In this document: one piece after another, positions 1 through 64,000 of the stretch
How the letters are laid out: each line of letters begins with the position of its first letter
Numbering within the stretch: the stretch's first letter is position 1
Assembly (NCBI RefSeq): GCF_021405525.1
Contig: NZ_JAGQAG010000001.1
Coordinates: forward strand, 868,001 to 932,000
Source: Ruegeria pomeroyi
GTDB lineage: Bacteria; Pseudomonadota; Alphaproteobacteria; Rhodobacterales; Rhodobacteraceae
Length of the DNA stretch: 64,000 bases
Reading direction: 5' to 3'
Notes under the pieces: generated by a model
Seen by the model: the letters and a program-made list of their open reading frames with translations, nothing else
What the model was told of the DNA's origin: nothing
Database searches by the model: none
Translations under genes and position numbers: made by a program

Positions 1-134
1 TCGACACGGGCAGCGGCAGCTGGGTGTCGCTTGCTCCGGGCGTTCACCCGTACCGGGTGGGCGAAATGCATGATTTCCATATGGATCCGTCGGCGGCTTA
101 TGTGTTTGCGCCCGATGGCTCCCGCGTGGCGTGA
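1..134 (+). CDS. glpS: Glycerol ABC transporter ATP-binding protein, C-terminal fragment
   Basis: The window opens inside this gene, and only the last 43 codons (frame starting at base 3, stop TGA at 132-134) are visible. The tail reads as the end of a TOBE-type substrate or regulatory domain of a sugar/glycerol ABC ATPase, with the closing residues VFAPDGSRVA. It sits 7 bp before the glpT start, which is the GlpS-GlpT order known from the Rhizobium glycerol transporter. The assignment rests mainly on this neighbourhood; the ATPase domain itself is outside the window. Confidence 0.6.
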   Translation, partial: DTGSGSWVSLAPGVHPYRVGEMHDFHMDPSAAYVFAPDGSRVA

Positions 135-141
135 GGCGCAG

Positions 142-1227
142 ATGGCGAAAATTACCCTCTCCAAGCTGCGGCACAGCTATTATCCGAACCCGAAATCGCC
201 CGATGACTATGCATTGAAGGAGATCGACCTCGACTGGACCGACGGCGGCGCCTATGCGCTGCTTGGCCCCTCGGGTTGTGGCAAGTCCACGCTGCTGAAC
301 ATCATCTCGGGCCTGCTGGTCCCGTCCGAAGGGCGGATCCTGTTCGACGGCCTGGACGTGACCGAACTGCCGCCCGACAAGCGCAACATCGCGCAGGTGT
401 TCCAGTTCCCGGTGATCTACGACACGATGACCGTTTACGACAACCTCGCCTTTCCCCTGCGCAACCGGGGCCGGGACGAGGCCACGGTACGCGAGCGCGT
501 GACCGCGATTGCCGAGATGCTGGAACTGTCCGACCTGCTCGATCGCAAGGCCGCGCATCTGAGCCCGGACAACAAGCAGAAGATCTCGATGGGGCGCGGG
601 CTGGTGCGCCAGGACGTCAATGTAGTGATGTTCGACGAGCCGCTGACCGTGATCGACCCGCATCTGAAGTGGAAGCTGCGCTCCAAACTCAAGGAACTGC
701 ACCAGCGGGTGCGGGCCACCATGATCTATGTCACCCATGACCAGACCGAGGCGCTGACATTCGCCGATCAGGTGGTGGTGATGCAGGAGGGCGAGGTGGT
801 GCAGATTGGCACCCCCGTCGAACTGTTCGACAGGCCGGCCCATACCTTTGTGGGCCATTTCATCGGCTCGCCCGGCATGAACATCCTGCCCGCCGACGTG
901 TCGGACGGGGTGGCACGGTTCGCCGGTGAGGCGATCCCGCTCGAAGGGCCGATCACCGCGGCGCCCGGCGCCCGGACCGAGATCGGCATCCGCCCCGAAT
1001 TTGTCTCGCTGGGACAGTCCGGCCTGCCTGCGACGGTCACCAAGGTCTCGGATGTGGGACGGCACACCGTGGTCGAATGCGAGGTCGCGGGCAGCCGCGT
1101 CAATGCCATCGTCAGTGGAGCCGGCCCTGAACGAGGTGCGATGGTGCAACTGGATTTCCGCCGCGACCAGACCCGGCTGTATGCCGATGGCTGGCTGGCG
1201 ACCGAGGCCGCGGAGGGCGCCGCATGA
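142..1227 (+). CDS. glpT: Glycerol ABC transporter ATP-binding protein GlpT
   Basis: This is a 361-residue ABC ATPase of the CUT1/MalK-like class that would energise glycerol uptake with GlpS. The N-terminal nucleotide-binding domain has Walker A GPSGCGKST, Walker B MFDEPLTVIDP and switch VTHDQTEA. A C-terminal TOBE domain follows. The ABC signature is degenerate: LSPDNKQ stands where LSGGQ is expected. I recall this looseness in glycerol-type ATPases rather than taking it as damage. ATG 142 is chosen because it begins the conserved MAKITLSKL and follows the upstream stop by 7 bp; the longer reading frame from 31 overlaps glpS. It overlaps the permease gene by 4 bp (ATGA). Confidence 0.85.
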   Translation: MAKITLSKLRHSYYPNPKSPDDYALKEIDLDWTDGGAYALLGPSGCGKSTLLNIISGLLVPSEGRILFDGLDVTELPPDKRNIAQVFQFPVIYDTMTVYDNLAFPLRNRGRDEATVRERVTAIAEMLELSDLLDRKAAHLSPDNKQKISMGRGLVRQDVNVVMFDEPLTVIDPHLKWKLRSKLKELHQRVRATMIYVTHDQTEALTFADQVVVMQEGEVVQIGTPVELFDRPAHTFVGHFIGSPGMNILPADVSDGVARFAGEAIPLEGPITAAPGARTEIGIRPEFVSLGQSGLPATVTKVSDVGRHTVVECEVAGSRVNAIVSGAGPERGAMVQLDFRRDQTRLYADGWLATEAAEGAA

Positions 1228-2087
1228 AGACCGAAAATCAAAAGGCCTGGTTCTTTGTCCTGCCGGTGTTGTTGTTGGTGGCGTTCAACGCGCTGATCCC
1301 GATGATGACGGTGGTCAATTATTCGGTGCAAGAGACGTTCGGCGACAACCTGTTCTTCTGGCAGGGGCTGGGTTGGTTCGAGCAGATCCTGCGCTCGGAC
1401 CGGTTTCACGCGGCGCTGGGGCGGCAGTTCCTGTTCACCTTCCTGATCCTGATCATCGAGGTGCCGCTGGGCATCGCCATTGCGCTGTCGATGCCGCGCA
1501 AGGGGTTCTGGGTGCCGGTCTGTCTGGTGCTTATGGCCCTGCCGATGCTGATACCGTGGAACGTGGTGGGCGCGATGTGGAACATCTTTACCCTGCCCGA
1601 TATCGGCCTGTTGGGCTATTTCCTGAACCATGTCATCGGCATAAACTATGACATGACGCAGGATCCGCTGGCGGCCTGGATCACCATCGTCACCATGGAT
1701 GTCTGGCACTGGACCTCGCTGGTGGTGCTGCTCAGCTATGCGGGCCTCGTGTCGATCCCTGACGCCTACTATCAGGCGGCCAAGATCGACGGGGCGTCGA
1801 ACTGGGCGGTGTTCCGGTTCATCCAGCTGCCCAAGATGAAGACGGTTCTGACCATCGCGATCCTTCTCAGGTTCATGGATAGCTTCAACATCTATACCGA
1901 GCCTTTCGTGATGACCGGGGGCGGTCCCGGCAACTCGACCACGCTTTTGTCCATCGACCTGGTCAAGATCGCGCTGGGGCAGTTCGACCTGGGTCCGGCG
2001 GCCGCGATGAGCCTGATCTATTTCGCCATCACCCTGCTGGTCAGCTGGCTGTTCTATACGCTGATGACCAAGGACGACCTGAACTGA
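1224..2087 (+). CDS. glpP: Glycerol ABC transporter permease GlpP
   Basis: This 287-residue inner-membrane permease belongs to the binding-protein-dependent (MalF/UgpA-like) family, with about six membrane segments. The first is near residues 10-30. The cytoplasmic EAA loop that contacts the ATPase is visible as YYQAAKIDGASNWAVF, near residues 185-200. It starts in an ATGA overlap with glpT and is followed after 11 bp by the second permease, so the two probably form the heterodimeric channel for glycerol. Substrate is inferred from the cluster (GlpS/T/P/Q/U), not from the permease itself. Confidence 0.82.
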   Translation: MKTENQKAWFFVLPVLLLVAFNALIPMMTVVNYSVQETFGDNLFFWQGLGWFEQILRSDRFHAALGRQFLFTFLILIIEVPLGIAIALSMPRKGFWVPVCLVLMALPMLIPWNVVGAMWNIFTLPDIGLLGYFLNHVIGINYDMTQDPLAAWITIVTMDVWHWTSLVVLLSYAGLVSIPDAYYQAAKIDGASNWAVFRFIQLPKMKTVLTIAILLRFMDSFNIYTEPFVMTGGGPGNSTTLLSIDLVKIALGQFDLGPAAAMSLIYFAITLLVSWLFYTLMTKDDLN

Positions 2088-2098
2088 GGACGACAGAC

Positions 2099-2896
2099 AT
2101 GCAGAAACGAACCCTCGTCCCCATAGTCTATATCCTGTTCCTGATGCTGCCGATCTATTGGCTGGTGGCGATGAGTTTCAAGACGACGAACGAGATCCTG
2201 GCCGGGTTCTCGCTGTTCCCGCAAACCTTCACGCTGGAGAATTACCGGGTCATCTTCACCGATCCGACCTGGTATTGGGGCTATATCAACTCGATCCTCT
2301 ATGTGACGATGAACACGGTGATCTCGGTCGCGGTGTCACTGCCGGCGGCCTATGCGTTCAGCCGGTACCGGTTCCTGGGCGACAAACAGCTGTTCTTCTG
2401 GCTGTTGACCAACCGCATGGCGCCGGCGGCGGTGTTTGCATTGCCCTTCTTCCAGCTCTATTCGGCGGTGGGCCTGTTTGACACCCATCTGGCGGTGGCG
2501 CTGGCGCATTGCCTGTTCAACATCCCGCTGGCGGTCTGGATCCTCGAAGGTTTCATGCGCGGTATCCCCAAGGAGCTGGACGAAACCGCTTTTGTCGACG
2601 GCTATTCCTTTCCTCGCTTCTTTGCCACCATCTTTGTCCCGTCGATCAAGGCGGGCGTCGGCGTCGCAGCGTTCTTCTGCTTCATGTTCTCGTGGGTCGA
2701 GATGCTGTTGGCCAAGACATTGACCGCAGTGGACGCGAAACCCATCGCCGCCACCATGACCAAGACCGCGTCCAGCGCGGGGTATGAACTGGGTCTGCTG
2801 GCGGCAGCTGGGACATTGACGATCATTCCGGGCGCGATCGTGATCTGGTTCGTCCGCAACTACATCGCCAAGGGTTTTGCGATGGGGAGGGTGTGA
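2099..2896 (+). CDS. glpQ: Glycerol ABC transporter permease GlpQ
   Basis: This is a 265-residue MalG/UgpE-like permease with about six membrane helices. Its EAA loop reads ELDETAFVDGYSFPRFF at roughly residues 157-175. It pairs with the upstream GlpP permease. Its stop codon overlaps the start of the small downstream membrane protein in a TGATG junction, which indicates translational coupling. The name follows the Rhizobium glycerol system and should not be confused with E. coli glpQ (a phosphodiesterase). Confidence 0.82.
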   Translation: MQKRTLVPIVYILFLMLPIYWLVAMSFKTTNEILAGFSLFPQTFTLENYRVIFTDPTWYWGYINSILYVTMNTVISVAVSLPAAYAFSRYRFLGDKQLFFWLLTNRMAPAAVFALPFFQLYSAVGLFDTHLAVALAHCLFNIPLAVWILEGFMRGIPKELDETAFVDGYSFPRFFATIFVPSIKAGVGVAAFFCFMFSWVEMLLAKTLTAVDAKPIAATMTKTASSAGYELGLLAAAGTLTIIPGAIVIWFVRNYIAKGFAMGRV

Positions 2897-3174
2897 TGTT
2901 TTCATGGATGGCCTGGACATGGCCCACCGCGCTTTTGTTCATCGGCATCTTCAGCGCCATCGGGGTGCTGGTGGTGCTTGAAATCCGGCATCCGGGCGGC
3001 GATGCCCGCAAGGGGGTGCTGGGTCTGACCACGACCCGGGGCGATCGGCTGTTCATCAGCCTGTTGGGCAGCAGCTATATTTTCCTCGCCTGGCTGGGCC
3101 TTATGGGCCCGCCGCTCTGGGTGCCACTCGGACTGGCACTGGCCTGGGGCACCTTCTGTTTCTGGAAGGTGTGA
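2896..3174 (+). CDS. glpU: Small membrane protein of glycerol transport operon (DUF2160 type)
   Basis: This is a 92-residue protein with three hydrophobic segments (about residues 8-26, 50-66 and 70-88) and a short polar loop carrying RHPGGDARKG. Such a protein, GlpU/DUF2160, accompanies the glycerol ABC transporter in rhizobia and roseobacters; its exact role is unknown. ATG 2896 overlaps the glpQ stop (TGATG); a GTG at 2893 would add one residue. In related operons the solute-binding protein glpV usually follows, but here the next gene is an unrelated regulator. Confidence 0.75.
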   Translation: MFSWMAWTWPTALLFIGIFSAIGVLVVLEIRHPGGDARKGVLGLTTTRGDRLFISLLGSSYIFLAWLGLMGPPLWVPLGLALAWGTFCFWKV

Positions 3175-3189
3175 GGACCCGCCTGCTAA

Positions 3190-3226
3190 GAAAATAGTTT
3201 TCAACCGCCTCTTCAGCCCCTAGCAT
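3190..3226 (+). promoter_or_regulatory. Promoter with overlapping palindrome before the BlaI-type gene
   Basis: A -35-like TTTTCA (3198-3203) and a -10-like TAGCAT (3221-3226) are separated by 17 bp. An inverted repeat GAAAA-TAG-TTTTC (3190-3202) overlaps the -35 element, a sensible position for autorepression by the BlaI-family protein encoded 18 bp downstream. It does not contain the classical TACA/TGTA core of staphylococcal BlaI operators, so binding is only inferred. Confidence 0.35.
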
Positions 3227-3243
3227 GGATCGGAACAAGGACG

Positions 3244-3657
3244 ATGCGGAAAACCGAGCCGATGGCGCGCAAACAGGAACGCTCCCTGCTGACCGAGGTC
3301 GAACTGGAATTCATGACCGTGGTCTGGGAAATCGGCAGCGGTACCGTGCGTGATATTCTGGCCGAACTGAACAAGGCGCAGACCCGCGCCTATACCTCGG
3401 TCGCGACGGTATTGAAGATCATGGAGCAGAAGGGCTTTCTGACTTCCGAGCGGCATGACCGCTCGCTTGTCTACCGGCCTGCCGTTCCCAAGGAAGACTA
3501 CCAACGAACGACACTCAAGGACCTTTCGAGCAAGCTTTTCGACGGCGCACCGGCGGCATTGGTTGCCCGGCTTGTCGACGACGAAGAGGTGACGGACGAC
3601 ATGCTCGAAAGCATGCGGGCCTTGCTGAACGAAAGGTTGGGGGACAATGGACGGTGA
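3244..3657 (+). CDS. BlaI/MecI/CopY-family transcriptional repressor
   Basis: This 137-residue winged-helix regulator has its DNA-binding domain at about residues 15-85 (LTEVELEFMTVVWEIG; SVATVLKIMEQKGFL; SERHDRSLVYRP). An acidic C-terminal dimerisation region follows, with LVDDEEVTDDMLE. In the family, the repressor is inactivated by proteolysis triggered by a membrane M56 peptidase, which is exactly the next gene and overlaps by 11 bp. The start at 3244 has AAGGA close upstream; ATG 3262 is an alternative. No beta-lactamase gene lies nearby, so the controlled stress or targets are unknown. Confidence 0.85.
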   Translation: MRKTEPMARKQERSLLTEVELEFMTVVWEIGSGTVRDILAELNKAQTRAYTSVATVLKIMEQKGFLTSERHDRSLVYRPAVPKEDYQRTTLKDLSSKLFDGAPAALVARLVDDEEVTDDMLESMRALLNERLGDNGR

Positions 3658-4780
3658 AGTTCTTCTCAATGCCTATCTCGATCTGAATCTTCTGCTGGTC
3701 GCGGGTGTCGTGATCTGGTCGCTGCTCCGATGGGCGGTGATGAAAACCCGGCTGGGCAGTGCCTATCTGCCGCAATTGCGGCTCCTGAACGGGCTGACCG
3801 TTCTGCTGGTGGCCTCGCCGTTGTTGGCGCTGATGATCACAACCTGGATTGTCGCCCATCCCCCCAATATCCCGGATTTGCTTGTACGGCAGTACCTGCA
3901 CGGCAATGTCGGTCTCAGCGCCAGCCAGTTCGAGGCCCTGCTGGGTCTGCGCGAGGATATGGTTCGTGCGCTGCTGGCACAGCACGAGGTCTGGACACAG
4001 GTCGTGGCGGTTGCCTTTCTGGCTGGTGCGCTGTTCTGTGCCCTGCATATGGGCCTGTCGGTGCTGCGACTGACCCACAGCCTGCGCGGTGCCCATCTGT
4101 GGAAACGCATCGGACGGGTGGAGCTCCTGATCAGCGACACCGCCCGCGTTGCCTATTCGACCCGCGGGGTGCGCAATCGCTATGTGGTGCTGCCCTCGGC
4201 GCTGCTCGAGGCGCCTCAGGACCTGCGGATGACCGTCGCACACGAGTTGCAGCATTTTCGCCAGAGTGACATCGAATGCGAGTTCCTGCTTGAACTGCTG
4301 CGCCCGCTGCTGTTCTGGAATCCGGCCTTTTTCCTGTGGCGTCGCCAGGTGCGGATGCTGCGGGAATATGCCTGTGACCAGGCGCTGATGGTGCGCCCGC
4401 ATTTCGACATGCGCGCCTATTGCGAGTGCCTTATCCGGGCCTGCCAGTTGGCCGCGCAGAACCCGGTGCTTTTTGCTCGCACCACCCCCACGGTGGCCCT
4501 GGTGGACCGGCGCGAGACGCGCCGTCCCTCTACCTTGCAAAGCCGTATCGTGGCGCTGACCGCCACCCGTCAGGATACCGCCGGGCCTGGGGTCTGGCTG
4601 CTCATTTCGGGGCTGCTGATGGCCTCGGTTCTGACGACGATGCTGGTCATGCAGCGCTCGTCGGACTGGAGCCATGACCGCATCATGCTGTCGACCATCG
4701 TTAATCTGGAACGAATGGCCCAGCGCAATGCGACCGTCAGCAGCCCGTTCCAGGGTGGTTTCGTGGTGGCGACGGACTGA
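3647..4780 (+). CDS. M56-family membrane metallopeptidase (BlaR1-like, no sensor domain)
   Basis: This is a 377-residue membrane zinc protease. Membrane helices lie near residues 12-30, 46-70, 116-140 and 315-336. The zinc site is HELQH (H199, E200, H203), with E240 in REYACD as the likely third ligand. BlaR1/MecR1 proteins carry a penicillin-binding domain after the last helix, but here only about 40 residues remain. It therefore cannot sense beta-lactams in the classical way. It overlaps the BlaI-type gene and presumably cleaves or controls that repressor. The signal perceived is unknown. Confidence 0.82.
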   Translation: MDGEVLLNAYLDLNLLLVAGVVIWSLLRWAVMKTRLGSAYLPQLRLLNGLTVLLVASPLLALMITTWIVAHPPNIPDLLVRQYLHGNVGLSASQFEALLGLREDMVRALLAQHEVWTQVVAVAFLAGALFCALHMGLSVLRLTHSLRGAHLWKRIGRVELLISDTARVAYSTRGVRNRYVVLPSALLEAPQDLRMTVAHELQHFRQSDIECEFLLELLRPLLFWNPAFFLWRRQVRMLREYACDQALMVRPHFDMRAYCECLIRACQLAAQNPVLFARTTPTVALVDRRETRRPSTLQSRIVALTATRQDTAGPGVWLLISGLLMASVLTTMLVMQRSSDWSHDRIMLSTIVNLERMAQRNATVSSPFQGGFVVATD

Positions 4781-4865
4781 AACGGTGGGCCAGCTTTCGG
4801 ATTTGCGATTCAGCTTGGTCTGGAAACCGTCTAAGCTGTCGCAGATCTGAAACCGGAGACCCGTG

Positions 4866-5858
4866 ATGAAAGCCGTCCTTTACCGTGCCTTTGGCGCCGC
4901 GCGCGATGTCCTGCAATTGGAGGAACTGCCCGCGCCCCGGCCCGGTCCGGGCGAGGTGCTGGTCGATGTCGCGTTCTCGGGGGTGAACCCCTCGGATGTC
5001 AAGGCGCGCGCGGGTGCGCGCGCCGGCGTCACCGAACTGCCCTATCCGGCCATCGTACCCCACAGTGACGGGTCCGGTGTAATCCGTTCGGTGGGCGACG
5101 GGGTCGATGCCGGCCGGGTGGGCGAACGGGTCTGGTTGTGGAACGGGCAGTGGGGCCGCGCCATGGGTACCTGCGCCGAACAGATCGCGCTGCCCTCGGA
5201 ACAGGCGGTGCCGCTGCCGGAGGGGGTAAGCCTTGAAACCGGTGCGGTGCTGGGCATTCCCGGCCTGACGGCGGCGCATGTGGTGTTCTCGGGCGGTCCT
5301 GTCTCGGGCAAGACCTTGCTGGTGCAGGGCGGGGCCGGCACGGTGGGCTATCTGGCGGTGCAACTGGCCAAATGGGGCGGTGCTCGGGTCATCGCCACCG
5401 CCAGCGCCGGGGCCGCCGAGCGCCTGCGCGCGGCTGGTGCAGATGCGGTTCTAGACTATGCCGCGCCCGATCTTGCCGCGGCGGTGCTGGCGGCCAACGA
5501 CGGGGCCGCCGTCGAACGTATCGTCGAGGTAGAATTCGGAGCCAATGCAGAAGTGGACGCTGCCGTGATCGCCCCGAACGGACGCATCAATGCTTATGGC
5601 TCGGCCCGGGTGATGGCACCGACGCTGCCATTCTATCCGCTGATGTTCAAATCGGTGACACTGGAAATGGCCCTGGTCTACCTGCTCGATCCTGTAAATC
5701 GGCAGGCCGCGATCGACCATCTGCACGCCGCGCTTACGGCTGGCGCGCTGTCCTGTCCAGTTCAGAAAATCTTTGCTTTCGATGCCGCCGCTACCGCGCA
5801 TGAGGCGGTTGAGCGCGGTGCACGCAGCGGTGCAATCTTGGTACGGACCGAGGGCTGA
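4866..5858 (+). CDS. Zinc-independent quinone oxidoreductase (NADPH:quinone reductase family)
   Basis: This 330-residue protein belongs to the medium-chain dehydrogenase/reductase superfamily. An N-terminal GroES-like domain (MKAVLYRAFG, then SGVNPSDVKARAG) is followed by a Rossmann domain with GGAGTVGYLAVQLAKW near residues 158-173. The catalytic-zinc Cys/His set of alcohol dehydrogenases is missing, as expected for quinone reductases (Qor/zeta-crystallin type). ATG 4866 follows CGGAGAC; a GTG at 4863 is in frame. It stands alone between the M56 gene and the tRNA. The physiological acceptor is unknown. Confidence 0.8.
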   Translation: MKAVLYRAFGAARDVLQLEELPAPRPGPGEVLVDVAFSGVNPSDVKARAGARAGVTELPYPAIVPHSDGSGVIRSVGDGVDAGRVGERVWLWNGQWGRAMGTCAEQIALPSEQAVPLPEGVSLETGAVLGIPGLTAAHVVFSGGPVSGKTLLVQGGAGTVGYLAVQLAKWGGARVIATASAGAAERLRAAGADAVLDYAAPDLAAAVLAANDGAAVERIVEVEFGANAEVDAAVIAPNGRINAYGSARVMAPTLPFYPLMFKSVTLEMALVYLLDPVNRQAAIDHLHAALTAGALSCPVQKIFAFDAAATAHEAVERGARSGAILVRTEG

Positions 5859-5921
5859 TCCGGGCCCCGATGGCCAGACAGAAAAAACGTGAGCGGTGCT
5901 CAGATTTTTGCTGCTAGCCTC

Positions 5922-5950
5922 TTGCGTAGCCTGTCGAGGTTGCGTAGACA
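5922..5950 (+). promoter_or_regulatory. Probable sigma-70 promoter of tRNA-Gln
   Basis: TTGCGT (5922-5927) and TAGACA (5945-5950) are separated by 17 bp. The predicted start is about 5957, six bases before the tRNA. An inverted repeat GTGAGCGG (5889-5896) and CCGCTCAC (5952-5959) brackets the region. Confidence 0.4.
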
Positions 5951-5962
5951 GCCGCTCACCGT

Positions 5963-6037
5963 TGGGGTGTAGCCAAGTGGTAAGGCAACGGTTTTTGGTA
6001 CCGCGTACCGTAGGTTCGAATCCTACCACCCCAGCCA
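5963..6037 (+). tRNA. tRNA-Gln (anticodon TTG), CCA encoded
   Basis: The cloverleaf folds by hand. The acceptor is TGGGGTG/CACCCCA (5963-5969 with 6027-6033). The D stem is GCC/GGC. The anticodon loop is TTTTGGT with TTG at positions 34-36. The T arm is GTAGG-TTCGAAT-CCTAC (6010-6026). A G discriminator is followed by an encoded CCA (6035-6037). One oddity is that the first anticodon-stem pair is A27-C43 rather than a Watson-Crick pair. Such tRNA 3' ends are common integration sites; the DNA beyond it (nap and RpoE blocks) may have arrived that way, but no second att copy was found. Confidence 0.93.
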
Positions 6038-6245
6038 TCTTCCCTAAGATCAGCAGAGCAAGCAGTCAGGCATCCCGAGGGTCCCGAGAATGCCCCTGTT
6101 TTTGCCCCACCTAGAGGGCCTCTTATCCAGGGTTATCCCTCCCCATAAATAGGTATAAGTAATGGAGAGGATGACTTAGAGAGAAGGAAGAACCTGAGTA
6201 GGGAATCCAAAGGTGGCTGCCTTACAGAAAGGTCTCGGGACAATT

Positions 6246-6518
6246 TCAGATCGACGCGCCCTTATGACGGACTGCGGTTCCGACGAGACCTGCGAGAATG
6301 CCTACGACGATTGCGATGGCATATTCGGCGCCCGAGATCGCAACGTGTGTCGAATGCGACCCGCCAAGCAGCAGCGGTGCAATCACTCCAACGATCCCGC
6401 CCATCACGGCAGCCACGATCCAGTTGCGCGTCATCATTCCCAAGGCCACGCCCAGAATACCCGGCAAGCCCAGAACACTGGCGCCGATGGTGCCGAGCAG
6501 GTCCAGAGTGCTGATCAT
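6246..6518 (-). CDS. Small three-helix membrane protein at end of nap operon
   Basis: This 90-residue hydrophobic protein has three likely membrane helices (about residues 8-27, 33-52 and 66-83) and glycine-rich turns such as GMMTRNW and GILAGLVG. I do not recognise a named family. It follows napC on the same strand with a 59 bp gap, so it is probably the last gene of the nap transcript. An AGGAGACAC-type ribosome site precedes ATG 6518. The stretch 6038-6245 between it and the tRNA holds no gene that I can support. Confidence 0.6.
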   Translation of the reverse strand: MISTLDLLGTIGASVLGLPGILGVALGMMTRNWIVAAVMGGIVGVIAPLLLGGSHSTHVAISGAEYAIAIVVGILAGLVGTAVRHKGASI

Positions 6519-6577
6519 CTTTGTGTCTCCTACGAAAGGCGGGGCCCGTCCGGCGCTCGGTTCGGGCCCGGATTTAA

Positions 6578-7288
6578 TCAGTCGGCCTCGATGCCGAGGT
6601 AGGTCTTGATCTGGGCCACGTCAATTTGACGTTCACGACCGCCGCGTTCAGTCTGGGCAAGTGTTTCGACCACGTGGCGGTATTCCTGAAGATAGCCGGG
6701 CGGAAGGTCGTGTGCGATACCTTGGTGGCAGTCTATGCAAGTCATGCCTTCATCAATGGCCTTTTGATGACTGTCAGCCGCCCGTGCCTCCTGGATGGTG
6801 AAATCCATATATTCGAACGCGTGGCAGTTGCGGCATTCGCGCGAGTCGGTGGCCTTCATCTTCTTCCAGACGGCCGCGGCCATTTCCAGGCGGCGTTCCT
6901 CGTATTTCTCGGGGGTCGATATGGTTCCCAGCAACTCGTGGTAGACGTCCTTCACGGCCATGATCTTGGCCTTCATCTTGTACTGCCATTCGTGTGGAAC
7001 GTGGCAATCCGAGCAGATCGCGCGGACACCCGAGTGATTGTTGTAGTGAATTGTCTCGCGGTATTCGCCAAGGTTCGTTTCCATCGTGTGGCATGAGGTG
7101 CAAAACTCTTCGGTGTTGGTCAGTTCGAGCGACCAGTGGAATCCGCCCCAGAACAGGATTCCACCAATGAACCCTGCGATCAGCAGAAAGCCTGTGCTGA
7201 GCACTCCGGTCGGACTCCAGAATGCGTCCCAGGCGCGGCGCAACTGGCCACGGCGGCGTGGAGGTAGTTCATCCTTTGGATCAGCCAT
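6578..7288 (-). CDS. napC: Tetrahaem cytochrome c quinol dehydrogenase NapC
   Basis: This 236-residue membrane-anchored c-type cytochrome of the NapC/NirT family moves electrons from quinol to periplasmic NapB/NapA. A single N-terminal helix (about residues 28-52) anchors it. Four haem sites are visible: CTSCH (63-67), CSDCH (92-96), CRNCH (152-156) and CIDCH (184-188). Length and haem count match the family. It is encoded 21 bp after napB. Having both NapC and NapGH gives two possible quinol routes. Confidence 0.95.
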   Translation of the reverse strand: MADPKDELPPRRRGQLRRAWDAFWSPTGVLSTGFLLIAGFIGGILFWGGFHWSLELTNTEEFCTSCHTMETNLGEYRETIHYNNHSGVRAICSDCHVPHEWQYKMKAKIMAVKDVYHELLGTISTPEKYEERRLEMAAAVWKKMKATDSRECRNCHAFEYMDFTIQEARAADSHQKAIDEGMTCIDCHQGIAHDLPPGYLQEYRHVVETLAQTERGGRERQIDVAQIKTYLGIEAD

Positions 7289-7309
7289 GATGTCGTTTCC
7301 TGTGCGGTA

Positions 7310-7753
7310 TCAGTTGGAGCTGTTTGACGGCTTGAAAGTGTTGCCGACCAGAGCAGGCGCATTGGCCTGTGGCACGTGGCACTGATTGCAGAACCAGCGC
7401 GTGCCGGCGACCGTGTCCAACTGGGTGCCATTGCGGTCCAGGTAATGGGTCATCGACAGCGTAGGCGCACCGCGTTCACCCGCGTTGGTCCAGTCGTGAC
7501 AGGACAGGCATTGGTTCGCCCGCAGATCGATCTGGTATTGATCGGTCGAATGCGGGATCAGCGGTGGCTGCTGGCGATAGTTGCGGGCCTCACGCCCCTC
7601 CATCTGCCGATGAATCTCGTCGGCGGGAAGGGTCGCATTGATGTCAGCGCCGCGCAGGGTCTGCACCGGGGACGTGTTTTGCGCTGCAACCAGACCGCTG
7701 ATCAGCAGGGTTGTCGCGAGGGCGGAGATGCCCGCTATGGCCGGAAATTTCAT
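7310..7753 (-). CDS. napB: Dihaem cytochrome c subunit NapB of periplasmic nitrate reductase
   Basis: This is the 147-residue periplasmic electron-transfer subunit of NapAB. A signal peptide (cleavage near VAA-QN, residue 24) precedes two haem motifs, CLSCH (82-86) and CNQCH (122-126), with the typical HSTDQYQID and Arg-Trp context. ATG 7753 is preferred over the longer frame from 7849, because the extra 32 residues are polar, overlap napH and destroy the signal peptide. It lies between napH and napC. Confidence 0.93.
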   Translation of the reverse strand: MKFPAIAGISALATTLLISGLVAAQNTSPVQTLRGADINATLPADEIHRQMEGREARNYRQQPPLIPHSTDQYQIDLRANQCLSCHDWTNAGERGAPTLSMTHYLDRNGTQLDTVAGTRWFCNQCHVPQANAPALVGNTFKPSNSSN

Positions 7754-7775
7754 CTGCTTTCTCCGTGTTTGTCGT

Positions 7776-8672
7776 TCAGGCGGCCTTATCGGCGACCAGT
7801 TCGGTGTCCTTGACGTGGTTGTCGAAGCGGTGAGTGAAGGCGAAGACATCGACGGAACAGACGTCGATGCAGCGTCCGCAATTGGTGCAGTCGGGCGATA
7901 GGATCAGAGGCGTCTCGCCGGACTTGCCGCGCAGCGCGGGAGAAATAACCTGGTTTTCGGGGCAGACGGCGAAGCAGTCCATGCAGTCGTCGCAGGCGGC
8001 CCGGCCCGATGCAGAGATGCGCAGCAGGCTTTTCCGGCCTACAAGGCTGTAGAAGGCGCCAACGGGGCAGAGGTGGCCGCACCAGCCATGCCGTGCCACG
8101 ACGACATCGAACAGGAAAACCGCACCGACGAGCGCCCATGCGAAACCCATGCCGAAGACTAGTCCGCGATGTAGCATGGTGATGGGGTTCACGACTTCCC
8201 AGGCAATGGCGCCGGTGAGGGCCGTGACAACAAGGACCGTACCGAGGATCCAAAGGCGGGTTGACCGCTTGGGTTGCCAGCCCTTCGGTAAGCCAAGCCT
8301 ATCATGCAGCCAATGCGCCGCGTCAGTGACGGGATTGATCGGGCAGACCCAGGAACAATAGACCCGGCCGCCGACCAGCGCATAGACGGCTAGGACGATT
8401 CCGGCACCGATGATAGCGGTCAGTTCGGGCCAATGACCGGCGACCATGCTCTGCAGCAGCACGAACGGATCGGTCAGCGGCAGCACGCCAAAGGTTCGCG
8501 ATCCGGCAAGGGTGCCGGTAACCCACCAAATGCCAAGCCATGGCCCCATCAGGAAGAGGAAAAGGAAGGAACTCTGTGAAAAGCGGCGCAGGATCAGCCA
8601 CTTGTGGGCGCCCAGCCAGCCCTTTGCGGCGACGGCCTCTTGTCCGGTGGGCAGTTTCGTCTTGGTGCTCAT
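7776..8672 (-). CDS. napH: Quinol dehydrogenase membrane subunit NapH (ferredoxin type)
   Basis: This 298-residue protein has four membrane helices and cytoplasmic iron-sulphur sites. Two CxxxCP motifs (C106-C110 and C198-C202) are followed by two 4Fe-4S ferredoxin clusters (C227, C230, C233, C237 and C262, C265, C268, C272). In E. coli-type systems NapGH passes electrons from ubiquinol via NapC to NapB. It overlaps napG by 4 bp. The family is usual in gamma- and epsilonproteobacteria; here it is part of an alphaproteobacterial nap operon. Confidence 0.93.
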
Positions 8673-9484
8673 TGGCTTGCCCCCGGCAGTTTGAAGGCCG
8701 GTTCAAACCCGCCGGGCGCGGCAAGGTTGTCGGTGCCCGGCCCCGGAAGGCGGTCGGGAAGGTCGATGATCCCCTCGACCAGCGGCGCGCCCTTGGCGTC
8801 CTTTTCTTCCCAGCCTTTCAGGTAGTGTTCGCCAGCGGCGCCGCGCGCCAGCCGCACGGGCAGGACCTTGATCGCGGCCTCGGGCAGGACGCAGCTTTTC
8901 TCGCAGACGCCGCAGCCGGTGCATTTGTCTGCGTGGACGGTCGGCGCAAAGATCGCGTGGTGGCCCGAGCGGTCGTTGTGGGACAGCTCGAGCGAGATTG
9001 CTTCGTCGATGACGGGGCAGACGCGATAGCAAACGTCGCAGCGCAGGCCCAGAAAGTTCAAGCAGTTCTCTTGGTCAACCAGCACGGCGGTGCCGATTCT
9101 CGCGTCGTCGATATTGGTCAGGGCGGGGTCCAGCGCGCCTGTCGGGCAGGCGGCAATACAGGGGATGTCATCGCACATCTCGCACGGCACATCGCGTGCG
9201 GTGAAAAACGGGGTGCCCGTGGCCGGGCCGTCAAAACCAAGCTCGGCAAGGCTGAGGGTGTTATATGGACAATCCCGCACGCACAGCCCGCAGCGGATGC
9301 AAGCGGCCAGAAAATCACCCTCGGGCAGCGCTCCCGGCGGGCGCAAGGCTTCAGCCGGCAGGGCGCGGGCATCTGTCACAAGATAGGCAAGGCCCAGTCC
9401 CGCCACCGCGCAGCCGCCAGCCATGCGGGCGGTGTCCGTGAGGAACCTCCGGCGGGCAGGTGACATGGGGGCGGGGCTGAGCAT
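8669..9484 (-). CDS. napG: Ferredoxin-type quinol dehydrogenase subunit NapG
   Basis: This 271-residue periplasmic iron-sulphur protein has a twin-arginine-like signal ([10 protein letters not shown], residues 11-20) and four 4Fe-4S cluster motifs starting near C62, C101, C149 and C188. It docks to NapH. The start at 9484 gives the longest Tat leader; ATG 9466 (MSPARRRF) is equally possible. It lies 20 bp downstream of napA and overlaps napH by 4 bp. Confidence 0.92.
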
Positions 9485-9504
9485 TCTTTATTCCTTCAAA
9501 GGGG

Positions 9505-11997
9505 TTATGCGCGCTCGACCTTGCAGGCGCACTTCTTGAAGTCGGTTTCCTTCGACAGTGGGCAGGTCGCGTCCAGCGTCAGCTTGTTGATCAGTTGTCC
9601 CTCGTCGAACCACGGCACGAAGACCAGACCCTTGGGCGGCTTGTTGCGCCCGCGGGTTTCTACCCGGCTCAGCATTTCACCCCGGCGGGTCGAGATCATG
9701 ATCTCTTGCCCGCGTCGCAGGTCGCGCGCCTGCGCATCGTCTGGGTGCATGAACACCATCGCGTTCGGAAAAGCGCGGTGCAGTTCCGGCACCCGGCGGG
9801 TCATCGATCCCGAATGCCAGTGCTCCAACACCCTGCCGGTGCACAACCACAGGTCGTATTCATCGTCCGGAGCCTCGGCCGCCTCTTCGAAGGGTGCGAA
9901 GATGATCTTGGCCTTTCCATCCTTGTGCCCGTAGAAACGGACCTCTTCTCCGGCAGGCACATAGGGGTCATAGCCTTCGCGGAAGCGATACAGCGTTTCC
10001 TTGCCATCAACGACCGGCCAGCGCAGGCCGCGCGCCTTATGGTAGGTGTCGAAATCGGCAAGGTCGTGCCCGTGATGACGCCCGAAATCGGCATATTCCT
10101 CGAACAGCCCCTTCTGGACGTAGAATCCGAAATCCCTGCTTTCCTGGTTCTCGAACCCGTCGGCGATTTCGGAAACAGGGTAGGCATTGACTTTGCCATT
10201 CTCGAACAGGACTTGGAACAGCGTCTTGCCAGCCAGTTCGGGCTTTTGCGCCACAAGCTCCTCGCCCCAGGCTTCTTCGACGGTGAAGCGCTTGGAGAAC
10301 TCCATGACCTGCCACATGTCCGAGCGCGCCTCGCCGGGGGCATCGACCTGCTGGCGCCAGAACTGGGTTCGTCGCTCGGCGTTGCCATAGGCCCCTTCCT
10401 TTTCGACCCACATAGCTGTGGGCAGGATCAGGTCGGCGGCCATGGCCGTCACGGTCGGGTAGGGGTCGGACACGGTGATGAAGTTCTCCGGGTTGCGATA
10501 GCCTGGAAAGCCTTCCTCGTTCATGTTGGGCGCGGCCTGCATGTTGTTGTTGCACTGCACCCAATAGGCGTTCAGGACGCCGTCCTTCAGCATCCGGTTC
10601 TGCAACACTGCGTGAAAGCCCGGCTTGGCAGGAATGGTACCGGCGGGGATGTTCCATGCCGTTTCGCAAATCTCGCGGTGCTTGTCGTTCATCACAACCA
10701 TGTCGGCGGGCAGGCGGTGGGCAAAGGTGCCCACTTCGCGCGCGGTACCGCAGGCAGACGGCTGCCCGGTCAGCGAGAAGGGCGAGTTGCCGGGTTCGGA
10801 AATCTTGCCAGTCAGGAGATGTACATTGTACATCAGCCCGTTCACCCAGGACCCGCGCGTGTGCTGGTTGAAGCCCATCGTCCACAGCGACATCACCTTG
10901 CGGTTCGGGTCGGCGTATTGCTGCGCCAAGCGTTCCAGCTGGTGCACGGGCACGCCCGAGATCTCGGATGCCTTTTCCACTGTGTATTCGGCAACCGAGG
11001 CGGCATATTCCTCGAAGGTCATTGGGGTCAGCTTGCCCGAATCCGGGTTGGCGGCCGCCTGTTGCAGTTCGTGTTCAGGACGCAGGCCATAGCCGATGTC
11101 GGTATCGGTCTTCGTGAAGTTGACGTGCTTGTTGACGAAGTCCCAGTTCACCGCGTCGTTCTGGATGATGTAATTCGCGATGTAGTTCAGGATCGCAAGG
11201 TCCGACTGGGGCGCGAACACGATTCCGTTGTCGGCCAGTTCGAACGACCGGTGCTCGAAGGTCGACAGCACGTGCACCTCGGCGCCCGGCTTGGTCAGGC
11301 GCGTGTCGGTCAGGCGCGACCACAGGATCGGGTGCATCTCGGCCATGTTGGAGCCCCACAGCACGAAAGTGTCCGCGTGTTCGAGGTCATCATAGCACCC
11401 CATGGGTTCGTCTATGCCGAAGGCGCGCATGAAGCCCACCACGGCTGAGGCCATGCAGTGACGAGCGTTCGGATCGATGTTGTTCGATCGCAACCCGGCC
11501 TTCATAAACTTGGCCGCGGCATAGCCTTCCCACACGGTCCACTGCCCCGATCCGAACATTCCCACCGAGGTCGGACCCTTCTTGGACAGCGCCTCTTTCC
11601 ACTTCTGCGCCATGATATCGAAGGCTTCGTCCCAGCTGACTGGTTCGAATTCGCCGTTCTTGTCGTAGATGCCGTTCGTCTTGCGCAGCAGCGGCATGGT
11701 CAGGCGGTCCGATCCGTACATGATCTTGGACAGGAAATAGCCCTTGATGCAGTTCAGGCCGCGGTTCACCGGTGCGTCCGGGTCGCCCTGTGTGGCGACG
11801 ACGCGCCCTTCCTTTACCCCTACCAGAACCGAGCAGCCCGTGCCGCAGAAGCGGCAGGGGGCCTTGTCCCAGCGGATGCCGGCGGCGGCGGTTTGTGCAA
11901 CCGCAGGACCGGTCGCAAGCGGAATGCCAACTGCGGCTGCGGTGCTGGCTGCGGCGGTGGCTTTCAGGAAAGCCCGGCGTGAGTCCGAGATGGTCAT
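9505..11997 (-). CDS. napA: Periplasmic nitrate reductase catalytic subunit NapA
   Basis: This 830-residue molybdoenzyme reduces nitrate to nitrite in the periplasm. A twin-arginine signal ([11 protein letters not shown], residues 6-16) is followed by a 4Fe-4S motif, C48, C51, C55 and C83 (CRFCGTGC then GLNCIKGY). The molybdenum ligand Cys179 lies in [10 protein letters not shown]. The rest matches bis-MGD enzymes through to the C-terminal [19 protein letters not shown]. Length is normal for NapA. It starts 1 bp beyond the napD stop, so maturation and synthesis are coupled. Confidence 0.97.
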
Positions 11998-11998
11998 G

Positions 11999-12271
11999 TC
12001 AGTTCTCCGGCTGGGTAGCGGCGAGCTCGGCTCGCGGTGAGAGGTCTTCGAAATGGTGGTAGTTGAGCGTCAACGAGATGACGCCTGGAATCTGGTGTAG
12101 CGCCATGATGGTGTCCGAGGCATAGGTGTCGCCGGTGTCCTCGACGACGACGACAAGGCGACCGTCCTCGGTTCCGGCGTGAATTTCGACGCCGTTCATT
12201 TCCTCGATCCGGGGGCGGGTCGCAGTCAGCACCTCTGGCGCGACATGGACAAGGCATCCGCAGATGTTCAT
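11999..12271 (-). CDS. napD: NapD, Tat-leader chaperone for NapA
   Basis: This 90-residue cytoplasmic ferredoxin-fold protein ([15 protein letters not shown], with [13 protein letters not shown] near the C terminus) binds the NapA twin-arginine leader and prevents premature export. ATG 12271 is chosen since it gives the conserved N terminus; the frame from 12361 would overlap napF. It overlaps napF by 4 bp and precedes napA. Confidence 0.92.
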
Positions 12272-12774
12272 GCTGTGATCTCCGTTTTGGCGGGCTTGGG
12301 GCGCTCGAAAGCGACAGATTGGGCCGGGCAGGTGAAGGCGCATTCGCCGCAGCCGGTGCACTGCTCCTGGTCCAGAACTGGGACTGCGCGCCCTCCAGTT
12401 TGCAGGCGGAATCGGATTGCGCGGTGTTCGCAGGCATCTTCGCAGGTGCGGCAGGAAATCCCCCGAAAAGACAGGCAGGTTTCCAGGATCGTGGCCCGCC
12501 AGGGCCAGTCAACCTGATCCTCGACCGCCAATGCCCCGGTTGGACAGGCCTGCGCGCAGTCGCCGCAGAACGTGCAGGGGCCGTGGTAAAAATCCAGTTT
12601 CGGCCCGCCGGACGCTGCGTGGCGGACGATGCGTTGCGGACATGCGCGAGAGCAACGGCCGCAATCGTCGCAAAGACGGTCAAACTCCGGCTGCGCACCG
12701 GGCGGACGTATGACCGGTTCGCGGCTTTCCCGGAAAGCTCCTCGCAGAATGTCGCGTCGGCTGTGCTTAGGCAT
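12268..12774 (-). CDS. napF: NapF, ferredoxin-type maturation protein
   Basis: This is a cytoplasmic iron-sulphur protein of about 168 residues, thought to help mature NapA. Cluster motifs are LCDDCGRCSRACP, CTFCGDCAQACP and CTGCGECAFTCP, with a further CRTCEDACEH. The start is uncertain. ATG 12774 (MPKHSRRDILRG) fits known NapF N termini, ATG 12789 adds five residues, and the frame open to 12939 runs through the promoter region and is unlikely. It is the first gene of napFDAGHBC. Confidence 0.9.
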   Translation of the reverse strand: MPKHSRRDILRGAFRESREPVIRPPGAQPEFDRLCDDCGRCSRACPQRIVRHAASGGPKLDFYHGPCTFCGDCAQACPTGALAVEDQVDWPWRATILETCLSFRGISCRTCEDACEHRAIRFRLQTGGRAVPVLDQEQCTGCGECAFTCPAQSVAFERPKPAKTEITA

Positions 12775-12918
12775 CAAGGTCTTGTCCATCCCGTATTGCG
12801 AACCGAAACACGTTCCGTGCCACTGCCGCTTGATCGGAACGTGCACATGGTGAATTTCGGGGCACTTTCGGGCGAAGTGCCGATTGATCATTCTTATTGT
12901 CGCTGAAGCGCCCACGAA

Positions 12919-12932
12919 TTGACTTAAGTCAT
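12919..12932 (-). promoter_or_regulatory. FNR/Crp-family box upstream of nap operon
   Basis: TTGACTTAAGTCAT is a near-perfect match to the TTGA-N6-TCAA box recognised by FnrL-type oxygen regulators, with a 12-bp perfect palindrome inside. It lies about 150 bp before napF. A TAAGAA-like -10 sits at 12892-12897, which would place the box near -41.5 of a start around 12884, the class II activator arrangement. This suggests anaerobic activation of nap. Confidence 0.6.
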
Positions 12933-12939
12933 TTTCCAA

Positions 12940-13532
12940 ATCAATTCAGATAATTGCATGTGATTGTTGGCATGCGGCTCTCGAGGCGCGATGGACTACG
13001 GTCAATTGGCCCATCTCTGACATGCCTCGGACAAGACAGGTATCCGGGGCCTGCTTTCGCCATGTTGTGCAGAGCAAGCCTTCCTACCCAACGCGGTGAA
13101 TGCTTGGAATCCGCTTGACCTTCATGTACTTTCTCAAATGCATGATCCTTTTGATCGCGTCCGCTTTGGGCTGGGACCGGCATCCTGTGTCAAGAGCCTG
13201 AACGGTAGCTGAGGGTCGTCCACCTTTGCAGGTTTGATCCTTCGACTACGAATCCTGCGCTGCCTCCAAAAGTCCTCAATCTACCTGATTCTAAGGCTGT
13301 AGGCCTCACTCGCGAGTTGCGCATTCAGGGTTGCCTCAGATCGCCCTGTCCGGGCTTCCTGTTCCAGGAGACGCTGAACTTACCCATCGCAGGTCTTTTG
13401 TTCCTTCTCATTGACCGCCCAGCACAAGTCGGGGACCTGCCGCCCGAGGCTCGCGGGATTCTCCAGTGGGGGCGCCAATTGCCATGGTGATCCGGGGCTG
13501 TTTCGAGAAATCGGCAGGGTAATTAGAAAAAA
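12940..13532. other. Long gap without a supported gene
   Basis: I see no credible coding region in about 590 bp between the nap promoter and the rpoE promoter. Short open frames exist (for example 12941-13183 minus, 80 codons) but they lack recognisable motifs and ribosome sites. Base composition is less GC-rich than nearby genes. It could be decayed coding DNA or a junction of acquired segments. It also carries an isolated TGATCC near 13488 that has no -10 partner. Confidence 0.4.
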
Positions 13533-13560
13533 TGATCCGTATTTCCTAGCCGGTCGTAAA
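13533..13560 (+). promoter_or_regulatory. Sigma-E (RpoE) promoter of rpoE-chrR
   Basis: TGATCC (13533-13538), 16 bp, then CGTAAA (13555-13560). The same arrangement recurs before three other transcription units in the next 4 kb. TGATCC-type -35 elements are known for the Rhodobacter sphaeroides RpoE regulon, so this is probably the autoregulatory promoter. Confidence 0.75.
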
Positions 13561-13641
13561 CTGCTTATGTTGACACAGATCCTTGAAACCCCTCGAAGCG
13601 TTCAGCGTGCAAGCTTTGCGCGCGGTCACGAAAGAGCAACT

Positions 13642-14202
13642 GTGTCTCAAAGCAATATCGAGATCTCGGAACAGACCCAATGGATGATCGCCGTCCGAGA
13701 CAACCGTGATCGCGCCGCATTCGCCGCGCTGTTTGATTTCTTCGCGCCGCGGCTCAAGGGGTTCATGATGCGGTCCGGCCTATCGGCGCATCAGGCCGAG
13801 GAAATCGTACAGGATGTCATGCTGACGATCTGGCGCAAGGCGGCGATGTTCGATCCGCATCGGGCGCAGGTGTCCGCGTGGATATACCAGATTGCCCGAA
13901 ACCGACAGATCGACATCGCGCGCAAGGAGCGTCGCCCGATGCCCGAAGAGTTGAAAGAAGAGCCGGGCACTGAAGCGGACGCGAGCCAGATTCTGGGTCT
14001 GGAACAGGAAGCCGGACGCTTGAAGCAAGCACTTACCAAACTAAAACCCGAACAACGCGAAATGATTGAAAAGGCCTATCTTGGCGAGCTGACCCATCAG
14101 GAGATCAGCGCTCAGACCGGCCTTCCATTAGGAACCATAAAGTCACGTATTCGGCTTGGGCTGGAACGACTTAGACACGAGTTGAAGGACCTCAAGCAAT
14201 GA
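13642..14202 (+). CDS. rpoE: ECF sigma factor RpoE (ChrR-controlled, singlet-oxygen type)
   Basis: This 186-residue group IV sigma factor has region 2 at about residues 25-90 (RDRAAFAALFDFFAPRLKGF, AEEIVQDVMLTIWRK, AWIYQIARNRQIDIAR). Region 4 lies near 130-180 (LKPEQREMIEKAYLGELTHQEIS, LGTIKSRIRLGLERLR). I choose GTG 13642, with AAAGAG 8 bp before it. The upstream in-frame ATG at 13567 falls at or before the predicted transcript start. It overlaps chrR by ATGA. In Rhodobacter this pair responds to singlet oxygen. Confidence 0.9.
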   Translation: MSQSNIEISEQTQWMIAVRDNRDRAAFAALFDFFAPRLKGFMMRSGLSAHQAEEIVQDVMLTIWRKAAMFDPHRAQVSAWIYQIARNRQIDIARKERRPMPEELKEEPGTEADASQILGLEQEAGRLKQALTKLKPEQREMIEKAYLGELTHQEISAQTGLPLGTIKSRIRLGLERLRHELKDLKQ

Positions 14203-14834
14203 GTGCCATAACCCATCATATCCCCGACGCAATGTTGGCGGCCTATGCAGCGGGCAACCTGCCGCATGCTTTTGCTGTTGTGGTGGCAAGCCATGTGTCG
14301 CTTTGCGAACAATGCCGCGTCGCATTGGAAGCGCATCAGGCGGTCGGCGGTGCAGTTTTGGAAGAAATCGCCGCAGTAGCTGTGTCGTCCTCGCTGAAGA
14401 ATGACATCCTGGCCCAGCTTGACGCACCCTTTAGGCCTGAACCAGTCTACGAGCGCAACGGGATTTATCCCGGCCCGGTGATAGAGGCGCTGAAAGGCCG
14501 TGCGCCGAGGTGGAAAAAGCTGGGTATGGGTGTGCGTCAGGATATCCTTACAGCTGATACCAATGGTTCGGTGCGATTGCTCTATATTCCACCAGGGCAG
14601 GCAGTGCCGGACCACAGCCATAGCGGGTTGGAGCTAACTCTTGTGCTGCAGGGCAGTTTTAGCGACGAGACCGGCCGGTTCGGGGTCGGCGATCTCGAGA
14701 TCGCAGATGAAGATCTGGAACACACGCCAATTGCCGATGATGGCGAAGCCTGTATTTGTCTGGCTGCCACCGACGCACGATTGCGGTTTCGCGCGCTGGT
14801 GCCTCGTCTTTTGCAACCCTTGTTCCAGATCTAG
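14199..14834 (+). CDS. chrR: ChrR zinc anti-sigma factor with cupin domain
   Basis: This 211-residue protein inhibits RpoE and releases it after singlet-oxygen or organic peroxide stress. The N-terminal zinc anti-sigma motif is complete: H7, H32, C36 and C39 (HVSLCEQC). The C-terminal cupin has H139, H141, E145 and H175, the same set used for the second metal in the R. sphaeroides protein. A short linker (about residues 75-100) joins the domains. It is translationally coupled to rpoE. Confidence 0.93.
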   Translation: MSAITHHIPDAMLAAYAAGNLPHAFAVVVASHVSLCEQCRVALEAHQAVGGAVLEEIAAVAVSSSLKNDILAQLDAPFRPEPVYERNGIYPGPVIEALKGRAPRWKKLGMGVRQDILTADTNGSVRLLYIPPGQAVPDHSHSGLELTLVLQGSFSDETGRFGVGDLEIADEDLEHTPIADDGEACICLAATDARLRFRALVPRLLQPLFQI

Positions 14835-14928
14835 GTATCAAAAACTGGACGTCACCTTCTTGAAGCCATCGGATTTCCGGTGGTTTCTTTTTTTTTACAA
14901 TGCCTTGCATCACAAAGCTGTGAGGTGG

Positions 14929-14955
14929 TGATCCAAAGGCGGGGCGCTGCGTATC
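14929..14955 (+). promoter_or_regulatory. Sigma-E promoter of the fasciclin gene
   Basis: TGATCC (14929-14934), 15 bp, then CGTATC (14950-14955). The spacing is one base shorter than in the other three local copies. The predicted start is about 50 bp before ATG 15014. Confidence 0.65.
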
Positions 14956-15013
14956 CCCTATACGAACAACAATTCAGTCCGGGTAATTACACCCTTCGCC
15001 AAGGAGAGCCAGA

Positions 15014-15529
15014 ATGAAGATGACGATCAAGACTACCATTGCTGCCGCCGCGCTCAGTGTTTCCGCCGCCTCCGCACAGGCCAACACAATCGTCGATATC
15101 GCCGCCGGAGACGAGCGCTTCTCGACCCTGGTCGCCGCCGTAACCGCAGCAGGCCTCGCTGAAACACTGTCCGGCCCGGGCCCGTTCACTGTCTATGCCC
15201 CGGTGAATGACGCTTTTGCGGCCTTGCCGGAAGGCACGGTCGAAACTCTGCTCAAGCCCGAAAACAAGGATCAGCTGACCAACGTGCTGTTGTATCACGT
15301 TGATGACCGTAAACTGACGGCAGAAATGATCCCTGCCGGCTCGAACTATTTCAAACCCATCCTGGCAAGCGGACGCCTTTGCATCACTGCTGGCGCAGAG
15401 GGGGTGAGCATCGCGGATGGGACGGGCGAAGTGGCCAACGTGATCATCGCGGATATCCAGGCCGACAACGGCGTGATCCATGTCGTGGATAAGGTGCTTT
15501 TGCCCGGCGCGCGTCCGGCCTGTCACTGA
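15014..15529 (+). CDS. Secreted fasciclin (FAS1) domain protein
   Basis: This 171-residue exported protein has a signal peptide of about 24 residues (cleaved near AQA-N) followed by a single FAS1 domain. The domain shows H1-type ERFSTLVAAVTAAGLAETL, the FTVYAPVNDAFAALP block and LTNVLLYHVDDRKLT. FAS1 proteins act in adhesion or ligand binding; the bacterial role is mostly unknown. AAGGAGAG lies just before the ATG. A sigma-E-type promoter and location directly after chrR put it in the singlet-oxygen regulon. Confidence 0.85.
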   Translation: MKMTIKTTIAAAALSVSAASAQANTIVDIAAGDERFSTLVAAVTAAGLAETLSGPGPFTVYAPVNDAFAALPEGTVETLLKPENKDQLTNVLLYHVDDRKLTAEMIPAGSNYFKPILASGRLCITAGAEGVSIADGTGEVANVIIADIQADNGVIHVVDKVLLPGARPACH

Positions 15530-15530
15530 C

Positions 15531-15599
15531 GACGACCGCTCGGCCAATTGTGGCCGGTCGTCTGAATACGCAACAGGGCTGTCGGCGATCCGGCAGCCC
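15531..15599. terminator. Two hairpins between convergent fasciclin and SDR genes
   Basis: A branched hairpin (GACGACC 15531-15537 with GGTCGTC 15556-15562, inner GGCCA/TGGCC) is followed by a 10-bp stem with one G-T pair (15576-15585 with 15590-15599, loop CGAT) and ATTTCT. This probably ends the fasciclin transcript; the T-run is weak. Confidence 0.5.
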
Positions 15600-15628
15600 A
15601 TTTCTGTGCTTGATCATGGGGTTTGCCT

Positions 15629-16354
15629 TTACTTGCCCCGGAAAACCAGCCAATCCGGCAAAATCGCCAATGTCTTGATCGCCCAAGAGAACGGCGCTGG
15701 AAAATCGGTGCGAAAATGCCGCTTTCTCATCGCCTTTAGTACACGGGACGCAGCTTTGTCAGCGGTCATCAGCATCGGCATCCGAAAGCTGTTTTTCTGT
15801 GTCAGCCGGGTTTTGACGAAACCGGGATTTACGAGCCGTACAACAACGCCCGTATCCTTGAGGTCAAATCGCATGGTTTCCGCCAGACTGATCAGTGCCG
15901 CCTTGCTGGCCCCATAACCGATGGCGCTTGGCAGTCCCCGGTAGCCAGCCAGCGATCCTATCAGGGTGATATCGCCCTGGCCGTTTTCGAGAAATCGCGG
16001 CACGATTTCGCCCAGCACGCGGAGCGCCCCGCTGAAATTGACCTCACACATCATCAGCGCAGCCTCGCTGTCCCACTGTGTCGTGTGCATCGGTTCATAT
16101 GCGCCGGCATTGTAGATCACGCCATCCACGTCGCCGATAACGGCGACGGCTTGGCGCACCGCGTCAGCGTTGGTGACGTCCAGCGGAAGCACGCGCGCGT
16201 TTTCCAGATCGGCACACAACTCGTCGAGCCGCTGTTTGTTGCGCGCAGACAGCACCAGATGCGCCCCCGCTGCGTTCAACTGCCTTGCGAGAGCACGCCC
16301 CATGCCTTCGCTGGCTCCGACGAGCCAATATGTCTTGCCGGAAAGTTCGGTCAT
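15629..16354 (-). CDS. Short-chain dehydrogenase/reductase (SDR)
   Basis: This 241-residue classical SDR has the cofactor site GASEGMGRALARQL near residues 11-24, NAG at about 83-85, a catalytic Ser near GSLAGY and the YGASKAAL (YxxxK) motif near residue 147. ATG 16354 overlaps the DUF1365 stop by 4 bp; the longer frame to 16513 only runs antisense to a segment inside DUF1365 and is rejected. With DUF1365 it forms a two-gene minus-strand unit driven by a sigma-E promoter. A role in lipid carbonyl or hydroxyl chemistry is an inference from the cluster. Confidence 0.85.
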   Translation of the reverse strand: MTELSGKTYWLVGASEGMGRALARQLNAAGAHLVLSARNKQRLDELCADLENARVLPLDVTNADAVRQAVAVIGDVDGVIYNAGAYEPMHTTQWDSEAALMMCEVNFSGALRVLGEIVPRFLENGQGDITLIGSLAGYRGLPSAIGYGASKAALISLAETMRFDLKDTGVVVRLVNPGFVKTRLTQKNSFRMPMLMTADKAASRVLKAMRKRHFRTDFPAPFSWAIKTLAILPDWLVFRGK

Positions 16355-17118
16355 TCGGAAGCCCTGCCCAGATTCTGGCTGACGGTTATCGCTTTCGTAG
16401 GGGCGGGCTGCCTTTTGAGGAAGGGTGCGCGCTTTAAATAGAGTTTCGCAGCCTGCCAATGGATCAGCGCGAGGACTCGCAGCGCGCCAAACGGGCGCCG
16501 GGCCGCTGCCCACATCAACGACTTGTCCGTCGCGATGCGGCGATGACCCGACAAGGTTGCCAAGACGCCTTTGTCCCCATCTTCAAAGGAAATGCGGATG
16601 TCGATCTTCGTTTCGCTGATGTTGAAATTGAACCGGTAGACTCCGGAAACCCTTTGAAACGGAGAGACATGCATAATCTTCTCGGCGATCAGCGTGTCAG
16701 CAGGTCGGATTGTGCGAAAGTCCTCATGCGCGCAGAAATAGCAATGCCGCTGGCCAAAGGTATTGTTGACCTCGGCAACAAATGCGCGCGGGGTCCCGTC
16801 GATTAATGCGATCCAAAAGCTGACAGGATTGAAATGGAACCAGAGAAAACTCGGTTGCGTCAGCAGCAGAAGTTGGGCCGCCTCGGACTGGAAGCCCCGA
16901 CTGTCCAGCACCTCCCTGAACCATGCCATTCCCTGTCCGCCTCTGCGGGCCCCGCCGTGGTGGCGGTCCCACAGTGACCAGAGGTTGAAGCGATTGCGAG
17001 ACATCAGCCGTGGCGTCGCTTCTTCTAGATCGGTCAGCACGAAATCGACGCCATAGCTGAACACGTTTTTCAGCGTGCCGCGTCTGGCGTGAAGGGTCCG
17101 GGCCTGGATGTGTTCCAT
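16351..17118 (-). CDS. DUF1365 family protein
   Basis: This 255-residue protein of unknown biochemistry shows the family signatures ARTLHARRG (N terminus), YGVDFVLTDLEE, FNPVSFWIALIDG, VAEVNNTFGQRHCYF and MHVSPFQRVSGVYRFNF. DUF1365 genes sit beside Cfa-like methyltransferases and FAD oxidoreductases in many ChrR/RpoE regulons. The frame is open to 17184, but a sigma-E promoter (17131-17158, minus) lies inside that extension. The true start is therefore most likely ATG 17118, which also matches the family N terminus. The leader would be very short. Confidence 0.85.
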   Translation of the reverse strand: MEHIQARTLHARRGTLKNVFSYGVDFVLTDLEEATPRLMSRNRFNLWSLWDRHHGGARRGGQGMAWFREVLDSRGFQSEAAQLLLLTQPSFLWFHFNPVSFWIALIDGTPRAFVAEVNNTFGQRHCYFCAHEDFRTIRPADTLIAEKIMHVSPFQRVSGVYRFNFNISETKIDIRISFEDGDKGVLATLSGHRRIATDKSLMWAAARRPFGALRVLALIHWQAAKLYLKRAPFLKRQPAPTKAITVSQNLGRASE

Positions 17119-17130
17119 CTGCATAAAAGC

Positions 17131-17158
17131 ATTACGCGCAGGCGTCTTGGATGGATCA
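17131..17158 (-). promoter_or_regulatory. Sigma-E promoter of DUF1365-SDR unit
   Basis: On the minus strand TGATCC (17158-17153), 16 bp, then CGTAAT (17136-17131). The spacing is identical to the rpoE and FAD-oxidoreductase promoters. It lies inside the longest reading frame and so helps set the DUF1365 start. Confidence 0.7.
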
Positions 17159-17198
17159 ATGTCAATCTGAATCTTTTTTATCATTTTCGCGGCAGATC

Positions 17199-17226
17199 TG
17201 ATCCAACCTGAGAGCTGGTGCGTAAA
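17199..17226 (+). promoter_or_regulatory. Sigma-E promoter of FAD oxidoreductase-Cfa operon
   Basis: TGATCC (17199-17204), 16 bp, then CGTAAA (17221-17226). The predicted start is about 26 bp before ATG 17258. Together with the minus-strand copy 40 bp away it forms a divergent sigma-E control region. Confidence 0.75.
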
Positions 17227-17257
17227 TGCTTAAAGACGTTGGAAACACGAGGACGGA

Positions 17258-18601
17258 ATGTTTGATCAGACCCAGGGGCCGCGTAAAAAGATCGCCATAA
17301 TCGGAGGCGGCATCTCTGGCCTTTCCGCCGCGTATTACCTTACGCCATATCACGATGTCACCCTGTTCGAGGCCGCGCCCAGGCTCGGCGGGCATGCGCG
17401 CACCGTGATGGCAGGCAGGAATGGCGACCAACCGGTCGATACCGGGTTCATCGTTTTCAACTACGTGACCTATCCTTACCTGACACGCTTATTTCGCGAG
17501 CTCGACGTGCCGGTCATCAAAAGTGAGATGAGTTTTGGTGCCAGCATCAACGACGGTTGGCTGGAATATGGCCTGTCGAACATGGGCGCGATCACGGCAC
17601 AGAAAAGCAACCTGCTGCGCCCGCAATTCTACAAGATGATCGCCGACATCATCCGGTTCGGAAAGAACGCAGAAGCTGCTGCTAAGGATGATGGCAAAAC
17701 CATCGGGCAACTCGTTGACGATCTGGGATTGGGGGACTGGTTTCGAAACAACTATCTGATGCCGATGTGCGGAGCGATCTGGTCGACACCAATGGGCGAG
17801 ATTGATCAATTTCCGGCGAAATCGCTGGTGCGGTTCTTCCGCAATCACGCTCTTCTGGCGGGTGCCGGTGAACATCAATGGTGGACCGTCAAGGGCGGAA
17901 GCATCGAGTATGTGCGCAGGTTGGAGGCAGCACTGATCGCTCGGGGCTGCACGATCCGCACCAACACGTCCGTCCGACATGTTCAAAGAGATGCCTTCGA
18001 GGTTCGCATCGTCGCTGGCGGTGATGCCCCGGAGTCCTTTGATGAAGTGGTTCTGACCTGCCATTCCGACCAGGCCCTGGGCATGCTGGGGGAGGACGCC
18101 ACCCGTGCCGAGCTGGAGGCACTGGGTTCCATCCGTTATCAGCCCAACACCGCCGTCTTGCATTGTGACACACGACAGATGCCTAGGCGCCGGGCCTGCT
18201 GGTCAAGCTGGTCCTACCGCTCTCAGGAGGGCAGTATCGGCGTCACCTACTGGATGAACAAGCTGCAGAGCATCCCTCAGACTGATCCACTGTTTGTCAC
18301 CCTGAACCCATCGATCGAGATCCCTCAGGAGGCGATCTATGACGAGGTGGAGTTTGCCCATCCTGTCTTTGACAGCGCCGCTTTGAAGGCCCAGCAGGCC
18401 ATTCGGGAGATGCAGGGCCTCAATCGGACCTGGTTTGCAGGCGCCTGGAACCGGCACGGTTTCCACGAGGATGGCATTGCCAGCGCCCTGCGTGTCGTGC
18501 GTGGGCTCAATGAACGTCACCAATTCAAAGGAATGGAAAATGCGCTTCACCAACAAGGCCTTGAGATCGAATTTCCTGTCGACCTGCGAGCAACTGCGTG
18601 A
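17258..18601 (+). CDS. FAD/NAD-binding oxidoreductase (amine-oxidase fold, COG2907 type)
   Basis: This 447-residue flavoprotein has an N-terminal dinucleotide site (KIAIIGGGISGLSAAYYL, residues 11-28) and GGHARTV typical of the amine oxidase/desaturase superfamily. Later it has TGFIVFN, GGSIEYVRRLEAAL and the C-terminal FAGAWNRHGFHEDGIASALRV flavin contact. Proteins of this group accompany Cfa-like methyltransferases; in R. sphaeroides related sigma-E genes have been tied to methylated furan fatty acid formation, where a desaturase-like step would fit this fold. GAGGA lies 5 bp before the ATG. It overlaps the next gene by about 60 bp. Confidence 0.85.
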   Translation: MFDQTQGPRKKIAIIGGGISGLSAAYYLTPYHDVTLFEAAPRLGGHARTVMAGRNGDQPVDTGFIVFNYVTYPYLTRLFRELDVPVIKSEMSFGASINDGWLEYGLSNMGAITAQKSNLLRPQFYKMIADIIRFGKNAEAAAKDDGKTIGQLVDDLGLGDWFRNNYLMPMCGAIWSTPMGEIDQFPAKSLVRFFRNHALLAGAGEHQWWTVKGGSIEYVRRLEAALIARGCTIRTNTSVRHVQRDAFEVRIVAGGDAPESFDEVVLTCHSDQALGMLGEDATRAELEALGSIRYQPNTAVLHCDTRQMPRRRACWSSWSYRSQEGSIGVTYWMNKLQSIPQTDPLFVTLNPSIEIPQEAIYDEVEFAHPVFDSAALKAQQAIREMQGLNRTWFAGAWNRHGFHEDGIASALRVVRGLNERHQFKGMENALHQQGLEIEFPVDLRATA

Positions 18602-19697
18602 CGGCCAACTGACCCTGCGAACGCCAGAGGGCGAACTCTATCGCTTCGGCCATACCGGGCCAGAGGTCGAAATGGTTATTCGTGATTGGTCTGCCGTGTC
18701 CGCCATGGCCGCACATGGGCAGGTCGGCCTGGGTGAAAGCTATGTTCATGGACTTTGGGACACATCCTCGATCGAGGGGCTGATGACCGTCGCGATGAAA
18801 AATCGCGAGCATTTTGGGGCATATGATAAGGCCAGTCCACTCAACAAGGCCAAGTTCCGGCTTGTAGACACGGTCCTCAGAGCGAATTCACGGAGCGGCG
18901 CGCGCAAGAATATCCGCTCTCACTATGACGTGGGCAACGAGTTTTATGCGCTGTGGCTGGATGAGGGGATGACATATTCGTCTGGGTTGTTCGACCTGAC
19001 CGACGATGACCTGGCTCACGCTCAAACCCGCAAGAATGCGCGCGCCCTGTCACGATTGGCATCCGGGGACCGCTTGCTTGAAATAGGCTGTGGTTGGGGC
19101 GGTTTCGCCGAGCAGGCCAGCACACATGGATATGATGTCACTGGTGTCACGATTTCCCGAAACCAGCACAGCTATGCAGAATGCCGCCTGGATGGGCGCG
19201 CGGACATCCAGTTGAGCGATTACCGTGACATCAATGGCCGGTACGACAACATCGTGTCGATCGAAATGGTAGAGGCGGTCGGAGCACGCTATTGGCCAAG
19301 CTACTTTGCCACCCTCAAACGCAATCTGGCCGAGGGCGGGCGCGTACTGTTGCAGGCGATCACCGTCAAGGACAGTTTCTTTGAGACCTACAAGAACTCG
19401 TCCGACTATATCCGCCAATATGTCTTTCCCGGGGGCATGCTGCTGTCGGACAGCGTGATCGCGACCCAGGCCAAGGGCGCGGGCCTTGCGGTGCGCGACA
19501 ATTTCGCCTTTGGGCAGGATTATGCCAGAACCTGCCGTATTTGGGCCGAACGCCTGAGTGCTCAAAAGCGAGAGATATCCGATTTGGGATATGGCGAAGG
19601 ATTCTTCCGGAACTGGCACTACTATCTTGAAATCTGTGCCGCGTCCTTTGCCGTGGGGCACACCAACGTCGTTCAGGTGGAGCTCGCTCATGCGTAG
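18540..19697 (+). CDS. Cfa-like SAM-dependent fatty acyl methyltransferase
   Basis: This 385-residue protein is of the cyclopropane-fatty-acyl-phospholipid synthase family. After an N-terminal lipid-binding region come SHYDVGNEFYALWLDEGMTYSSG, the SAM motif LEIGCGWGGFAE (near residues 182-193) and SIEMVEAVG. It would add a methyl group or a cyclopropane to membrane unsaturated acyl chains. ATG 18540 has AAAGGA 7 bp upstream; ATG 18510 is also in frame. It lies within the sigma-E operon. UfaM-like methylation is possible but cannot be separated from Cfa by reading alone. Confidence 0.87.
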   Translation: MRFTNKALRSNFLSTCEQLRDGQLTLRTPEGELYRFGHTGPEVEMVIRDWSAVSAMAAHGQVGLGESYVHGLWDTSSIEGLMTVAMKNREHFGAYDKASPLNKAKFRLVDTVLRANSRSGARKNIRSHYDVGNEFYALWLDEGMTYSSGLFDLTDDDLAHAQTRKNARALSRLASGDRLLEIGCGWGGFAEQASTHGYDVTGVTISRNQHSYAECRLDGRADIQLSDYRDINGRYDNIVSIEMVEAVGARYWPSYFATLKRNLAEGGRVLLQAITVKDSFFETYKNSSDYIRQYVFPGGMLLSDSVIATQAKGAGLAVRDNFAFGQDYARTCRIWAERLSAQKREISDLGYGEGFFRNWHYYLEICAASFAVGHTNVVQVELAHA

Positions 19698-20184
19698 CCT
19701 CTTGATCGTTATGGCCACGCTGCTTGTTCCCTTTGCTGCGCTGGCCTCTACCATCACTTCAGCTCTGCCGGGGGCGGAACTGCGCGGTGCAGCGACTTTT
19801 CGTTATGTCGGTTTCCCACTCTACGAGGCGCAGCTGTACACTAGGTCAGGCGCCCCGTTGGATTGGAGCAAGGATTTCGCGCTTGAACTGAAATACATGC
19901 GCGACCTGACCGGAAAAGACCTGGTCGAAGGTACCATGCGCGAGCTGAATCGCACCGGAGTCGACCTGCCGGTACGCGGACAGCTTGAGAAGTGCTTCCG
20001 CGATGTGAGCAAGGGCGACCGCTATGTCGCCGTGTCCAGCGGAAAGAACCAGATCGGGTTCTGGTTGAATGGGGACAGGGTATGCACACTCAGCTACCCC
20101 GAGATCAAAACCTACTTCATGGCGATTTTTCTGGGTGAGAACACACGGTCGAGCTCCTTTACTCGGAAACTGAAGGGCGAGTGA
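19690..20184 (+). CDS. Exported chalcone-isomerase-like domain protein
   Basis: This 164-residue protein has a signal peptide (residues 1-19). A CHASRI/chalcone-isomerase-like fold is suggested by LRGAATFRYVGFPLYEAQLYT, LELKYMRDLTGKDLVEGTMREL and YVAVSSGKNQIGFWLNGDRVC. Bacterial members bind fatty acids or are of unknown role. It overlaps the Cfa-like gene by 8 bp and the MFS gene by one base. A periplasmic lipid-handling role in the sigma-E response is an inference. Confidence 0.72.
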   Translation: MRSLLIVMATLLVPFAALASTITSALPGAELRGAATFRYVGFPLYEAQLYTRSGAPLDWSKDFALELKYMRDLTGKDLVEGTMRELNRTGVDLPVRGQLEKCFRDVSKGDRYVAVSSGKNQIGFWLNGDRVCTLSYPEIKTYFMAIFLGENTRSSSFTRKLKGE

Positions 20185-21410
20185 TGATTTACCCGCGTGT
20201 CAGCCTCTATGCGCTGATGCTGGCCGCGGCCGGCATCCCTCTCTATATTCATCTGCCTAGGTTTGCTTCGGTGGAGCTTGGCATTGGTCTTGGTGCGATC
20301 GGTGCGATCCTGTTGGCGATACGGTTGGTTGATCTTGTCCAGGACCCGCTGATCGGCTGGGCGATCGACCGATGGCCACGCGCTCAAAGCCTGTTTGCCG
20401 TGGCTGCCGCCCTTGGGTTGGCGATCGGCTTTCCGTTGCTTTTTGCGACGCAACCGGGGTCAAGCGTTGTGGCGCGTCTTTTGGTGATCCTTGTGCTGCT
20501 GTTCTCGGCATATAGCTTGGGCATGATCTTGCTCTATGGGCGCAGCGCAACCCTGGCTGCGGAGCCCACACCGCGCGAATTGATGCGGCTGGCGGCGTAT
20601 CGCGAGGCCGGTATGTTGGCGGGAGTGATCGTTGCGGCCATTGCTCCGGCGATCCTGGTCACTCTGGGAGCAGCCGAACAAGGTTATGGTGCGTTTGGAC
20701 TGTTTCTCGGAGCTATCGCATTGGGCACTGCGGTGCTTACTTTACCAATTTGGCGCCGGGAACCGCTCCAGGCGGAACGTCTTTCACTCGTTGGTCTTCG
20801 TCAGGCTGGGGCTATGCGGCTTTTGACCCTTGCCTTGGTGAATAGCCTGCCGGTGGCGATTACTTCTACCTTGTTCCTTTTCTTCGTCGAGGACCGCCTA
20901 CAGCTGGCAGGCAAAGCAGGCCCCTTGTTGATCCTATTCTTTCTCAGCGCGGGTTTCAGCGTGCCGTTTTGGGTGTGGACAAGCCAAAAGATGGGGGCGA
21001 AAGCGACGCTGATGATCGCCATGCCGTTGGCCATTCTAGGCTTTGTCGGTGCAGCATTCCTAGCTCCCGGTAACCTGATCGGATTCGCTGCGATTTGCCT
21101 GGCCTCCGGCGCCGCTCTGGGAGCCGACATGGTCATTCTGCCGACCATGTTTTCGGTGGCACTGACAAAAGCGGGGCTCGAAGCGTCGGCGGCCTTCGGT
21201 ATCTGGTCCTTCGCAGGCAAGCTTGGCCTTGCATTGGCTGCGTTCCTAACGTTGCCGTTGCTTGAGTTCAGCGGTTTTGTACCGGGCGCGTCAAACAGCG
21301 CCGCCGCGTTGGGTGCGCTCAACGTCTCTTACGCCGTCTTCCCATGTCTCCTGAAACTTGGCGCATTGGCACTTGTTCTTGCGCTTCCCACAGAGAACCA
21401 AATCGCATGA
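20184..21410 (+). CDS. MFS transporter of the GPH (sugar/cation symporter-like) type
   Basis: This 408-residue protein has about twelve membrane helices, an early LGAIGAILLAIRLVDLVQDPLIGWAIDR loop typical of GPH/MelB-like carriers and a central loop after helix 6. The start is in a TGATG junction with the previous gene; GTG 20181 is an alternative. In comparable loci such carriers accompany Cfa-like and DUF3833 genes. The substrate is unknown and need not be a sugar; a lipid or lipid precursor is possible. Confidence 0.75.
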   Translation: MIYPRVSLYALMLAAAGIPLYIHLPRFASVELGIGLGAIGAILLAIRLVDLVQDPLIGWAIDRWPRAQSLFAVAAALGLAIGFPLLFATQPGSSVVARLLVILVLLFSAYSLGMILLYGRSATLAAEPTPRELMRLAAYREAGMLAGVIVAAIAPAILVTLGAAEQGYGAFGLFLGAIALGTAVLTLPIWRREPLQAERLSLVGLRQAGAMRLLTLALVNSLPVAITSTLFLFFVEDRLQLAGKAGPLLILFFLSAGFSVPFWVWTSQKMGAKATLMIAMPLAILGFVGAAFLAPGNLIGFAAICLASGAALGADMVILPTMFSVALTKAGLEASAAFGIWSFAGKLGLALAAFLTLPLLEFSGFVPGASNSAAALGALNVSYAVFPCLLKLGALALVLALPTENQIA

Positions 21411-21967
21411 AGCTTCTCACCACTCTGCTAGTTCTGGTCATTCTGATCATGGCCGCAAAATCCCTGTTTCTGAGCTTTCGGGCGCAGAAACCGTCCAATT
21501 ATGCCGACACCGGGCCCGTCTTTACCCTAAAGACCCATCTTTCGGGCGAGTTCTTGTCCGAGGGCCTGATTTATGGGCCGACCGGCAAGATGACCAACAG
21601 TTTCGTAGCCCGGATGGTTGGTGAGTGGGATGGGGACACTGGTACGTTGAGCGAGGAATTCACCTATTCCAACGGCAAGCAGCAAAGCCGCAAATGGTTC
21701 CTGAAGCTTGGCGAGGGCAACAGCTTCACGGCAATCGCCGATGACATTGTCGGAGAGGCCAGGGGCACCATGTCCGGAGCGACCGTCAAGATGGAATACC
21801 AGATCGTTTTGCCAGAAGACGCGGGCGGGCATCGCCTGACCGCGACCGACTGGCTATATCTTACCGAAAATGGTGTCATCATGAACAAATCCGAGATGCG
21901 CAAGTTCGGTATCAAGGTGGCAGAACTGATTGCAACCATACGCCCGAATCCCGGTGAAGGACGCTGA
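21407..21967 (+). CDS. DUF3833-family lipocalin-like protein
   Basis: This 186-residue protein has an N-terminal membrane anchor or uncleaved signal (residues 3-20). A beta-rich domain follows with FTLKTHLSGEFLSEGLIYGPTGK, FVARMVGEWDGDTGTLSEEF and MEYQIVLPEDAGGHRLTATDWLYLTENG. It starts in an ATGA overlap with the MFS gene. DUF3833 proteins have no assigned activity; a lipocalin-like barrel is suggested by the pattern of short strands. It travels with the sigma-E lipid genes. Confidence 0.78.
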   Translation: MKLLTTLLVLVILIMAAKSLFLSFRAQKPSNYADTGPVFTLKTHLSGEFLSEGLIYGPTGKMTNSFVARMVGEWDGDTGTLSEEFTYSNGKQQSRKWFLKLGEGNSFTAIADDIVGEARGTMSGATVKMEYQIVLPEDAGGHRLTATDWLYLTENGVIMNKSEMRKFGIKVAELIATIRPNPGEGR

Positions 21968-22001
21968 TCGCCCACCTAAGCGCGCGCACGGAGAAATCGG
22001 C

Positions 22002-22739
22002 ATGTCACACCAGAAAACACCCTATCTCGCCGTTGCGGTGACGCTGGCTTCGATCGCGTTTGCCCTGTCGCCGCTGATGACTCGCGAGTTTGCAGGTTTT
22101 CGCCCCGAGCAGTTTCCCGTGGTCTTGGACTTCTGGCCGGTTCAGCCCGCGGGCTGGGCGTTTGGCATCTGGGGAGTGATCTATGTCTGGTTGATTCTTG
22201 GGGCGATTTGGGGGCTTGTGAACGCGCGGCGCGATTTCGACTGGGAGCGTATGCGGGCGCCGCTATTGGTGAGCCTTGGTCTGGGAACCTTCTGGATCGC
22301 GGTGGCCAACGCGTCGCCGCTGCTTGCAACGTTCATGATCGGTGCAATGGCGGCGTTTGCTATTGCCGCCATGCTGCGCGCAGGAACCACGGCCGCTATT
22401 TGGCAAGCTGCGCCGGTGGCGCTCTATGCGGGATGGTTGACGGTGGCAACCGGCGTGGCGACGGGCGTGGTTCTCGGCGGTTACGGTGTTCTGACCGCTC
22501 AAGTATCGGCTCTGGTGATGCTTGTGGCAGTCCTGGTCGTCGCCTTGATCGTCCAGAGCGCGCGGCCAGCTGAATGGGCCTATCCGCTCGCAGTCATTTG
22601 GGCGCTTGCTGGAGTTATCGCGGCAAATGTCGCGTTAGCAAACTGGTCGGTGATTTTGCTGGCCACAGTCGGGATCGTGGCGCTGGCGCTTGGCTTCTTG
22701 CTGCGCGGAGGACCGCGTAGCTTGCGGTGGAAGAATTAG
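22002..22739 (+). CDS. TspO/MBR-like integral membrane protein
   Basis: This 245-residue membrane protein has about seven helices. Resemblance to the tryptophan-rich sensory protein family includes WPVQPAGWAFGIWGVIYVWLI (residues 47-67), then APVALYAGWLTVAT and a late VIWALAGVIAANVALANWSVI. It is longer than canonical TspO (about 160 residues), like the extended group found in Cfa/DUF3833 clusters. GGAGAAA precedes the ATG. TspO of Rhodobacter binds tetrapyrroles and modulates photosynthesis genes; whether this protein does so is unknown. Confidence 0.65.
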   Translation: MSHQKTPYLAVAVTLASIAFALSPLMTREFAGFRPEQFPVVLDFWPVQPAGWAFGIWGVIYVWLILGAIWGLVNARRDFDWERMRAPLLVSLGLGTFWIAVANASPLLATFMIGAMAAFAIAAMLRAGTTAAIWQAAPVALYAGWLTVATGVATGVVLGGYGVLTAQVSALVMLVAVLVVALIVQSARPAEWAYPLAVIWALAGVIAANVALANWSVILLATVGIVALALGFLLRGGPRSLRWKN

Positions 22740-22751
22740 GGGTGAATTCTA

Positions 22752-22766
22752 GCGCTCTGCGAGCGC
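22752..22766. terminator. Short hairpin between convergent genes
   Basis: GCGCTC-TGC-GAGCGC forms a 6-bp stem between the converging TspO-like and SH3 genes. There is no clear T-run, so termination strength is doubtful. Confidence 0.3.
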
Positions 22767-22767
22767 C

Positions 22768-23292
22768 TCATTCGCGAAGTTCGTCGGCGCCCACGCCCCA
22801 AAGGTTTTCCTTTGGGGCCCAGCCGCGATACCCGCCGGCAGAAATACGGCACCAGTCCTGTGTGCAACTACCCAATCGGGCCACCACGCCCATCTCAAAA
22901 TGGGCGGCGACTTGAGAGGCCGGGTCGGGGCGAGCGTAGAGTGGCATCATGTCCCTTTCCACAAGCACCGTACGCACACCCGACAGCAGCGCATAGTGAA
23001 CCCAGCCGCCAGCGCCGTCTCGATCCTGGACCTTGCGCCAATGTCCATGTTCGGCAGTAATCTGCAAAGGCATATCGCGCCGCTTGAACACCCAGTCGAT
23101 CCGATGGGTCAGCGACGGGCCGCGCCGAACGTTACCTTCGTTCGCCTTCATCGAAACAAATCGGGGAATCGGCAGATTGGTCACCGTGCCACGCTTGGCT
23201 TCTTCCGCTACCGGAGCGCCTGGTACCATGGCTATGAATGTCGAAAGGATAGCCGCCACCAATGGGCGCATGAAACTGCTGTAACCTGTCAC
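22768..23292 (-). CDS. Exported SH3-domain protein
   Basis: This protein of about 174 residues has a signal peptide (FMRPLVAAILSTFIAMVPGAPVAE) and two SH3-like repeats. The first is VSMKANEGNVRRGPSLTHRIDWVFKRRDMPLQI; the second is MMPLYARPDPASQVAAHFEMGVVARLGSC...WCRISAGGYRGWAPKENLWGV. Such proteins bind peptidoglycan or act as periplasmic scaffolds. GTG 23292 has GGCAGG upstream, while ATG 23271 is a shorter alternative that still includes the signal. Divergent from the hydroxyacid dehydrogenase gene. Confidence 0.75.
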   Translation of the reverse strand: MTGYSSFMRPLVAAILSTFIAMVPGAPVAEEAKRGTVTNLPIPRFVSMKANEGNVRRGPSLTHRIDWVFKRRDMPLQITAEHGHWRKVQDRDGAGGWVHYALLSGVRTVLVERDMMPLYARPDPASQVAAHFEMGVVARLGSCTQDWCRISAGGYRGWAPKENLWGVGADELRE

Positions 23293-23429
23293 TGTCTGCC
23301 TGCCGGAATGTCTGCCTGCTCAATCGGAAAAAGCCTGCGTCATTTGCGCATGGGGTTCTTGTGCCCCGCTCTCTCCTGCGCCACGATGCCATGGCGCGCA
23401 CCGAATTGCAAAGCCGTGGGAGAGCTCAA

Positions 23430-24416
23430 GTGCCAAGAGAACGTCTGAGTGTTGTCGTAACGCGACGGTTGCCCGAGGTGGTGGAAACCCGCCTGAGCGA
23501 ACTGTTCAATGTCCGTCTGCGGGATGACGACACGCCAATGTCGCGCGACGAGCTGGCCGCGGCCCTGCGCGAGGCCGATGTGCTGGTGCCGACGCTGAAC
23601 GACCGCATCGACGCGGGCCTGCTGGCGCAGGCGGGCGAGCGGTTGCGGTTGATTGCCAATTACGGGGCCGGGGTCGATCACATTGACGTGGCCACGGCAC
23701 GTCAGCGCGGCATTCTGGTTTCGAACACGCCGGGTGTGCTGACCGACGACACCGCTGACATGACCATGGCGCTGATTCTCGCCGTCACCCGCCGGATCCC
23801 CGAAGGGCTGGCGGTCATGCAAAAGAACGAATGGACCGGCTGGGCGCCCACCGCGCTCTTGGGCGGGCGCGTCGGTGGACGTCGGCTTGGTATTCTTGGC
23901 ATGGGCCGCATCGGTCAGGCGGTGGCCCGTCGCGCCAGTGCCTTTGGCATGCAGATCCACTATCACAACCGCCGCCGGCTGCGGCCCGAGGTCGAGGATG
24001 CACTGGAAGCGACCTGGTGGGACAGCCTTGACCAGATGATCGCACGAATGGACGTGATCTCGGTCAACTGCCCGTCGACGCCCTCGACCTTTCACCTGAT
24101 GAACGCGCGGCGTCTGAAGCTGATGAAACCCTCGGGTGTCATCGTCAACACCTCGCGTGGTGAGGTGATCGACGAGAACGCGCTGACCCGGATGATTCGC
24201 GCGGGCGAGATTGCCGGGGCGGGGCTGGACGTCTACGAACACGGCACCCAGGTGAACCCGCGTCTGCGCGAATTGCCCAATGTCGTGCTGTTGCCGCATA
24301 TGGGCTCGGCCACGCTGGAGGGTCGGATCGAGATGGGCGAGAAGGTGATCATCAATATCAAGACCTTCGCCGACGGTCATCGCCCACCCGATCAGGTGGT
24401 GCCCGCGATGCTCTGA
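23430..24416 (+). CDS. D-2-hydroxyacid dehydrogenase (glyoxylate/hydroxypyruvate reductase type)
   Basis: This 328-residue NAD(P)H-dependent enzyme reduces 2-keto acids such as glyoxylate or hydroxypyruvate. It has the Rossmann motif LGILGMGRIGQAVARRA, catalytic Arg in NTSRGEVID, Glu near LDVYEHGTQVNPRL and His in LPHMGSATLEGR. GTG 23430 is chosen because a strong GGGAGAG lies 5 bp before it; the longer frames from 23361 or 23391 lack a ribosome site. It stands alone before the gamma-glutamyltransferase gene. Confidence 0.87.
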   Translation: MPRERLSVVVTRRLPEVVETRLSELFNVRLRDDDTPMSRDELAAALREADVLVPTLNDRIDAGLLAQAGERLRLIANYGAGVDHIDVATARQRGILVSNTPGVLTDDTADMTMALILAVTRRIPEGLAVMQKNEWTGWAPTALLGGRVGGRRLGILGMGRIGQAVARRASAFGMQIHYHNRRRLRPEVEDALEATWWDSLDQMIARMDVISVNCPSTPSTFHLMNARRLKLMKPSGVIVNTSRGEVIDENALTRMIRAGEIAGAGLDVYEHGTQVNPRLRELPNVVLLPHMGSATLEGRIEMGEKVIINIKTFADGHRPPDQVVPAML

Positions 24417-24512
24417 GCCGCCAAGGTGGATAGAGCCGAACAGCCTTAGATTGTATCGTCCCCGCATCGCTGTCAGGATGAACGCGGTAACGCGACAGCA
24501 GGGAGAGTGACG

Positions 24513-26303
24513 ATGCGAACGGGTATGATGGCGGGCCTCTGGCTTTCGGCGCTGGCGGCAGGGGCCGCACTGGCGCAGCAAGAGGCCGACACGGTGGCGC
24601 CCGAAGGCGCGGCAGCAGGTCAGGTCAGGCCGTTCTCTGCCGTGGTCGAGGCCGCCCAGGCGGCCAAGGAGGCAGGACAGCCGGTCGAGGCGCAGAACTG
24701 GATGGTTGCCGCCGCCAACCCGCTGGCGGTCATGGCCGGGGGCAATGTGCTGCGCCAGGGGGGCACCGCTGCCGATGCGATGGTTGCGGTGCAGACCGTG
24801 CTGGGTCTGGTCGAGCCGCAAAGCTCGGGTCTCGGCGGCGGCGCCTTTCTGGTCTGGTATGATGGCAATACCGGGCAGATGACCACGCTCGATGCCCGCG
24901 AAACCGCCCCGCGCGAGGCAACGCCGACCCTGTTTCAGGACGAAACCGGCGCGCCGCTGAAATTCTTCGATGCCGTGGTCGGTGGCCGCTCGGTCGGCAC
25001 GCCCGGCACGCCCGCCCTGCTGGAAGAGGCGCACCGCCGCTGGGGACGGGCCAATTGGGGGGCGCTGTTTGGCGATGCGATCTGGCTGGCCGAGAACGGC
25101 TTCACCGTCTCGCCGCGCCTTGCTGGTCTGGTCGGGGAAGACGCCGAAAGGCTCGGCCGCTTTCCCGAAACGGCAGAATATTTCCTGCCCGGCGGCACGG
25201 CAATCAAGGCCGGTGATACTCTGAAAAACCCCGCTTATGCCGCCACTCTGCGGGCGCTGGCCGCAGGAGGGTCGGCCGCCTTTTACGGCGGTCCCATCGC
25301 CGCCGATATCGTGCGCACCGTGCGCAATGCGGAGGGCAATCCCGGCGTTCTCTCCGGGGCCGATCTGGCGCTTTACCAGGTGATCGAACGTGAACCGGTC
25401 TGTGCCAGCTATCGCGCCTTTGAGGTTTGCGGCATGGGACCGCCCTCGTCGGGCGCGCTGACCGTGGGGCAGATTCTGGGCCTGCTGGAGCCCTATGACC
25501 TGGCGGCGCTGGGCGCCGAAAATCCCGAAAGCTGGCGCCTGATCGGCGACGCCTCGCGCCTCGCATTCGCTGACCGGGGCCGCTACATGGCCGACAGCGA
25601 TTTCGTGCCGATGCCCACCAAGGGTCTGGTCGATCCCGCCTATCTGAAATCGCGCAGCGAGTTGCTTGCCGGCCCCAATGCGCTCGAGAGCGCAGACCCC
25701 GGCAACCCGGAGTTCGACCATGCCTCGAACTGGGCCGATGACATTTCCATCGAGCTGCCTTCGACCTCGCATATCTCGATCGTGGACCGCTATGGCAACG
25801 TCTTGTCGATGACCACCACCATCGAAAACGGCTTTGGCTCGCGGCTGATGACGAACGGGTTCCTGCTCAACAACGAGCTGACCGATTTCTCGTTCAAGAC
25901 CCATGACAATGGCGTGCCCATCGCCAACCGGCTGGAGCCGGGCAAGCGCCCGCGTTCCTCGATGGCGCCCACCATCGTCACGCAGGATGGCAAGCCGGTT
26001 CTGGCCATCGGCTCGCCCGGCGGCAGCCGCATCATCGGCTATGTCGCCCAGTCGATCATCGCCTGGGCTGATTGGGGGATGAACGTGCAACAGGCGCTGA
26101 ACGCGCCGCATCTGGTCAACCGCTTCGGCACCTATGACCTGGAAGAGGGCACCGATGCGGCCGGGATGGAAGAGGCGCTGACCGGCCTCGGATACAAGGT
26201 CTCGGTGCGGGCACTGACTTCGGGCCTGCACGCCATCGAGATCGGTGAAACCCTCAAGGGTGCTGCCGATACCCGCCGCGAAGGCATCGCCATGGGCGAA
26301 TAG
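24513..26303 (+). CDS. ggt: Gamma-glutamyltransferase
   Basis: This 596-residue periplasmic N-terminal-nucleophile hydrolase of glutathione and gamma-glutamyl compounds has a signal peptide (residues 1-21). The conserved GLGGGAFLVWYD and DARETAPREA blocks are present. The autocatalytic junction is STSHISIVD, with the nucleophile Thr near residue 418, followed by SMTTTIENGFGS. The substrate loop GSPGGSRIIGYV lies near residue 508. It should self-cleave into large and small subunits. GGGAGAG 5 bp upstream supports ATG 24513. Confidence 0.93.
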   Translation: MRTGMMAGLWLSALAAGAALAQQEADTVAPEGAAAGQVRPFSAVVEAAQAAKEAGQPVEAQNWMVAAANPLAVMAGGNVLRQGGTAADAMVAVQTVLGLVEPQSSGLGGGAFLVWYDGNTGQMTTLDARETAPREATPTLFQDETGAPLKFFDAVVGGRSVGTPGTPALLEEAHRRWGRANWGALFGDAIWLAENGFTVSPRLAGLVGEDAERLGRFPETAEYFLPGGTAIKAGDTLKNPAYAATLRALAAGGSAAFYGGPIAADIVRTVRNAEGNPGVLSGADLALYQVIEREPVCASYRAFEVCGMGPPSSGALTVGQILGLLEPYDLAALGAENPESWRLIGDASRLAFADRGRYMADSDFVPMPTKGLVDPAYLKSRSELLAGPNALESADPGNPEFDHASNWADDISIELPSTSHISIVDRYGNVLSMTTTIENGFGSRLMTNGFLLNNELTDFSFKTHDNGVPIANRLEPGKRPRSSMAPTIVTQDGKPVLAIGSPGGSRIIGYVAQSIIAWADWGMNVQQALNAPHLVNRFGTYDLEEGTDAAGMEEALTGLGYKVSVRALTSGLHAIEIGETLKGAADTRREGIAMGE

Positions 26304-26405
26304 GGCCGTCGGGGTTTGTGGGTATTGACCCGCAAGCCCCCGGCTCTCTACTTAACACATGAACCTTGGCGGGGCTGGCCCGCCGGGGCCAAGGGGGGGA
26401 CAGAC

Positions 26406-27803
26406 ATGGCTCAGATCACCGCATTGCCGCGTAACGAGACCGGCATCGAAACCGTGATCGGTATCCTGAAACAGCGCTTCGGTGATCGGGTACAGACCGG
26501 CCAGGCGATCCGCGAACAGCATGGCCACACCACCACCTGGATCGAGAACCAGCCGCCCGATGCGGTGGTCTTTCCCACCTCCACCGCCGAAGTGTCCGAG
26601 ATCGTCAAGACCTGCGCCGAACACAAGGTGCCGGTCATCCCTTTTGGCACCGGCACTTCGCTCGAGGGGCACGTGAACGCACCCGCCGGCGGCATCTCGG
26701 TCGACCTGATGCAGATGAACAATATTCTCGCCGTGCACGCGGGCGATCTGGATTGCGTGGTCCAGCCCGGCGTCACCCGCGAACAGCTCAACACCCATCT
26801 GCGCGACCAGGGCCTGTTCTTTCCCATCGACCCCGGCGCGAATGCCTCGCTGGGTGGCATGGCTTCGACCCGGGCCAGCGGCACCAACGCGGTGCGCTAT
26901 GGCACGATGAAGGACAATGTCCTGGCGCTCGAAGTGGTGATGCCAGACGGCGAGGTGATCCGCACCGCGCAACGGGCCAAGAAGACCTCGGCAGGCTATG
27001 ACCTGACCCGGCTGATGATCGGCGCCGAGGGCACTCTGGGCATCATCACCGAGATCACGCTGAAACTGCAGGGCATCCCCGAGGCGATCTCGGCCGCCCG
27101 CTGCTCCTTCCCGACGGTCGATGCCGCCTGTCAGGCGGTGATGACGACGATCCAGTTCGGCATCCCGGTGGCGCGGATGGAACTGCTCGATGTGATTGCG
27201 GTGCAGGCGGTCAACGCCCATTCCAAGCTTGACCTGCCGGAAACCCCGCTGTTGCTGCTGGAGTTCCACGGCTCCGAGGCGGGCGTCGCCGAGCAGGCCG
27301 AATTGTTCGGCAGCATCGCCGAGGAAAACGAGGGGAGCGGGTTTGCCTGGACCACCTCGACCGAGGAACGCAACCGGCTCTGGAAGGCGCGGCACGAGTT
27401 TTACTGGGCCTCGCTGCAACTGCGCCCGGGCCGCACGGCGCTGGCCACCGATGTGTGCGTTCCGATTTCGCGTCTGGCGGAATGCGTCAACGCCGCCACC
27501 GCCAAGGCCGAGGAACTCGGCCTTTTTGCGCCGCTGGTCGGGCATGTGGGCGACGGCAATTTCCACATCTCGCCGCTCATCGACAAGGATGACCCGGACG
27601 AGATCGCCAAGACCGAGGCGTTCACCGCCTGGCTGGCCGAGCTTGCCATCTCGATGGATGGCACCTGTACGGGCGAACACGGTATCGGTCAGGGCAAACG
27701 CGCCTATCTCGGCCAGGAACTTGGTGCGACCACCCGCTATATGACCGCGATCAAGGCCGCACTGGACCCGTTGAACATCATGAACCCGGGCAAGATTCTC
27801 TAA
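26406..27803 (+). CDS. FAD-linked 2-hydroxyacid oxidase (D-lactate dehydrogenase/GlcD type)
   Basis: This 465-residue flavoenzyme of the VAO/PCMH family oxidises D-lactate or glycolate and feeds electrons to the respiratory chain. The FAD-binding part shows VIPFGTGTSLEGHVNAP and GASLGGMASTRASGTNAVRYG. The C-terminal part ends with HVGDGNFHISP and DGTCTGEHGIGQGKR, the hallmark of D-lactate cytochrome dehydrogenases. ATG 26406 follows GGGGGGACAG. It may complement the D-2-hydroxyacid dehydrogenase 2 kb upstream. D-lactate and glycolate cannot be told apart here. Confidence 0.88.
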   Translation: MAQITALPRNETGIETVIGILKQRFGDRVQTGQAIREQHGHTTTWIENQPPDAVVFPTSTAEVSEIVKTCAEHKVPVIPFGTGTSLEGHVNAPAGGISVDLMQMNNILAVHAGDLDCVVQPGVTREQLNTHLRDQGLFFPIDPGANASLGGMASTRASGTNAVRYGTMKDNVLALEVVMPDGEVIRTAQRAKKTSAGYDLTRLMIGAEGTLGIITEITLKLQGIPEAISAARCSFPTVDAACQAVMTTIQFGIPVARMELLDVIAVQAVNAHSKLDLPETPLLLLEFHGSEAGVAEQAELFGSIAEENEGSGFAWTTSTEERNRLWKARHEFYWASLQLRPGRTALATDVCVPISRLAECVNAATAKAEELGLFAPLVGHVGDGNFHISPLIDKDDPDEIAKTEAFTAWLAELAISMDGTCTGEHGIGQGKRAYLGQELGATTRYMTAIKAALDPLNIMNPGKIL

Positions 27804-27823
27804 CCGGTACGGCGGCGACGCCA

Positions 27824-27846
27824 GAGATTTTTCGACGAAAAATCTC
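27824..27846. repeat. Near-perfect palindrome, TTCGACGAA core
   Basis: An 11-bp arm (27824-27834) and its exact reverse complement (27836-27846) flank a single A, giving the core TTTTTCGACGAAAAA. A longer palindrome with the same core is at 40248-40278. It follows the FAD oxidase gene and could act as its terminator. Confidence 0.6.
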
Positions 27847-27857
27847 GCCTCCGGCGG

Positions 27858-27912
27858 GAGTATTTGTCGCGGAATGAAGCGGTGATGGCCCTTCATTCCG
27901 CCCAAAATACTC
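27858..27912. repeat. Inverted pair of GAGTATTT...CGGAATGAAG elements
   Basis: Two 22-bp arms (27858-27879 and 27891-27912) are inverted around 11 bp and match at about 18 of 22 positions. The same core recurs inside xdhB (47131-47153) and xdhA (49313-49335). The rest of 27804-28058 holds no gene. Confidence 0.7.
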
Positions 27913-28058
27913 AATTGCGACCGTGTCCGGACCGGGCGCGCGCGTCGTTGTCAAGGCGGAGGTCGGTTTTGCACGTTTTTGCGTCGGATGGACTTGGCTT
28001 GTGAGAATGGGCTTCGGCATAAACCATGCCAAAGAGACTCATTCCGGAGAGCGGTCCC

Positions 28059-30566
28059 ATGAAAACCCAAGTCAAAGCACTGGTCGTCGGCGGCGGTGCC
28101 GTCGGTACCTCGATCGCCTATCACCTGGCCAAGGCCGGCTGGGACGACGTCATGCTGATCGAGCGTGACGAGTTGACCTCCGGCTCGACCTGGCACGCGG
28201 CGGGCCTGTTGCCGCTGTTCAACATGTCCTACGCGACCACTCATATCCACCAATACTCGGTCGATTTCTACAAGACGCTGGAAGAGGAAACCGGGCTGAA
28301 TGCCGGTTTCGCCGTGGTCGGCAACCTGCGCATGGCGCAGACGCAGGATCGTATGGACGAGTATATGCTCTATGCCTCGACCGCCGAGACCTGTGGCGTG
28401 AAATACGAGTGGCTGACCCCGGACCAAATCAAGGAACGCTGGCCGCTGATCGAGACCTCGGACCTCAAAGGTGCGATCTATCACACCGAGGACGGTTATA
28501 TTAACCCCGCCGACGTGACCCAGGCGATGGCCAAGGGCGCGCGCCAGCGTGGCGTGGAGATCGTGCGCAAGATGCAGGCCGATGCCTTCCACTGGACCGG
28601 CACCCATTGGGAAGTGACCTGCACCAAGATGGTGGAAAAAGGCGGCAACCTCGTGCCCTCCGACGAACAGGTCGTGATCACCGCCGAGCATGTCGTCACC
28701 GCATCGGGCAACCACGCGCAGCGCACCGCCAAGCTGCTGGGCATCAAGATGCCGGCGATCCCGGTTGAGCACACCTTCATCGTCATGGATCAGGACCCCG
28801 AACTGGTCAAATGGCGCGAGGCGGGCAACCCCGAGCACCCCGTGGTGCGCGACGCCGACAACGAATCCTATGCCCGCGAGGAACGCGGCGGCTGGATCCT
28901 CGGCATCTACGAACATGGCGCGCCCGCGCGCTTCGAATATGGCGTGCCGGACAGCTTCCGCGCCGATCTGTTCCCGCTCGATCTTGACCGGATCGCCGAT
29001 CAGTACATGGCGATGGCCGAGCGCGTGCCCTCCTGCGCCGAAAGCGGCCTCAAGGACGATTTCAACGGCCCGATCTGCTACACGCCCGATGGCAACCCGC
29101 TGGTCGGCCCCGCACCGGGCCTGCGCAACATGTGGCTGGCCGAGGGCTTCTCCTTTGGCATCACCGCCGCCGGCGGCACCGGCTATTACCTGGCGCAGAT
29201 GATGGTCGATGGCGAGGCCGAGATCGACATGGCCAGCCTCGATCCCAAGCGCTACAGCTCGAACTGGATGACCACCGAGTTCGCGGCGCGCAAGAACGAG
29301 GAATGCTACGAACACGTCTACATCCTGCACCACCCGGACGAAGAGCGCGAGGCCTGCCGCCCGCTGCGCACCGCGCCCGCCTATGATCGGCAAAAGGCGC
29401 TGGGCGCGCAGTTTGGTTTCGTCAACGGTTGGGAGCGTCCGAACTATTACGGCCCGCTCGATGCGCCCGAAAATTTCGACCATGACGCGCGCAGCTTCCG
29501 CCGTGGCGGCTGGTGGCAATACGCCGTCGACGAGGCCAAGGCGATCCGCAACGGCGTGGGTCTGATCGACGCCACCGCCTTTACCAAGCACGTGGTCAAG
29601 GGCCCCGGCGCCACCCAGTTCCTGGACTGGTTCACCTGCAACAAGCTGCCGAAAGTGGGCCGGATCAACCTGACCTATGCGCTGACCAGCGCTGGCACCA
29701 CCCGCACCGAATACACCATCGTGCGCAATGGCGAGAACAACTACTACATCGTCTCCGCCGGGGCGTGGACGGAGTATGACGCCGACTTCCTGCGCAAGGC
29801 GGCCGAGGACAAGATGGAGGAGTTCGGCTATATCGAGATCCAGGATGTCACCACCCAGTGGGGCGTCTTTGCCATCGCCGGGCCCAAATCGCGCGACGTG
29901 CTGAAAGAGGTGATCAAGGACGCCGATCCCGAAACCGCCCTCTCGAACAAGCGTTTCCCGTGGTTGTCGGCCCGTCAGATCGAACTGGGTATGTGCCCTG
30001 TGAACGCGATCCGTGTGGCCTATACGGGTGAGCTGGGCTGGGAGTTGCATCACCCGATCGAGATGCAGCGCTACCTGTGGGATCTGCTGCTGGCTGCCGG
30101 TGAAAAGCACGGGATGAAGCTGGTTGGCGCCCGCGCCCAGAACTGGCTGCGTCAGGAGAAGAGCTATCGCGCGTTTGGCACCGAACTGGGCCGCGATGCG
30201 ACCCCGCTGGAGGCCGATCTGCCGCGTTTCGTGGACCTTGGCAAAGACTTCCACGGCAAGGCCGAGATGGAGGCCAAGGGCATCCGCTCCAAATGCTGCA
30301 CGCTGCTGATCGACGGGCCCGCCGATGCCGATCCCTGGGGTCGCGAGGCGCTTTATACGCCCGAAGGCGAGCGCGTCGGTCGTCTGACCTCGGGTGGCTA
30401 TTCGGTGGCCTTCGAGAAGTCGATCGGCATGGGCTATGTGAAGCCTGAGCTGGCGGTCGAAGGCACCAAGCTGAAGGTCAAGATGCTGGATCAGCTGTGG
30501 GACGCAGTCGTGACCTGCGACAGCCCCTATGACCCCAAGAACGAGACCATCCGCAAGGACGGCTGA
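28059..30566 (+). CDS. Dimethylglycine/sarcosine dehydrogenase-like flavoenzyme with GcvT domain
   Basis: This 835-residue two-domain enzyme has an N-terminal DAO domain (VKALVVGGGAVGTSIAYHLAKAG, residues 5-27) containing SGSTWHAAGL. The His at about 46 corresponds to the covalent FAD attachment site of dimethylglycine dehydrogenase. A C-terminal GcvT-like folate domain (about 430-835) has YALTSAGTTRTEYT, YTGELGWELHHP and RLTSGGYSVAFEKSIGMGY. It would oxidatively demethylate an N-methylated amine and pass formaldehyde to tetrahydrofolate. CGGAGAG lies before ATG 28059. Substrate (dimethylglycine, sarcosine or another methylamine) is not resolved. Confidence 0.88.
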   Translation: MKTQVKALVVGGGAVGTSIAYHLAKAGWDDVMLIERDELTSGSTWHAAGLLPLFNMSYATTHIHQYSVDFYKTLEEETGLNAGFAVVGNLRMAQTQDRMDEYMLYASTAETCGVKYEWLTPDQIKERWPLIETSDLKGAIYHTEDGYINPADVTQAMAKGARQRGVEIVRKMQADAFHWTGTHWEVTCTKMVEKGGNLVPSDEQVVITAEHVVTASGNHAQRTAKLLGIKMPAIPVEHTFIVMDQDPELVKWREAGNPEHPVVRDADNESYAREERGGWILGIYEHGAPARFEYGVPDSFRADLFPLDLDRIADQYMAMAERVPSCAESGLKDDFNGPICYTPDGNPLVGPAPGLRNMWLAEGFSFGITAAGGTGYYLAQMMVDGEAEIDMASLDPKRYSSNWMTTEFAARKNEECYEHVYILHHPDEEREACRPLRTAPAYDRQKALGAQFGFVNGWERPNYYGPLDAPENFDHDARSFRRGGWWQYAVDEAKAIRNGVGLIDATAFTKHVVKGPGATQFLDWFTCNKLPKVGRINLTYALTSAGTTRTEYTIVRNGENNYYIVSAGAWTEYDADFLRKAAEDKMEEFGYIEIQDVTTQWGVFAIAGPKSRDVLKEVIKDADPETALSNKRFPWLSARQIELGMCPVNAIRVAYTGELGWELHHPIEMQRYLWDLLLAAGEKHGMKLVGARAQNWLRQEKSYRAFGTELGRDATPLEADLPRFVDLGKDFHGKAEMEAKGIRSKCCTLLIDGPADADPWGREALYTPEGERVGRLTSGGYSVAFEKSIGMGYVKPELAVEGTKLKVKMLDQLWDAVVTCDSPYDPKNETIRKDG

Positions 30567-30588
30567 CGCCTCCCTTGAGAATGAAGAG

Positions 30589-30612
30589 ACGGCCCCGGAC
30601 ACCCGGGGCCGT
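30589..30612. terminator. Intrinsic terminator, convergent genes
   Basis: Perfect 10-bp stem (30589-30598 with 30603-30612, loop ACAC), GC-rich, followed by TCTTGTTT. It lies between the flavoenzyme gene and the convergent EF-hand gene and probably serves the plus strand. Confidence 0.75.
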
Positions 30613-30619
30613 TCTTGTT

Positions 30620-31048
30620 TCAGCCGCCCGGTTTGAAATCGGCGCTGCTGATCACGCCATCGCCGTTCTTGTCGAGCATGTCGAAGAAGGCGGGGGCCTG
30701 GGCGCCGAACTCGTCGAGCGAGACCAGACCGTCGCCATCGGCATCGTTGAAGGTGCGGTCCATCGCCTGATCGACCAGCGCCATCGGCCCCTTGCGGCCA
30801 CCGGCATTGGCCTCGATATCGGCACGTCGGGTTTCGTCGAACAGGTCATATTCGGCGGCATCCAGCGCGCCATCTTCGTTCTGGTCGAACATCACGAAAA
30901 TCTCGCCGCGTTTCTCGGCGATCTCGGCCACGGTGATCAGCCCGTCGCCATCCATGTCCCAGTTTTCGATGAAATGCGCTCCGGGCGTGCCCTGGGCCAG
31001 GGCGGCGGTGCCAAGGGCACAGGCCGAAGCGAGAAGGAGAAGGCGCAT
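30620..31048 (-). CDS. Exported four-EF-hand calcium-binding protein
   Basis: This 142-residue protein has a signal peptide (residues 1-18, ALA-Q) and four EF-hand loops: DMDGDGLITVAE (31-42), DQNEDGALDAAE (55-66), DADGDGLVSLDE (about 102-113) and DKNGDGVISSAD (126-137). It is probably a periplasmic calcium buffer or sensor. The frame is open to 31258, but ATG 31048 with GGAGTAAC upstream and the signal sequence fix the start. A palindrome 14 bp upstream may be its operator. Confidence 0.85.
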   Translation of the reverse strand: MRLLLLASACALGTAALAQGTPGAHFIENWDMDGDGLITVAEIAEKRGEIFVMFDQNEDGALDAAEYDLFDETRRADIEANAGGRKGPMALVDQAMDRTFNDADGDGLVSLDEFGAQAPAFFDMLDKNGDGVISSADFKPGG

Positions 31049-31061
31049 CAGAGTTACTCCT

Positions 31062-31086
31062 GTTTGACGGCATTCATGCGTCAAAC
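31062..31086. promoter_or_regulatory. Palindrome upstream of the EF-hand gene
   Basis: GTTTGACG (31062-31069) and CGTCAAAC (31079-31086) are perfect 8-bp inverted arms with a 9-bp spacer, 14 bp before the start codon. This is the size and place of a repressor operator; the regulator is unknown. Confidence 0.45.
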
Positions 31087-31090
31087 GGGT

Positions 31091-31153
31091 GATGCGCCCC
31101 AATCCGTCGGGCCATTTCGCCGCAGGGGGGCTCCCGCCCGTCGGAGGCGCATC
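31091..31153. repeat. GATGCGCC inverted repeat in GC-rich spacer
   Basis: GATGCGCC (31091-31098) and GGCGCATC (31146-31153) bracket a GC-rich segment, followed by a small GCATC-AAA-GATGC hairpin (31149-31161). It looks like an intergenic repetitive element. The stretch 31087-31208 holds no gene. Confidence 0.45.
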
Positions 31154-31208
31154 AAAGATGCACCCCCTCCCGTTGGGCCGGGCGCCGCGCGGGGCGCGGC
31201 GCGGGCGC

Positions 31209-31292
31209 TTAGAGAGGCCCCGCCCCACGCAGGGCCAACTGTTGCAGGATCGAGGCAAGGGCCATCGCGGCCAGCAGAATCGCGGATTTCAT
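31209..31292 (-). CDS. Possible 27-residue hydrophobic small protein
   Basis: ATG 31292 opens a 27-codon frame (hydrophobic start MKSAILLAAMALASILQQLAL, stop TAA) with AGGGAG 8 bp before it. It lies 64 bp downstream of the HD-domain gene on the same strand. The sequence would make one membrane-spanning helix. Only the ribosome site and hydrophobic pattern support it. Confidence 0.35.
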   Translation of the reverse strand: MKSAILLAAMALASILQQLALRGAGPL

Positions 31293-31356
31293 CAGCGCGC
31301 TCCCTGTCATGTGTTCCGGTATTACCTGAAACGGGTGGGAGGCGTTGTTCCGTCGC

Positions 31357-31947
31357 TTATCCTTCGGCGGTCTCGTTCAGCTCCATGTGACCGCCGCCGC
31401 GGGACAGCACCCGCCGCAGAATGGGTTCGAAGAATTCCAGCGGTTTGGTCGGATAGTCCGGGTCGAACGCGCATTGGTCGTATTCATGGCAGAAGTAACG
31501 CGCGTCTTCCCAATAGGGGCTGTCGCGATACTTGTCGCGGGCGTTGCGGTCGCCGCCCCAGTAATGGTTGTAATAATAGCCCTGGAACACGCAGTGATGT
31601 TGCAGGATCCAGTAACATTTCTCGCTGACATAGGGTTTCATCATCGCCGCGGCCAGTTCGCCGTGGTTGTAGGGCGACAGGATATCGCCCACGTCATGCA
31701 CCAGGGCGGCCACCACGATCTCGTCCTCGGCGCCATCGGCATGGGCGCGGGTCGCGGCCTGAAGCGAGTGCTGATAGCGGTTGATCGGGTAGGGGGTCCA
31801 GGCCTCGTCCAGCGAGCGGATCGCGTCCAGTATCCGGTCGGGCAGGGCGGCGTTATAGGCCTCTTCATATTCCATCACCGCGTCCCAATCGGCCTGGGTG
31901 GCCTCTTCGAAACTGGTCCAGGTGGGTTTTTGTGACTTGTCCAGCAT
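31357..31947 (-). CDS. HD-domain protein, candidate mixed-valent diiron oxygenase
   Basis: This 196-residue protein has a complete HD metal set: H60 (NRYQHSLQAA), H84-D85 (ALVHDVGD), H95 (YNHGELA), H117 or H118 (LQHHC) and D157 (HEYDQC). The pattern resembles PhnZ/TmpB-type HD oxygenases, which use a mixed-valent di-iron centre to cleave organophosphonates, more than HD phosphohydrolases. Upstream residues E28, Y31 and Y53 could be the second-sphere residues those enzymes use. A divergent LysR gene probably regulates it. The substrate is unknown, and a phosphohydrolase role is not excluded. Confidence 0.7.
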   Translation of the reverse strand: MLDKSQKPTWTSFEEATQADWDAVMEYEEAYNAALPDRILDAIRSLDEAWTPYPINRYQHSLQAATRAHADGAEDEIVVAALVHDVGDILSPYNHGELAAAMMKPYVSEKCYWILQHHCVFQGYYYNHYWGGDRNARDKYRDSPYWEDARYFCHEYDQCAFDPDYPTKPLEFFEPILRRVLSRGGGHMELNETAEG

Positions 31948-31994
31948 GGCGCGTTTCCTTCGTGTCTGCCTGGGGCAAAGGTAGCAGAGCGCGA

Positions 31995-32024
31995 CTGAGC
32001 AGAAAAACGAATTGATTTGCTCAG
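31995..32024. promoter_or_regulatory. Inverted repeat in the divergent HD/LysR promoter region
   Basis: CTGAGCA (31995-32001) and TGCTCAG (32018-32024) are perfect 7-bp arms with a 16-bp AT-rich spacer between the two divergent genes. This is a plausible LysR binding site controlling both. Confidence 0.45.
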
Positions 32025-32048
32025 AGTGATGTGAAAATCTTTTCAGTT

Positions 32049-32900
32049 ATGCAGATAGCCGCGCTTGAAACCTTTCTCGCCATTGCCGAGGCCGGCAGTT
32101 TCCACGCGGCAGCCCGTGGGCTCAACGTCACCCAGACCGCTGTCAGCGCCCGCATCAAGGCGCTTGAAACCGCGCTGGGGGTCGCGCTTTTCGAGCGTGG
32201 TCCGGCTGGCACGCGCCTCAGCCTTGCCGGACAACGGTTCCGCCCGCATGCCGAGCAGATGCTGCGCACCTGGACCTTCGTCACAGCCGAAATGGCCGCC
32301 GGCCCCGGCGCGCGCGGCGCCTTGCGGCTGGGCGCGCAGCTGTCGCTCTGGGATGCGCTCCTGGTCGATATGGCGGTCTGGCTGGAACAGGAACAGGGCG
32401 TCGTGCCCTTCACCCTGAACTATGACCATGCGCTTGATATGGGGGTGGCGGTGGCCGAACGCCTTGTCGACCTGGCTTTGGTACATGACCGCCCGACGCA
32501 GCCCGGGATCGAGGTTACTGACCTGCCCGACGAACGGCTGACGCTGGTATCCGACCGGCCCCTTACCCTCGGGCAGGACGAGATGCCGCTGTTCATCAAC
32601 CTGGAATTCTGCGCCGAATACGACCGGCTCTGGCAACAGGTGATGCCGCCCGGCAGCCGTCAGCATATCGTTCTGGGCAATGCGGCGATGGGGCTGCGCT
32701 ATCTGATGCGGCGCGGCGGGGTGGGGTATTTCCCCGATACGATGGTCATGGGCTCGCTGCGGCGCGGGCGGCTGCACGCGGTGCGTGGCGCGCCCGAGAT
32801 GCGGCTTGCCTGCCGCGCTATCCACCTGCGCGACAATCCGGGCCTTGGCCAGATCGAAACCGCAATCACCGGCCTGCGCAAACTGCGCGGCGGGCGCTGA
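32049..32900 (+). CDS. LysR-family transcriptional regulator
   Basis: This 283-residue regulator has an N-terminal winged helix (ALETFLAIAEAGSFHAAARGLNVTQTAVSARIKALE) and an effector domain from about residue 90 (GALRLGAQLSLWDALL). ATG 32049 gives the usual LysR N terminus; GTG 32031 would add six residues. It is divergent from the HD-domain gene with an inverted repeat between them, so it likely responds to that enzyme's substrate or pathway. Confidence 0.85.
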   Translation: MQIAALETFLAIAEAGSFHAAARGLNVTQTAVSARIKALETALGVALFERGPAGTRLSLAGQRFRPHAEQMLRTWTFVTAEMAAGPGARGALRLGAQLSLWDALLVDMAVWLEQEQGVVPFTLNYDHALDMGVAVAERLVDLALVHDRPTQPGIEVTDLPDERLTLVSDRPLTLGQDEMPLFINLEFCAEYDRLWQQVMPPGSRQHIVLGNAAMGLRYLMRRGGVGYFPDTMVMGSLRRGRLHAVRGAPEMRLACRAIHLRDNPGLGQIETAITGLRKLRGGR

Positions 32901-32973
32901 CGCCGGTTTTGGTCCGTGGTGATGGTGTGCTAGAGTAATGGCGATTTTGAGTTCGCCATTCAGGAGAGACGCC

Positions 32974-33585
32974 ATGCGCGCCTGTTTCACCTTGTGCCTT
33001 CTGCTGGCCGCCCCGGCGTTCGCTCAGGAAGGCCCCTCCTTCGACTGCTCCAAGGCACAGAGCGATGTCGAAACCCTGATCTGTGAGGATGCCGACCTTG
33101 CCCGGCTCGATCGGCTGGTTGCGGAACGCTACACTGCGGCGCTTGCGGTGATCGACGGATTGGACACTGGCGCCGAGCAGGCAAAACAGAGCCTGCGCGC
33201 CGAACAGCGCGGCTGGATCAAGGGCCGCGACGAGTGCTGGAAGGCGGGCGATTTGCGTACCTGTATCGCCGATACCTATCTGCGGCGCGAGGGCGAGCTG
33301 GTCGCTCGCTGGATGCTGGAGGAGCCGACCGGCATTGCCTTCTGGGCCTGCGGCGGCAATCCGGCGAACGAGGTCGTGACATATTTCTATGCCACCGAAC
33401 TGCCCAGCGTCCGGTTCGAACGCGGCGACAGCATCGATACCGGTACCCTGGTGCCGACCGGGTCGGGTGCGAAATACGAGGGCAGCTTTGGCCGTTCGAT
33501 CTGGACCAAGGGCGACAGTGCCCTGTATCGCGACCCCGACCCGGACGGCAGCGAATGGGACTGTGTGTTGACGTCGAATGGTTAA
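32974..33585 (+). CDS. Exported LprI-MliC fusion, putative lysozyme inhibitor
   Basis: This 203-residue protein has a signal peptide (residues 1-17, AFA-Q). Domain 1 (about 24-105) is LprI/DUF1311-like: FDCSKAQSDVETLICEDADLARLD, LRAEQRGWIKGRDECW, CIADTYLRREGEL. Domain 2 (about 118-200) is MliC-like: FWACGGNPANEVVTYFY, SGAKYEGSFGRSIWTKGDSA and a closing WDCV. Both families inhibit C-type lysozymes. AGGAGAG lies before ATG 32974. It overlaps the next gene by a few bases. Confidence 0.75.
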   Translation: MRACFTLCLLLAAPAFAQEGPSFDCSKAQSDVETLICEDADLARLDRLVAERYTAALAVIDGLDTGAEQAKQSLRAEQRGWIKGRDECWKAGDLRTCIADTYLRREGELVARWMLEEPTGIAFWACGGNPANEVVTYFYATELPSVRFERGDSIDTGTLVPTGSGAKYEGSFGRSIWTKGDSALYRDPDPDGSEWDCVLTSNG

Positions 33586-34516
33586 CGGGATGCGTGGTGA
33601 CGACACATTGACGGCAGTCGGCAACACACCGCTGGTCCGCCTCCGCGCGCTGGAGCCGGAAGGCGGCGCCGAGATCTGGATCAAGCTCGAAGGCGGCAAT
33701 CCCACCGGGTCCTACAAGGACCGCATGGCCATATCGGTCTTGGGCGGTGCCATGCGGCGGGGCGACCTGCGCCCGGGCGACCGGGTGGTCGAATACACCG
33801 GCGGCAGCACCGGAACCGCGCTGGCCTTTGTCTCGGCGGTGCTGGGGCTGCGCTTCACGGCGGTGTTTTCCGATGCCTTCTCGGCCAGCAAGCGGCAGGC
33901 GATGGCGGCCTTCGGCGCCGAGGTTCTGGTTGAGGAGAGCCATGGTCAGGGCATCACGCCAGACCTGATCCAGCGGATGAAGGCGCGCGCCTTTGCACTG
34001 GCCGGGGAACCGGGCAGCTACTACGCCGATCAGTTCGGCTCGCCCGACGTGCGCGCGGGATACGCGCCGATGGGGCGCGAGATTGCGGAGGCTCTGGGCG
34101 GGCAGGTCGATGTTCTGGTCTCGGCAGTTGGCACCGGGGCGGCGCTGATGGGTGCGGCCGATGGCCTGACACAGGCCGGGGTCACGGCGCAGGTGATCGC
34201 GCTCGAACCGCTGCAATCACCGTTGCTCACCACCGGCAAGGGCGGCGCGCACCGCGTCGAAGGGGTGGGGGTCGGCTTTGAACCGCCCTTTCTGGACCGT
34301 GGGCGGCTGTCTGACATACGGGCGATTGATCAGGAGCAGGGATTCGAGATGTGCCGACGCTTGGCGCGGGAAACCGGCGTCTTCGGTGGCGGCTCGACCG
34401 GCCTGAACGTGGTTGCCGCAATCCAGCTGGCGCAAGAAATCGGGCCGGGCAAACGCGTCGTCACCTTTTGTTGCGACAATGGTGGCAAATACCTGGGCGG
34501 CCATATCTACGGCTGA
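33578..34516 (+). CDS. PLP-dependent cysteine-synthase-like enzyme
   Basis: This 312-residue fold-type II PLP enzyme has the Schiff-base lysine in NPTGSYKDRMA (about residue 47), an EYTGGSTGTALAF phosphate loop (EYTGGSTG instead of the TSGNTG of CysK) and a late FGGGSTGLNVVAA. The altered asparagine loop makes O-acetylserine sulphhydrylase activity less certain; related enzymes act on other amino acids. ATG 33578 overlaps the fusion gene; ATG 33590 is an alternative. Confidence 0.75.
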   Translation: MVNGMRGDDTLTAVGNTPLVRLRALEPEGGAEIWIKLEGGNPTGSYKDRMAISVLGGAMRRGDLRPGDRVVEYTGGSTGTALAFVSAVLGLRFTAVFSDAFSASKRQAMAAFGAEVLVEESHGQGITPDLIQRMKARAFALAGEPGSYYADQFGSPDVRAGYAPMGREIAEALGGQVDVLVSAVGTGAALMGAADGLTQAGVTAQVIALEPLQSPLLTTGKGGAHRVEGVGVGFEPPFLDRGRLSDIRAIDQEQGFEMCRRLARETGVFGGGSTGLNVVAAIQLAQEIGPGKRVVTFCCDNGGKYLGGHIYG

Positions 34517-34564
34517 TCCCGGATGTGGCGGGGCGCGCGCTTCGTCCGCGCCCCGGACCGCTTG

Positions 34565-34900
34565 TTACCCGACCAGTTCGTCGAAACACTCCAGTGCCTT
34601 GGCGGCATACATCATCGATGGGCCGCCCCCCATCTGGATCGACATGGCCAACACATCGGACAGTTCCTCGCGGCTGGCACCGGCCTTGACCAGCGCCTCG
34701 ACATGCAGAGAGATGCAGGGCTCGCAGCGCGACGCGATCGAGATGCCGAGCGCCACGAATTCCTTGGTCTTGAAATCCAGCGTGCCGCCTTCCTTGACCG
34801 TCTTGCCCAGCGCGCCAAAGGCGCGGGCGGTGTCGGGAATGGCGCCATGCAGATTGCGCAGCCCCGCGCGGGTGGCTGACAGCTTGTCGTTCCAGTTCAT
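34565..34900 (-). CDS. AhpD/carboxymuconolactone decarboxylase-like protein
   Basis: This 111-residue protein of the alkylhydroperoxidase AhpD-like family has the redox motif CEPCISLHVEALVKAGASREEL (Cys pair near residues 55 and 58, with His four residues after the second Cys). It probably acts as a small peroxidase or disulphide reductase. ATG 34900 (MNWNDKL) is preferred to 34918. A 9-bp inverted repeat ends 9 bp before the start, pointing to tight repression. Confidence 0.8.
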   Translation of the reverse strand: MNWNDKLSATRAGLRNLHGAIPDTARAFGALGKTVKEGGTLDFKTKEFVALGISIASRCEPCISLHVEALVKAGASREELSDVLAMSIQMGGGPSMMYAAKALECFDELVG

Positions 34901-34908
34901 TCGAATGT

Positions 34909-34942
34909 CCTTACACACATATTGACATCGGCATGTGTAAGG
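34909..34942. promoter_or_regulatory. Inverted repeat upstream of the AhpD-like gene
   Basis: CCTTACACA (34909-34917) and TGTGTAAGG (34934-34942) are perfect 9-bp arms with a 16-bp spacer, immediately before ATG 34900. This is a likely operator for a MarR- or TetR-type regulator; none is encoded next to it. Confidence 0.5.
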
Positions 34943-34970
34943 GTTGCCGGCCCGGCGGCCTTGATCTGGA

Positions 34971-35621
34971 TCAGACCCGCGGCTTTTCAGCGATCAGGGC
35001 CAGATTGTTGGCGGGCATCTCGACCACGTCGGCCATCTCAAGCCCGACGGCCTGCATTCGGTCCATCGTGTCGAAATCGTCCTTGTATCCGATTTCGGGA
35101 TCATCTGCCGTCAGGGCGGCGTGAAACCGTGCATCGCCCTCGCTGGTCAATTCGCCCGCCCGCATGAAGGGGCCATAGATCACCAGCCGCCCGCCTGGCG
35201 CCAGCGCGGCGGCGGCCTCGGCGATCAGGGTCGCGGCCTCAGCCTCGGAAATCAGGTGCAGCAGGTTGATCAGCACCACCAGGTCCTGACCCGCCCAATT
35301 TGCACCCCAGCCGGGGCGCGTCGCGTTCAGCTCCTGCACTGGCGCGACATTGTCCAGGCCCTCGCAATAGGCGTCGATGCTGGCGCGGCGCCGGGCGTCC
35401 ACTTCGGATGGTTGCCAGTGAAGCCCCGGCAGCCGCGTGGCAAAGGCGCTGACATGCTGGCCGGTGCCGCTGGCCAGTTCCAGCGCGCGGCCCTGATGCG
35501 GTGCCACCTGCTCCAGCAGGTCGCAGAGTACGCCCACGTTCCGTTCCGCGGCGGGCGCGAGCATGCGCGCACCTTCACCAGTCGTAGCGATACTGGCGAC
35601 CGAGGGCGGCTTGCGGCTCAT
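34971..35621 (-). CDS. DUF938 SAM-dependent methyltransferase
   Basis: This 216-residue Rossmann methyltransferase has motif I LELASGTGQHVSAFATRL (about residues 48-65), then WQPSEVD, VLINLLHLI and GGRLVIYGPFM. DUF938 proteins have no established substrate. It overlaps the upstream FAD oxidase gene by 4 bp (ATGA), making it the last gene of an aldo-keto reductase, FAD oxidase, methyltransferase operon. Confidence 0.8.
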   Translation of the reverse strand: MSRKPPSVASIATTGEGARMLAPAAERNVGVLCDLLEQVAPHQGRALELASGTGQHVSAFATRLPGLHWQPSEVDARRRASIDAYCEGLDNVAPVQELNATRPGWGANWAGQDLVVLINLLHLISEAEAATLIAEAAAALAPGGRLVIYGPFMRAGELTSEGDARFHAALTADDPEIGYKDDFDTMDRMQAVGLEMADVVEMPANNLALIAEKPRV

Positions 35622-36688
35622 CTCAGCCGCTCCGGCCGCAACTGCGCCACCACCCCGGCTTCGATCTCGGGCGCGGCGCCTGTCACCAGGTCGCACAGCA
35701 GTTGCGAGGCCGCGGGCGAGGTCTGGAACCCATAGCCGCCCTGACCGGCGCACCAGATGAAATCATGCTGATCTGGGTCCGGCCCAAGCACCAGCACCCG
35801 GTCGGGGGCAAAACTGCGCAAGCCCGCCCAGTTGCTGTCCATCCGGGTGACTTCCTCGGTCACCATCTCCTGATAGCGCGCCAGCCCCTCGGCCAGCACC
35901 ATGTCATCGGCCCATGCGTCCTGCGGCTCGACCGGGTCGGCATCGGCGGGCGAGACGATCAGCTTGCCCGCATCGGGCTTGGCGTACCAGGTCTCGCCGA
36001 CACCCATCAGCATCGGCCAGCCGTTCACGTCATGTCCGCCCGGCGCGGGGATCCGCGCCATGGACCGGCGATAGGGTTGCAAACCGATGGGTGCCACCCC
36101 CGCCATCACCGCCACCTGGTCGGCCCAGGCGCCTGCGGCGTTGACGATGTTGCGCGCCTCGAAGACCTCTCCGGCCTCGACCTGCCAGACCGCGCCGTGT
36201 GATATCCGCGTCACCCGCCGCCGGGTCAGCACTGCGCCGCCATTGCCGCGAATGACACGCGCGAAATCCTGCATCAGCCGGTCGGTGTCGATATCCCAGG
36301 CCTCATGATGATGGGCGGTATAGACCACCGTTTCCGGGTTCAGGATCGGCACCATGGCCCGCGCCTCGTCCACCGAAATCGGCGTCATCTCCATGTCGGC
36401 GACATCCGTCTGAAACGCATTCGCCTGATCTGCGCCACCCACCAGCATCAGCCCGCGCGGGGTCAGGTAGCCGCCATTGGCGGTGTGGTGATAATCGGCG
36501 CTGGCCCGGTTCAATGCCACCACCGCAGGCTTGCCATAAGCCGCCTCGAACAGCGCCGCCGAGCGGCCCGAGGCGTGGTAGCCCAGCGCGTCCTCGGCCT
36601 CGAGCACCGTCACCTTGCCATGCGCCGACAGGCGCGCGCCCGCGCTCAGGCCCGCGATACCGCCGCCGATCACCAGAAAGTCGATCAT
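35618..36688 (-). CDS. FAD-dependent amino-acid/amine oxidase (DAO family)
   Basis: This 356-residue flavoprotein has an N-terminal FAD site (MIDFLVIGGGIAGLSAGARL), GYHASGRSAALFEAAYG, IVNAAGAWADQVA and a C-terminal FIWCAGQGGYGFQTSPAAS. It probably oxidises a D- or secondary amino acid, or L-2-hydroxyglutarate-like compound. It overlaps the aldo-keto reductase gene upstream and the methyltransferase gene downstream by 4 bp each, so the three are co-translated. Confidence 0.82.
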   Translation of the reverse strand: MIDFLVIGGGIAGLSAGARLSAHGKVTVLEAEDALGYHASGRSAALFEAAYGKPAVVALNRASADYHHTANGGYLTPRGLMLVGGADQANAFQTDVADMEMTPISVDEARAMVPILNPETVVYTAHHHEAWDIDTDRLMQDFARVIRGNGGAVLTRRRVTRISHGAVWQVEAGEVFEARNIVNAAGAWADQVAVMAGVAPIGLQPYRRSMARIPAPGGHDVNGWPMLMGVGETWYAKPDAGKLIVSPADADPVEPQDAWADDMVLAEGLARYQEMVTEEVTRMDSNWAGLRSFAPDRVLVLGPDPDQHDFIWCAGQGGYGFQTSPAASQLLCDLVTGAAPEIEAGVVAQLRPERLR

Positions 36689-37623
36689 GCCTGTTCCTCG
36701 ATCCTGTCCGTCGCCGGGGGCGGCGTCGGGCTCAGCGCCGTGAGCCGCGCATAAAGCTCCGGCGACATCTGAAATTCCATTGCCGCCAGCGAGGGGCGCA
36801 ACTGCTCGGCTGAACGGGCCGAGACGATGGGTTGCGCGCCCAGCGGGCTGGCCGCCACCCAGGCGACCGCCAGCGTCGCCGGATCGACGCCCAACTCGGC
36901 CCCGATCTCGGCCAGCCCTTCGGCCGCGCGCGGCATCCAGTCCATACCATAGCGCGCGGCATATCGGTGATCCTCGGTCAGCCGTCCGGCACCGCCTCCC
37001 GCATATTTCCCGGTCAACAGGCCACCGCCCAGCGGCGAATAGGCGGCCACATTGATCCCTTGGTCGGCGCACATCGGCAGGATCTCGACCTCGGCCTGGC
37101 GCTTGACCAGATTGTACATTGGCTGCATCAGGTCGATGCGCAGGTCGAACAGGCTGGCCACAGCGACTGCCTTCATCACTTGCCAGGCGGCGAAATTCGA
37201 CAGGCCGACATAGCGGATCTTCCCCTCGTCCCGCAGCCGCGCAAAACACTCCATCGTTTCGTTCAGGTCGGTATCGGGGTCGAACCGATGCAGATAAAGC
37301 GCATCGACCATGTCGAGACCCAGCCGCTGTCGGCAGACATCGAATTGCGCGCGCATGTTGGCAGCGCCCGCGCCTCCGTCATAGCCCACCTTGGTGGCGA
37401 TAAAGAGCCGTTCGCGCTCGGCCCGGATCATCTCTCCCAAAAGGGTCTCGGACTGGCCGCCGGTATACACATAGGCGGTGTCGAAATGGCTGAGGCCCGC
37501 CTGGCGGCAGGCGTCGAACATTGCCGCCGATGCTGCCGCGTCTGCGCGGCCGCCAAATTGCATGGTTCCAAAGGCAAAAGCGCTTGCCGGGCTGCCGTCG
37601 GGGGTGGTGAGGAGCGATGTCAT
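36685..37623 (-). CDS. Aldo/keto reductase
   Basis: This 312-residue NADPH-dependent TIM-barrel reductase has the catalytic set visible as FDTAYVYTGGQSE (Asp, Tyr), LFIATKVGY (Lys) and DALYLHRFD (His). Substrate-loop GLSNFAAWQV and cofactor-site IVSARSAEQL follow. ATG 37623 starts the conserved N terminus; a longer frame to 37767 overlaps the divergent promoter. A 19-bp palindrome lies 36 bp upstream and may regulate the operon. Confidence 0.87.
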   Translation of the reverse strand: MTSLLTTPDGSPASAFAFGTMQFGGRADAAASAAMFDACRQAGLSHFDTAYVYTGGQSETLLGEMIRAERERLFIATKVGYDGGAGAANMRAQFDVCRQRLGLDMVDALYLHRFDPDTDLNETMECFARLRDEGKIRYVGLSNFAAWQVMKAVAVASLFDLRIDLMQPMYNLVKRQAEVEILPMCADQGINVAAYSPLGGGLLTGKYAGGGAGRLTEDHRYAARYGMDWMPRAAEGLAEIGAELGVDPATLAVAWVAASPLGAQPIVSARSAEQLRPSLAAMEFQMSPELYARLTALSPTPPPATDRIEEQA

Positions 37624-37658
37624 GCGCGGACAATGGCACGCACCGAAAGGGTCGAAAA

Positions 37659-37677
37659 GATCAAATCCTATTTGATC
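37659..37677. promoter_or_regulatory. 19-bp palindromic operator candidate
   Basis: GATCAAA (37659-37665), TCCTA, TTTGATC (37671-37677): a perfect 7-bp inverted repeat between the divergent aldo-keto reductase and exporter operons. The regulator is unknown. Confidence 0.5.
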
Positions 37678-37750
37678 GCGACGGCTTGCACCCTGCGGTT
37701 CCGGCGGCGCATAGTTGCGCTGACTGATTAAGTGTTTTCGGGAGAGCAGT

Positions 37751-38176
37751 TTGAGCGCGGAGAACATACATCCGATGGCATCCGGACATGTGCCGTCCTA
37801 TATCGTGGCCACCGACGGCAGTGATTTCCTGCTGGGTTTCATGGCGGTCTTTACCATTGGCCTGATCCTGCTGATCGGCGTTGGCTATTTCACCCTGCAT
37901 GCCCTGCCGGAGCGCATGGCCCACAAAAGCAACCATTCCCAGTTCCAGCTGGTGGGGATTCTGGCGCTGCTGGCGCTCTTTACTCATAACAACGTGTTCT
38001 GGGTGGCTGCGGTTCTGGTGGCGGGGTTCCAGCTTCCCGATCTGGCCGCACCGCTGCGCGCCATCGCCGATGCAATCCGCGCGCGCGGCACCGATTCCGA
38101 GAGGCAGGACGATGCATCGCCTGAGACGGTTGCCGAACCGCATTCCCATCCTGCCGCTGCGACAGAGGGGCACTGA
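37751..38176 (+). CDS. Small inner-membrane protein (DUF3302/YiaW-like)
   Basis: This 141-residue protein has two membrane helices (about 27-48 and 66-88) joined by a LPERMAHKSNHSQFQLVG loop resembling DUF3302, and a polar C-terminal tail. E. coli YiaW-YiaV is an equivalent pair with a HlyD-type protein, which is the next gene 3 bp away. TTG 37751 has GGAGAG 4 bp upstream; ATG 37775 is the alternative. Role in the export complex is unknown. Confidence 0.65.
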   Translation: MSAENIHPMASGHVPSYIVATDGSDFLLGFMAVFTIGLILLIGVGYFTLHALPERMAHKSNHSQFQLVGILALLALFTHNNVFWVAAVLVAGFQLPDLAAPLRAIADAIRARGTDSERQDDASPETVAEPHSHPAAATEGH

Positions 38177-38179
38177 CCC

Positions 38180-39418
38180 ATGCTCGAAACGATACTCTGC
38201 GCGCTTGTCACGCTTTTGCCGGACTATCTGTTCCGCCGCTATGTTCAGGGCAAGCGCATTGGGCATGAGCTAACCCTGTTCTCGGTCTGGTATGAATTGC
38301 GCTGGGGGCTTACCAGTTGTGCGATGCTGACCCTGACGGTCATCACCACGCTCTTCTACTTTCATCCTGCGACCAACGCGGTAACCTCGTATTTCCGCAC
38401 GGTGACGATCCTGCCCCAGGTCGGCGGGCGCGTCGAAGAGATCTATGTGACCAACAACCAGGTAATCGAAGCGGGCCAGCCGATTCTACGCCTTGAGGGC
38501 CTCTCGCAAAGGGCGGCAGTCGAGGCGGCCAATGCCGGCATCGCCCAGATCGAGGCGGCGCGCAAACTGGCGGTAACCGATCTGGCCATGGCCGATGCTG
38601 GCATTGCCCAGGCACGGGCGGCGCTGACCCAGGCGCAAGAGGATCTGGCCCGCAACCAGACGCTCAAGGATCAGGGGTCGAGCGCCGTGCGCCTGACAGA
38701 AATCGAGCGGCTGGACAATCTGGTGAGCGAGCGTGAGGCGCTGTTGCAGGCGGCCGAGGCCGGCAAGGCGGCAGCGCAGCAGCAGATCGACGTTCTGATC
38801 CCGGCACAGATGGCCAGCGCCCAGGCGCAGCTTGAACTGGCCGAGGCCGAACTGGGAAAGACCCTGATCGTCGCAGGGGTAGCTGGCCGTATCGAACAGT
38901 TCGGGCTTGAGGTCGGTGACTATGTCAGCCCGCTGCTGCGCCCTGCGGGTCTTCTGGTGCCGTCGGATTCGGGCCGGGGCCGGTTCCAGGCCGGGTTCAA
39001 TCAGATGGCGGCACAAGTGATCAAACCGGGCATGGTCGGCGAGATCGGTTGCATGACCAAGCCCTTTACCATCGTTCCCATGGTGGTGGTGGCGGTGCAG
39101 GACGTGATCCCCTCGGGACAGATCCACCCCAGCGACGTGCTGCGCGACCCGGCCAAGAACCTGACGCCCGGCAGCGTGACCGTCTATTTGGAGCCGCTCT
39201 ACGAAGGCGGGGCCGATCTGCTGCCACCGGGCAGCGCCTGCCTTGCCAACGTGTACACCAACAACCATGACCGTCTGGAGCATGACCCTGACCTGGGTGG
39301 CTTCGAACGCGCCTTTTTGCATGTGGTGGACACAATCGGCGTGGTGCATGCCGCAGGCCTGCGGCTGCGGGTACTGCTGATGCCGATGCAAACCCTGGTT
39401 TTCTCGGGGGGCCACTAA
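38180..39418 (+). CDS. HlyD-family membrane fusion protein
   Basis: This 412-residue periplasmic adaptor is anchored by helices near residues 1-20 and 42-60. A lipoyl half-motif (TILPQVGGRVEEIYVTNNQVIEAGQPILRLE, about 74-104), a coiled-coil hairpin (105-225, rich in Ala/Glu/Gln heptads) and a second lipoyl half (TLIVAGVAGRIEQFGLEVGDYV) follow. It pairs with the DUF3302-like protein, as YiaV does. No inner-membrane pump or outer-membrane channel lies nearby. Confidence 0.8.
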   Translation: MLETILCALVTLLPDYLFRRYVQGKRIGHELTLFSVWYELRWGLTSCAMLTLTVITTLFYFHPATNAVTSYFRTVTILPQVGGRVEEIYVTNNQVIEAGQPILRLEGLSQRAAVEAANAGIAQIEAARKLAVTDLAMADAGIAQARAALTQAQEDLARNQTLKDQGSSAVRLTEIERLDNLVSEREALLQAAEAGKAAAQQQIDVLIPAQMASAQAQLELAEAELGKTLIVAGVAGRIEQFGLEVGDYVSPLLRPAGLLVPSDSGRGRFQAGFNQMAAQVIKPGMVGEIGCMTKPFTIVPMVVVAVQDVIPSGQIHPSDVLRDPAKNLTPGSVTVYLEPLYEGGADLLPPGSACLANVYTNNHDRLEHDPDLGGFERAFLHVVDTIGVVHAAGLRLRVLLMPMQTLVFSGGH

Positions 39419-39438
39419 AGCATCACGGTGATCAGGCG

Positions 39439-39462
39439 AAAGGGGCCGTTTCCGGCCCCTTT
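39439..39462. terminator. Intrinsic terminator after the HlyD gene
   Basis: Perfect 10-bp stem (39439-39448 with 39453-39462, loop TTTC) with A-rich 5' side and T-rich 3' side. It lies between convergent genes and could serve both. Confidence 0.75.
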
Positions 39463-39463
39463 C

Positions 39464-39862
39464 CTATTCGGCGGCGATCACGGACTGATCGGTGATCACC
39501 ATGCTGCACGCGCGACAGGCGGTTTCGCCGGTCTGATCGAACCAGCGGCAACTGGCGCGGATCGGGCAGAGCGGCAGGCTATTGGCCAGAGGCACACGGG
39601 CCGCTTCCAGATGCTCCAGCACATGGTCGATCACCCCGCAGCGGCTGCCGGTCCATTGCGCACAGCCCGAGGTCGCGCAGGGGGAGGAAAAGCGCATGCG
39701 CGCCTCGGGCTTGCCATGGGCAGAGGCGGTTTCGACGAAATCGGCGTCGATGGTCATGGAACTGCGCAGATGGCGCACATGCCCGTCCGACCCCTTGACG
39801 CCCAAGAGCTGGTTGCCCGGCGCGCAGCGCGCGCTCGGGCAGGTTCTGTCGGGGCTGGACAT
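39464..39862 (-). CDS. Cysteine-rich protein, possible metal or Fe-S binder
   Basis: This 132-residue protein of unknown family has ten or more cysteines in pairs: CPSARC near the N terminus, CATSGCAQWTGSRC, CPIRASCRW and CRAC. The spacing suggests zinc or iron-sulphur binding. ATG 39862 (MSSPDRTCPSARC) is preferred to the frame start at 39871, which overlaps the upstream gene. It is probably co-transcribed with the small protein upstream. Confidence 0.6.
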   Translation of the reverse strand: MSSPDRTCPSARCAPGNQLLGVKGSDGHVRHLRSSMTIDADFVETASAHGKPEARMRFSSPCATSGCAQWTGSRCGVIDHVLEHLEAARVPLANSLPLCPIRASCRWFDQTGETACRACSMVITDQSVIAAE

Positions 39863-39867
39863 CGGCC

Positions 39868-40101
39868 TCACCCCAGGCGGGCGAGCATGTTGCCCATCTG
39901 CTTTTCCCGCTCCAGCAACGGGTCGAGTTCGGGGTGCAGGATGATTCCGTACCAGTCGCGGGGGAACTTCGTCACCCAGGGCTTCTCGAACCCGGTGCGG
40001 GCGATATGGCCAAGGACCAGCTTCTGGATTTCGCCCTGAAGCTCCATCTCGGTGGTCTTGTCCATTTCCAGATTGCCGGTATCGACAACAAAACGTGCCA
40101 T
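39868..40101 (-). CDS. Small conserved-looking protein of unknown function
   Basis: This is a 77-residue acidic and aromatic protein (ARFVVDTGNLEMDKTTEMEL, FPRDWYGIILHPELDPLLE) without membrane segments or cysteines. AGGAGAC precedes ATG 40101. It lies 5 bp before the Cys-rich gene and the two likely work together. I do not recognise a family. The frame to 40296 is rejected as it runs through a palindromic spacer. Confidence 0.55.
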   Translation of the reverse strand: MARFVVDTGNLEMDKTTEMELQGEIQKLVLGHIARTGFEKPWVTKFPRDWYGIILHPELDPLLEREKQMGNMLARLG

Positions 40102-40247
40102 GTCAGTCTCCTTTATGAAAATGCCACCCCTGAAAATACGTATGGGGCAGGGACAGGGTACACGCTGAACGGGTCGCACCCTATGCGGGAAAACCGAACC
40201 ATCATACACGCATCGGCACGTTTTTTCCGATCGGAGCCGGGTGGAAC

Positions 40248-40278
40248 GGCCAAGAAAATTCGACGAATTTTCTTGGCC
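40248..40278. repeat. 31-bp palindrome with TTCGACGAA core
   Basis: A 15-bp arm (40248-40262) and its exact reverse complement (40264-40278) surround a single A. It has the same core as the palindrome at 27824-27846. It could be a mobile palindromic repeat or a terminator; the surrounding 40102-40300 holds no gene. Confidence 0.65.
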
Positions 40279-40300
40279 CGGCGGTGCAAGCCGCAAAGAA

Positions 40301-40326
40301 AAAGGCCCCGCCGGGGCGGGGCCTTT
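40301..40326 (-). terminator. Intrinsic terminator of the purine operon
   Basis: Perfect 12-bp stem (40301-40312 with 40315-40326). On the minus strand it is followed by TTTTTCTTT. It lies 22 bp after the BMP-binding-protein stop. Confidence 0.8.
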
Positions 40327-40348
40327 GGTCCGGTCATCAGGCCGGGGA

Positions 40349-41422
40349 TCAGTTCGGGATGTCGCCTTCGATGCCTTCGACGTAGAAGTTCATGCCCGCC
40401 AGCGTGCCGTCATCTGCGGTTTCGCCTTCGGCCAGCCAGTCCGACCCGTCCTGCTTCTTCAGCGGGCCGGTGAATGCGTGATAAGAGCCGTTGGCAAGCG
40501 CGTCCTTCAGCGCCAGCGCCTCGGCCTTCACATCGGCCGGAACCGCGTCCGAGATCTCGCCGATGCCCACCATGCCGGCACCGATGCCGTCCCAGGTGCT
40601 TACGCTGGTCCAGGTGCCATCCATCACCGCCTTGGTGCGGGCGATGTAATAGGGCGCCCAGTTGTCGATGATCGAGCTGACGCGCGGCATCGGGGCATAT
40701 TCGCTCATGTCCGAGGCCTGGCCAAAGGTGATCACGTTGCCGGCGGCCTGCGCGGCGGCCTGCGGCGCGGTCGAGTCGGTGTGCTGCAGGATCACGTCCG
40801 CACCCTGTTCAATGAGCACCTTGGCAGCATCGGCCTCTTTCGCCGGATCGAACCAGGTATAGGCCCAGACGATCTTGAACTGCACGTCCGGGTTCACCTT
40901 GCGGGCGTGGATGAAGGCCGAGTTGATGCCGCGGATCACTTCGGGGATCGGGTAGGAGCCGATATAACCCACGATGTTCGACTTGGTCATGCGCCCGGCG
41001 ATGGTACCTTGCACGGCGCGGCCTTCATAGAAACGGGCCGAATAGACCGACACGTTCTCGGCCTGCTTATAGCCGGTGGCATGCTCGAACTTCACCTTCG
41101 GGAACTTCTTGGCCACGTTGATCGTGGGGTCCATGTAACCGAACGAGGTGGTAAAGATCAGATCGGCGCCTTCGAGCGCCATCTGGGTCATCACCCGCTC
41201 GGCATCGGGGCCTTCGGGCACGCTTTCGACGAACACGGTTTCGACCTTGTCGCCAAATTCCGCCTCGACGGCCTGGCGGCCCTTGTCGTGCTCATAGGTC
41301 CAGCCGCCGTCGCCGACCGGGCCGACATAGACAAAACCGACCTTGGTCTTGTCCTCCGCCATGGCGCCGGTCGCCAGACCAAGCACCATTGCGGCACTTG
41401 CGAGAAGTGAGGTGAATTTCAT
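40349..41422 (-). CDS. BMP-family ABC transporter substrate-binding protein
   Basis: This 357-residue periplasmic binding protein is of the Med/BMP (PnrA-like) family, which binds nucleosides and purines. It has a signal peptide (residues 1-22, AMA-E), KVGFVYVGPVGDGGWTYEHDKG, FTTSFGYMDPTINVAKKFP and ADVILQHTDSTAPQAAAQ. It is the last gene of an operon that also encodes two permeases, a double ATPase and xanthine dehydrogenase. A purine or nucleoside is therefore the likely ligand. Confidence 0.88.
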   Translation of the reverse strand: MKFTSLLASAAMVLGLATGAMAEDKTKVGFVYVGPVGDGGWTYEHDKGRQAVEAEFGDKVETVFVESVPEGPDAERVMTQMALEGADLIFTTSFGYMDPTINVAKKFPKVKFEHATGYKQAENVSVYSARFYEGRAVQGTIAGRMTKSNIVGYIGSYPIPEVIRGINSAFIHARKVNPDVQFKIVWAYTWFDPAKEADAAKVLIEQGADVILQHTDSTAPQAAAQAAGNVITFGQASDMSEYAPMPRVSSIIDNWAPYYIARTKAVMDGTWTSVSTWDGIGAGMVGIGEISDAVPADVKAEALALKDALANGSYHAFTGPLKKQDGSDWLAEGETADDGTLAGMNFYVEGIEGDIPN

Positions 41423-41475
41423 GTAGTGACTCCCCTTTATGGTTCGTTTGCAGTTTCGTTGTGGTTGGCCCCTCG

Positions 41476-42396
41476 TCAATGAGAGGCGTGGAAGCTGCGT
41501 CCAAGTGCGGCAGGCGCACCGCTCTTGTCCGCGGAAAGGATCACAAGCACAAGGATCGTGATGAGATAGGGCGACATTGCCAGATACTCGACGGGGATGG
41601 CAACGCCCGCCGCCTGAAGGTTCAGCTGGACCACGGTGACGCCGCCAAAAAGATAGGCACCGAGCAGCGCGCGCCAGGGTTTCCAGCTGGCAAACACCAC
41701 CAGAGCCAGGGCGATCCAGCCGACACCGGCGGTCATGCCTTCGGTCCACTGGGGCACCCGGATCAGGCTGATATAGGCACCGCCCAGCCCCGCGCAGGCG
41801 CCGCCGAACAGGATCGCCAGAACGCGGATGCGGATCACCTTGTAGCCCAGCGCATGGGCGGCATCGTGGTTTTCGCCCACCGCGCGCAGGATCAGGCCCG
41901 CGCGGCTGTATTTCAGAACCCACCAGACCGCGCCGGTCAGCAGGATGCCCAGATAGAGGATCGGGTCATGGCTGAACAGGATTGGCCCCACCACGGGCAG
42001 ATCGCTCAGCACCGGCAGGTCGAGCCGCCCCATCGCGGGCGGTTTGATCCCCACATAAGACTGGCCCATCAGCGCGCTCAGCCCCAGGCCGAACAGCGTC
42101 AGCGCCAGACCGCTGGCGACCTGGTTGGCCAGCGCCACCTGGGTCATCAGCACAAAGAGCAGCGACAGGATGGCCCCCCCGATGGCGGCGGCGATGAAGC
42201 CCAGCCAGGGCGAGCCGGTCTCGACCGAGATGGCAAAGCCGCAGATGGCGCCGGTGATCATCATGCCCTCGACACCGAGGTTCAGGACACCGGCCTTTTC
42301 CACCACCAGCTCACCGATGGCGGCCAGCAAGAGAGGGGTTGCCGCGACCATGAGAGAGGCCACCAGCAGGACGGGATTGATTGCAGACAGGTCCAT
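41476..42396 (-). CDS. BMP-type ABC transporter permease (second)
   Basis: This 306-residue inner-membrane permease of the BPD_transp_2 family has about eight to ten helices and the signature GAICGFAISVETGSPWLGF and GEVVEKAGVLNLGVEGMM-like element (ELVVEKAGVLNLGVEGM, residues 30-46). It pairs with the upstream permease across a 3-bp gap. Homologous pairs (YufP/YufQ, NupP/NupQ) import nucleosides. Confidence 0.85.
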   Translation of the reverse strand: MDLSAINPVLLVASLMVAATPLLLAAIGELVVEKAGVLNLGVEGMMITGAICGFAISVETGSPWLGFIAAAIGGAILSLLFVLMTQVALANQVASGLALTLFGLGLSALMGQSYVGIKPPAMGRLDLPVLSDLPVVGPILFSHDPILYLGILLTGAVWWVLKYSRAGLILRAVGENHDAAHALGYKVIRIRVLAILFGGACAGLGGAYISLIRVPQWTEGMTAGVGWIALALVVFASWKPWRALLGAYLFGGVTVVQLNLQAAGVAIPVEYLAMSPYLITILVLVILSADKSGAPAALGRSFHASH

Positions 42397-42399
42397 GGT

Positions 42400-43482
42400 T
42401 CACGCCACCTCTTTGCGGGCCGCACGGATGCGGTAATTGGTCAACAGATCCAGCGCCAGCAGGAAGAACAAGAGCATCCCCTGGAACACCTGGATCGCGG
42501 CCGCGGGCAGGCCCAGACTGCCCTGTGCGATCTCGCCGCCGATATAGGTCAGCGCCATCAGCCCCCCGGCCAGCAGGATGCCCACGGGATGCAACCGGCC
42601 CAGAAAGGCCACGATGATCGCGGTAAAGCCATAGCCCACGTTGAAATCGATACTGATCTGGCCCGACGGGCCCGAGACCTCGAACAGCCCCGCCAGCCCG
42701 GCCAGCGCGCCGGACATGCCCAGGCAGAACAGGATCAGCCGGGCAGGTTTCACGCCCGCGAACCGCGCCGCGCGCGGCGCCTCGCCGGTCAGGCGGATGT
42801 GGAACCCAGTCATGTGCCGGTTGAGCAGCACATAGGCAAATATCACCGCGACAAACGCCGCCACCACGCCCCAATGCATCCCCGATCCCTCGATCAGTTC
42901 GGCGTTATGAGCGCTGGCATAGGATTGCAGGTTGCGCGAGCCGGGAAAGCCGAAGCCTTCGGGGTTCTTCAGAAGGCCCAGCGACATCGAGGCAAGGAAT
43001 TGCTCGGCCACATAGACCAGCATCAGCGAGACCAGGATCTCGTTGGTGCCGAACCGAACCTTGAGGAAAGCAGGGATCATTGCCCAGACCCAGCCGCCAA
43101 AAGCGCCCGCGAGTACCATCAGGGGAAAGATATAGAAGGCCTCCATCGGGTAGAAGGCCAGACCGACACCGGCGCCGACGATGGCGCCCATGATATACTG
43201 TCCCTCGGCGCCGATGTTCCAGATGCCCGCACGAAAACCCAACGAGAGGCCGATGGCGATCAGCACCAGCGGCGCGCCCTTCACCAGCAATTGCGGGCGA
43301 TAGTAGAACGCATATTCACCAAACAGCGGCTCCCAAAAGATGGTGCCGATCGCCTCGACCGGGTTCTTGCCCAGTACCGCGAACAGCAGCCCGCCGCAGA
43401 TCATTGTCGCCAGCACCGCCACCAGCGGCGTTGCCATCGACCAAGTGCGCGAAGGCTGCGGACGTTTCTCCAGCACGATCAT
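42400..43482 (-). CDS. BMP-type ABC transporter permease (first)
   Basis: This 360-residue BPD_transp_2 permease has about nine helices, the cytoplasmic motif GFRAGIWNIGAEGQYIMGAI (near residues 82-101) and RFAGVKPARLILFCLGMSGALAG in the C-terminal half. It lies 39 bp after the ATPase gene and 3 bp before the second permease gene. Confidence 0.85.
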   Translation of the reverse strand: MIVLEKRPQPSRTWSMATPLVAVLATMICGGLLFAVLGKNPVEAIGTIFWEPLFGEYAFYYRPQLLVKGAPLVLIAIGLSLGFRAGIWNIGAEGQYIMGAIVGAGVGLAFYPMEAFYIFPLMVLAGAFGGWVWAMIPAFLKVRFGTNEILVSLMLVYVAEQFLASMSLGLLKNPEGFGFPGSRNLQSYASAHNAELIEGSGMHWGVVAAFVAVIFAYVLLNRHMTGFHIRLTGEAPRAARFAGVKPARLILFCLGMSGALAGLAGLFEVSGPSGQISIDFNVGYGFTAIIVAFLGRLHPVGILLAGGLMALTYIGGEIAQGSLGLPAAAIQVFQGMLLFFLLALDLLTNYRIRAARKEVA

Positions 43483-43521
43483 GCGCGCGTCTCCCTGTTC
43501 TTCTTGTTGTCGGGGGAAATG

Positions 43522-45039
43522 TCAGACATGCGCCACCTCCATCCCGTGGGCACCGCCCATCATCAGGCCGATCTCGTCCACGGTCAGACCGACAGTGGTG
43601 CGCGGCGCGCTCAGCCGCCCCTCGTTCAGCGCCGCGAACGTGTCCGAGATCTCCATCAGCTCGTCCAGGTCCTGGCTGATGCAGACCACCGCCGTACCCT
43701 TGGCCGCCAGATCCAAGAGCGCCTGCCGGATCGCGGCGGCCGCCGATGCATCCACACCCCATGTGGGCTGGTTCACCACCAGCACGTCAGGGTTCTGCAA
43801 CACCTCGCGCCCGATGACGAATTTTTGCAGGTTGCCGCCCGACAGCGAGCGCGCCGCGTTTTCCGGGCCCGGCGTGCGCACGTCGAATTCCTTGATGATC
43901 CGCTCGGCGAATGCCTGCGTTTCGGCCCATTTCAGGAACCCGTTGCTTTCCAGCCCTTCGCGCACCGATCCGGTGAGCAGCGCGTTTTCCGTCAGGCTCA
44001 TATTGGGCGCCGCCGCATGGCCCAGCCGCTCCTCGGGTGCCGTCAGCAGACCCAGCCGCCGCCGCGCCACCGGACCCAGCCGGCCCACCGGCTGGCCATC
44101 CTTCTTGACCGCGTCCGCCGCCGTCAGGATCTCGCCCGACAGAACCGCCAAGAGCTCGTCCTGCCCGTTGCCCGCAACCCCGCCGATGCCCAGAACCTCG
44201 CCCTTGCGCACCGTCATATGGACGTTCTTCAGCGAGGTCCCGAATTCGCTGGGCGAGGGCACCGACAGGCCCGAGATATCCAGCGCGATCTCGCCGAACT
44301 CGCGGCCCGACCGTTCCGGCGTCTTCAGCGCCGTGCCCACCATCATCTCGGCCATGTCGCGGGCCGAGGTCTCGCGCGGGGTGCATTCGCCCACGTTCTT
44401 GCCCAGCCGCAGGATGGTCGCGTGGTCGCAAAGCGTGCGGATTTCCTCCAGCTTGTGGCTGATATAGAGGATCGAGGTGCCCTCGGAGCGCAGCTTCTGC
44501 AGCGTCTGGAACAGGATCTCCACCTCCTGCGGCGTCAGCACGCTGGTCGGCTCGTCCATGATCAGCAGCTTGGGATCCTGGAGCAGACAGCGGATGATCT
44601 CGACCCGCTGCCGCTCGCCCGCGCTCAGGTCACCCACCGTGCGGAACGGATCAAGCGGCAGGCCATAGGTCTCGCTCACTGCGCGGATGCGCGCGGCCAG
44701 ATCGCCCATCGCGGGCGGGTTCTCCATCCCCAGCGCGATGTTCTCGGCCACGTTCAGCGCGTCGAACAGCGAGAAATGCTGGAACACCATGGCAATCCCG
44801 TCGGCCCGCGCCGCGCGCGGTTCGGGCGGCGCATAAGGCGCGCCGCGCAGGGTCATGCTGCCGCTGTCGGGCTTGACCAGCCCATAGATCATCTTGACCA
44901 GCGTGGACTTGCCCGCGCCGTTCTCGCCCAGCAGGGCATGCACCTCGCCTTCGCCAATGTCGAAACTGACATTGTCGTTGGCGACAACGCCGGGATAGGC
45001 CTTGGTCAGGCCCTTGATGCTCAGAAGTGGTGTGCTCAC
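43522..45039 (-). CDS. BMP-type ABC transporter ATPase, two nucleotide-binding domains
   Basis: This 505-residue duplicated ATPase has a first domain with GENGAGKSTLVKMIYG, DLSAGERQRVEIIRCL and LLIMDEPTSVL. The second has GVAGNGQDELLAVLSG, SLSGGNLQKFVIGREV and VLVVNQPTWGVD, the degenerate second site usual for sugar/nucleoside importers (RbsA/YufO). GTG 45039 is chosen (VSTPLLSIKGL, with AAGGAGC before it) and overlaps the xdhC stop by 4 bp. Confidence 0.88.
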   Translation of the reverse strand: MSTPLLSIKGLTKAYPGVVANDNVSFDIGEGEVHALLGENGAGKSTLVKMIYGLVKPDSGSMTLRGAPYAPPEPRAARADGIAMVFQHFSLFDALNVAENIALGMENPPAMGDLAARIRAVSETYGLPLDPFRTVGDLSAGERQRVEIIRCLLQDPKLLIMDEPTSVLTPQEVEILFQTLQKLRSEGTSILYISHKLEEIRTLCDHATILRLGKNVGECTPRETSARDMAEMMVGTALKTPERSGREFGEIALDISGLSVPSPSEFGTSLKNVHMTVRKGEVLGIGGVAGNGQDELLAVLSGEILTAADAVKKDGQPVGRLGPVARRRLGLLTAPEERLGHAAAPNMSLTENALLTGSVREGLESNGFLKWAETQAFAERIIKEFDVRTPGPENAARSLSGGNLQKFVIGREVLQNPDVLVVNQPTWGVDASAAAAIRQALLDLAAKGTAVVCISQDLDELMEISDTFAALNEGRLSAPRTTVGLTVDEIGLMMGGAHGMEVAHV

Positions 45040-46004
45040 GCGCTGAGCTCCTTCCTTGTGATGCCGCTTTGCTCCGGACGCAACAGCCGGGCGGCAACGC
45101 CGATGGCGATGCATGCGGGATGTTTGCCCAGGGCGGGATCGCCGATGGGACAAGTGATACGGTCGATCTGTTGCGGCGTGTGGCCAAGCGCGGCCAACCG
45201 CGACCGGAATCGTGCCCATTTGGTAGCCGAGCCGATCAGCCCGGCAAAGGTAAAATCATGTCGCAGCAACCGGTTGCAGAGTTCCAGGTCCAGTTCATGG
45301 GAATAGGTCAGGATCAGATGTTCGGCCTCTTTCGGCGCATAGGGAACCAGATCGGCGGGCCGCGTCGCGGGGAGACGGGTAACCCCGCCGGGTATCGTTT
45401 CGGGAAACCGTTCGGGCGCGGTATCGACCCAGGTGATGGCGAAGTCGGGCAACGGGGACAGCGCATTCACCAGCGCCCGGCCGACATGGCCGGCACCCCA
45501 GACCCACAGTTGCCGGGAGGGTTGCAGAACCGGCTCGACCATCCAGTCGCCTACCAGCTGCGCCTCGGGCAGCACCCCCTGTCCGCGCGCCTGCGCGAGC
45601 AGGCGCTTGACCGTGAGAGGCGCGCCGGAAACCTGCAAGGTTTCCGGTCCGTTTTCCGTGCCGGAAAACGGCAGCGCGGGCCGCGCGACCACCGTGCCAT
45701 CGACCGTGTCAATCCGCGCCGCGTCCCAGCTCTCCGTCAACAGCGTCACCGCCCCGCCACAGCACTGGCCCAGCTCCGGCCCCAGCGCATGACGGCTCAA
45801 CCCCAGCCGCCCGGTGCGCGCGGCCTCCGCCGCCTGAAACTCCAAGGCTCCGCCGCCGATGGTGCCTGACTGGCCATTCTCCCAGACCAGCATCGCCGCG
45901 CCCACTTCACGCGGGGACGATCCCCTGATCGCCGCGATCACCACCCGGGCCACTGGCCCATGTTGGGCCACCGCCGTGCGCAGCTCCTCCAGATCAAACG
46001 CCAT
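45036..46004 (-). CDS. xdhC: XdhC, molybdenum-cofactor insertion protein for xanthine dehydrogenase
   Basis: This 322-residue protein sulphurates or inserts Moco for XdhB. The N-terminal XdhC/CoxI segment has VIAAIRGSSPREVGAAMLV, SGTIGGGALEFQ and GQCCGGAV (conserved Cys pair). The C-terminal Rossmann domain has LWVWGAGHVGRALVNAL, HDFTFAGLIGSATKWARF and ITCPIGDPALGKHPACIAI. It overlaps xdhB by 11 bp and the transporter ATPase gene by 4 bp. Confidence 0.92.
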   Translation of the reverse strand: MAFDLEELRTAVAQHGPVARVVIAAIRGSSPREVGAAMLVWENGQSGTIGGGALEFQAAEAARTGRLGLSRHALGPELGQCCGGAVTLLTESWDAARIDTVDGTVVARPALPFSGTENGPETLQVSGAPLTVKRLLAQARGQGVLPEAQLVGDWMVEPVLQPSRQLWVWGAGHVGRALVNALSPLPDFAITWVDTAPERFPETIPGGVTRLPATRPADLVPYAPKEAEHLILTYSHELDLELCNRLLRHDFTFAGLIGSATKWARFRSRLAALGHTPQQIDRITCPIGDPALGKHPACIAIGVAARLLRPEQSGITRKELSA

Positions 46005-48324
46005 CGCTTAGCCTCCGGATGCCTTTCCAGACCTCCTCCGCCGTCGCCGGCGCGTTCAGCGCCGGATAGGCATCGCCACAGGAGGCAACCGCATCCGACA
46101 AGGCCAGCCAGGCCGAGATGCCCAGCATGAACGGCGGCTCGCCCACCGCCTTCGACCGATAGATCGTGTCCTCTCGGTTTTGCCCGTCCCACAGCGCCAC
46201 GTTGAACACTTCGGGCCGGTCAGAACAGGCCGGAATCTTGTAGGTCGAGGGCGCATGCGTCCTGAGCCGACCCTTGTCGTCCCAGACCAGCTCTTCGGTG
46301 GTCAGCCAGCCCGCGCCTTGCACATAGCCGCCCTCGACCTGGCCGATATCCAGATCGGGGTTCAGCGAGGCCCCCGCATCATGCAGGATGTCCGCGCGCA
46401 GGATGCGGTATTCGCCGGTCAGCGTGTCCACCGCCACCTCGGTCACCGAGGCGCCATAGGCAAAATAGTAGAACGGCCGCCCATGTCCCTGGATCCGGTC
46501 CCATTCAATCTTGGGCGTCTTGTAGAACCCGGTGGCCGACAGGCTGATCCGCCCCTGATAGGCCAGCGCCGCCGCCTCGGCGAAACTGTAGCGCGCCTCG
46601 CCCACCTCGACCTGCCCATTCCCGAACCGGACCGAGGCGACCTCCGCCTGATGCCGCTCGGCCAGATAGGCCGCCATCCGGTCGCGGATGGTGTCACAGG
46701 CGGCCTTCACCGCCATGCCGTTCAGGTCAGACCCCGACGAGGCCGCCGTGGCCGAGGTATTGGGCACCTTGGCGGTATCGGTGGCGGTGATCTTCACCAT
46801 CTCCAGCGGAATGCCGAACCGGCTTGCCGCCACCTGCGCCACCTTCTGGAACAGGCCCTGGCCCATCTCGGTGCCGCCATGGTTCAGATGCACGGAGCCA
46901 TCCTGATAGACATGCACCAGTGCACCGGCCTGGTTAAGATGAGTGAGGGTAAAGGAAATCCCGAACTTCACCGGTGAAAAGGCAATCCCCCGCTTGACGA
47001 TCGGGTTGGCCGCGTTCCACGCCGCCACCGCCGCCTTGCGCGCGGCGTAATCCGACGACGCCAGCAGCGCCTCGGTCATCCCGTGCAGCTCGAAATCCTC
47101 GACCACCTGCCCATAGGGTGTGGTATTCTCCTTCATTCCGCCGGAAATACTCCGGGGGGTGTGGGGGGCAGGGCCCCCCACCGGTGCCGCATAGTAATTC
47201 CGCTGCCGCAACTCTACCGGGTCGATCCCCAGCACATGCGCGGCGTGGTCCATGACCCGCTCGATCCCGACCATCCCCTGCGGCCCGCCAAACCCGCGAT
47301 AGGCGGTGGCGGACTGGGTATTGGTCTTCAGCCGGTGGCTTTCGATCCGCGCGTTGGGCAGCAGATAGGCATTGTCCGCATGCAGCATCGCCCGGTCTGC
47401 CACCGGCAGCGACAGGTCCTGCGCCCAGCCGCAGATCGCGTGATGCAGGAAGGAGACGCCCAGAATACGCCCCTCACCGTCGAACCCGGCACGATAGCCG
47501 ATGCGAAAGGCATGGCGCTTGCCGGTGATCACCATGTCGTCGTCGCGGTCATAACGCATCTTGCAGGCGCGCCCGGTGGCGCGCGCCGCCACGGCGCAGG
47601 CCACCGCCAGCGCGTTGCCCTGGCTTTCCTTGCCGCCAAAGCCGCCGCCCATGCGGCGGGTCTCGACCCGGACGGCGTGCATCGGCACGCCCAAGGCCTC
47701 GGCCACCTTGTGCTGGATCTCGGTCGGGTGCTGGGTGGAGCTGTGCACCAGCATGTCGCCGCCCTCGCCAGGCAGGGCCAGCGCGGCCTGACCTTCGAGA
47801 TAGAAATGTTCCTGCCCGCCCAGCTCGAACGTGCCCTCGATGACATGGGCCGCCCCGGCAATCGCCGCCTCGGCATCGCCCTTTTCATAGATGCGCGGCC
47901 CGTCCTCGAACCGGCTGTCGGCCGCCAGCGCCTGTTCGATGGTCAGGATCGCGGGTTCCTCGGCATAGTCGATCCGCGCCAGCCGCGCCGCCTTGCGCGC
48001 GGCCAGATGGCTGGTGGCCACCACTACGAAAAGCGGCTGGCCCACATAATGAACGGTGCCGTCCGACAACAGCGGCTCGTCATGGGCCGAGGGCGAGACA
48101 TCGTTGGCAAAGGGCAGGTCGTCGGCCGTCATCACCATCACCACGCCGGGGGCGCTCTTCACCTCATCGAGGTTCATCGCGGTGACCCGCCCCTTGGCGA
48201 TCGTGCTCAGGCCAAAGGCGAGATGCAGCGTGTCGCGTGGGGTGGGGATGTCATCGACATAGCGGGCGGTACCGGCGACATGCAGCGGTGCCGCGTCATG
48301 CGGCAGGGGTTTGGCGACGCTCAT
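45994..48324 (-). CDS. xdhB: Xanthine dehydrogenase molybdopterin subunit XdhB
   Basis: This 776-residue catalytic subunit oxidises hypoxanthine and xanthine to urate. Moco contacts include [26 protein letters not shown] and the catalytic Glu729 in [11 protein letters not shown]. One oddity: about residues 377-397, between RNYYA and [12 protein letters not shown], hold an extra Gly/Pro-rich stretch encoded by a palindromic repeat element (47131-47186). The frame stays open and the flanking family blocks are intact, so the enzyme is probably active. It overlaps xdhA and xdhC. Confidence 0.94.
47131..47186. repeat. Palindromic element inserted in frame in xdhB
   Basis: A 29-bp core (47131-47159: CTTCATTCCG, then CCGGAAATACTCC and a G run) is followed by a perfect 9-bp GC hairpin (47161-47169 with 47173-47181). 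The core matches the xdhA copy at 28 of 29 positions in opposite orientation, and the arms at 27858-27912 more loosely. It adds about 20 residues without breaking the frame. Confidence 0.8.
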
Positions 48325-49814
48325 GCCCGTACCTCCAGCACATTGGTCAACTGGCCCTGATCCTCGGCGAAATAGCGGCGCAGCATCGCCTTGGCGGTCT
48401 CCATCCGGTAGCGGGCCGAGGCGCGCATGTCCGACATCGGGGTGAAATCGGCCTCGAACTCTGGCAGGGCCGCGTTAACAACCTGTTGCGTCCAGGGCTG
48501 GCCGATCAGCGCCGCCTCGACCGCGCGGGCGCGTTTCGGGATACCCGCCATACCGCCAAAGGCGATGCGGGCCGCGGTGACGCTGCCACCCTCGACGGTG
48601 ATGTTGAAACAGCCGCAGACCGCCGAGATATCTTGATCGAAACGCTTCGACAGCTTGTAGCATTTCAGCCGGTCGGGCTGGCGCGGGAAACTCACCGCCT
48701 CGACGAACTCGCCCGGCGCGCGGTCCTGCTTGCCATAGTCGAGGAAGAACGCCTCGAGCGGCAGGTCGCGGCGGGTGTCGCCCCGGCGCAGATGCAGGGT
48801 CGCCCCCAGCGCGATCAGCGCGGGCGGGTTGTCGCCGATGGGCGAGCCATTGGCGATATTGCCGCCAACGGTGGCGGCGTTGCGCACCTGCACGCTGGCA
48901 TAGCGGCGGATCATTTCGCCATAGGACGGGTGCAGGGGAGCCACGGCGTCGCGCATTCGGTTCATGTCGACCATGGCACCGAGGCGCACATGGGTATCGG
49001 TGATCTCGATCTCCTTCAGATCGGCGCAGCCGGAAAGGAAAATGACCTTGGGCAGGTCGCGCAGCTGCTTGGTGACCCAGAGGCCCACATCCGTCGCCCC
49101 GGCGATCAGCGTGGCATCGGGATGGGCTTCGTAAAGGGCCGCGAGTTCATCGGAGGATATTGGGGAAGAGGGGGGCTCTGCCCCACCCGCCATTGCCTCT
49201 TGGGCAACTGGCGCATTGGAAGAGGGGGGCTCTGCCCCACGCGCCATTGCCTCTTGGGCAACTGGCGCATTGGAAAAGGGGGGCTCTGCCCCCCGACCTG
49301 AGGTCTCCCCCCGGAGTATTTCCGGCGAAATGAAGGCGCGATCGGTGGCGAGCCAATCAGGCTTGGGCGCCTCCTCGACCGCGCGGGCGGCGCGGATGAT
49401 CGGGGCATAGCCGGTGCAGCGGCAGAGATTGCCGGCCAGTTGCGTGTCGTGATCGGTGGCGCCCTCGGCATGGCCCGCAACCATCGACATCACGAAGCCC
49501 GGGGTGCAGAAACCGCACTGACTGCCGTGATGGGTGACCATGGCCTGTTGCACCGGGTGGCTGCCGCCCAGCCCTTCGACCGTGCGCACCGCCTTACCAT
49601 GCAGTTGCGGCAGGAACAGGATACAGGCGTTCAGGGCGCGGGTGCCATCGGCATCGCTGACAGCCACGGTGCAGGCGCCGCAATCGCCCTCGTTGCAGCC
49701 TTCCTTGGTGCCGGTCAATCCGCGTGCCTCGCGCAGCCAATCGAGCAGTGTCGCCGTGGGGTCGACCCCTGCCAGCGTAACTGTCTCTCCATTCAGAAGA
49801 AACGAGATGTCCAT
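48321..49814 (-). CDS. xdhA: Xanthine dehydrogenase Fe-S/FAD subunit XdhA
   Basis: This 497-residue electron-transfer subunit has 2Fe-2S cluster Cys in CNEGDCGAC (C40, C45, C48), C64, then CGFC (C100, C103) and CRC (C131, C133). The FAD domain starts near residue 220 ([12 protein letters not shown], then [20 protein letters not shown]). Residues about 163-219 are a low-complexity linker with an 18-residue repeat [17 protein letters not shown](R/G), encoded by repeat DNA at 49159-49335. The inserted part falls between domains, where it should be tolerated. First gene of the purine operon. Confidence 0.94.
49159..49294. repeat. 54-bp tandem repeat (two copies plus partial) in xdhA
   Basis: Copies begin at 49159 (with two extra G), 49215 and 49269 (partial). 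Each contains a GC hairpin of the GGGGGGC-TCT-GCCCC type. The period of 54 bp equals 18 codons, so the reading frame is kept and copy number could vary without frameshift. Confidence 0.85.
49307..49335. repeat. Palindromic-element core inserted in frame in xdhA
   Basis: On the minus strand this 29-bp core is 28/29 identical to the xdhB copy at 47131-47159, read in the opposite orientation relative to the gene. It is joined through a GACCT-GAGGTC spacer (49295-49305) to the GC-hairpin repeats. Confidence 0.8.
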
Positions 49815-49961
49815 CCTGTGAAACCGGTCGCGTTACCCTGTTGGCCCATGGCTGCCCACCTTCGATGCGACGTAGAAAGGGGCCGGGCTGTTGTCTGACA
49901 GGAAGGTTAGAAACCGGAACCGTTGTCTGGCAAGAAAAACTCAATCTGCAATGCAGCAATT

Positions 49962-49979
49962 TTCGACAACTTGTCGCAA
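49962..49979. promoter_or_regulatory. Palindrome in the xdhA upstream region
   Basis: CGACAA (49964-49969), C, TTGTCG (49971-49976), with outer bases also mostly symmetric. It lies about 150 bp before the xdhA start in an AT-rich region and may be the operator for purine control. The stretch 49815-50128 otherwise holds no gene. Confidence 0.4.
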
Positions 49980-50128
49980 GAGGGGGCCTCGGCGCTAAAA
50001 TTTACTCATTTGAATCATCTATTTGCCAAGGTGGCTGGAAAATGACTTTGAAAGACCTTCAGGTTTTGACGAATAATCATCTCTGGCTGTTTGGGAGATT
50101 GACGGTAGTTTCCGACCTTGCCGCCGTG

Positions 50129-50329
50129 TCAGAGCAACGTGGAGTGTCGATGCAGGCCGATGAAAATGGCCAATATCCCGAGCGCCATCGTCAGGGGATG
50201 CCCCGGCGTTTCAACGCGCCCAGGATCGGTGCGCGAACGACCCCGCGGCCCCCTCGCCAGCGCAAGACGGGGGAACACAGCCAGGGCGACAAGGGTGACA
50301 AAGACAACCCAGTCATCGAGCCAAGTCAT
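50129..50329 (-). CDS. Possible small two-helix membrane protein
   Basis: This is a 66-residue frame with hydrophobic stretches near residues 7-24 (DWVVFVTLVALAVFPRLAL) and 52-63 separated by a basic, Pro/Gly-rich loop. AGGGGAT lies about 8 bp before ATG 50329 (MTWLDDW). It is placed between the divergent xdhA and dnaE genes. No family is recognised; it may be chance coding in GC-rich DNA. Confidence 0.4.
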   Translation of the reverse strand: MTWLDDWVVFVTLVALAVFPRLALARGPRGRSRTDPGRVETPGHPLTMALGILAIFIGLHRHSTLL

Positions 50330-50415
50330 TCGTTTATCCCCTGCAATCGGGCTTTTTGCCATTTGCAGAGCATCCGCCGTGGCGCCCCTGAACCGGATCG
50401 CCTATCGTCGCGCCC

Positions 50416-53400
50416 ATGAGCAGTGATCCCCGATTCATCCATCTTCGTCTTCACACCGAATACTCGCTCCTCGAAGGCGCGGTTCGGCTCAAGAAATTGC
50501 CTGCGCTCTGCGAGAAAATGGGCATGCCGGCAGTGGCGGCGACCGATACCAACAACCTGTTTGCGGCGCTGGAGTTTTCGGTCGCAGCCAGCGGGGCGGG
50601 TATTCAGCCGATCATCGGATGCCAGATGGATCTGGCCTATGTCGAAACGATGCCCGGCGAAAAGCCGAAGCCACCGGCGCCGCTGGTCCTGCTGGCACAG
50701 ACCGAGGCCGGGTATGAGAACCTGATGAAGCTGAACAGCTGCCTTTACGTGGACAAGGGCGGGCAACTGCCGCAGGTCACGCTGGAGGAACTGGAGGCGC
50801 TGGGCGCCGGGCTCATCTGTCTCAGCGGCGGGCCGGACGGTCCGGTCGGGCGCCTGTTGCAACAGGGCCAGCGCCCGGCGGCCGAGGCGCTGGTGGATCG
50901 GCTTGCGGCGATCTTTCCGGACCGGCTTTATATCGAGTTGCAGCGCCATCCGGGAGAGGATGGCGCGCCCGAGGCAGAGCGCCTGACCGAACGCGGCCAT
51001 GTGGAAATGGCTTATGCCAAGGGTCTGCCGCTGGTAGCCACCAATGACGTCTATTTCCCCGAGGCCGGTATGTACGAGGCGCATGATGCGCTGATCTGCA
51101 TCGCCGACGGCGCCTATGTGGACCAGGCCGAGGGCCGCCGCCGCCTGACCGCGCAGCATTACCTGAAATCGCCGCAAGAGATGGCGACGCTTTTTGCCGA
51201 CCTGCCCGAGGCGATCGAGAACACCGTCGAGATCGCGCGGCGTTGTGCCTTCATGGCCTATCGCCGTGACCCGATTCTGCCGAAATTCGCCGATGACGAG
51301 GTTGTGGAACTGCGCCGTCAGGCCAATGAGGGCCTGCAGGCGCGACTGGCCGTGATCCCGCATGCGGTCAGCCCCGAGGACTATCAGAAACGGCTCGATT
51401 TCGAGCTGGATATCATCGAGGGCATGGGGTTCCCCGGCTATTTCCTGATCGTGGCCGACTTCATCAAATGGGCCAAGGATCATGATATTCCGGTGGGGCC
51501 GGGACGGGGTTCCGGCGCGGGCTCGCTGGTGGCCTATGCGCTGACCATCACCGACCTTGATCCGCTGCGTTACAGCCTGCTCTTCGAACGCTTCCTGAAC
51601 CCCGAACGGGTCTCGATGCCCGACTTCGACATCGACTTCTGCATGGACCGGCGCGAAGAGGTGATCCGCTACGTGCAGGAGAAATACGGCCGCGACAAGG
51701 TGGGCCAGATCATCACCTTTGGTGCGCTTCTGTCCAAGGCCGCGGTGCGCGACATCGGGCGGGTGTTGCAGATGCCTTATGGGCAGGTGGACCGCCTGTC
51801 CAAGATGATCCCGGTCGAAGGTGTGAAACCCGTCAGTATCGAAAAGGCGCTGAAAGACGAGCCGCGCTTGCGTGAAGAGGCCCGCAACGAAGAGGTCGTC
51901 GACCGGCTGCTGACCTATGGCCAGCAGGTCGAGGGGCTGCTCAGGAACGCCTCGACCCATGCCGCCGGCGTGGTGATCGGCGACCGGCCGCTGGACGCGC
52001 TGGTGCCGCTCTACCAGGATCCGCGCTCGGACATGCCGGCCACCCAGTTCAACATGAAATGGGTGGAACAGGCGGGTCTGGTCAAGTTCGACTTTCTGGG
52101 CCTGAAAACCCTGACCGTGATCCAGAACGCGATGGACCTGATCTTCAAGTCGGGGCGTCCGCTGCATGTGGCCGCCGACGGGCGGCAGCTTTATGAGCCC
52201 GCCGAGGGGGCCGAGAACCAGATCAACGCCATCCCGCTGGAGGACGGGCCGACCTACAAGCTCTATTCCGCGGCCAAGACGGTGGCGGTGTTCCAGGTGG
52301 AAAGCTCGGGCATGATGGATGCGCTCAAGCGCATGAAGCCCACCTGTATCGAGGATATCGTGGCCCTCGTGGCGCTTTATCGTCCGGGTCCGATGGAGAA
52401 TATCCCGGTCTATTGCGAGGTGAAGAACGGGCTGCGCGAGATCACTTCGGTGCATCCGCTGATCGACCATATCCTTGAGGAAACGCAGGGTATCATCGTC
52501 TATCAGGAACAGGTGATGCAGATCGCGCAGGTCATGGCGGGCTACAGCCTCGGCGGCGCCGACCTGCTGCGCCGGGCCATGGGCAAGAAGATCAAGGAGG
52601 CGATGGACGCCGAGCGGCCCAAGTTCGAAAAGGGCGCGGCAGAGAATGGCGTCGATGCCAAGAAGGCCTCCGAGGTGTTCGACCTCCTGGAAAAATTCGC
52701 CAACTACGGTTTCAACAAGTCGCACGCGGCGGCCTATGCGGTGGTCAGCTATCAGACAGCCTGGCTCAAGGCCAACCACCCGGTAGAGTTCATGGCGGGC
52801 GTCATGAACTGCGATATCCACCTGACCGACAAGCTGGCGGTCTATTTCGAGGAGGTCCGCAAGGGGTTGGGCCTGCCTTACGTTCCGCCCTGCGTGAACC
52901 GGTCTCAGGCCACGTTCGACGTGGTGAACGGAGAGCTGGTCTATGCGCTGGGCGCGCTCAAGAACGTGGGCGTCGAGGCGATGCGCCTGGTGGTCGAGGG
53001 GCGCGGCAGCAAACCCTTCGTCAATCTCTTCGACGTGGCCCGTCGGGTCGACCTGAAGAAGGTCGGCAAGCGCCCGCTCGAGATGATGGCGCGCGCCGGG
53101 GCCTTTGACCAGCTCGACCCCAACCGCCGCCGCGTCTTTGACAGTATCGAGTCGCTGATGGCCTATTCCGGCGCCATCTTCGAACAGAAAAGCTCAAACC
53201 AGGTCTCGCTTTTTGGCGAGGCGGGTGACGACCTGCCCGAACCGCGTCTGGCGCAGGCACCCGACTGGCAGCCCGCCGAGCGCCTTTCCGAAGAGTTCAA
53301 GGCCATCGGTTTCTACCTCTCGGGCCACCCGCTCGACGACTACATGCTCTCGCTGAAACGCAAGGGCGTGCTGACGCTGGACGAGGTCACCGAACAGGCC

Positions 53401-53916
53401 CGCTCGGGCCCGGTGCTGGCCAAGATGGCCGGCGTCGTCGCCGGGCGGCAGGAACGCAAATCCGCCCGTGGCAACCGCTTTGCCTTTGCCCAGATGTCCG
53501 ACCCGACCGGCGCCTTCGAGGTGACGCTGTTCTCGGACGTGCTGGAGAAAAGCCGCGAGTTTCTCGAAACCGGGTCCCATGTGGTGCTGACCGCCGAAGC
53601 GACGATGGAGGCCGACCAGCTCAAGCTGTTGGCGCGCTCGGTCGGCCCCGCCGATGCGGTGGTGGCCGAGGCGGGCGCCACCGGCCTGCGGGTGTTCATG
53701 GACAGCGCCGGCGCGGTCGAGACGGTGGCCCATATCCTGGCCGAGGCGGCGCAGGCCGCCCGCAACGCGGCGCGCGGACCGGTGCAACTCTGCCTGATGG
53801 ATCCGGGCCTGCCCGGCGAGGTCGAAATGGATTTGGGACAGGAGTTTCCCCTGAACCCTCAGATCAAGGGCGCGCTGAAATCGCTCGACGGGGTGGTGGA
53901 CGTCGAAGAGATGTGA
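50416..53916 (+). CDS. dnaE: DNA polymerase III alpha subunit DnaE
   Basis: This is the replicative polymerase, 1166 residues, normal length. An N-terminal PHP domain (FIHLRLHTEYSLLEGAVRL) is followed by the catalytic palm with PGRGSGAGSLVAYAL and MPDFDIDF (metal-binding D403 and D405). The fingers/beta-binding region has FNKSHAAAYAVVSYQTAWLK, and there is a C-terminal OB fold (VLAKMAGVVAGRQERKSARGNRFAFAQMSD). ATG 50416 begins the conserved N terminus. An essential core gene, it anchors this part of the window as chromosomal. Confidence 0.97.
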   Translation: MSSDPRFIHLRLHTEYSLLEGAVRLKKLPALCEKMGMPAVAATDTNNLFAALEFSVAASGAGIQPIIGCQMDLAYVETMPGEKPKPPAPLVLLAQTEAGYENLMKLNSCLYVDKGGQLPQVTLEELEALGAGLICLSGGPDGPVGRLLQQGQRPAAEALVDRLAAIFPDRLYIELQRHPGEDGAPEAERLTERGHVEMAYAKGLPLVATNDVYFPEAGMYEAHDALICIADGAYVDQAEGRRRLTAQHYLKSPQEMATLFADLPEAIENTVEIARRCAFMAYRRDPILPKFADDEVVELRRQANEGLQARLAVIPHAVSPEDYQKRLDFELDIIEGMGFPGYFLIVADFIKWAKDHDIPVGPGRGSGAGSLVAYALTITDLDPLRYSLLFERFLNPERVSMPDFDIDFCMDRREEVIRYVQEKYGRDKVGQIITFGALLSKAAVRDIGRVLQMPYGQVDRLSKMIPVEGVKPVSIEKALKDEPRLREEARNEEVVDRLLTYGQQVEGLLRNASTHAAGVVIGDRPLDALVPLYQDPRSDMPATQFNMKWVEQAGLVKFDFLGLKTLTVIQNAMDLIFKSGRPLHVAADGRQLYEPAEGAENQINAIPLEDGPTYKLYSAAKTVAVFQVESSGMMDALKRMKPTCIEDIVALVALYRPGPMENIPVYCEVKNGLREITSVHPLIDHILEETQGIIVYQEQVMQIAQVMAGYSLGGADLLRRAMGKKIKEAMDAERPKFEKGAAENGVDAKKASEVFDLLEKFANYGFNKSHAAAYAVVSYQTAWLKANHPVEFMAGVMNCDIHLTDKLAVYFEEVRKGLGLPYVPPCVNRSQATFDVVNGELVYALGALKNVGVEAMRLVVEGRGSKPFVNLFDVARRVDLKKVGKRPLEMMARAGAFDQLDPNRRRVFDSIESLMAYSGAIFEQKSSNQVSLFGEAGDDLPEPRLAQAPDWQPAERLSEEFKAIGFYLSGHPLDDYMLSLKRKGVLTLDEVTEQARSGPVLAKMAGVVAGRQERKSARGNRFAFAQMSDPTGAFEVTLFSDVLEKSREFLETGSHVVLTAEATMEADQLKLLARSVGPADAVVAEAGATGLRVFMDSAGAVETVAHILAEAAQAARNAARGPVQLCLMDPGLPGEVEMDLGQEFPLNPQIKGALKSLDGVVDVEEM

Positions 53917-53922
53917 GCACTC

Positions 53923-54819
53923 TCAGGCCGTGACCCCGGCCAGTTCGGCCAGGCCGTCACGGTCCAGACGGTCGCGAAAACCGATGCAGACAAGGCCCGC
54001 TTCGTGCGGGCCTTGGGCGGCGGTGACCTCCCAGCGGTGGCCCACAGTCTGGATCAGCCACAACGCCCCGTCGATATCGCGCAGATACCCTTTGGCGCGG
54101 ATCACCCCATGGGGGCCGGTGGCCAGGTCGCGCGCCAGTTCCTCGACTGGCTGGCCACCCTCCGGGGTCAAGACCACACTGTCGAACAGACGGTCGGAAT
54201 GGTCGGCGGGTTGGCCCGCGCCGGGGGCGGGCAGCACGCCCAGCAGCGCGCCGGGCGCCACGCGGCCGCGTTCGGCCGGGATGGCAATCGCGCCGGGGGC
54301 GGCTTCGGCCAGCCAGGCCATCAACTCGGTCTGAGCCGCAGGCGCCAGCAGGTCTGTCTTGTTCACCACCACGATCTCGGCATCCGAAAGCTGCCGGGTG
54401 ATGGTGTCGCCGACATAATCGTCCAGTGCGCGCTGGCGCACGGTCTCGCCGTCCACCACCACCACGATCCCGTCGGATCGGATACCTTCGGCCAGCAGCA
54501 TGGTCGACACGATGGCGCCGGGGATCGCCACGCCCGAGCTCTCTACCAGGATATGGTCGGGACGCGGTTCCATCGCGGCCAGATCGCCAAGTGCACCGAT
54601 AAGGTCACTGCCGAAGGAACAGCAGATGCAGCCCCCCGCGATCGAGATCATGCCGTCCTCTTCGGCCTCGATCAGGTCGGCGTCGATGGGCAGGTCGCCG
54701 AATTCGTTGACCAGCACCGCCAGCCGCCGCCCGGCCGCATGGCGCAACAGGTGATTGACCAGCGTCGTCTTGCCTGCGCCCAGATAGCCGCCGATGACGG
54801 TGACCGGAAGCGGCGCCAT
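53923..54819 (-). CDS. CobW/ZNG-type G3E GTPase metallochaperone
   Basis: This 298-residue GTPase has Walker A GGYLGAGKTTLVNHLL (residues 10-25), the metal motif GGCICCSF (C64, C66, C67), VESSGVAIPG, the guanine motif NKTD and a C-terminal CobW_C domain (GVIRAKGYLRDIDGALWLIQTVGHRW). It likely delivers zinc or another metal. It overlaps the upstream amidohydrolase gene by one base, so that metalloenzyme is the obvious candidate client. Not part of a cobalamin cluster. Confidence 0.87.
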   Translation of the reverse strand: MAPLPVTVIGGYLGAGKTTLVNHLLRHAAGRRLAVLVNEFGDLPIDADLIEAEEDGMISIAGGCICCSFGSDLIGALGDLAAMEPRPDHILVESSGVAIPGAIVSTMLLAEGIRSDGIVVVVDGETVRQRALDDYVGDTITRQLSDAEIVVVNKTDLLAPAAQTELMAWLAEAAPGAIAIPAERGRVAPGALLGVLPAPGAGQPADHSDRLFDSVVLTPEGGQPVEELARDLATGPHGVIRAKGYLRDIDGALWLIQTVGHRWEVTAAQGPHEAGLVCIGFRDRLDRDGLAELAGVTA

Positions 54820-56462
54820 CAGAGCGCCGCGGCTGGAAAGACGCGCCCGCCCTGCACCGTGCCCCAGACCCCGATATCCTTGAGCGCCATCGGATCGGTC
54901 TGGGTCGGGTCGCTGTCGAGCACCGCGAAATCGGCCCGCTTGCCCACCTCGATCGAGCCGACCTCGCCATCCATATGCAGGGTATAGGCCGCGCCCAGGG
55001 TGATCGCATAAAGCGCCTCGGAAACGCTGATCCGCTCCTCTTCGCCCTGCACCCGGCCCGAGGCGGTGATCCGGTTGACCGCCGCCCAAGCGGTAAAGAG
55101 CGGCCCCAGCGGGGTGACCGGCGCGTCCGAGTGGATGGCCATGGGCACGCCGGTATCCAGCGCGGTGCGGCAGGCATTCATCCGGCAGGCGCGTTCCGGT
55201 CCCACCGTCAGCCGGTAATGCTCGTCCCCCCAATAGAAATGGTGGTTGGCGAACAGGTTCACATTCATGCCCAGGCTGCGCATCTTGCGGTACTGCGCCG
55301 CGTCGGCCATCTGGCAATGCTGCAGGGTAAAGCGGTGGTCGGGGCTGGGATGTGCCTTGAGCGCGGGTTCCAGCATGTCCAGCGCCATCTGGGTGGCCTG
55401 ATCGCCATTGGTATGGGTATGCACCTGCACCCCGGCGGCCAGCGCCCGGTGATAGAGCTCGGACATCTGCTCGGGCGCGGTGTACCACAGGCCGTTGGGC
55501 GCGCCGTTGTAATAGCCGGGCCAGCGCAGCCGGGCGGAAAACCCCTGGATCGAGCCATCGGCCACGGCCTTGATCCGCCCCAGCCGCAACCGCTCGGTCG
55601 AGCGCGGCTTGAGTGAAACGCAATAGTCCACGATTTCCTCGGCGCTCATGCCAAAGAACACGCGCAGCGGCACGATACAGGCGGGATAGTCGTCCTCGGC
55701 GGTGACCCTGAGCATCATGTCGACGCTGTCATCGGTCAGGCGGGCGGCCAGGTCGGTGCAGGTGGTCACCCCCGCCCGCACGCAAAGCTTGCCATAGTCG
55801 CGCAGGCCCCGTTCGTCACAATCGGTAAGCGCCCGGTCGAACCCCACATGCGGCCCCACCGGTGTCATCGCGTCGGGGCCGTAGAGCGGGCCAAGGGGCA
55901 GCCCGTCCTCGCCCAGCGGGATGCCGGGATGGTTCACGCCGGGTTTCATCAGCCCTGCCAGTTCCAGCGCGCGGGTGTTGACGTTCATGATATGGCCCGA
56001 GGCGTGCAGGATGCCGATGGGCCGGGTGGTCGAAACCTGGTCGAGCTCCTGCCGGGTGACCCGGCGGTTCTCCATATAGATCGGGTCCAGCGCCCAGGCC
56101 GCCAGAGGCGCTTCGGGGTCGGTCATCTGGGCCTCTGCCTCGCGCAGCCGGTCCACCACCGCGTCGATGGATTTCAATCCGGACCAGACCCGGCCATCAG
56201 GGTCCATGCGGTCGAACCAGCCGACATAGACATTGCGCCAGAGCGTGCCCTCCATCGTGTGGGCATGCCCCTCGACAAAGCCGGGCATCAGCACCTTGCC
56301 GGCAAAACGGTCGTCCAGAAGATAGTCGCCCCAACTGGCCAGCTCCTCGAGCGTGCCGATGCCCAGGATACGTCCGTCGCGCACTGCCACATGGCTCACC
56401 TCGGGGCGAGAGGGGGCCATGGTGATGATTTTGCGGGCGGCATAGATGATCGTCTCGGCCAT
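54819..56462 (-). CDS. Amidohydrolase_3-family metal hydrolase (YtcJ-like)
   Basis: This 547-residue metal-dependent hydrolase has the metal site GFVEGHAHTMEGTLW (about residues 61-75), VHTHTNGDQATQMALDML, FTLQHCQMAD and AIHSDAPVTPLGPL. The C-terminal beta-sandwich closes with GSIEVGKRADFAVLDSDP. Members hydrolyse amides such as N-substituted formamides; the substrate here is unknown. It is coupled to a CobW metallochaperone gene and divergent from a LysR gene and a peptide-type ABC transporter, which may import its substrate. Confidence 0.83.
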   Translation of the reverse strand: MAETIIYAARKIITMAPSRPEVSHVAVRDGRILGIGTLEELASWGDYLLDDRFAGKVLMPGFVEGHAHTMEGTLWRNVYVGWFDRMDPDGRVWSGLKSIDAVVDRLREAEAQMTDPEAPLAAWALDPIYMENRRVTRQELDQVSTTRPIGILHASGHIMNVNTRALELAGLMKPGVNHPGIPLGEDGLPLGPLYGPDAMTPVGPHVGFDRALTDCDERGLRDYGKLCVRAGVTTCTDLAARLTDDSVDMMLRVTAEDDYPACIVPLRVFFGMSAEEIVDYCVSLKPRSTERLRLGRIKAVADGSIQGFSARLRWPGYYNGAPNGLWYTAPEQMSELYHRALAAGVQVHTHTNGDQATQMALDMLEPALKAHPSPDHRFTLQHCQMADAAQYRKMRSLGMNVNLFANHHFYWGDEHYRLTVGPERACRMNACRTALDTGVPMAIHSDAPVTPLGPLFTAWAAVNRITASGRVQGEEERISVSEALYAITLGAAYTLHMDGEVGSIEVGKRADFAVLDSDPTQTDPMALKDIGVWGTVQGGRVFPAAAL

Positions 56463-56560
56463 GGGGCCCTCCCTGTCTGACGCTCTGAGCTTAGGGTGCT
56501 TTCTTTCGTTGAAAAAATGGAATTAACTGGGGGCTAAGATCGGATTTTTAGGGGAAGCCC

Positions 56561-57523
56561 ATGTTGAACTTTACCCTGAAACAGTTGCGCTATGTCGAGG
56601 CGGCGGACCGGTCGGGGTCGATTGCCAAGGCGGCTGAAGAGCTGAACATCTCGCAAAGTTCGATCACCGCGGCCATCGACGCGCTGGAAAGTGGGCTGGG
56701 CTTCGACCTGTTCGTGCGCACCCCGGCGCGCGGCATCCGCGCCACCGCGTCGGGGCGCGACGCGCTGGGCCTGATCCGCCGGTTCATCCACCAGTCGCAC
56801 CAGTTCGAAGAGGAACTGAGCTCGCTGGGCGGGCTCACGCGCGGCACGGTCCGCATCGCCTGTTATGCCACCGCCGCCCCCTCGTTCCTGCCGCCTGTCC
56901 TGCGCGCGATCACCGAGGGGTTTCCCGATCTCTCGATCCAGCTGCTCGAAGGGAACATGGCCCGGATCATGGAATTCCTGGACGAGGGTGAGGCCGATGT
57001 CGCCTTTACCTATTCCCAGGTGCTGAGCGACCGCTGCCATTTCGAGCCGCTGTTCGAGGCGCCGCCCTATGCGATGGTCTCGGTCGATGATCCGCTGGCG
57101 GGTCAGTCCAGCACGACCTTTGCCGAATTGGCGACCCGGCCGATGGTGATGCTCGACCTGCCGCATACGCGCGATTATTTCGTCGGCATGTTCGAGGCGC
57201 TGGGCCTGTCGCCCAACATCGCCCATTCCACCCGTTCGTCCGAGATTGTGCGCGCGCTGGTGGCGGGAGGCTTCGGGTTCTCGCTGCTCAACATCCGGCC
57301 GGTCGATTATCGCGAAAGCGAGTCGCGCTATCGCATCGTGCCGATCAGCGATGCACCGCTCAGCCCGGTTTTTGGCATCGCGACCATGGACGGCGCACAA
57401 CAAACCCGGATGGTGCGCGCCTTCGTGCAAAGCTGTACCGAGTTGAGGGATCGCGGAGTGTTCGAGGATCTCGTGGTGCGCTGCCCGCGCCAGCCAACCC
57501 CGCCATTCCCCAGAAAAATGTGA
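56561..57523 (+). CDS. LysR-family transcriptional regulator
   Basis: This 320-residue regulator has an N-terminal helix-turn-helix (MLNFTLKQLRYVEAADRSGSIAKAAEELNISQSSITAAIDALE) and an effector domain (GTVRIACYATAAPSFLPPVLRAI). It lies between the divergent amidohydrolase gene (about 100 bp) and the downstream ABC transporter operon (90 bp), so it probably controls both. GGGGAAG lies before the ATG. Confidence 0.87.
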   Translation: MLNFTLKQLRYVEAADRSGSIAKAAEELNISQSSITAAIDALESGLGFDLFVRTPARGIRATASGRDALGLIRRFIHQSHQFEEELSSLGGLTRGTVRIACYATAAPSFLPPVLRAITEGFPDLSIQLLEGNMARIMEFLDEGEADVAFTYSQVLSDRCHFEPLFEAPPYAMVSVDDPLAGQSSTTFAELATRPMVMLDLPHTRDYFVGMFEALGLSPNIAHSTRSSEIVRALVAGGFGFSLLNIRPVDYRESESRYRIVPISDAPLSPVFGIATMDGAQQTRMVRAFVQSCTELRDRGVFEDLVVRCPRQPTPPFPRKM

Positions 57524-57613
57524 GAATGAGGCATAATTAATCCTGTTTTTTGGTCCGAATGGGTCGGCTACGGTCGATTCCATAACAAAAGACCCAACCA
57601 GGAGGACTACCCC

Positions 57614-59188
57614 GTGAAGCATCTGTTCAAGGGCCTGATTGCCGCGACTGCCGTCGCGTCTGTTCTGGTCGGAACCACCGCATCCGCCGAGGAGCCACGT
57701 CAGGGCGGCACGCTCAAGACCCAGCTTGGCAGCAATCTGCGCACCCTCAATTCGGCGGTGCAGTCGGGGATCGTCACCGGTTTTCCGGGCGCCCAGCTCT
57801 TTGCCTCGCCGCTGCGCTATGACGACAGCTGGACGCCGCAGCCCTATCTGGCCGAAAGCTGGGAGGTTTCGGCCGACGGTCTCAAGGTCACGCTCAATCT
57901 GGTCAAGAACGCGGTGTTTCACGACGGCCATCCGATCACCTCGTCCGATATCGCCTTTTCGGTCAAGGTGATCCAGGAGGCGCATCCGTTCAAATCCATG
58001 TTCGCACCGGTCACCTCGGTCGACACGCCGGACGACCATACGGCGGTGCTGAACCTGTCCCATCCGCATCCAGGCCTGATGCTGGCCATGTCGGGCCAGC
58101 TGATGTCGATCATCCCCGAGCACATCTATGGCGACGGGCAGGACTTCAAGACCCATCCCCGCAATATCGAGGACGTGGTGGGATCGGGTCCCTTCAAGTT
58201 GGCCGAATACAAGAACGGCGAACATGTCATCCTTGAGCGGTTCGACGACTTTTTCATCGAGGGGCGCCCGTATCTGGACAAGATCGTGATGCGGATCATC
58301 ACCGACAGTTCCGCCCGCGCCATCGCCTATGAAAATGGCGAGCTGGATTTCGGTGCCTTTGAAAGCGAGCCGCTGATCATCAACCGGCTGAAGAAGGTCG
58401 ATCACCTGACCGTCACGCCCACCGGTTACGGCGCCATCGGCGCGCTGGACTGGCTGGCGATCAACACCACCAAGGGTCCGCTGGCCGACAAGCGGGTGCG
58501 CCAGGCCATCGCCTATGCGATCGACAAGAACTTCATCCAGAACGCGCTGATGCAGGGAACGGTGCAGGATTCCAATACCGGCATCCACCCCGACAGCCCG
58601 TTCTACAACGCCGACGTCAACACCTATGCGCTGGATCTGGACAAGGCCAACGCCCTGCTGGACGAGGCGGGCTTCCCGATGAAGGGGGACGAGCGGTTCG
58701 CGGTCACCATCGACTATGGCTGGCCCTCGGCCAAGCCGCATGTGGAATATGTGCGCGCCGCATTGAAAAAGGTGGGCATCAATGTCGAGGTCCGCGCCAG
58801 CGCCGATTTCCCGACCTGGGCCAAGCGCATGGGCACGATGGATTTCGATCTCAGCTGGGACGCCGTGTTCAACTGGGGTGACCCGTCGATCGGGGTGCAC
58901 CGCACCTATCTCAGCTCGAACATCGCCAAGGGCGTCTGGTCAAACACCCAGGGTTATTCCAACGCCCGGGTGGACGAGTTGCTGGACATGGCCGGCAAGG
59001 AGAACGACCCCGAGAAGCGCAAGGCGCTTTATGCCGAGTTCCAGAGCATCGTGAATGACGAGGTGCCGATCTACTTCATTCAGACGCTGCCTTATCACAC
59101 GGTCTATTCCAACAAGGTGATGAATGCGCCGGTGAACGGCATCTGGTCCACCTCGTCGCCGCTCGATCAGGTCTGGCTGAAAGAGTAA
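57614..59188 (+). CDS. Peptide/oligomer ABC transporter substrate-binding protein (SBP_bac_5)
   Basis: This 524-residue periplasmic binding protein of the DppA/OppA type has a signal peptide (cleaved near ASA-E, residue 25). It has PYLAESWEVSADGLKVTLNLVKNAVFHDG, VVGSGPFKLAEYKNGEHVILERFDDFF and the late ISIVNDEVPIYFIQ-like segment. GTG 57614 with a strong AGGAGG upstream is the start. First gene of a dppABCDF-like operon under a neighbouring LysR regulator. Ligand unknown; an amide substrate of the divergent hydrolase is possible. Confidence 0.87.
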   Translation: MKHLFKGLIAATAVASVLVGTTASAEEPRQGGTLKTQLGSNLRTLNSAVQSGIVTGFPGAQLFASPLRYDDSWTPQPYLAESWEVSADGLKVTLNLVKNAVFHDGHPITSSDIAFSVKVIQEAHPFKSMFAPVTSVDTPDDHTAVLNLSHPHPGLMLAMSGQLMSIIPEHIYGDGQDFKTHPRNIEDVVGSGPFKLAEYKNGEHVILERFDDFFIEGRPYLDKIVMRIITDSSARAIAYENGELDFGAFESEPLIINRLKKVDHLTVTPTGYGAIGALDWLAINTTKGPLADKRVRQAIAYAIDKNFIQNALMQGTVQDSNTGIHPDSPFYNADVNTYALDLDKANALLDEAGFPMKGDERFAVTIDYGWPSAKPHVEYVRAALKKVGINVEVRASADFPTWAKRMGTMDFDLSWDAVFNWGDPSIGVHRTYLSSNIAKGVWSNTQGYSNARVDELLDMAGKENDPEKRKALYAEFQSIVNDEVPIYFIQTLPYHTVYSNKVMNAPVNGIWSTSSPLDQVWLKE

Positions 59189-59205
59189 CGCGACCGCGAC
59201 ACCGA

Positions 59206-59230
59206 CCCCGGCGGCACTGGTCCGCCGGGG
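59206..59230 (+). terminator. Intercistronic hairpin between binding protein and permease genes
   Basis: Perfect 9-bp GC stem (59206-59214 with 59222-59230, 7-nt loop) followed by CATTTT. It probably protects the binding-protein mRNA or attenuates the downstream permease genes. Confidence 0.55.
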
Positions 59231-59255
59231 CATTTTCGAACGGCGGGGTCCTCTG

Positions 59256-60233
59256 GTGAACTTTCTGCGCGTCACCCTGATACGTATCCTCTACGCGGCG
59301 ATCCTGCTGATCGCGGTTCTGGTGCTGAACTTCTCGCTGATGCACGCGGCGCCGGGGGATGTGGCCGATACCATCGCCCAGGCGGCAGGCGGCATCGACG
59401 CCGAGGCATTGGAGCAGATCCGGCGCGAATACGGGCTGGATCAGCCGTTCCTGGTGCAGCTTGGCCGCTATATCGGCAATGTGCTGCAATTCGATCTGGG
59501 TTATTCTTATTTCTACAGCGACAAGGTCACCAACCTGATCCTCAGCCGCCTGCCGGCGACACTGCTTCTGGTGATCTCGGCGCAACTTCTGGCGCTGGTG
59601 GTGGGGGTGGTGCTGGGCGTGTTCTCGGCCCGCAAACCCAATGGCATCCTCAGCCATTTCGTGACCTTCCTGGCGCTGTTCGGCTATTCGGCGCCGGTGT
59701 TCTGGACCGGGTTGCTGATGCTGGTGGTGTTCTCGCTGATGGTGCCACTGTTCCCGGTGGCCGGCATGCGCGATGTCACCATCGAAGGTGGCTTCTTCGT
59801 TCAGGCGCTGGATATCGCCCATCACCTGGTCTTGCCGATGCTGACCTTGGCCTCGATCTTTCTGGCGCTCTATTCGCGCCTGTCGCGTGCCGCGATGATG
59901 GAGGTGCTGGGCTCGGACTATGTGCGCACCGCCAAGGCCAAGGGGCTGAGTCCGCGTCAGGTGGTCTATAAACACGCGCTGAAAAACGCGTTGTCGCCGG
60001 TGATCACGCTGGCGGGGCTGCAACTTTCGGCCGTCGTGTCGGGTGCCGTTCTGGTGGAAACCGTGTTTTCCTGGCCGGGTTTGGGCACGCTGGCCTTTCA
60101 GTCGATCCTGGCTCGCGACACGCCGCTGATCCTGGGCATCCTGTTCTTTTCGGCGCTGGTGGTGATCGTGGGCAACCTGCTGACCGATCTGGCCCTGCGC
60201 CTGGTCGATCCGCGCGTGGGGGGCAAGAGATGA
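59256..60233 (+). CDS. ABC transporter permease, DppB type
   Basis: This 325-residue inner-membrane permease has about six helices, the family start FLRVTLIRILYAAILLIAVLVLNF with MHAAPGD, a conserved RREYGLDQPFLVQ loop and the EAA motif DYVRTAKAKGLSPRQVVYKHALKNAL (about 230-255). It starts with GTG 59256. It overlaps the next permease by 4 bp. Confidence 0.88.
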   Translation: MNFLRVTLIRILYAAILLIAVLVLNFSLMHAAPGDVADTIAQAAGGIDAEALEQIRREYGLDQPFLVQLGRYIGNVLQFDLGYSYFYSDKVTNLILSRLPATLLLVISAQLLALVVGVVLGVFSARKPNGILSHFVTFLALFGYSAPVFWTGLLMLVVFSLMVPLFPVAGMRDVTIEGGFFVQALDIAHHLVLPMLTLASIFLALYSRLSRAAMMEVLGSDYVRTAKAKGLSPRQVVYKHALKNALSPVITLAGLQLSAVVSGAVLVETVFSWPGLGTLAFQSILARDTPLILGILFFSALVVIVGNLLTDLALRLVDPRVGGKR

Positions 60234-61117
60234 GCGAACCCGTGACCCTGCCTGAAGAGGCCCCGGAACAGGCCCGCCATCCCTTTACCGAGGCCTGGGA
60301 GATGTTCCGCCGCAACCACGCCGCGCTTGTGGCGCTGGTGCTGCTGGTGCTGATCTGCGTGCTGGCGGTGATCGGTCCGGTGCTGTATGGCCGGGACCCC
60401 TATGACATGGTCTGGGCCCCCTTCACCCGGCCCGGCGAGAACTGGGATTTCATCCTGGGCACCGATTACCTGGGCCGGGACCTGCTGGCGATGATCATCA
60501 GCGGCGCGCGGGTGTCGATCATCATCGGTCTGTCCGCCGCCTTTGTCTCGATCTTCATCGGCGTCACGGTGGGGGCGCTGGCCGGGTTCTATCGCGGCTG
60601 GGTCGAAGAGGCGCTGATGCGCTTTACCGAGTTCTTTCAGGTGCTGCCGACGCTGCTGTTCTCGATGGTGATCGTGGCGCTGTTCGGGGCCTCGCTGCCG
60701 ATGATCACCTTTGCCATCGGCGTGGTCAGCTGGACCGCCGTGGCGCGCATCACCCGGGCCGAGTTCCTGCGCATCCGCGAGCTGGAATATGTCACCGCCA
60801 GCCGCGCCTCGGGCGCGCGGAACGCCAAGCTGATGTTCCGGGTGATCCTGCCCAACGCGCTGCCGCCGATCATCGTGCAATCGGCGCTGATGGTGGGGTC
60901 TGCCATCCTGTTCGAGGCGGGGCTGTCCTTCCTTGGCCTGACCGATCCCAACGTGGTCAGCTGGGGCCAGATCATCGGTTCGAACCGGACCTATTTCCTG
61001 GATGCCAGCTTTACCGTGACCATTCCGGGCGTGGCGATCTTTGTCACCGTTCTGTGCATCTCGCTGGTGGGCGATGGGCTCAACGATGCGCTCAACCCGA
61101 AACTGAGGGCGCGCTGA
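60230..61117 (+). CDS. ABC transporter permease, DppC type
   Basis: This 295-residue permease has an N-terminal cytoplasmic segment followed by helices, the typical HPFTEAWEMFRRNHAALVALVLL start, GTDYLGRDLLAMIISGARVSI and the EAA motif EYVTASRASGARNAKLMFRVILPNAL. It is co-translated with DppB (ATGA) and its stop shares a base with the ATPase start (TGATG). Confidence 0.88.
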   Translation: MSEPVTLPEEAPEQARHPFTEAWEMFRRNHAALVALVLLVLICVLAVIGPVLYGRDPYDMVWAPFTRPGENWDFILGTDYLGRDLLAMIISGARVSIIIGLSAAFVSIFIGVTVGALAGFYRGWVEEALMRFTEFFQVLPTLLFSMVIVALFGASLPMITFAIGVVSWTAVARITRAEFLRIRELEYVTASRASGARNAKLMFRVILPNALPPIIVQSALMVGSAILFEAGLSFLGLTDPNVVSWGQIIGSNRTYFLDASFTVTIPGVAIFVTVLCISLVGDGLNDALNPKLRAR

Positions 61118-62106
61118 TGACCGAAGCACTGCTCAAGGTCGAAAACCTGCGGATCGAGCTGACCACCCGCGCGGGCGTGGCGCCGGTGATCGACAACCTG
61201 TCCTTTGAGCTGGGGCATGGCGAGAATATCAGCTTTGTCGGCGAAAGCGGCTGCGGCAAGTCGATGACAGCGCTGGCGATCATGGGGCTCTTGCCCGAGG
61301 GGGTGGGCCGCGTCGCCTCGGGCCGCATCCTGTTCGAGGGCGAGGACCTGACCGCGGCCAGCGACAGCCGGTTGCGCGACATTCGCGGCAACGAGATCTC
61401 GATGATCTTTCAGGAGCCGATGACTTCACTCAACCCGGTCTATACGGTGGGCGAGCAGATCGCCGAGGTGCTGCGCGCCCATCAGGGCCTGTCGGCCCGT
61501 GCCGCCCGTGACATGGCAGCCGACCTGCTGGACGCGGTGCGCATCCCCAACGCGCGGGCGCGGGCGGGCGATTACCCGTTCCAGATGTCGGGCGGACAGC
61601 GCCAGCGGGTGATGATCGCCATGGCGCTGGCCTGCCGTCCCAAGATCCTGATCGCGGACGAGCCGACCACCGCGCTGGACGTGACGGTGCAGGCGCAGAT
61701 ATTCGACCTGCTGCGCGATCTCCGGCGCGATACCGGCACCTCGATCATCCTGATCACCCATGACATGGGGGCGGTGGCGGAAATGGCCGAACGGATGATC
61801 GTCATGTATGCCGGGCGCAATGCCGAGATCGGGCCGGTGGAGCAGATCATCGACCATCCACGCCACCCCTATACCAAGGGGCTGATTTCCTGTGTGCCCC
61901 ATATCATGGCGACCCTGACCGAGGACCGCCCCGACCTGACCGAGGTGCCCGGCATCGTGCCTGGCCTGCGTGAATTCGGGCAGGACCGGTGCCTTTTCGC
62001 CTCGCGCTGCGCCTATCGGACCGAGCAATGCCTGCGCCAGCGCCCCCCGGCAATGGCGTTTGACAACGGACAGCTGGCCGATTGCTGGCATGCGGAGACG
62101 CTGTAA
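61117..62106 (+). CDS. Peptide ABC transporter ATPase, DppD type
   Basis: This 329-residue ATPase has Walker [13 protein letters not shown], signature [15 protein letters not shown], Walker [19 protein letters not shown] and a C-terminal oligopeptide-specific segment with [23 protein letters not shown] 61117 overlaps the DppC stop; the frame from 61054 is longer but antisense to nothing useful and runs inside dppC. Adjacent to the DppF-type ATPase gene with no gap. Confidence 0.9.
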
Positions 62107-63105
62107 ATGACCGACCGGCCCCTTCTCGACGTCGAAAACCTGACCGTTCGTTTCGCGGTGCGCCGTGGCGGCGTCTTTGGCCGCAAACAGTTCCTGGACG
62201 CGGTCGACGGCGTCAGCTTTGCGCTGGCGCGGGGCGAGACGCTGGCCATCGTGGGCGAGAGCGGCTCGGGCAAGACCACCACTGCGCTGGCGGTGGCGCG
62301 GCTGGTGGCGGCGCATTCGGGCCGGGTCGAGCTGGACGGGGCCGATATCCTGGGGCTTGAGGGCGAGGCCCTGCGCCAGGTCCGCCGCAAGGTGCAGTTC
62401 ATCTTTCAGGACCCCTATTCCAGCCTCAACCCGCGCCAGCGGGCCGAGGACGTGGTGCGCGAACCACTGCTAAGCCTCACCGACATGCCGCGCGATGAAC
62501 AGCAAAAGGTGATAGACGAGCTGTTCGTTCAGGTCGGTTTGCGGCCCGAGCAGAAACGGCTGTTCCCGCATCAGTTTTCGGGTGGACAACGGCAACGCAT
62601 CGGCATCGCCCGGGCGCTGGCGACCCGGCCCGAACTGATCATCTGCGACGAGCCGGTTTCGGCGCTGGACGTGGCGGTTCAGGCGCAGATTCTCAATCTG
62701 CTCCGGCGGCTGCAAAAGGAATTCGGGCTGACCTATCTGTTCATCAGCCACGATCTGGGCGTGGTCCAGCACATGTGCGATTCCATCGCGGTGATGTATA
62801 TGGGCCGGATCGTCGAACATGGCCCCCGGCTGAGCCTGTTCAACAACCCGCTGCATCCCTATACGGCGGCGCTGCTCTCTGCGGTGCCCTCGGTCGACAA
62901 GGCGCGGCGGGCGGCGACGCGGCGCATCCTGATCCCGGGCGACCCGCCCGATCCGGTGAACCTGCCGCCCGGGTGCCGGTTCGCCAATCGCTGCCCGGTG
63001 GCGCAACCGCAATGTCGCGAGGCCGAGCCAGAGTTGCGCACGGTTGCCGGCGGTCAGCGCGTTGCCTGCCATCTGGTGAAAGAGGACGGAACCGCCCCGC
63101 TGTGA
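62107..63105 (+). CDS. Peptide ABC transporter ATPase, DppF type
   Basis: This 332-residue ATPase has Walker A GESGSGKTTTALAVARL, signature FSGGQRQRIGIARAL, Walker B LIICDEPVSALDVAVQAQ and the C-terminal CRFANRCPVAQPQCREAEP segment that contacts the permease in oligopeptide systems. It begins one base after the DppD stop and closes the operon. Confidence 0.9.
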   Translation: MTDRPLLDVENLTVRFAVRRGGVFGRKQFLDAVDGVSFALARGETLAIVGESGSGKTTTALAVARLVAAHSGRVELDGADILGLEGEALRQVRRKVQFIFQDPYSSLNPRQRAEDVVREPLLSLTDMPRDEQQKVIDELFVQVGLRPEQKRLFPHQFSGGQRQRIGIARALATRPELIICDEPVSALDVAVQAQILNLLRRLQKEFGLTYLFISHDLGVVQHMCDSIAVMYMGRIVEHGPRLSLFNNPLHPYTAALLSAVPSVDKARRAATRRILIPGDPPDPVNLPPGCRFANRCPVAQPQCREAEPELRTVAGGQRVACHLVKEDGTAPL

Positions 63106-63118
63106 CCCGACGCGAGGC

Positions 63119-63313
63119 TCAGTAATGCGGCGGGCGCTCGTCGCCCAGGATCACGCCGCCGCTGCCCTCTTGCGCGCGGTCGGCCTCGCGCTGCCACAGC
63201 ATCGCGACCCGCCGGGTCAGCCGGTCGATCTCATCCTGCTGGCGCGCGACCACGTCGCTCAATTCATCCACGGTGTGGATCAGATGCGCGATCCGTTCTT
63301 CGAGATGCGTCAT
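63119..63313 (-). CDS. slyX: SlyX-family protein
   Basis: This 64-residue protein has an N-terminal coiled coil (LEERIAHLIHTVDELSDVVARQ, IDRLTRRVAML) and the C-terminal PPHY tail characteristic of SlyX. Function is unknown in general. It converges on the DppF-type gene with a 13-bp gap. Confidence 0.82.
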   Translation of the reverse strand: MTHLEERIAHLIHTVDELSDVVARQQDEIDRLTRRVAMLWQREADRAQEGSGGVILGDERPPHY

Positions 63314-63416
63314 GTCACGGTCCTTTCACAGTGGTGTGCCCCCTCCCATACAGGCGCAACGTCACGCTTGCCAGCCCCGCCATGACAGCCCGACAGTTGC
63401 GGCAGGGAGAACAGAC

Positions 63417-64000
63417 ATGAGCGTGATCATCGACAACGCCCTGGGCGTCACCACCATCACCATCAACCGGCCAGAGGCGCGCAACGCGGTCGATCCCGAC
63501 ACGGCGCGCGCGCTGTATCAGGCGTTTCTGGATTTCGAGGGTGATCCCGACCAGCGCGTCGCCATCCTGACCGGGGCGGGCGGCGCCTTTTGCGCAGGCT
63601 TCGACCTGAAAACGGCCGGTTCCGGCGCGGCGGATGCCTGGATCACCTCGCTCGACCTGCCCCCGGATTGGAACGACCCCGTGGGCGATCCGCGCCCCGG
63701 CCCGATGGGCCCCTCACGCCTGATGCTGTCGAAACCGGTGATTGCCGCGATCGAGGGGCCGGCGGTGGCGGGCGGCATGGAACTGGCCGCCTGGTGCGAT
63801 CTGCGGGTCATGGCCCAGGGCGCGGTGACGGGCGTGTTCTGCCGCCGCTGGGGCGTGCCGCTGATCGACGGCGGCACCGTGCGCCTGCCGCGCCTGCTGG
63901 GCCAGGGGCGGGCCAGCGACCTGATCCTGACCGGGCGCGCGGTCGAGGCCGACGAGGCGCTGGCCCTGGGCTTTGCCAACCGCGTCTACCCCGAGGGGGA
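63417..64000 (+). CDS. Enoyl-CoA hydratase/isomerase family protein, partial
   Basis: The first 194 codons are present; the gene runs off the window. The crotonase fold is clear from TITINRPEARNAVDPDTARAL, the oxyanion-hole segment FCAGFDLKTA (about residues 58-67) and KPVIAAIEGPAVAGGMELAAWCDLRV (about 105-130). GGGAGAA lies before ATG 63417. The exact acyl-CoA substrate cannot be told. Confidence 0.87.
   Translation, partial: MSVIIDNALGVTTITINRPEARNAVDPDTARALYQAFLDFEGDPDQRVAILTGAGGAFCAGFDLKTAGSGAADAWITSLDLPPDWNDPVGDPRPGPMGPSRLMLSKPVIAAIEGPAVAGGMELAAWCDLRVMAQGAVTGVFCRRWGVPLIDGGTVRLPRLLGQGRASDLILTGRAVEADEALALGFANRVYPEG

Follow-up and report, generated by a model that had tools for sequence, protein, structure and literature searches.

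In Ruegeria pomeroyi, the neighbouring genes for the two subunits of xanthine dehydrogenase (XDH) each contain a copy of the same short palindromic DNA, in opposite orientation and with the reading frame preserved. This raises the question of what the DNA is, how it came to lie in two protein-coding genes, and what has happened to it there since. The relevant features are listed below with their coordinates in the window, the whole 64,000-nucleotide stretch that was analysed.

27824..27879, + strand: intergenic copy of the element, left half of a tail-to-tail dimer (hairpins, GGAGTATTT, GT, CGCGGAATGAAG), from a core search
27891..27912, - strand: intergenic copy, right half of the dimer (CTTCATTCCGCC, CA, AAATACTCA), from a core search
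45994..48324, - strand: xdhB (XDH molybdopterin subunit), host of copy 1; open reading frame (ORF), best PDB match 1jro_B, Rhodobacter capsulatus XDH (E=0)
47131..47181, - strand: element copy in xdhB, sense to the gene (hairpin, GGAGTATTT, CC, GGCGGAATGAAG), from comparison with the genus and relatives
47161..47181, - strand: GC hairpin GTGGGGGGCCCTGCCCCCCAC of the xdhB copy
48321..49814, - strand: xdhA (2Fe-2S/FAD subunit), host of copy 2; ORF, best PDB match 2w3r_A, R. capsulatus XDH (E=1.6e-174)
49164..49271, + strand: two head-to-tail 54-bp units in this xdhA, a 98% direct duplication
49278..49335, + strand: element copy in xdhA, antisense to the gene, present in 5/5 genus members

The first-pass annotation had proposed that inverted copies of one core, each with a GC hairpin, add residues in frame to both proteins, and the window bears this out: 47130-47159 and 49307-49336 are mutually inverted (30 nt, 97% complementary), and both ORFs run uninterrupted through their copies. 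The xdhB copy encodes 16 residues, flanked by NYY and TTPYGQ. The xdhA copy is 58 bp long, starts with CTTCATTTCGCC when read on the coding strand, has its GC hairpin at 49278-49294, and encodes 19 residues in the linker between the 2Fe-2S and FAD domains. The related intergenic copies noted at 27858-27912 are real and correspond to the tail-to-tail dimer. The 54-bp duplication repeats the GC hairpin and gives XdhA 2 x 18 extra residues; it is not found in the four same-genus relatives, all of which have the element itself. RNA folding of the two in-gene copies shows nothing unusual (z -1.22 and 0.17), a point against the explanation favoured below; Rfam at the gathering score reports only tRNA in the window, such that the element matches no Rfam family, and a plasmid collection queried with the xdhB copy gave zero matches.

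The element is about 33-60 bp in length, with the shortest copies (L243 and L255) at approximately 33 bp, and has no gene of its own. A GC hairpin, or a pair of them, is followed by GGAGTATTT (or GGGATATTT), then by two free bases and finally by a tail of 12-13 nt that varies from genome to genome. Tails of four types (A-D) have a common right half, made up of the two free bases, AAATACTCC (or AAATATCCC) and then varied GC hairpins. When the 4.51 Mb genome was searched for the A-type core, as the first-pass annotation had advised, 91 sites were found at up to 3 mismatches and 0 for the reversed pattern; the core is thus far above chance and by no means confined to the window. The B tail (CTTCTTTCTGGTC) has 48 genome sites (control 0), and a generic pattern has 128 sites in the same genome (control 3), 100 of which are in the site list.

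Copies inside genes are rare. Under a codon model, 88 of the 91 A-type sites were scored (leaving out two at window positions 27858-27912 and one inside the stretch of locus L004): 85 are intergenic, one lies in xdhA, one in xdhB, and one has a weak ORF call (L038, where the ORF scores 16.7 and stops 7 bp beyond the core), which was left out of the in-gene count. Among the B, C and D sites, scored in 54 retrieved stretches, none of the 37 B and 11 D sites and one of the 8 C sites is in a gene (nnrD). The in-gene count that had been called for therefore comes to 3/144 classified copies of the four tail types, all in solid genes (xdhA, xdhB and nnrD). Most remaining copies adjoin gene 3' ends: the 85 intergenic A-type loci comprise 45 convergent, 35 codirectional and 5 divergent gene pairs, and the codirectional copies are found 20 times in one orientation and 15 times in the other. 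Close pairs are tail-to-tail in 21 of 21 cases, i.e. inverted dimers.

Beyond this genome, the A core at up to 1 mismatch was sought in 295 genomes of the family (294 genera), with 84 sites here, 44 in one genus mate, 17 in one other genome, 1 in each of two, and 0 in the other 290. With a looser core, all five genus members are positive (93, 66, 17, 45 and 36). In 12 other genera, picked because they have copies in their xdh genes, generic sites number 9-245 each (control 0-5), and the genera with listed sites (G010, G044, G035 and G039) each have their own tails; a G-labelled genome may in some cases belong to the same species as a named one. These searches show that the element is a short palindromic repeat of Rhodobacteraceae, dispersed and located mainly beside gene 3' ends.

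Comparison of XdhA and XdhB with relatives, also advised at the outset, reveals the element at both sites in many genera. Every genus member has the xdhA copy, always at the same position, and the xdhB copy is present in 4/5, Ruegeria marina being without it. A strict motif applied to 80 named relatives identifies the element in the xdhB loop of 39 and the xdhA linker of 23 (14 genomes with both, 25 with xdhB only, 9 with xdhA only and 32 with neither). The xdhB figure is a lower bound: decayed copies in L202, L209, L251, L258 and L260 miss the strict motif, and L186 was removed from the set as a chance GTACTT. The insertions are old, as both sites are occupied within the genus and in many other genera. 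Orientation is fixed (sense in xdhB, antisense in xdhA), with no separate opposite-orientation copy in the relatives' xdhB loops or xdhA linkers; a single opposite-strand motif in each gene set was rejected, as it lies inside the normal copies of L220 and reflects a palindromic reading. Codon phase is single in xdhB (39/39), and all three phases occur in xdhA (26/6/4 of 36 copies in 114 linkers, a set including five loci added because four of them were already known to have the element). Presence in xdhB requires at least 20 changes, and presence in xdhA at least 17, on an XdhB tree of 81 rows; these counts are inflated, since copies that had decayed went into the scoring as absences.

The annotation would have been undermined by relatives having the same extra residues and no DNA repeat. 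None was seen, and loop length alone proves nothing on this point, since many xdhB segments without a strict copy are also long. Segments without a strict copy measure 14-69 residues in xdhB (26/41 are 37 or longer), and the long ones contain decayed copies or unrelated inserts. In xdhA, 53/57 segments without a strict copy are at most 41 residues long, those with a copy are 41-60, and long linkers without the motif (106-120 residues from CRCTGY) occur in other genera (L127, L128, L129, L132 and L134). Because segments without a copy vary too, we regard the xdh loops as generally length-variable sites of which the element is one frequent occupant; in the case of xdhB, with its unrelated inserts, this is a point against the explanation that we favour below. 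The structure prediction for XdhB is poor (mean pLDDT 58), and the description of its site as a tolerated loop therefore rests on location between conserved blocks and on length variation. Among the compared loci, no empty and filled alleles are similar enough to reveal where the element begins and ends or whether its target was duplicated, which, like the poor XdhB model, counts against the favoured explanation.

A third gene behaves similarly. nnrD, identified by Pfam matches as NAD(P)H-hydrate dehydratase/epimerase, holds a C-type copy in one loop; of 29 loci that could be read, 5 have this loop filled, with two codon phases represented (30 genomes were retrieved of 101 matching, this one included). 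The insert peptides with a DNA motif are PGYLQQEE, PRDISGKRK, PRDISSKRK and PREYFGQDE; that of G031, PGYLRQEE, is recognised by peptide only. Taken together, these comparisons show copies in frame in XdhB and XdhA loops in many genera and in NnrD loops in several. In R. capsulatus XDH (1jro and 2w3r), the XdhB site is occupied by ERGGLSAPPSPPEPIATKKTQ and the XdhA site by AFTLAQLSSGVRGQTAPAF, and the latter peptide aligns gap-free with AFSLPEILPGVRGQAAPA, which L234 encodes through an element. Judged from the protein, this enzyme appears to carry both element-type peptides, so that a model enzyme of known crystal structure may owe two of its loops to the repeat.

Have the in-gene copies simply been inherited? 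Their tails argue otherwise. In the 14 genomes with a copy in each gene, the xdhA and xdhB tails of the same genome agree at 9.71 of 12 positions, compared with 7.78 when permuted (p=5e-5), and this agreement holds although the two genes carry their copies on opposite strands. The clearest cases are two Roseovarius genomes, L236 with GCCAAAAAGAAA in xdhA and xdhB alike and L257 with GGCCAGATGAAC and GGCCAGATGAAG in the two genes; the exceptions are L201 (5/12) and L253 (3/12). Best matches to copies in the flanks (up to 20 kb) are also slightly closer within the same genome (6.31 vs 5.58 of 12 for xdhB, p=6e-4; 5.26 vs 4.68 of 12 for xdhA, p=0.014). In G297, xdhB has a B tail where three genus mates have an A tail, an in-place difference. 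Visual comparison shows that, from GAGTATTT onward, G010 and G039 have xdhB tails identical to copies elsewhere in their own genomes; in G035 and G044, the other two of the four genera with listed tails, the xdhB tail does not match the common tails of the genome, an observation that counts against our favoured explanation. The xdhA copy of G110 is one of 34 same-type sites in that genome at up to 2 mismatches, and of 30 sites examined there, 29 are intergenic and one is in xdhA. In-gene tails thus tend to resemble other copies of the host genome.

A single ancestral insertion in each gene, followed by vertical descent with no later exchange, would account for the xdhA copy common to all genus members and for the uniform phase and orientation of the 39 xdhB copies, which speaks to that extent against the explanation given next. 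We nevertheless judge it very unlikely: it is contradicted as to tails by the agreement of xdhA and xdhB within genomes, and the A-to-B difference in G297 and the three phases in xdhA are further points against it. What we consider likely instead is that a dispersed extragenic repeat occasionally lands in frame in a loop, is tolerated there, and is later overwritten by the host genome's version. The element would spread by copying, chiefly outside genes; most landings inside genes would be lost, and the few loop landings that keep the frame open would be tolerated. The genome's current version of the repeat would repeatedly replace the in-gene copies or exchange sequence with them, perhaps through recombination or template switching across the shared GC stems and GGAGTATTT. 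Such overwriting in place would therefore renew the sequence and hairpins while site and orientation stay. The protein would gain a Gly/Pro/Ala/Ser-rich insert that is probably near neutral.

Site-specific re-insertion is a different matter. In this case a recombinase or HUH-like enzyme would deliver the element to the same xdhA and xdhB targets in fixed orientation, with older copies being lost. The fixed orientation in both genes, the three codon phases in xdhA and two in nnrD, and the patchy presence across the tree (at least 20 changes for xdhB and at least 17 for xdhA) are what it would predict, but the change counts are inflated as described, no target motif or duplication was seen, and Y1 (HUH) tyrosine transposase was found in 0/5 genus genomes by a search whose control detected it in 5/14 named genomes. 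We therefore hold re-insertion to be unlikely, and mobility of the REP/RAYT kind was rejected since Y1_Tnp is missing from those five genomes. The Y1 search of the five genomes having yielded no mobility enzyme also counts against overwriting by the host's repeat version, the explanation that we prefer. A stronger proposal, which we put forward tentatively and consider rather doubtful, is that the element homes family-wide, in fixed orientation, to two loops of one complex and is rewritten in place to the host version by RAYT-independent machinery. If this were true, active concerted evolution at the DNA level would be writing protein sequence.

The hairpins themselves provide a further line of evidence. 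Gap-free alignment is possible for 12 xdhA copies, 11 of them distinct (the fixed-length copies from 12 chosen loci, out of 36 copies; another two stretches that matched, one in xdhB and the other outside xdhA, are excluded). Within the second hairpin, pair 33-39 takes the forms CG (6), UA (3), AU (1) and GC (1), and pair 32-40 is changed on both sides once. The observed covariation score, percentage paired and number of doubly changed cells are each reached by 0/500 shuffles; two measures are weak, with 31/500 shuffles reaching the doubly changed pairs and 99/500 the pair types. The changes in pair 33-39 sit at codon second positions and alter residues (RGEAAG, RGEVAD, RGEDEV and RGEGAA), and pair 32-40 gives RGETSG in the R. 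pomeroyi copy. In the xdhA copies, covariation of one hairpin is thus shown even at the cost of altered residues. That the covariation comes from 11 distinct sequences and one well-varied pair, with two of five measures weak, weighs against our favoured explanation. Perfect second stems of at least 4 bp are found in 9/9 xdhB copies (0.55 expected) and 8/9 xdhA copies (0.21 expected), a count that takes long-form copies only (9/39 and 9/23, respectively).

Protein constraint is also felt at the xdhB copy, where the first free base is C, giving a Ser codon, in 34/39 copies, compared with 29/111 non-xdh copies of the R. pomeroyi genome (p=2e-11; copies from many genomes against copies from one). 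Such a protein filter agrees with the explanation that we favour, the many-against-one comparison being its weakness. This constraint, and the similar peptides in R. capsulatus XDH, would also be expected if these were ordinary loops conserved for protein function, with their DNA likeness incidental. Such a reading is scarcely credible: it is contradicted by the number of near-identical copies outside genes, and the same DNA is found on opposite strands of two genes and in three phases in xdhA, with covarying arms that change residues.

Could the hairpins instead be kept as terminator- or attenuator-like signals that tune xdhAB expression or block antisense transcription? The outline of the element is terminator-like, it is placed at gene ends, its hairpins are retained in genes, and the same two neighbouring genes are occupied across genera. 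On the other hand, a terminator scan covering the two in-gene copies calls neither of them, codirectional intergenic copies face both ways (20 and 15), and the strict motif is missing from 41/80 xdhB loops, from 57/80 xdhA linkers, and from both in 32/80; this function is in our judgement improbable. The stem is followed by TATTT only. An mRNA stem pairing the xdhA copy with the complementary xdhB copy was rejected as the main reason for their presence, because 34/48 copy-bearing genomes have one copy (9 in xdhA and 25 in xdhB) and because the free bases agree in 3/14 two-copy genomes.

In-gene palindromic repeats have so far been known mainly from Rickettsia and Wolbachia, with scattered REP cases. 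Here they occur in a free-living, ecologically important marine family, in the same loops of one enzyme across many genera: a repeat usually found between genes has nonetheless settled in frame in both XDH subunits. At each site, insertion, replacement and decay can be followed as a natural series while the protein is under selection, and RAYT-less movement of such repeats becomes testable. The first-pass annotation knew of no description in roseobacters. Our searches agree as far as they go: the literature on Rhodobacteraceae, covering few subscription papers, has no account of the element among the matches listed, and a search by sequence motif has no title on the subject among its listed matches.

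How, then, does the element compare with known systems? Several show partial likeness. Wolbachia palindromic elements are in-frame palindromic inserts of conserved genes, with WPE-like regions in addA, addB and priA, but the host is different and these regions are roughly 170-840 nt (PMC4224334). GTAG/CGTC-tagged REPs are extragenic near 3' ends, single or dimeric, with some in ORFs, and in Xanthomonas recB different REPs occupy about one site (PMC3733652); in contrast, the A core here ends without a GTAG/CGTC tag (by inspection, it ends in GAAG, with GCCCCC on the hairpin side), and the main text of PMC3733652 never mentions Rhodobacter, Ruegeria, Silicibacter or Roseobacter. ERICs are small hairpin repeats, with ERIC-type elements fused in frame (PMC2229807), and SPRITE is named as a terminator-like element (PMC10969869); both belong to other hosts and are set apart by description, terminal inverted repeats or target duplication not being seen here. 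As for MITE traits, the dimers are inverted, and no empty and filled pair is close enough to read a target duplication.

The closest parallel is that proposed by the first-pass annotation, the Rickettsia palindromic elements (RPEs), which lie in frame in conserved protein genes as the present element does in xdhA, xdhB and nnrD. As to mode the parallel is supported, both being dispersed palindromic repeats that add residues in frame; it does not extend to frequency, the in-gene share of 3/144 being far from that of RPEs, of which 44 insertions are reported in R. conorii, nearly half in ORFs (PMC10969869, PMC2229807). RPEs are also 105-150 bp in length, specific to Rickettsia and located in many unrelated genes, whereas the element described here is shorter, mostly extragenic, and found in the same loops from one genus to another, with tails specific to the host. 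We have not classed it as an RPE, given its size and target range, or as a REP, given its lack of the tag and the absence of Y1 transposase from the five genus genomes: the element works like Rickettsia palindromic elements, yet is not one.

Apart from xdhA and xdhB, the element is also present in frame in nnrD, the gene for NAD(P)H-hydrate dehydratase/epimerase, where its tail is of the C type:

L300:1328-2968 (fetched locus; G000:C1:1913622-1915262 in the genome of the window), nnrD with the third in-frame copy

This copy is located in the loop preceding RAVVLCGPGNNGGDG; the same loop is occupied by the element in 5 of 29 readable loci, in two codon phases. The nnrD matches of three genomes from other genera (G080, G036 and G034) show a second break near query residue 377, where the 100-133 nt of extra DNA are possibly another insertion site.

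The XdhB loop is a general hypervariable site, and inserts other than the element were recorded there:

L155, L173, L184-L190 and L192-L198 (fetched loci), xdhB loop with other inserts

The Ruegeria arenilitoris/atlantica group has a different, longer PHEDLTSRGAVE-like insert at the site of the element. A GTGKRFGGTHSP-type loop is common to other genera.

Within xdhA, a tandem duplication was found in the genome of the window only (one of five genus members):

49164-49271, 54-bp tandem duplication within xdhA, including the GC hairpin

Besides this hairpin, the duplication contains an additional imperfect palindrome, GCGCCATTGCC...GGCAACTGGCGC.

The generic repeat is very abundant in genome G110, at 245 sites compared to 0 in the control; this is approximately twice the 128 sites in the genome of the window, and the G110 genome is the smaller of the two (3.8 Mb).
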